NCBI GenBank assembly: GCA_027037705.1
Contig: JALVYZ010000018.1
Location: 1-5,343, forward strand
Direction of reading: 5' to 3'
DNA: 5,343 nt
Source: a bacterium
GTDB taxonomy: Bacteria > DYJV01 > JALVYZ01
In this document: piece by piece, positions 1-5,343 of the stretch
Numbering within the stretch: position 1 is the first letter of the stretch
Layout of the letters: each line of letters opens with the position of its first letter
Notes under the pieces: model-generated
What the model was told of the DNA's origin: nothing
Database searches by the model: none
What the model saw: the letters and a program-made list of their open reading frames with translations, nothing else
Program-made: the position numbers and the translations under genes

Positions 1-1494
1 AATCCTGCAATTCAGGAAATGAACAAAAAATGTGCTATGTGCCATTTAAAAGAAAATAAGTCTCTTGTATTTCAATGGGAAAATTCTCCTCATGCTGCTG
101 CAAAAGAAGGACCTGTCGGTTGTTATACATGTCATGCTGCTTCTAAAAATGATCCTTATGGTTACAAACATGAAGGAGCATTTATTAAAACTATAATTAC
201 TCCTAAAGATTGTGCTTACTGTCATGAAAGAGAAACTAAGGAAATGATGAATTCTCATCATGCAACTGCTGGTCAAATTTTAGCCTCTTTAGATAATGTT
301 CTTGGAGAAGTAGTATGTAGTATGCCAGATACTAAAGCTGATGCAGTAAATGGATGTTGGCAATGTCATGGTTCAGTTATAAAAATTTCAAAAGATAAGA
401 ATGGAAAACCTTTAAAGAATCAAATTGGTGCAATTCAACTTGATTACAAAACCTGGCCAAATTCAGGAATTGGGAGATTAAATCCTGATGGTACAAAAGG
501 CACATGTAATGCTTGTCACTCAAAACATTCATTTAGGGCAAGTATGGCAAGACAACCTGAAAATTGCGGGAAATGCCATTTAGGTCCAGACCATCCACAA
601 AAAGAAATTTATGAAGAGTCAAAACATGGAATCGCATATTACACAACTATTCGTGGACCAGGAATGAATGGAATGGATATATTAAAAACTGGAACATGGG
701 TACTTGGAAAAGATTATTATTATGCACCAACCTGTTCAACATGCCATATGGGCGCTTATGTAAAACCTAATGGCTCAGTTGCACAAAATACTCATAATGT
801 TGGTGATAGAATTTCATGGAACTTAAGAGCTCCTATTTCAATTAAATTAAACAGAGTAATTTTTGAAGATGGGACTGTTACAGATATTCCAGGAGAATAT
901 CCACCTCAACCTGGCCAAACTGCTAAATATAAAGATTTTGAAGTAGTAAATGGAAAATGGAAAAAAGTAATTAAAACAAAAAGAATCAAGAAAGTTATTT
1001 CATGGAAGCAAAGAAGAAAGAATATGCAGGGGGTATGTAAATCATGTCATAGTGTTCAAAAAATAGAAAATTTCTACAAATACTTTGATGATTTTGTTTA
1101 TACCTACAACAACAAATTTGCAAAACCTGCAAAAAAACTTTGGGCAATGATGAAAAAAGATGGATTAGTAAAAGGTTCTTTATTCCATTCAAAAGCTGGA
1201 TGGGCATGGTGGGAAATCTGGCATCACCAGGGAAGAAGAGCTCGTCATGGAGCATCAATGATGGGACCAGACTATGCTCACTGGCATGGATTGTATGATG
1301 TTGCAAAGGTATTCTACTTTGAATATCTACCTGAAATTATTAAACTTGCTAAAGAACACGGAAAATATGAAAAGTATAAGAAAGTTATTGATGAATTACT
1401 CAATAAACCAGAACATAAATGGAGATTAAAGGGTTTCGGAGAAGAAATAGAAAAAATGATTAAAGAGGAGCAGAAATTAAGATATGGTCAGTAA
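1..1494 (+). CDS. HAO-like octaheme cytochrome c, 5'-truncated
   Basis: This is a periplasmic-type multiheme enzyme of the hydroxylamine oxidoreductase family. Known members oxidise hydroxylamine or hydrazine, or work in reverse to reduce nitrite and hydroxylamine. The frame is open from base 1, so the first Met (base 19) is probably internal and the signal peptide lies upstream. Counting from that Met, eight CxxCH sites start at Cys 5, 35, 65, 113, 163, 183, 239 and 340. The long gap before the eighth site and the histidine-rich C-terminal block (residues 401-423, HHQGRRARHG then HWHG) fit the family. The fourth site, CWQCHG, is the expected catalytic heme (P460 in true HAO). Family enzymes carry a tyrosine near the C-terminus only if they make the P460 crosslink. 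Y419 and Y426 are candidates, but I cannot align them, so the reaction direction is open. Cys100 is the only non-heme cysteine. There is no C-terminal membrane segment. The stop overlaps the next gene by 11 nt. An upstream quinol-dehydrogenase partner would be outside the window. Confidence 0.92.
   Translation, partial: NPAIQEMNKKCAMCHLKENKSLVFQWENSPHAAAKEGPVGCYTCHAASKNDPYGYKHEGAFIKTIITPKDCAYCHERETKEMMNSHHATAGQILASLDNVLGEVVCSMPDTKADAVNGCWQCHGSVIKISKDKNGKPLKNQIGAIQLDYKTWPNSGIGRLNPDGTKGTCNACHSKHSFRASMARQPENCGKCHLGPDHPQKEIYEESKHGIAYYTTIRGPGMNGMDILKTGTWVLGKDYYYAPTCSTCHMGAYVKPNGSVAQNTHNVGDRISWNLRAPISIKLNRVIFEDGTVTDIPGEYPPQPGQTAKYKDFEVVNGKWKKVIKTKRIKKVISWKQRRKNMQGVCKSCHSVQKIENFYKYFDDFVYTYNNKFAKPAKKLWAMMKKDGLVKGSLFHSKAGWAWWEIWHHQGRRARHGASMMGPDYAHWHGLYDVAKVFYFEYLPEIIKLAKEHGKYEKYKKVIDELLNKPEHKWRLKGFGEEIEKMIKEEQKLRYGQ
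1465..1470 (+). promoter_or_regulatory. Shine-Dalgarno GAGGAG for the exported protein gene
   Basis: GAGGAG lies within the last codons of the octaheme cytochrome gene, 13 nt before the ATG at 1484. That spacing is longer than the usual 5-9 nt. No other in-frame ATG, GTG or TTG lies near, so this site and the signal peptide together support the 1484 start. The 11-nt overlap suggests ribosomes finishing the cytochrome may re-initiate here. Confidence 0.5.
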
Positions 1495-2053
1495 AAATTT
1501 TAACTCTAAAATTGCGGGGATTCTCCTCCCCGCTTTTATTTTTTTAATATTTCTAAAAACATTACATGCTGATATTTTAGATAATGTTAGAAAACTAAAA
1601 ATTGGGATAAATGGATATTATATTGGTTATAAGCTAAAAAATTATAAAAAACTAACAAAGATAAATAAAGTATATAAAGGGACAGAAAAATATAAAGACA
1701 AAAATATTTATATTACTGTTAGTAAAAATGAGAAGATAATTTTAGGGATTTACAAAAAAATTGATAATGCTACATATGATGATTTAAAAAAAACAATTTC
1801 CTTTTTAATGATAAATTTTGGAGAACCTACAATTGAAGCTCATGGTAAAAATATCTACTGGTTCTATTCTGAAAAAGGTAAAATTTCAAATAAAGAATTT
1901 TTAGAAGCAAGAAAAAAAAATAAAATTAAAAAGCCTATATTAATGGTAAAATTTAATTCAAATAAATTTATTTCTTCAAATTCAAATAAAATAAAATTCT
2001 ACTTTATAATATATTCTGAACCATTAATAAAAAAATTACTTAATAAAAATTGA
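1484..2053 (+). CDS. Unrecognised exported basic protein
   Basis: I do not recognise this 189-residue protein. The N-terminus looks like a Sec signal peptide: basic start (K4, K9), hydrophobic core about residues 10-24, and a likely cut after LHA (residue 29). The mature part has no cysteine and no heme motif, and is very rich in lysine, isoleucine and asparagine, so it should be basic. Alternating hydrophobic strands (about 76-90) precede a helix-like stretch (97-111), then FGEP (112-115) and an aromatic strand around IYWFY (124-128), which suggests a small alpha/beta domain. The start at 1484 is the only usable one: the next Met is at residue 109. Part of the hydrophobic core is encoded by an intrinsic terminator and its T-tract. 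T-runs encode Phe and Ile anyway, so the signal peptide could be partly fortuitous. The cleavage-like site and the long open frame argue that it is real. Lying between the cytochrome and a periplasmic heme sensor, it could be an accessory or maturation protein; this is inference. Confidence 0.7.
   Translation: MVSKNFNSKIAGILLPAFIFLIFLKTLHADILDNVRKLKIGINGYYIGYKLKNYKKLTKINKVYKGTEKYKDKNIYITVSKNEKIILGIYKKIDNATYDDLKKTISFLMINFGEPTIEAHGKNIYWFYSEKGKISNKEFLEARKKNKIKKPILMVKFNSNKFISSNSNKIKFYFIIYSEPLIKKLLNKN
1514..1545 (+). terminator. Intrinsic terminator inside the signal-peptide coding region
   Basis: A perfect 7-bp stem, GCGGGGA (1514-1520) with TCCCCGC (1527-1533), closes a 6-nt loop (TTCTCC). A T-rich tract with one A follows at once (1534-1545). 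A stem this GC-rich stands out sharply in such AT-rich DNA. It begins 19 bp after the octaheme cytochrome stop, the expected place for that gene's terminator. However, it lies inside the next open frame, from codon 11 onward. It may partly end transcription after the cytochrome so that less mRNA reaches downstream genes, and ribosomes entering the overlapping gene could disrupt it. Confidence 0.8.
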
Positions 2054-2078
2054 CAACCTTTTAATTTTTCTTTACTAA
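2050..2078 (+). promoter_or_regulatory. Candidate sigma-70-type promoter of the kinase gene, possibly leaderless
   Basis: A perfect TTGACA -35 box (2050-2055) overlaps the stop codon of the preceding gene. At a 17-bp spacer comes TACTAA (2073-2078), a weak -10. TAAAAT at 2076-2081 is a better -10 but with a 20-bp spacer. With the 17-bp choice, transcription would start about 2085-2086, on the ATG itself. No purine-rich Shine-Dalgarno lies before that ATG; the 20 bases upstream are mostly T. -10-like strings are common in AT-rich DNA, so the -35 box and the geometry carry the evidence. Confidence 0.5.
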
Positions 2079-2085
2079 AATTTAT

Positions 2086-3666
2086 ATGAAGTCTCTTAAT
2101 CAAAAATATCTTTTGGCTGTTTCTATTATAATTACAATCATTTTAGGTTCTATTTTTTCTTTTTTCTATTTTACAATTAAAAGAATGATTTTAAATCAAG
2201 TTTATCAAAAAGCTTCAGTCGTTGCAGATCAGGTGATTATTTTAAGAAAATGGGTTGCTGATATGCATGGTGTATTTGTTGTTCAAAGACCTGGAATAGA
2301 ACCTAATAGATTTTTACCTTATCCAATTTTAAATTGTGGAGAAATTACACTTGTTTTAAGAAATCCTGCACTCATTACAAAGGAACTCTCTGAAATGACA
2401 AAAAAATTAAAGTCATACTATTTTAAATTAACAAGTGATAAAGTTATAAATCCAAAAAATTCACCTGATGATATAGAGAAAAAAGCCCTTAATTTATTTA
2501 AAACCCAAAAATATAAGGAATTCAAAATAATAGAGCAGAAAGGAGATAAAAGGTTTCTAAGATTAATTAAACCACTATATATAAAAGATAGCTGTCTTAC
2601 ATGTCATATTTATCAGGGCTACCATGTTGGACAATTAAGAGGTGCTTTAAGTATTTTTGTCCCGATGGATAATGTTTATGAAGATCTTTCTAAAATAAAA
2701 AAGATATTCTTTTTTGGTGGAATTTTTATAGTTATATTAACTACTTTTATAATTTTTATTATTAACTATTACTTAACTATTAAACCAATAACATCATTAA
2801 CATCCTCTATAAAAAATTTTTCTCAAAAATTAGATATAAATTTTAAACCATCTAATAGAAAAGATGAAATTGGTACTCTTGAAAAAAGTTTTTTTGAAAT
2901 GGCAAATAAAATCAAAAATAATTATGAAATAATGCAAAAAGAAATAGAAAAAGCCACTGAAGAATTAAAAAGAAAAGATAAAATAAAAACAGATTTTATA
3001 GCAACAATGTCCCATGAACTAAGAACTCCATTGACAACAATTCAAGGTGGGATTGAATATCTATTTAAAGTTATCAAGAAAAAGGAAAATATTGAATTTA
3101 TAAAAATAATTGATAAAAATTTAAAAAATTTGATTTTAATGGTTAACAACTTAATAGATATTGCAAGAATCGAACTTGGAAAATTAGATTTAGAACTCAC
3201 AGAAGTTAATTTAAAAGAATTACTTGAAGAAGTAATACTTTTTTTTAAAGGATTCGCATATGAAAAAAATATAAAAATTATAAAAAAAAATTTTAATGAT
3301 TATTATGTTAAAATTGATAGAAGAAGGATTAATCAGGTTTTAATAAATGTTTTACACAATGCTATTAAATATTCTCCTGAAGGTGAAAAAATCGAAATTT
3401 CCATGACTAAAAAAGATAACTTCATTAAAATCTCAATAATTAATAAAGTTAAAAATAGAATATTAAAAAATGATTTAAATAAATTTTTCATTAAATATAA
3501 ATACTTATCTTCTGGAAAAGAGAAAGGAAGTGGACTTGGATTAGCTATTGCAAAAGCTATAATGGAAGCTCATAATGGCAAAATTAACATAAATTTAATT
3601 GAAGATAAAAAAATAGAAATAACTTTATATTTTAAGGCAAGCAATGATGAAAATATTAATAGTTGA
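2086..3666 (+). CDS. Heme-binding (DUF3365/Tll0287-like) sensor histidine kinase
   Basis: This 526-residue membrane sensor kinase should respond to a periplasmic signal and phosphorylate the overlapping regulator. Transmembrane segment 1 is about residues 9-30. A periplasmic DUF3365-type domain follows (about 40-195) with RKWVADMHGVF (54-64), RNPALITKELSE (92-103) and a single c-type heme site CLTCH (170-174). Transmembrane segment 2 is about 206-228, then a HAMP linker (P234; DEIGTLE at 260-266), a coiled coil (about 275-303), and a HisKA domain with the phosphoacceptor H310 in SHELRTP. In the ATPase domain the N box is present (N421, N425) and so is the G2 box GSGLGLA (481-487). The G1 box, normally DxGxG, reads NKVKN (453-457): the aspartate and both glycines are missing, so ATP binding may be weak. 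Known Tll0287-type hemes have unusual axial ligands including a cysteine; C84 is the only cysteine here outside CxxCH. The ligand sensed is unknown; redox state, NO or another nitrogen oxide are reasonable guesses next to an HAO-like enzyme. The gene has no Shine-Dalgarno. Confidence 0.9.
   Translation: MKSLNQKYLLAVSIIITIILGSIFSFFYFTIKRMILNQVYQKASVVADQVIILRKWVADMHGVFVVQRPGIEPNRFLPYPILNCGEITLVLRNPALITKELSEMTKKLKSYYFKLTSDKVINPKNSPDDIEKKALNLFKTQKYKEFKIIEQKGDKRFLRLIKPLYIKDSCLTCHIYQGYHVGQLRGALSIFVPMDNVYEDLSKIKKIFFFGGIFIVILTTFIIFIINYYLTIKPITSLTSSIKNFSQKLDINFKPSNRKDEIGTLEKSFFEMANKIKNNYEIMQKEIEKATEELKRKDKIKTDFIATMSHELRTPLTTIQGGIEYLFKVIKKKENIEFIKIIDKNLKNLILMVNNLIDIARIELGKLDLELTEVNLKELLEEVILFFKGFAYEKNIKIIKKNFNDYYVKIDRRRINQVLINVLHNAIKYSPEGEKIEISMTKKDNFIKISIINKVKNRILKNDLNKFFIKYKYLSSGKEKGSGLGLAIAKAIMEAHNGKININLIEDKKIEITLYFKASNDENINS
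3634..3637 (+). promoter_or_regulatory. Shine-Dalgarno AAGG for the response regulator
   Basis: AAGG lies inside the end of the kinase gene, 6 nt before the ATG at 3644 and 9 nt before the ATG at 3647. It fits either start. The second Met gives the usual MKILIVDDD beginning of OmpR-family regulators, so 3647 is at least as likely. Confidence 0.45.
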
Positions 3667-4309
3667 TGATGATAAAGATATTTTAAAAGTATTAGAAGCT
3701 AATTTAAAATTTGAAAATTACGATGTTCTTACTGCTGAAAATGGTTTTGAAGCTTTTGAAAAGGCAAAAAAAGAAAATCCTGATTTAATTATTCTTGATT
3801 TAAATCTCCCTGATATTGATGGAATTCAAGTTTGTCATAAATTAAGAGAAATTGAGATAGATATTCCTATTATCATGCTTACTGCAAGGGACACTGTATC
3901 TGATAAAATTTTAGGCTTAGAGTGTGGGGCAGATGATTACATCGTAAAACCTTTTAATTTTCTTGAATTACACGCAAGAATAAAGAGTTGTTTAAGAAGA
4001 GCTAAAAAAGAAATTAATAATAAAATTTTAAAATTTAAATCATTAACAATATACCCTGATAGGCAAGAAATTAAACATGACGGAAAAAAAATTAATTTTA
4101 CTAAAACTGAGTATAATTTATTTATGTTTCTTTTTAAAAATGTTGGTAAAATTTGCACCAGAAAAGATATAAAAAAGGCATTATGGAAAAATAAAGAAAT
4201 TTATGATTGGTCAAGAACTATTGATATACATATAAATCATCTCAGAAAAAAACTTCCTGAAGATATAAAAATTAACACTATTAAAGGGAGTGGCTATATT
4301 TTAGAATAA
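3644..4309 (+). CDS. OmpR/PhoB-family response regulator
   Basis: This 221-residue transcription factor is the evident partner of the kinase it overlaps by 23 nt. The receiver domain (about residues 3-118) has the acidic cluster D8-D10, phosphoacceptor D52 in LDLNLPD, the switch threonine T80 in MLTAR, and K102 in the VKPF motif. All key residues are present. The C-terminal winged-helix DNA-binding domain (about 127-221) has the family's usual parts: LTIYPDRQEI, the FTKTEYNLF helix, the recognition helix region RTIDIHINHLRKKL (191-204), and the wing with IKGSGYIL. Two adjacent Met codons leave the start open by one residue; numbering here is from 3644. The likely targets are in this cluster, perhaps the octaheme cytochrome gene or the two candidate promoters. 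I see no convincing direct-repeat operator in the short gaps. Confidence 0.95.
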   Translation: MMKILIVDDDKDILKVLEANLKFENYDVLTAENGFEAFEKAKKENPDLIILDLNLPDIDGIQVCHKLREIEIDIPIIMLTARDTVSDKILGLECGADDYIVKPFNFLELHARIKSCLRRAKKEINNKILKFKSLTIYPDRQEIKHDGKKINFTKTEYNLFMFLFKNVGKICTRKDIKKALWKNKEIYDWSRTIDIHINHLRKKLPEDIKINTIKGSGYILE

Positions 4310-4311
4310 AC

Positions 4312-4340
4312 TTGAATTTTAAAATTTTTTTTATTAATAT
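4312..4340 (+). promoter_or_regulatory. Candidate promoter of the lipoprotein cytochrome gene, possibly leaderless
   Basis: In the 37-bp gap after the regulator, TTGAAT (4312-4317) and TAATAT (4335-4340) form a -35/-10 pair with a 17-bp spacer. TATAAA (4338-4343) is a stronger -10 at 20 bp. The ATG is 35 bp from the start of the -35 box, almost the same distance as in the gap before the kinase gene (36 bp), so transcription would again begin at or near the ATG. There is no Shine-Dalgarno. The gap is only A and T after base 4315, so chance matches are likely and this is the weaker of the two. Confidence 0.35.
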
Positions 4341-4346
4341 AAAATT

Positions 4347-4607
4347 ATGAAATTTTTTTATATAATATTGTTAATTATACTGTCTATTATAACATCTTGT
4401 TTTTCCAACCTGCCAGATAATATATCAAAAATTTTAAAATCAAGATGTGATAGCTGCCACTCCTATAAGATTTATAAAAAAATAAAATCCAATAATAAAG
4501 AAATATGGGAAGAAATATTACATAAAATGATAATAAAAGGTGCAAAATTAAATGAAGCTGAATATGAGAAACTTTTAAAATATTTCGCTAATAATGAAAA
4601 ACATTAA
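4347..4607 (+). CDS. Small lipoprotein monoheme cytochrome c
   Basis: This 86-residue protein should be an electron carrier anchored by lipid to the outer face of a membrane. The hydrophobic N-terminus (about residues 3-17) ends in the lipobox ITSC, with C18 the lipidated cysteine. The mature part is only about 69 residues. It has one heme site, CDSCH (34-38), followed by W54, then HKM (59-61) and GAKLNEAEYEKLLKYF (65-80). That order (CxxCH, Trp, Met, then a final helix ending in a YF/YL pair) is typical of very short class I cytochromes, and M61 is the likely second heme ligand. It has no Shine-Dalgarno and sits 37 bp after the regulator. Its last 14 nt overlap the channel gene. It could carry electrons to or from the octaheme enzyme; this rests on location only. 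Confidence 0.85.
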   Translation: MKFFYIILLIILSIITSCFSNLPDNISKILKSRCDSCHSYKIYKKIKSNNKEIWEEILHKMIIKGAKLNEAEYEKLLKYFANNEKH

Positions 4608-5343
4608 ACATAAATTAAATGAAATTGTTTTTGGAACAGAAACTTTTGCAGGTAAACTATTTGATATTATTTTAATTGGATTTATTCTAATTAGTGTTTT
4701 CTGTATAATTATTGATAGTGTCCCTGATTATAATCAAAAATATGGTAATATTTTAAAAATTCTTGAATGGTTTTTTACCATTTGCTTCACAATAGAATAC
4801 ATATTAAGATTAATCATTTCAGAAAAACCTCTTAAATATGCATTTAGCTTTTTTGGATTAGTTGATTTTATCTCATTTTTACCAACATATTTGACTCTTT
4901 TTATCTCAGGAAGTCATTATCTTCTTGTTATTAGGACTTTGAGATTGTTAAGAATCTTTAGAATATTAAAATTAGTTCAATATATGAAACAAGGAGAGCT
5001 AATTTTAATTGCATTAAAAAACAGCAGAAACAAAATTATAGTTTTTTTATTTGCAGTACTTAATCTTGTAATTATAATTGGAGCAGTTATGTATGTTATA
5101 GAAGGTGAAAAAAATGGTTTTACAAGTATCCCAAAAAGTATCTATTGGGCAATTGTAACATTAACAACAGTTGGTTATGGAGATATTTCTCCAAAAACGC
5201 CATTAGGACAATTTCTTGCATCAATGATAATGATAATAGGTTATTCTATAATAGCTGTTCCAACAGGGATTGTAACGCATGAAATGACTACTTTATCAAA
5301 AGATAAAAACTATTTTAAAAAATGTGAAAATTGTGGTTATGAA
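4594..5343 (+). CDS. Voltage-gated-type potassium channel, 3'-truncated
   Basis: The first 250 residues of a six-transmembrane cation channel of the bacterial Kv-like family are visible; the frame is open at the window end. Predicted segments: S1 about 22-41, S2 55-73, S3 86-104, S4 109-127, S5 147-169, S6 206-227. S4 carries a basic residue at every third position (R114, R117, R120, R123, K126), the mark of a voltage sensor. The pore loop has TVGYGD (192-197), the potassium selectivity filter. The visible end has CENCG (244-248), which looks like the first half of a cytoplasmic C-terminal zinc ribbon known in many bacterial homologues; the second half and stop would lie roughly 20 residues beyond. 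The ATG overlaps the cytochrome gene by 14 nt and has no clear Shine-Dalgarno, so translation may be coupled. An in-frame stop at 4576-4578 and no other usual start codon between fix the start. Its role beside redox genes is unknown. Confidence 0.93.
   Translation, partial: MKNIKHKLNEIVFGTETFAGKLFDIILIGFILISVFCIIIDSVPDYNQKYGNILKILEWFFTICFTIEYILRLIISEKPLKYAFSFFGLVDFISFLPTYLTLFISGSHYLLVIRTLRLLRIFRILKLVQYMKQGELILIALKNSRNKIIVFLFAVLNLVIIIGAVMYVIEGEKNGFTSIPKSIYWAIVTLTTVGYGDISPKTPLGQFLASMIMIIGYSIIAVPTGIVTHEMTTLSKDKNYFKKCENCGYE

What the first reader, a model, noticed from the sequence alone, without database searches (positions are those of the whole stretch)
1484..1575. Strong intrinsic terminator embedded in the signal-peptide codons of the next gene
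The 7-bp GC stem plus T-tract at 1514-1545 begins 19 bp past the octaheme cytochrome stop. The overlapping gene, which starts at 1484, must be read through it, and its hydrophobic core (LLP, then Phe/Ile/Leu) is written by the loop, stem and T-tract. Two readings are possible. It may be a dual-use element in which translation re-initiating at the 11-nt overlap melts the hairpin and lets mRNA reach the next gene, coupling its expression to cytochrome translation. Or it is a plain terminator that happens to fall in an open frame, with a different real start for the downstream gene.
Basis: partly seen in the sequence, partly recalled or inferred. Interest (0 to 1): 0.62.

Follow-up and report, generated by a model that had tools for sequence, protein, structure and literature searches.

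The report
Terminator inside next gene's start codons
A standard "stop transcribing" signal after a cytochrome gene lies inside the first codons of the next gene and is kept at the same place in the only known relative, so it probably limits how much of the next protein is made, by a known kind of mechanism that no RNA data yet test.

Summary
A 7-bp GC stem with T-tract (1514-1545) starts 19 nt after the octaheme cytochrome stop and lies in codons 11-21 of the next ORF (1484-2053). It is far beyond chance and of the genome's usual terminator type. Only one other genome of this phylum is held (G001, same order). There the hairpin, the overlapping ATG and an open frame through the hairpin are all kept, although spacer and loop lengths differ (summed change 15 nt, in frame). 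Neither genome has an ATG/GTG/TTG between the hairpin and the signal-peptide core, so a plain terminator with a later start is unlikely. In G001, however, the hydrophobic core lies downstream of the hairpin, so "hairpin writes the signal peptide" is particular to the window. Best reading: an intra-operon intrinsic terminator that ends most cytochrome mRNA and lets a minority reach a small exported protein of unknown function. Melting by translation is possible but not favoured for the window's genome, whose terminators lie a median 7 nt after stop codons, a published proxy for uncoupled transcription. In G001 (hairpin 4-6 nt after the stop) ribosome control is more plausible. No RNA data were available.

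The parts
1..1494 (+). 3' part of an octaheme c-type cytochrome gene (8 CxxCH in the part held); 81% identical to the G001 ortholog
   Evidence: relatives of known structure are the PDB chain 4qo5_A ('hypothetical multiheme protein') and hydroxylamine-oxidoreductase-like proteins
1484..2053 (+). small gene for a 189-aa protein with an N-terminal signal-peptide-like stretch; mature part conserved in G001 (54%), no Pfam family
1484..1494 (+). 11-nt overlap: ATG of the small gene within the last codons (Y-G-Q-stop) of the cytochrome; ATG also present in G001, though the cytochrome codons TAT GGN force it
1514..1533 (+). terminator hairpin, 7 bp (6 GC), 6-nt loop; codons 11-17 of the small gene
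1534..1545 (+). T-tract TTTTATTTTTTT (11 of 12 T), predicted RNA 3' end at its end; encodes the middle of the hydrophobic stretch
1514..1557 (+). codons 11-24, the hydrophobic core of the predicted signal peptide (AGILLPAFIFLIFL), cleavage expected after LHA (codon 29)
   Evidence: hydropathy only; no signal-peptide predictor was available

Best explanation
It is an ordinary-looking intrinsic terminator, kept at the end of an octaheme-cytochrome operon, that is overlapped by the first codons of the next gene. RNA polymerase leaving the cytochrome gene stops at the T-tract (about 1541-1545) most of the time, so the main mRNA ends there. A minority of polymerases read through and transcribe the small exported-protein gene, which is translated from the ATG at 1484, probably by ribosomes re-initiating in the 11-nt overlap. 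Any transcript that carries this start codon must cross the hairpin, so the terminator bears on the small gene whatever the promoter. The result would be a high ratio of cytochrome to small protein. Shown: hairpin, overlap, open frame, no later canonical start, and all of these in the one relative. Inferred: that it terminates, that it is leaky, the start site, and the purpose (stoichiometry).
For: Strong hairpin plus T-tract of the genome's usual terminator type. Kept at the homologous place in G001 with six identical pairs, one pair changed on both sides, two extra pairs, and different spacer and loop. Overlapping ATG and open frame kept in both; length changes of -13 and -2 nt sum to a multiple of 3. 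No ATG/GTG/TTG between hairpin and signal-peptide core in either genome. Mature protein conserved at 54%, so the gene is real. Terminators lie a median 7 nt after stops in this genome, a proxy for transcription that outruns ribosomes, so translation should not be needed or able to silence it. Terminators in the first 100 bp of a coding region work efficiently in E. coli (PMC4824070).
Against: No RNA data; leakiness and the start site are not shown. Only two genomes. Frame openness alone is weak (simulated chance 0.22 in the window, 0.054 in G001, or 0.44 if G001 starts at an ATA). The Shine-Dalgarno-like AGAGGAG upstream of 1484 is 13 nt away and becomes GATGAG in G001. Terminated mRNA would carry a start codon without a stop. 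The published internal terminators of clostridial ABC operons have weaker U-tracts than canonical ones (PMC9045158); this one does not.
Confidence: 0.58

Rival explanations
1. Translation-dependent terminator. A ribosome finishing the cytochrome, or re-initiating at 1484 and moving into codons 11-17, covers the hairpin before it folds, so the small gene is transcribed in step with cytochrome translation.
For: The arrangement fits: stop codon 19 nt (window) or 4-6 nt (G001) before the stem, and translated codons across it. In E. coli a stop codon 5 bp before a terminator cut its efficiency from about 90% to under 10%, and at 17-18 bp efficiency was 0.12 or 0.8 depending on sequence (PMC4824070). 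Longer leader peptides silence the pil1 terminator of Streptococcus gallolyticus (PMC3894217). G001's terminators are not stop-proximal in general (median 28 nt), so coupling is more plausible there.
Against: G000 shows stop-proximal terminators (median 7 nt, 11 of 18 within 12 nt), a proxy for uncoupled transcription; both genomes are purine-rich in coding strands and have Rho, as runaway species do. A ribosome parked at the stop or at ATG 1484 does not reach 1514 if about 10 nt downstream is covered. Terminators early in an ORF escaped repression in E. coli.
Confidence: 0.2
2. Plain terminator that happens to lie in an open frame; the small gene starts after it from a non-canonical codon (ATA/ATT) and its own promoter, or is not expressed from 1484.
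For: In G001 an in-frame ATA (codon 20) would give a compact signal peptide MKQVKQIFIFFILFFTSF. Chance openness up to that codon is 0.44. The overlapping ATG is forced by the cytochrome's codons.
Against: In the window no start after the hairpin leaves a usable signal peptide: what remains of the hydrophobic stretch is about six residues. ATT as a start has about 0.3% of ATG efficiency in E. coli (cited in PMC10666635).
Confidence: 0.13
3. The hairpin mainly protects the 3' end of cytochrome mRNA (segmental mRNA stability) and termination or processing is secondary.
For: A GC hairpin in a very AT-rich message at the end of a gene; segmental stability around stem-loops is known elsewhere (own knowledge: puf operon of Rhodobacter), and folding energy of internal terminators affected upstream transcript stability in R. 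cellulolyticum (PMC9045158).
Against: A T-tract directly after the stem in both genomes is not needed for this role and marks a terminator.
Confidence: 0.09

Closest known systems
Internal intrinsic terminators that set gene ratios inside operons, e.g. ABC importers of Ruminiclostridium cellulolyticum (PMC9045158)
   Same: A hairpin plus U-tract between co-directional genes of one operon, expected to give much of the upstream and little of the downstream transcript.
   Different: There the stem-loops lie in intergenic regions, with weaker U-tracts and longer stems; here the hairpin is canonical and lies in the first codons of the downstream gene. Function shown there, inferred here.
frd terminator / ampC attenuator of Escherichia coli and the nlpD1-penA terminator/attenuator (both described in PMC6045580)
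   Same: The terminator of an upstream gene or operon doubles as the attenuator of the next gene.
   Different: Those are described as attenuators ahead of the regulated gene; here the terminator lies inside its codons.
Translation-controlled terminators in leader ORFs: pil1 of Streptococcus gallolyticus (PMC3894217) and pyrBI (described in PMC4824070)
   Same: A terminator that lies in, or just after, a translated frame, so that ribosomes can silence it.
   Different: There the ORF is a regulatory leader peptide; here it is the regulated exported protein itself. Dependence on translation is shown there and untested here.
ORF-internal 3' ends mapped by Term-seq (title and abstract of PMC7815308)
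   Same: RNA 3' ends inside ORFs as evidence of premature termination.
   Different: Here the ORF-internal site is also the end of the upstream gene, and is predicted from sequence only.

Membership tests
Intrinsic (Rho-independent) terminator | GC-rich hairpin directly followed by a U-tract | tested here: met
   same type recurs in the genome
Intrinsic (Rho-independent) terminator | RNA 3' ends at the U-tract without Rho | not testable with these tools
   no RNA data
Internal terminator setting operon stoichiometry | Lies between co-directional genes of one operon and is conserved there | tested here: met
   conserved in the one relative. That the two genes share a transcript is inferred from the overlap
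Internal terminator setting operon stoichiometry | Partial read-through giving unequal transcript levels | not testable with these tools
   no RNA data
Translation-controlled attenuator (pil1, pyrBI type) | Terminator overlapped by, or just after, a translated frame | tested here: met
   open frame and overlapping ATG in both genomes, no later canonical start; translation itself inferred
Translation-controlled attenuator (pil1, pyrBI type) | Ribosome close enough to RNA polymerase to cover the hairpin | tested here: inconclusive
   proxy only: stop-to-terminator median 7 nt in G000 argues against, 28 nt in G001 allows it
Translation-controlled attenuator (pil1, pyrBI type) | Read-through changes with translation | not testable with these tools
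   needs a reporter assay
Termination-reinitiation gene pair | Short overlap of stop and start codons | tested here: met
   11-nt overlap, a less common and probably weaker class than -4/-1 overlaps (PMC10666635)

The most novel reading that the evidence does not exclude
Read-through into the small gene is set by whether a ribosome has just finished the cytochrome: the hairpin senses cytochrome translation from inside the coding start of the regulated gene, and the two genomes, which differ in how close terminators lie to stop codons, have tuned the stop-to-hairpin distance (19 versus 4-6 nt) differently.
Probability: 0.15. Interest if true: 0.55.

Novelty: new variant of a known kind. Interest (0 to 1): 0.33.

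Why it matters
It is a natural case where one short stretch is constrained both as a terminator and as N-terminal codons, kept in two families of a little-known phylum. It offers a clean reporter test of whether a terminator at the very start of a coding sequence is a fixed ratio-setter or is controlled by translation. It also shows that a start codon should not be discarded merely because a terminator follows it.

Tried and rejected
More relatives were sought with the small protein's profile in 386 genomes and with peptide patterns in the genome collection; only G001 was found. The octaheme cytochromes of ten other lineages (L106-L115) are followed by other sequence, in two cases (L111, L115) with ordinary intergenic terminator-like hairpins, and none by this small gene, so they cannot test the element. 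Viral contigs gave no cytochrome relative. No Rfam family matches the window. AlphaFold on a two-row alignment was poor (mean pLDDT 48), so no fold search was made and the small protein's function stays unknown. Survey hits inside ORFs: L074 is a miscalled start (a later ATG follows AGGAGG), L083 a weak stem in real coding sequence (score 8.6), L088 overlaps the last codons of its gene. Frameshifting from the cytochrome into the small frame was considered and dropped: an in-frame TAA lies just upstream of 1484 and nothing suggests a slip site. The tmRNA search found one in G001 and none above the cut-off in G000, which is uninformative in a gapped assembly.

Full report
Observation. The window holds the 3' part of an octaheme cytochrome gene (1-1494), a 189-residue ORF that begins 11 nt before the cytochrome stop codon ends (1484-2053), then a histidine kinase, a response regulator, a small heme-motif protein and an ion channel. 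A 7-bp hairpin (1514-1533) and a T-tract (1534-1545) lie 19 nt after the cytochrome stop and in codons 11-21 of the small ORF. The fold is -14.3 kcal/mol, z -4.2; no dinucleotide shuffle of the window (0 of 200) gives a comparable stem plus T-tract under a strict definition. The looser scan expects 1.2 hits by chance.

What the hairpin is. The same stem, GCGGGG(N3-8)CCCCGC, occurs 5 times in the window's genome (G000) and 3 times in its relative G001, and never in the reversed control. Most copies carry T-runs, some on both sides. In samples of 383 kb and 304 kb, nearly all strong terminators lie just after a stop codon or between genes. So this is the genome's ordinary terminator type. What is unusual is its place: in the sampled contigs this locus, in both genomes, is the only one where a terminator of that strength sits in the first codons of an ORF with no later canonical start. 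L074 is a miscalled start, and L083 a much weaker stem.

The relative. Only one other genome of this phylum is held: G001, record DYJV01000006.1, titled 'Candidatus Methylomirabilis sp.' with an isolate name beginning SulCav. There an operon of a multiheme cytochrome, an iron-sulfur protein, an NrfD-like protein and the octaheme cytochrome is followed by the small gene. The cytochromes are 81% identical, the small proteins 54% over the matched part. The DNA between them has diverged strongly, but the hairpin is kept: GCGGGGA-TTCTCC-TCCCCGC in the window, AAGCGGGGG-TGGT-CCCCCGCTT in G001. Six pairs are identical, the seventh is changed on both sides (A-U to G-C), and G001 has two further outer A-U pairs. 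The overlapping ATG is kept, though the cytochrome's last codons force it. The spacer is 13 nt shorter and the loop 2 nt shorter in G001, summing to 15, so the frame through the hairpin is kept and the 3' arm codes Pro-Ala-Phe in both.

Is the frame real? Neither genome has ATG, GTG or TTG between the hairpin and the signal-peptide core; G001's first TTG comes after the core. In the window the hydrophobic core needs the hairpin and T-tract codons. In G001 the core lies 13 codons downstream, and the hairpin codes part of a long basic N-terminal stretch. So the protein sequence written by the hairpin is not conserved while the hairpin is, which suggests that the hairpin is selected as RNA and the coding sequence accommodates it. 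Frame openness alone is weak evidence: the simulated chance is 0.22 in the window and 0.054 in G001, or 0.44 if G001 used an ATA start. The stronger point is that an exported protein has no other usable start in the window.

Mechanism. Any transcript carrying ATG 1484 must cross the hairpin, so the terminator bears on the small gene whatever the promoter. In E. coli, terminators in the first 100 bp of a coding region worked efficiently, while a terminator 5 bp after a stop codon was repressed to under 10%, and at 17-18 bp efficiency was 0.12 or 0.8 depending on sequence (PMC4824070). Whether ribosomes can matter depends on coupling. In G000 the distance from stop codon to the GC core of a terminator has a median of 7 nt (11 of 18 within 12 nt); in G001 it is 28 nt (2 of 18); Mann-Whitney p = 0.0045. 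Short distances are a published proxy for runaway transcription (PMC7858274, reporting Johnson et al. 2020). Both genomes are purine-rich in coding strands (medians 0.56 and 0.54, from crude ORF calls that include some spurious ORFs) and have Rho, which also fits runaway species (PMC13323073). For the window I therefore favour a terminator that acts regardless of translation, with the small gene fed by read-through. For G001, with the hairpin 4-6 nt after the stop, ribosome control is more plausible. This step is inference.

A consequence. mRNAs ended at the T-tract would carry ATG 1484 but no stop codon in its frame, so ribosomes starting there would run off the end. G001 has a tmRNA gene; in G000 (93% complete, 496 contigs) none reached the cut-off, which is not informative given the gaps.

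Known or new. Internal terminators that set gene ratios (PMC9045158), terminators that double as attenuators of the next gene (frd/ampC and nlpD1/penA, PMC6045580) and terminators silenced by ribosomes in leader ORFs (pil1, PMC3894217; pyrBI, described in PMC4824070) are all known. The variant here is that the terminator lies in the first codons of the regulated protein itself and is kept in two families. The literature searches made here did not turn up the same arrangement, but they cover open-licence papers only and were few.

Limits. Two genomes, no RNA, no peptide data, and no predictor of signal peptides. The small protein has no Pfam family and no trustworthy model.

Noticed in passing
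G000 and G001 contig samples (window, L005, L044-L103, L116-L155): Two genomes of one order differ in how close strong terminators lie to stop codons: median 7 nt in G000, 28 nt in G001 (n = 18 each, p = 0.0045). If it holds genome-wide, coupling of transcription and translation may differ within one order.
   Followed up: partly
window 2050-2055: A perfect TTGACA -35-like hexamer overlaps the small gene's stop codon, 30 nt before the histidine kinase ATG (2086); no good -10 at 16-18 nt (TAAAAT at 20 nt). The kinase and regulator may have their own promoter.
   Followed up: no
window 2086-4309 and L005 14040-16290: A Tll0287-domain histidine kinase with a CxxCH motif (2593-2607) and its response regulator lie beside the cytochrome operon in both genomes, downstream in the window and divergent upstream in G001; possibly a heme-based sensor that regulates the operon.
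   Followed up: no
L005 7314-13716: G001 operon: multiheme cytochrome, Fe-S protein, NrfD-like protein, octaheme cytochrome, small protein, then a second multiheme cytochrome with a weak hydrazine-dehydrogenase-family match; probably a quinone-linked octaheme reductase system.
   Followed up: partly
L006 (DYJV01000006.1): The record is titled 'Candidatus Methylomirabilis sp.' but the genome search places it with the window in a phylum of two held genomes, so the organism name in the title is doubtful.
   Followed up: no
L088 4873-4894: Another terminator of the same GCGGGG..CCCCGC type overlaps the last codons (133-140 of 146) of an ORF in G000, bidirectional with T-runs on both sides.
   Followed up: partly
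window 1496-1513: A weak A-T hairpin (AATTTTA-ACTC-TAAAATT) lies directly before the terminator stem in the window and is absent from G001.
   Followed up: no
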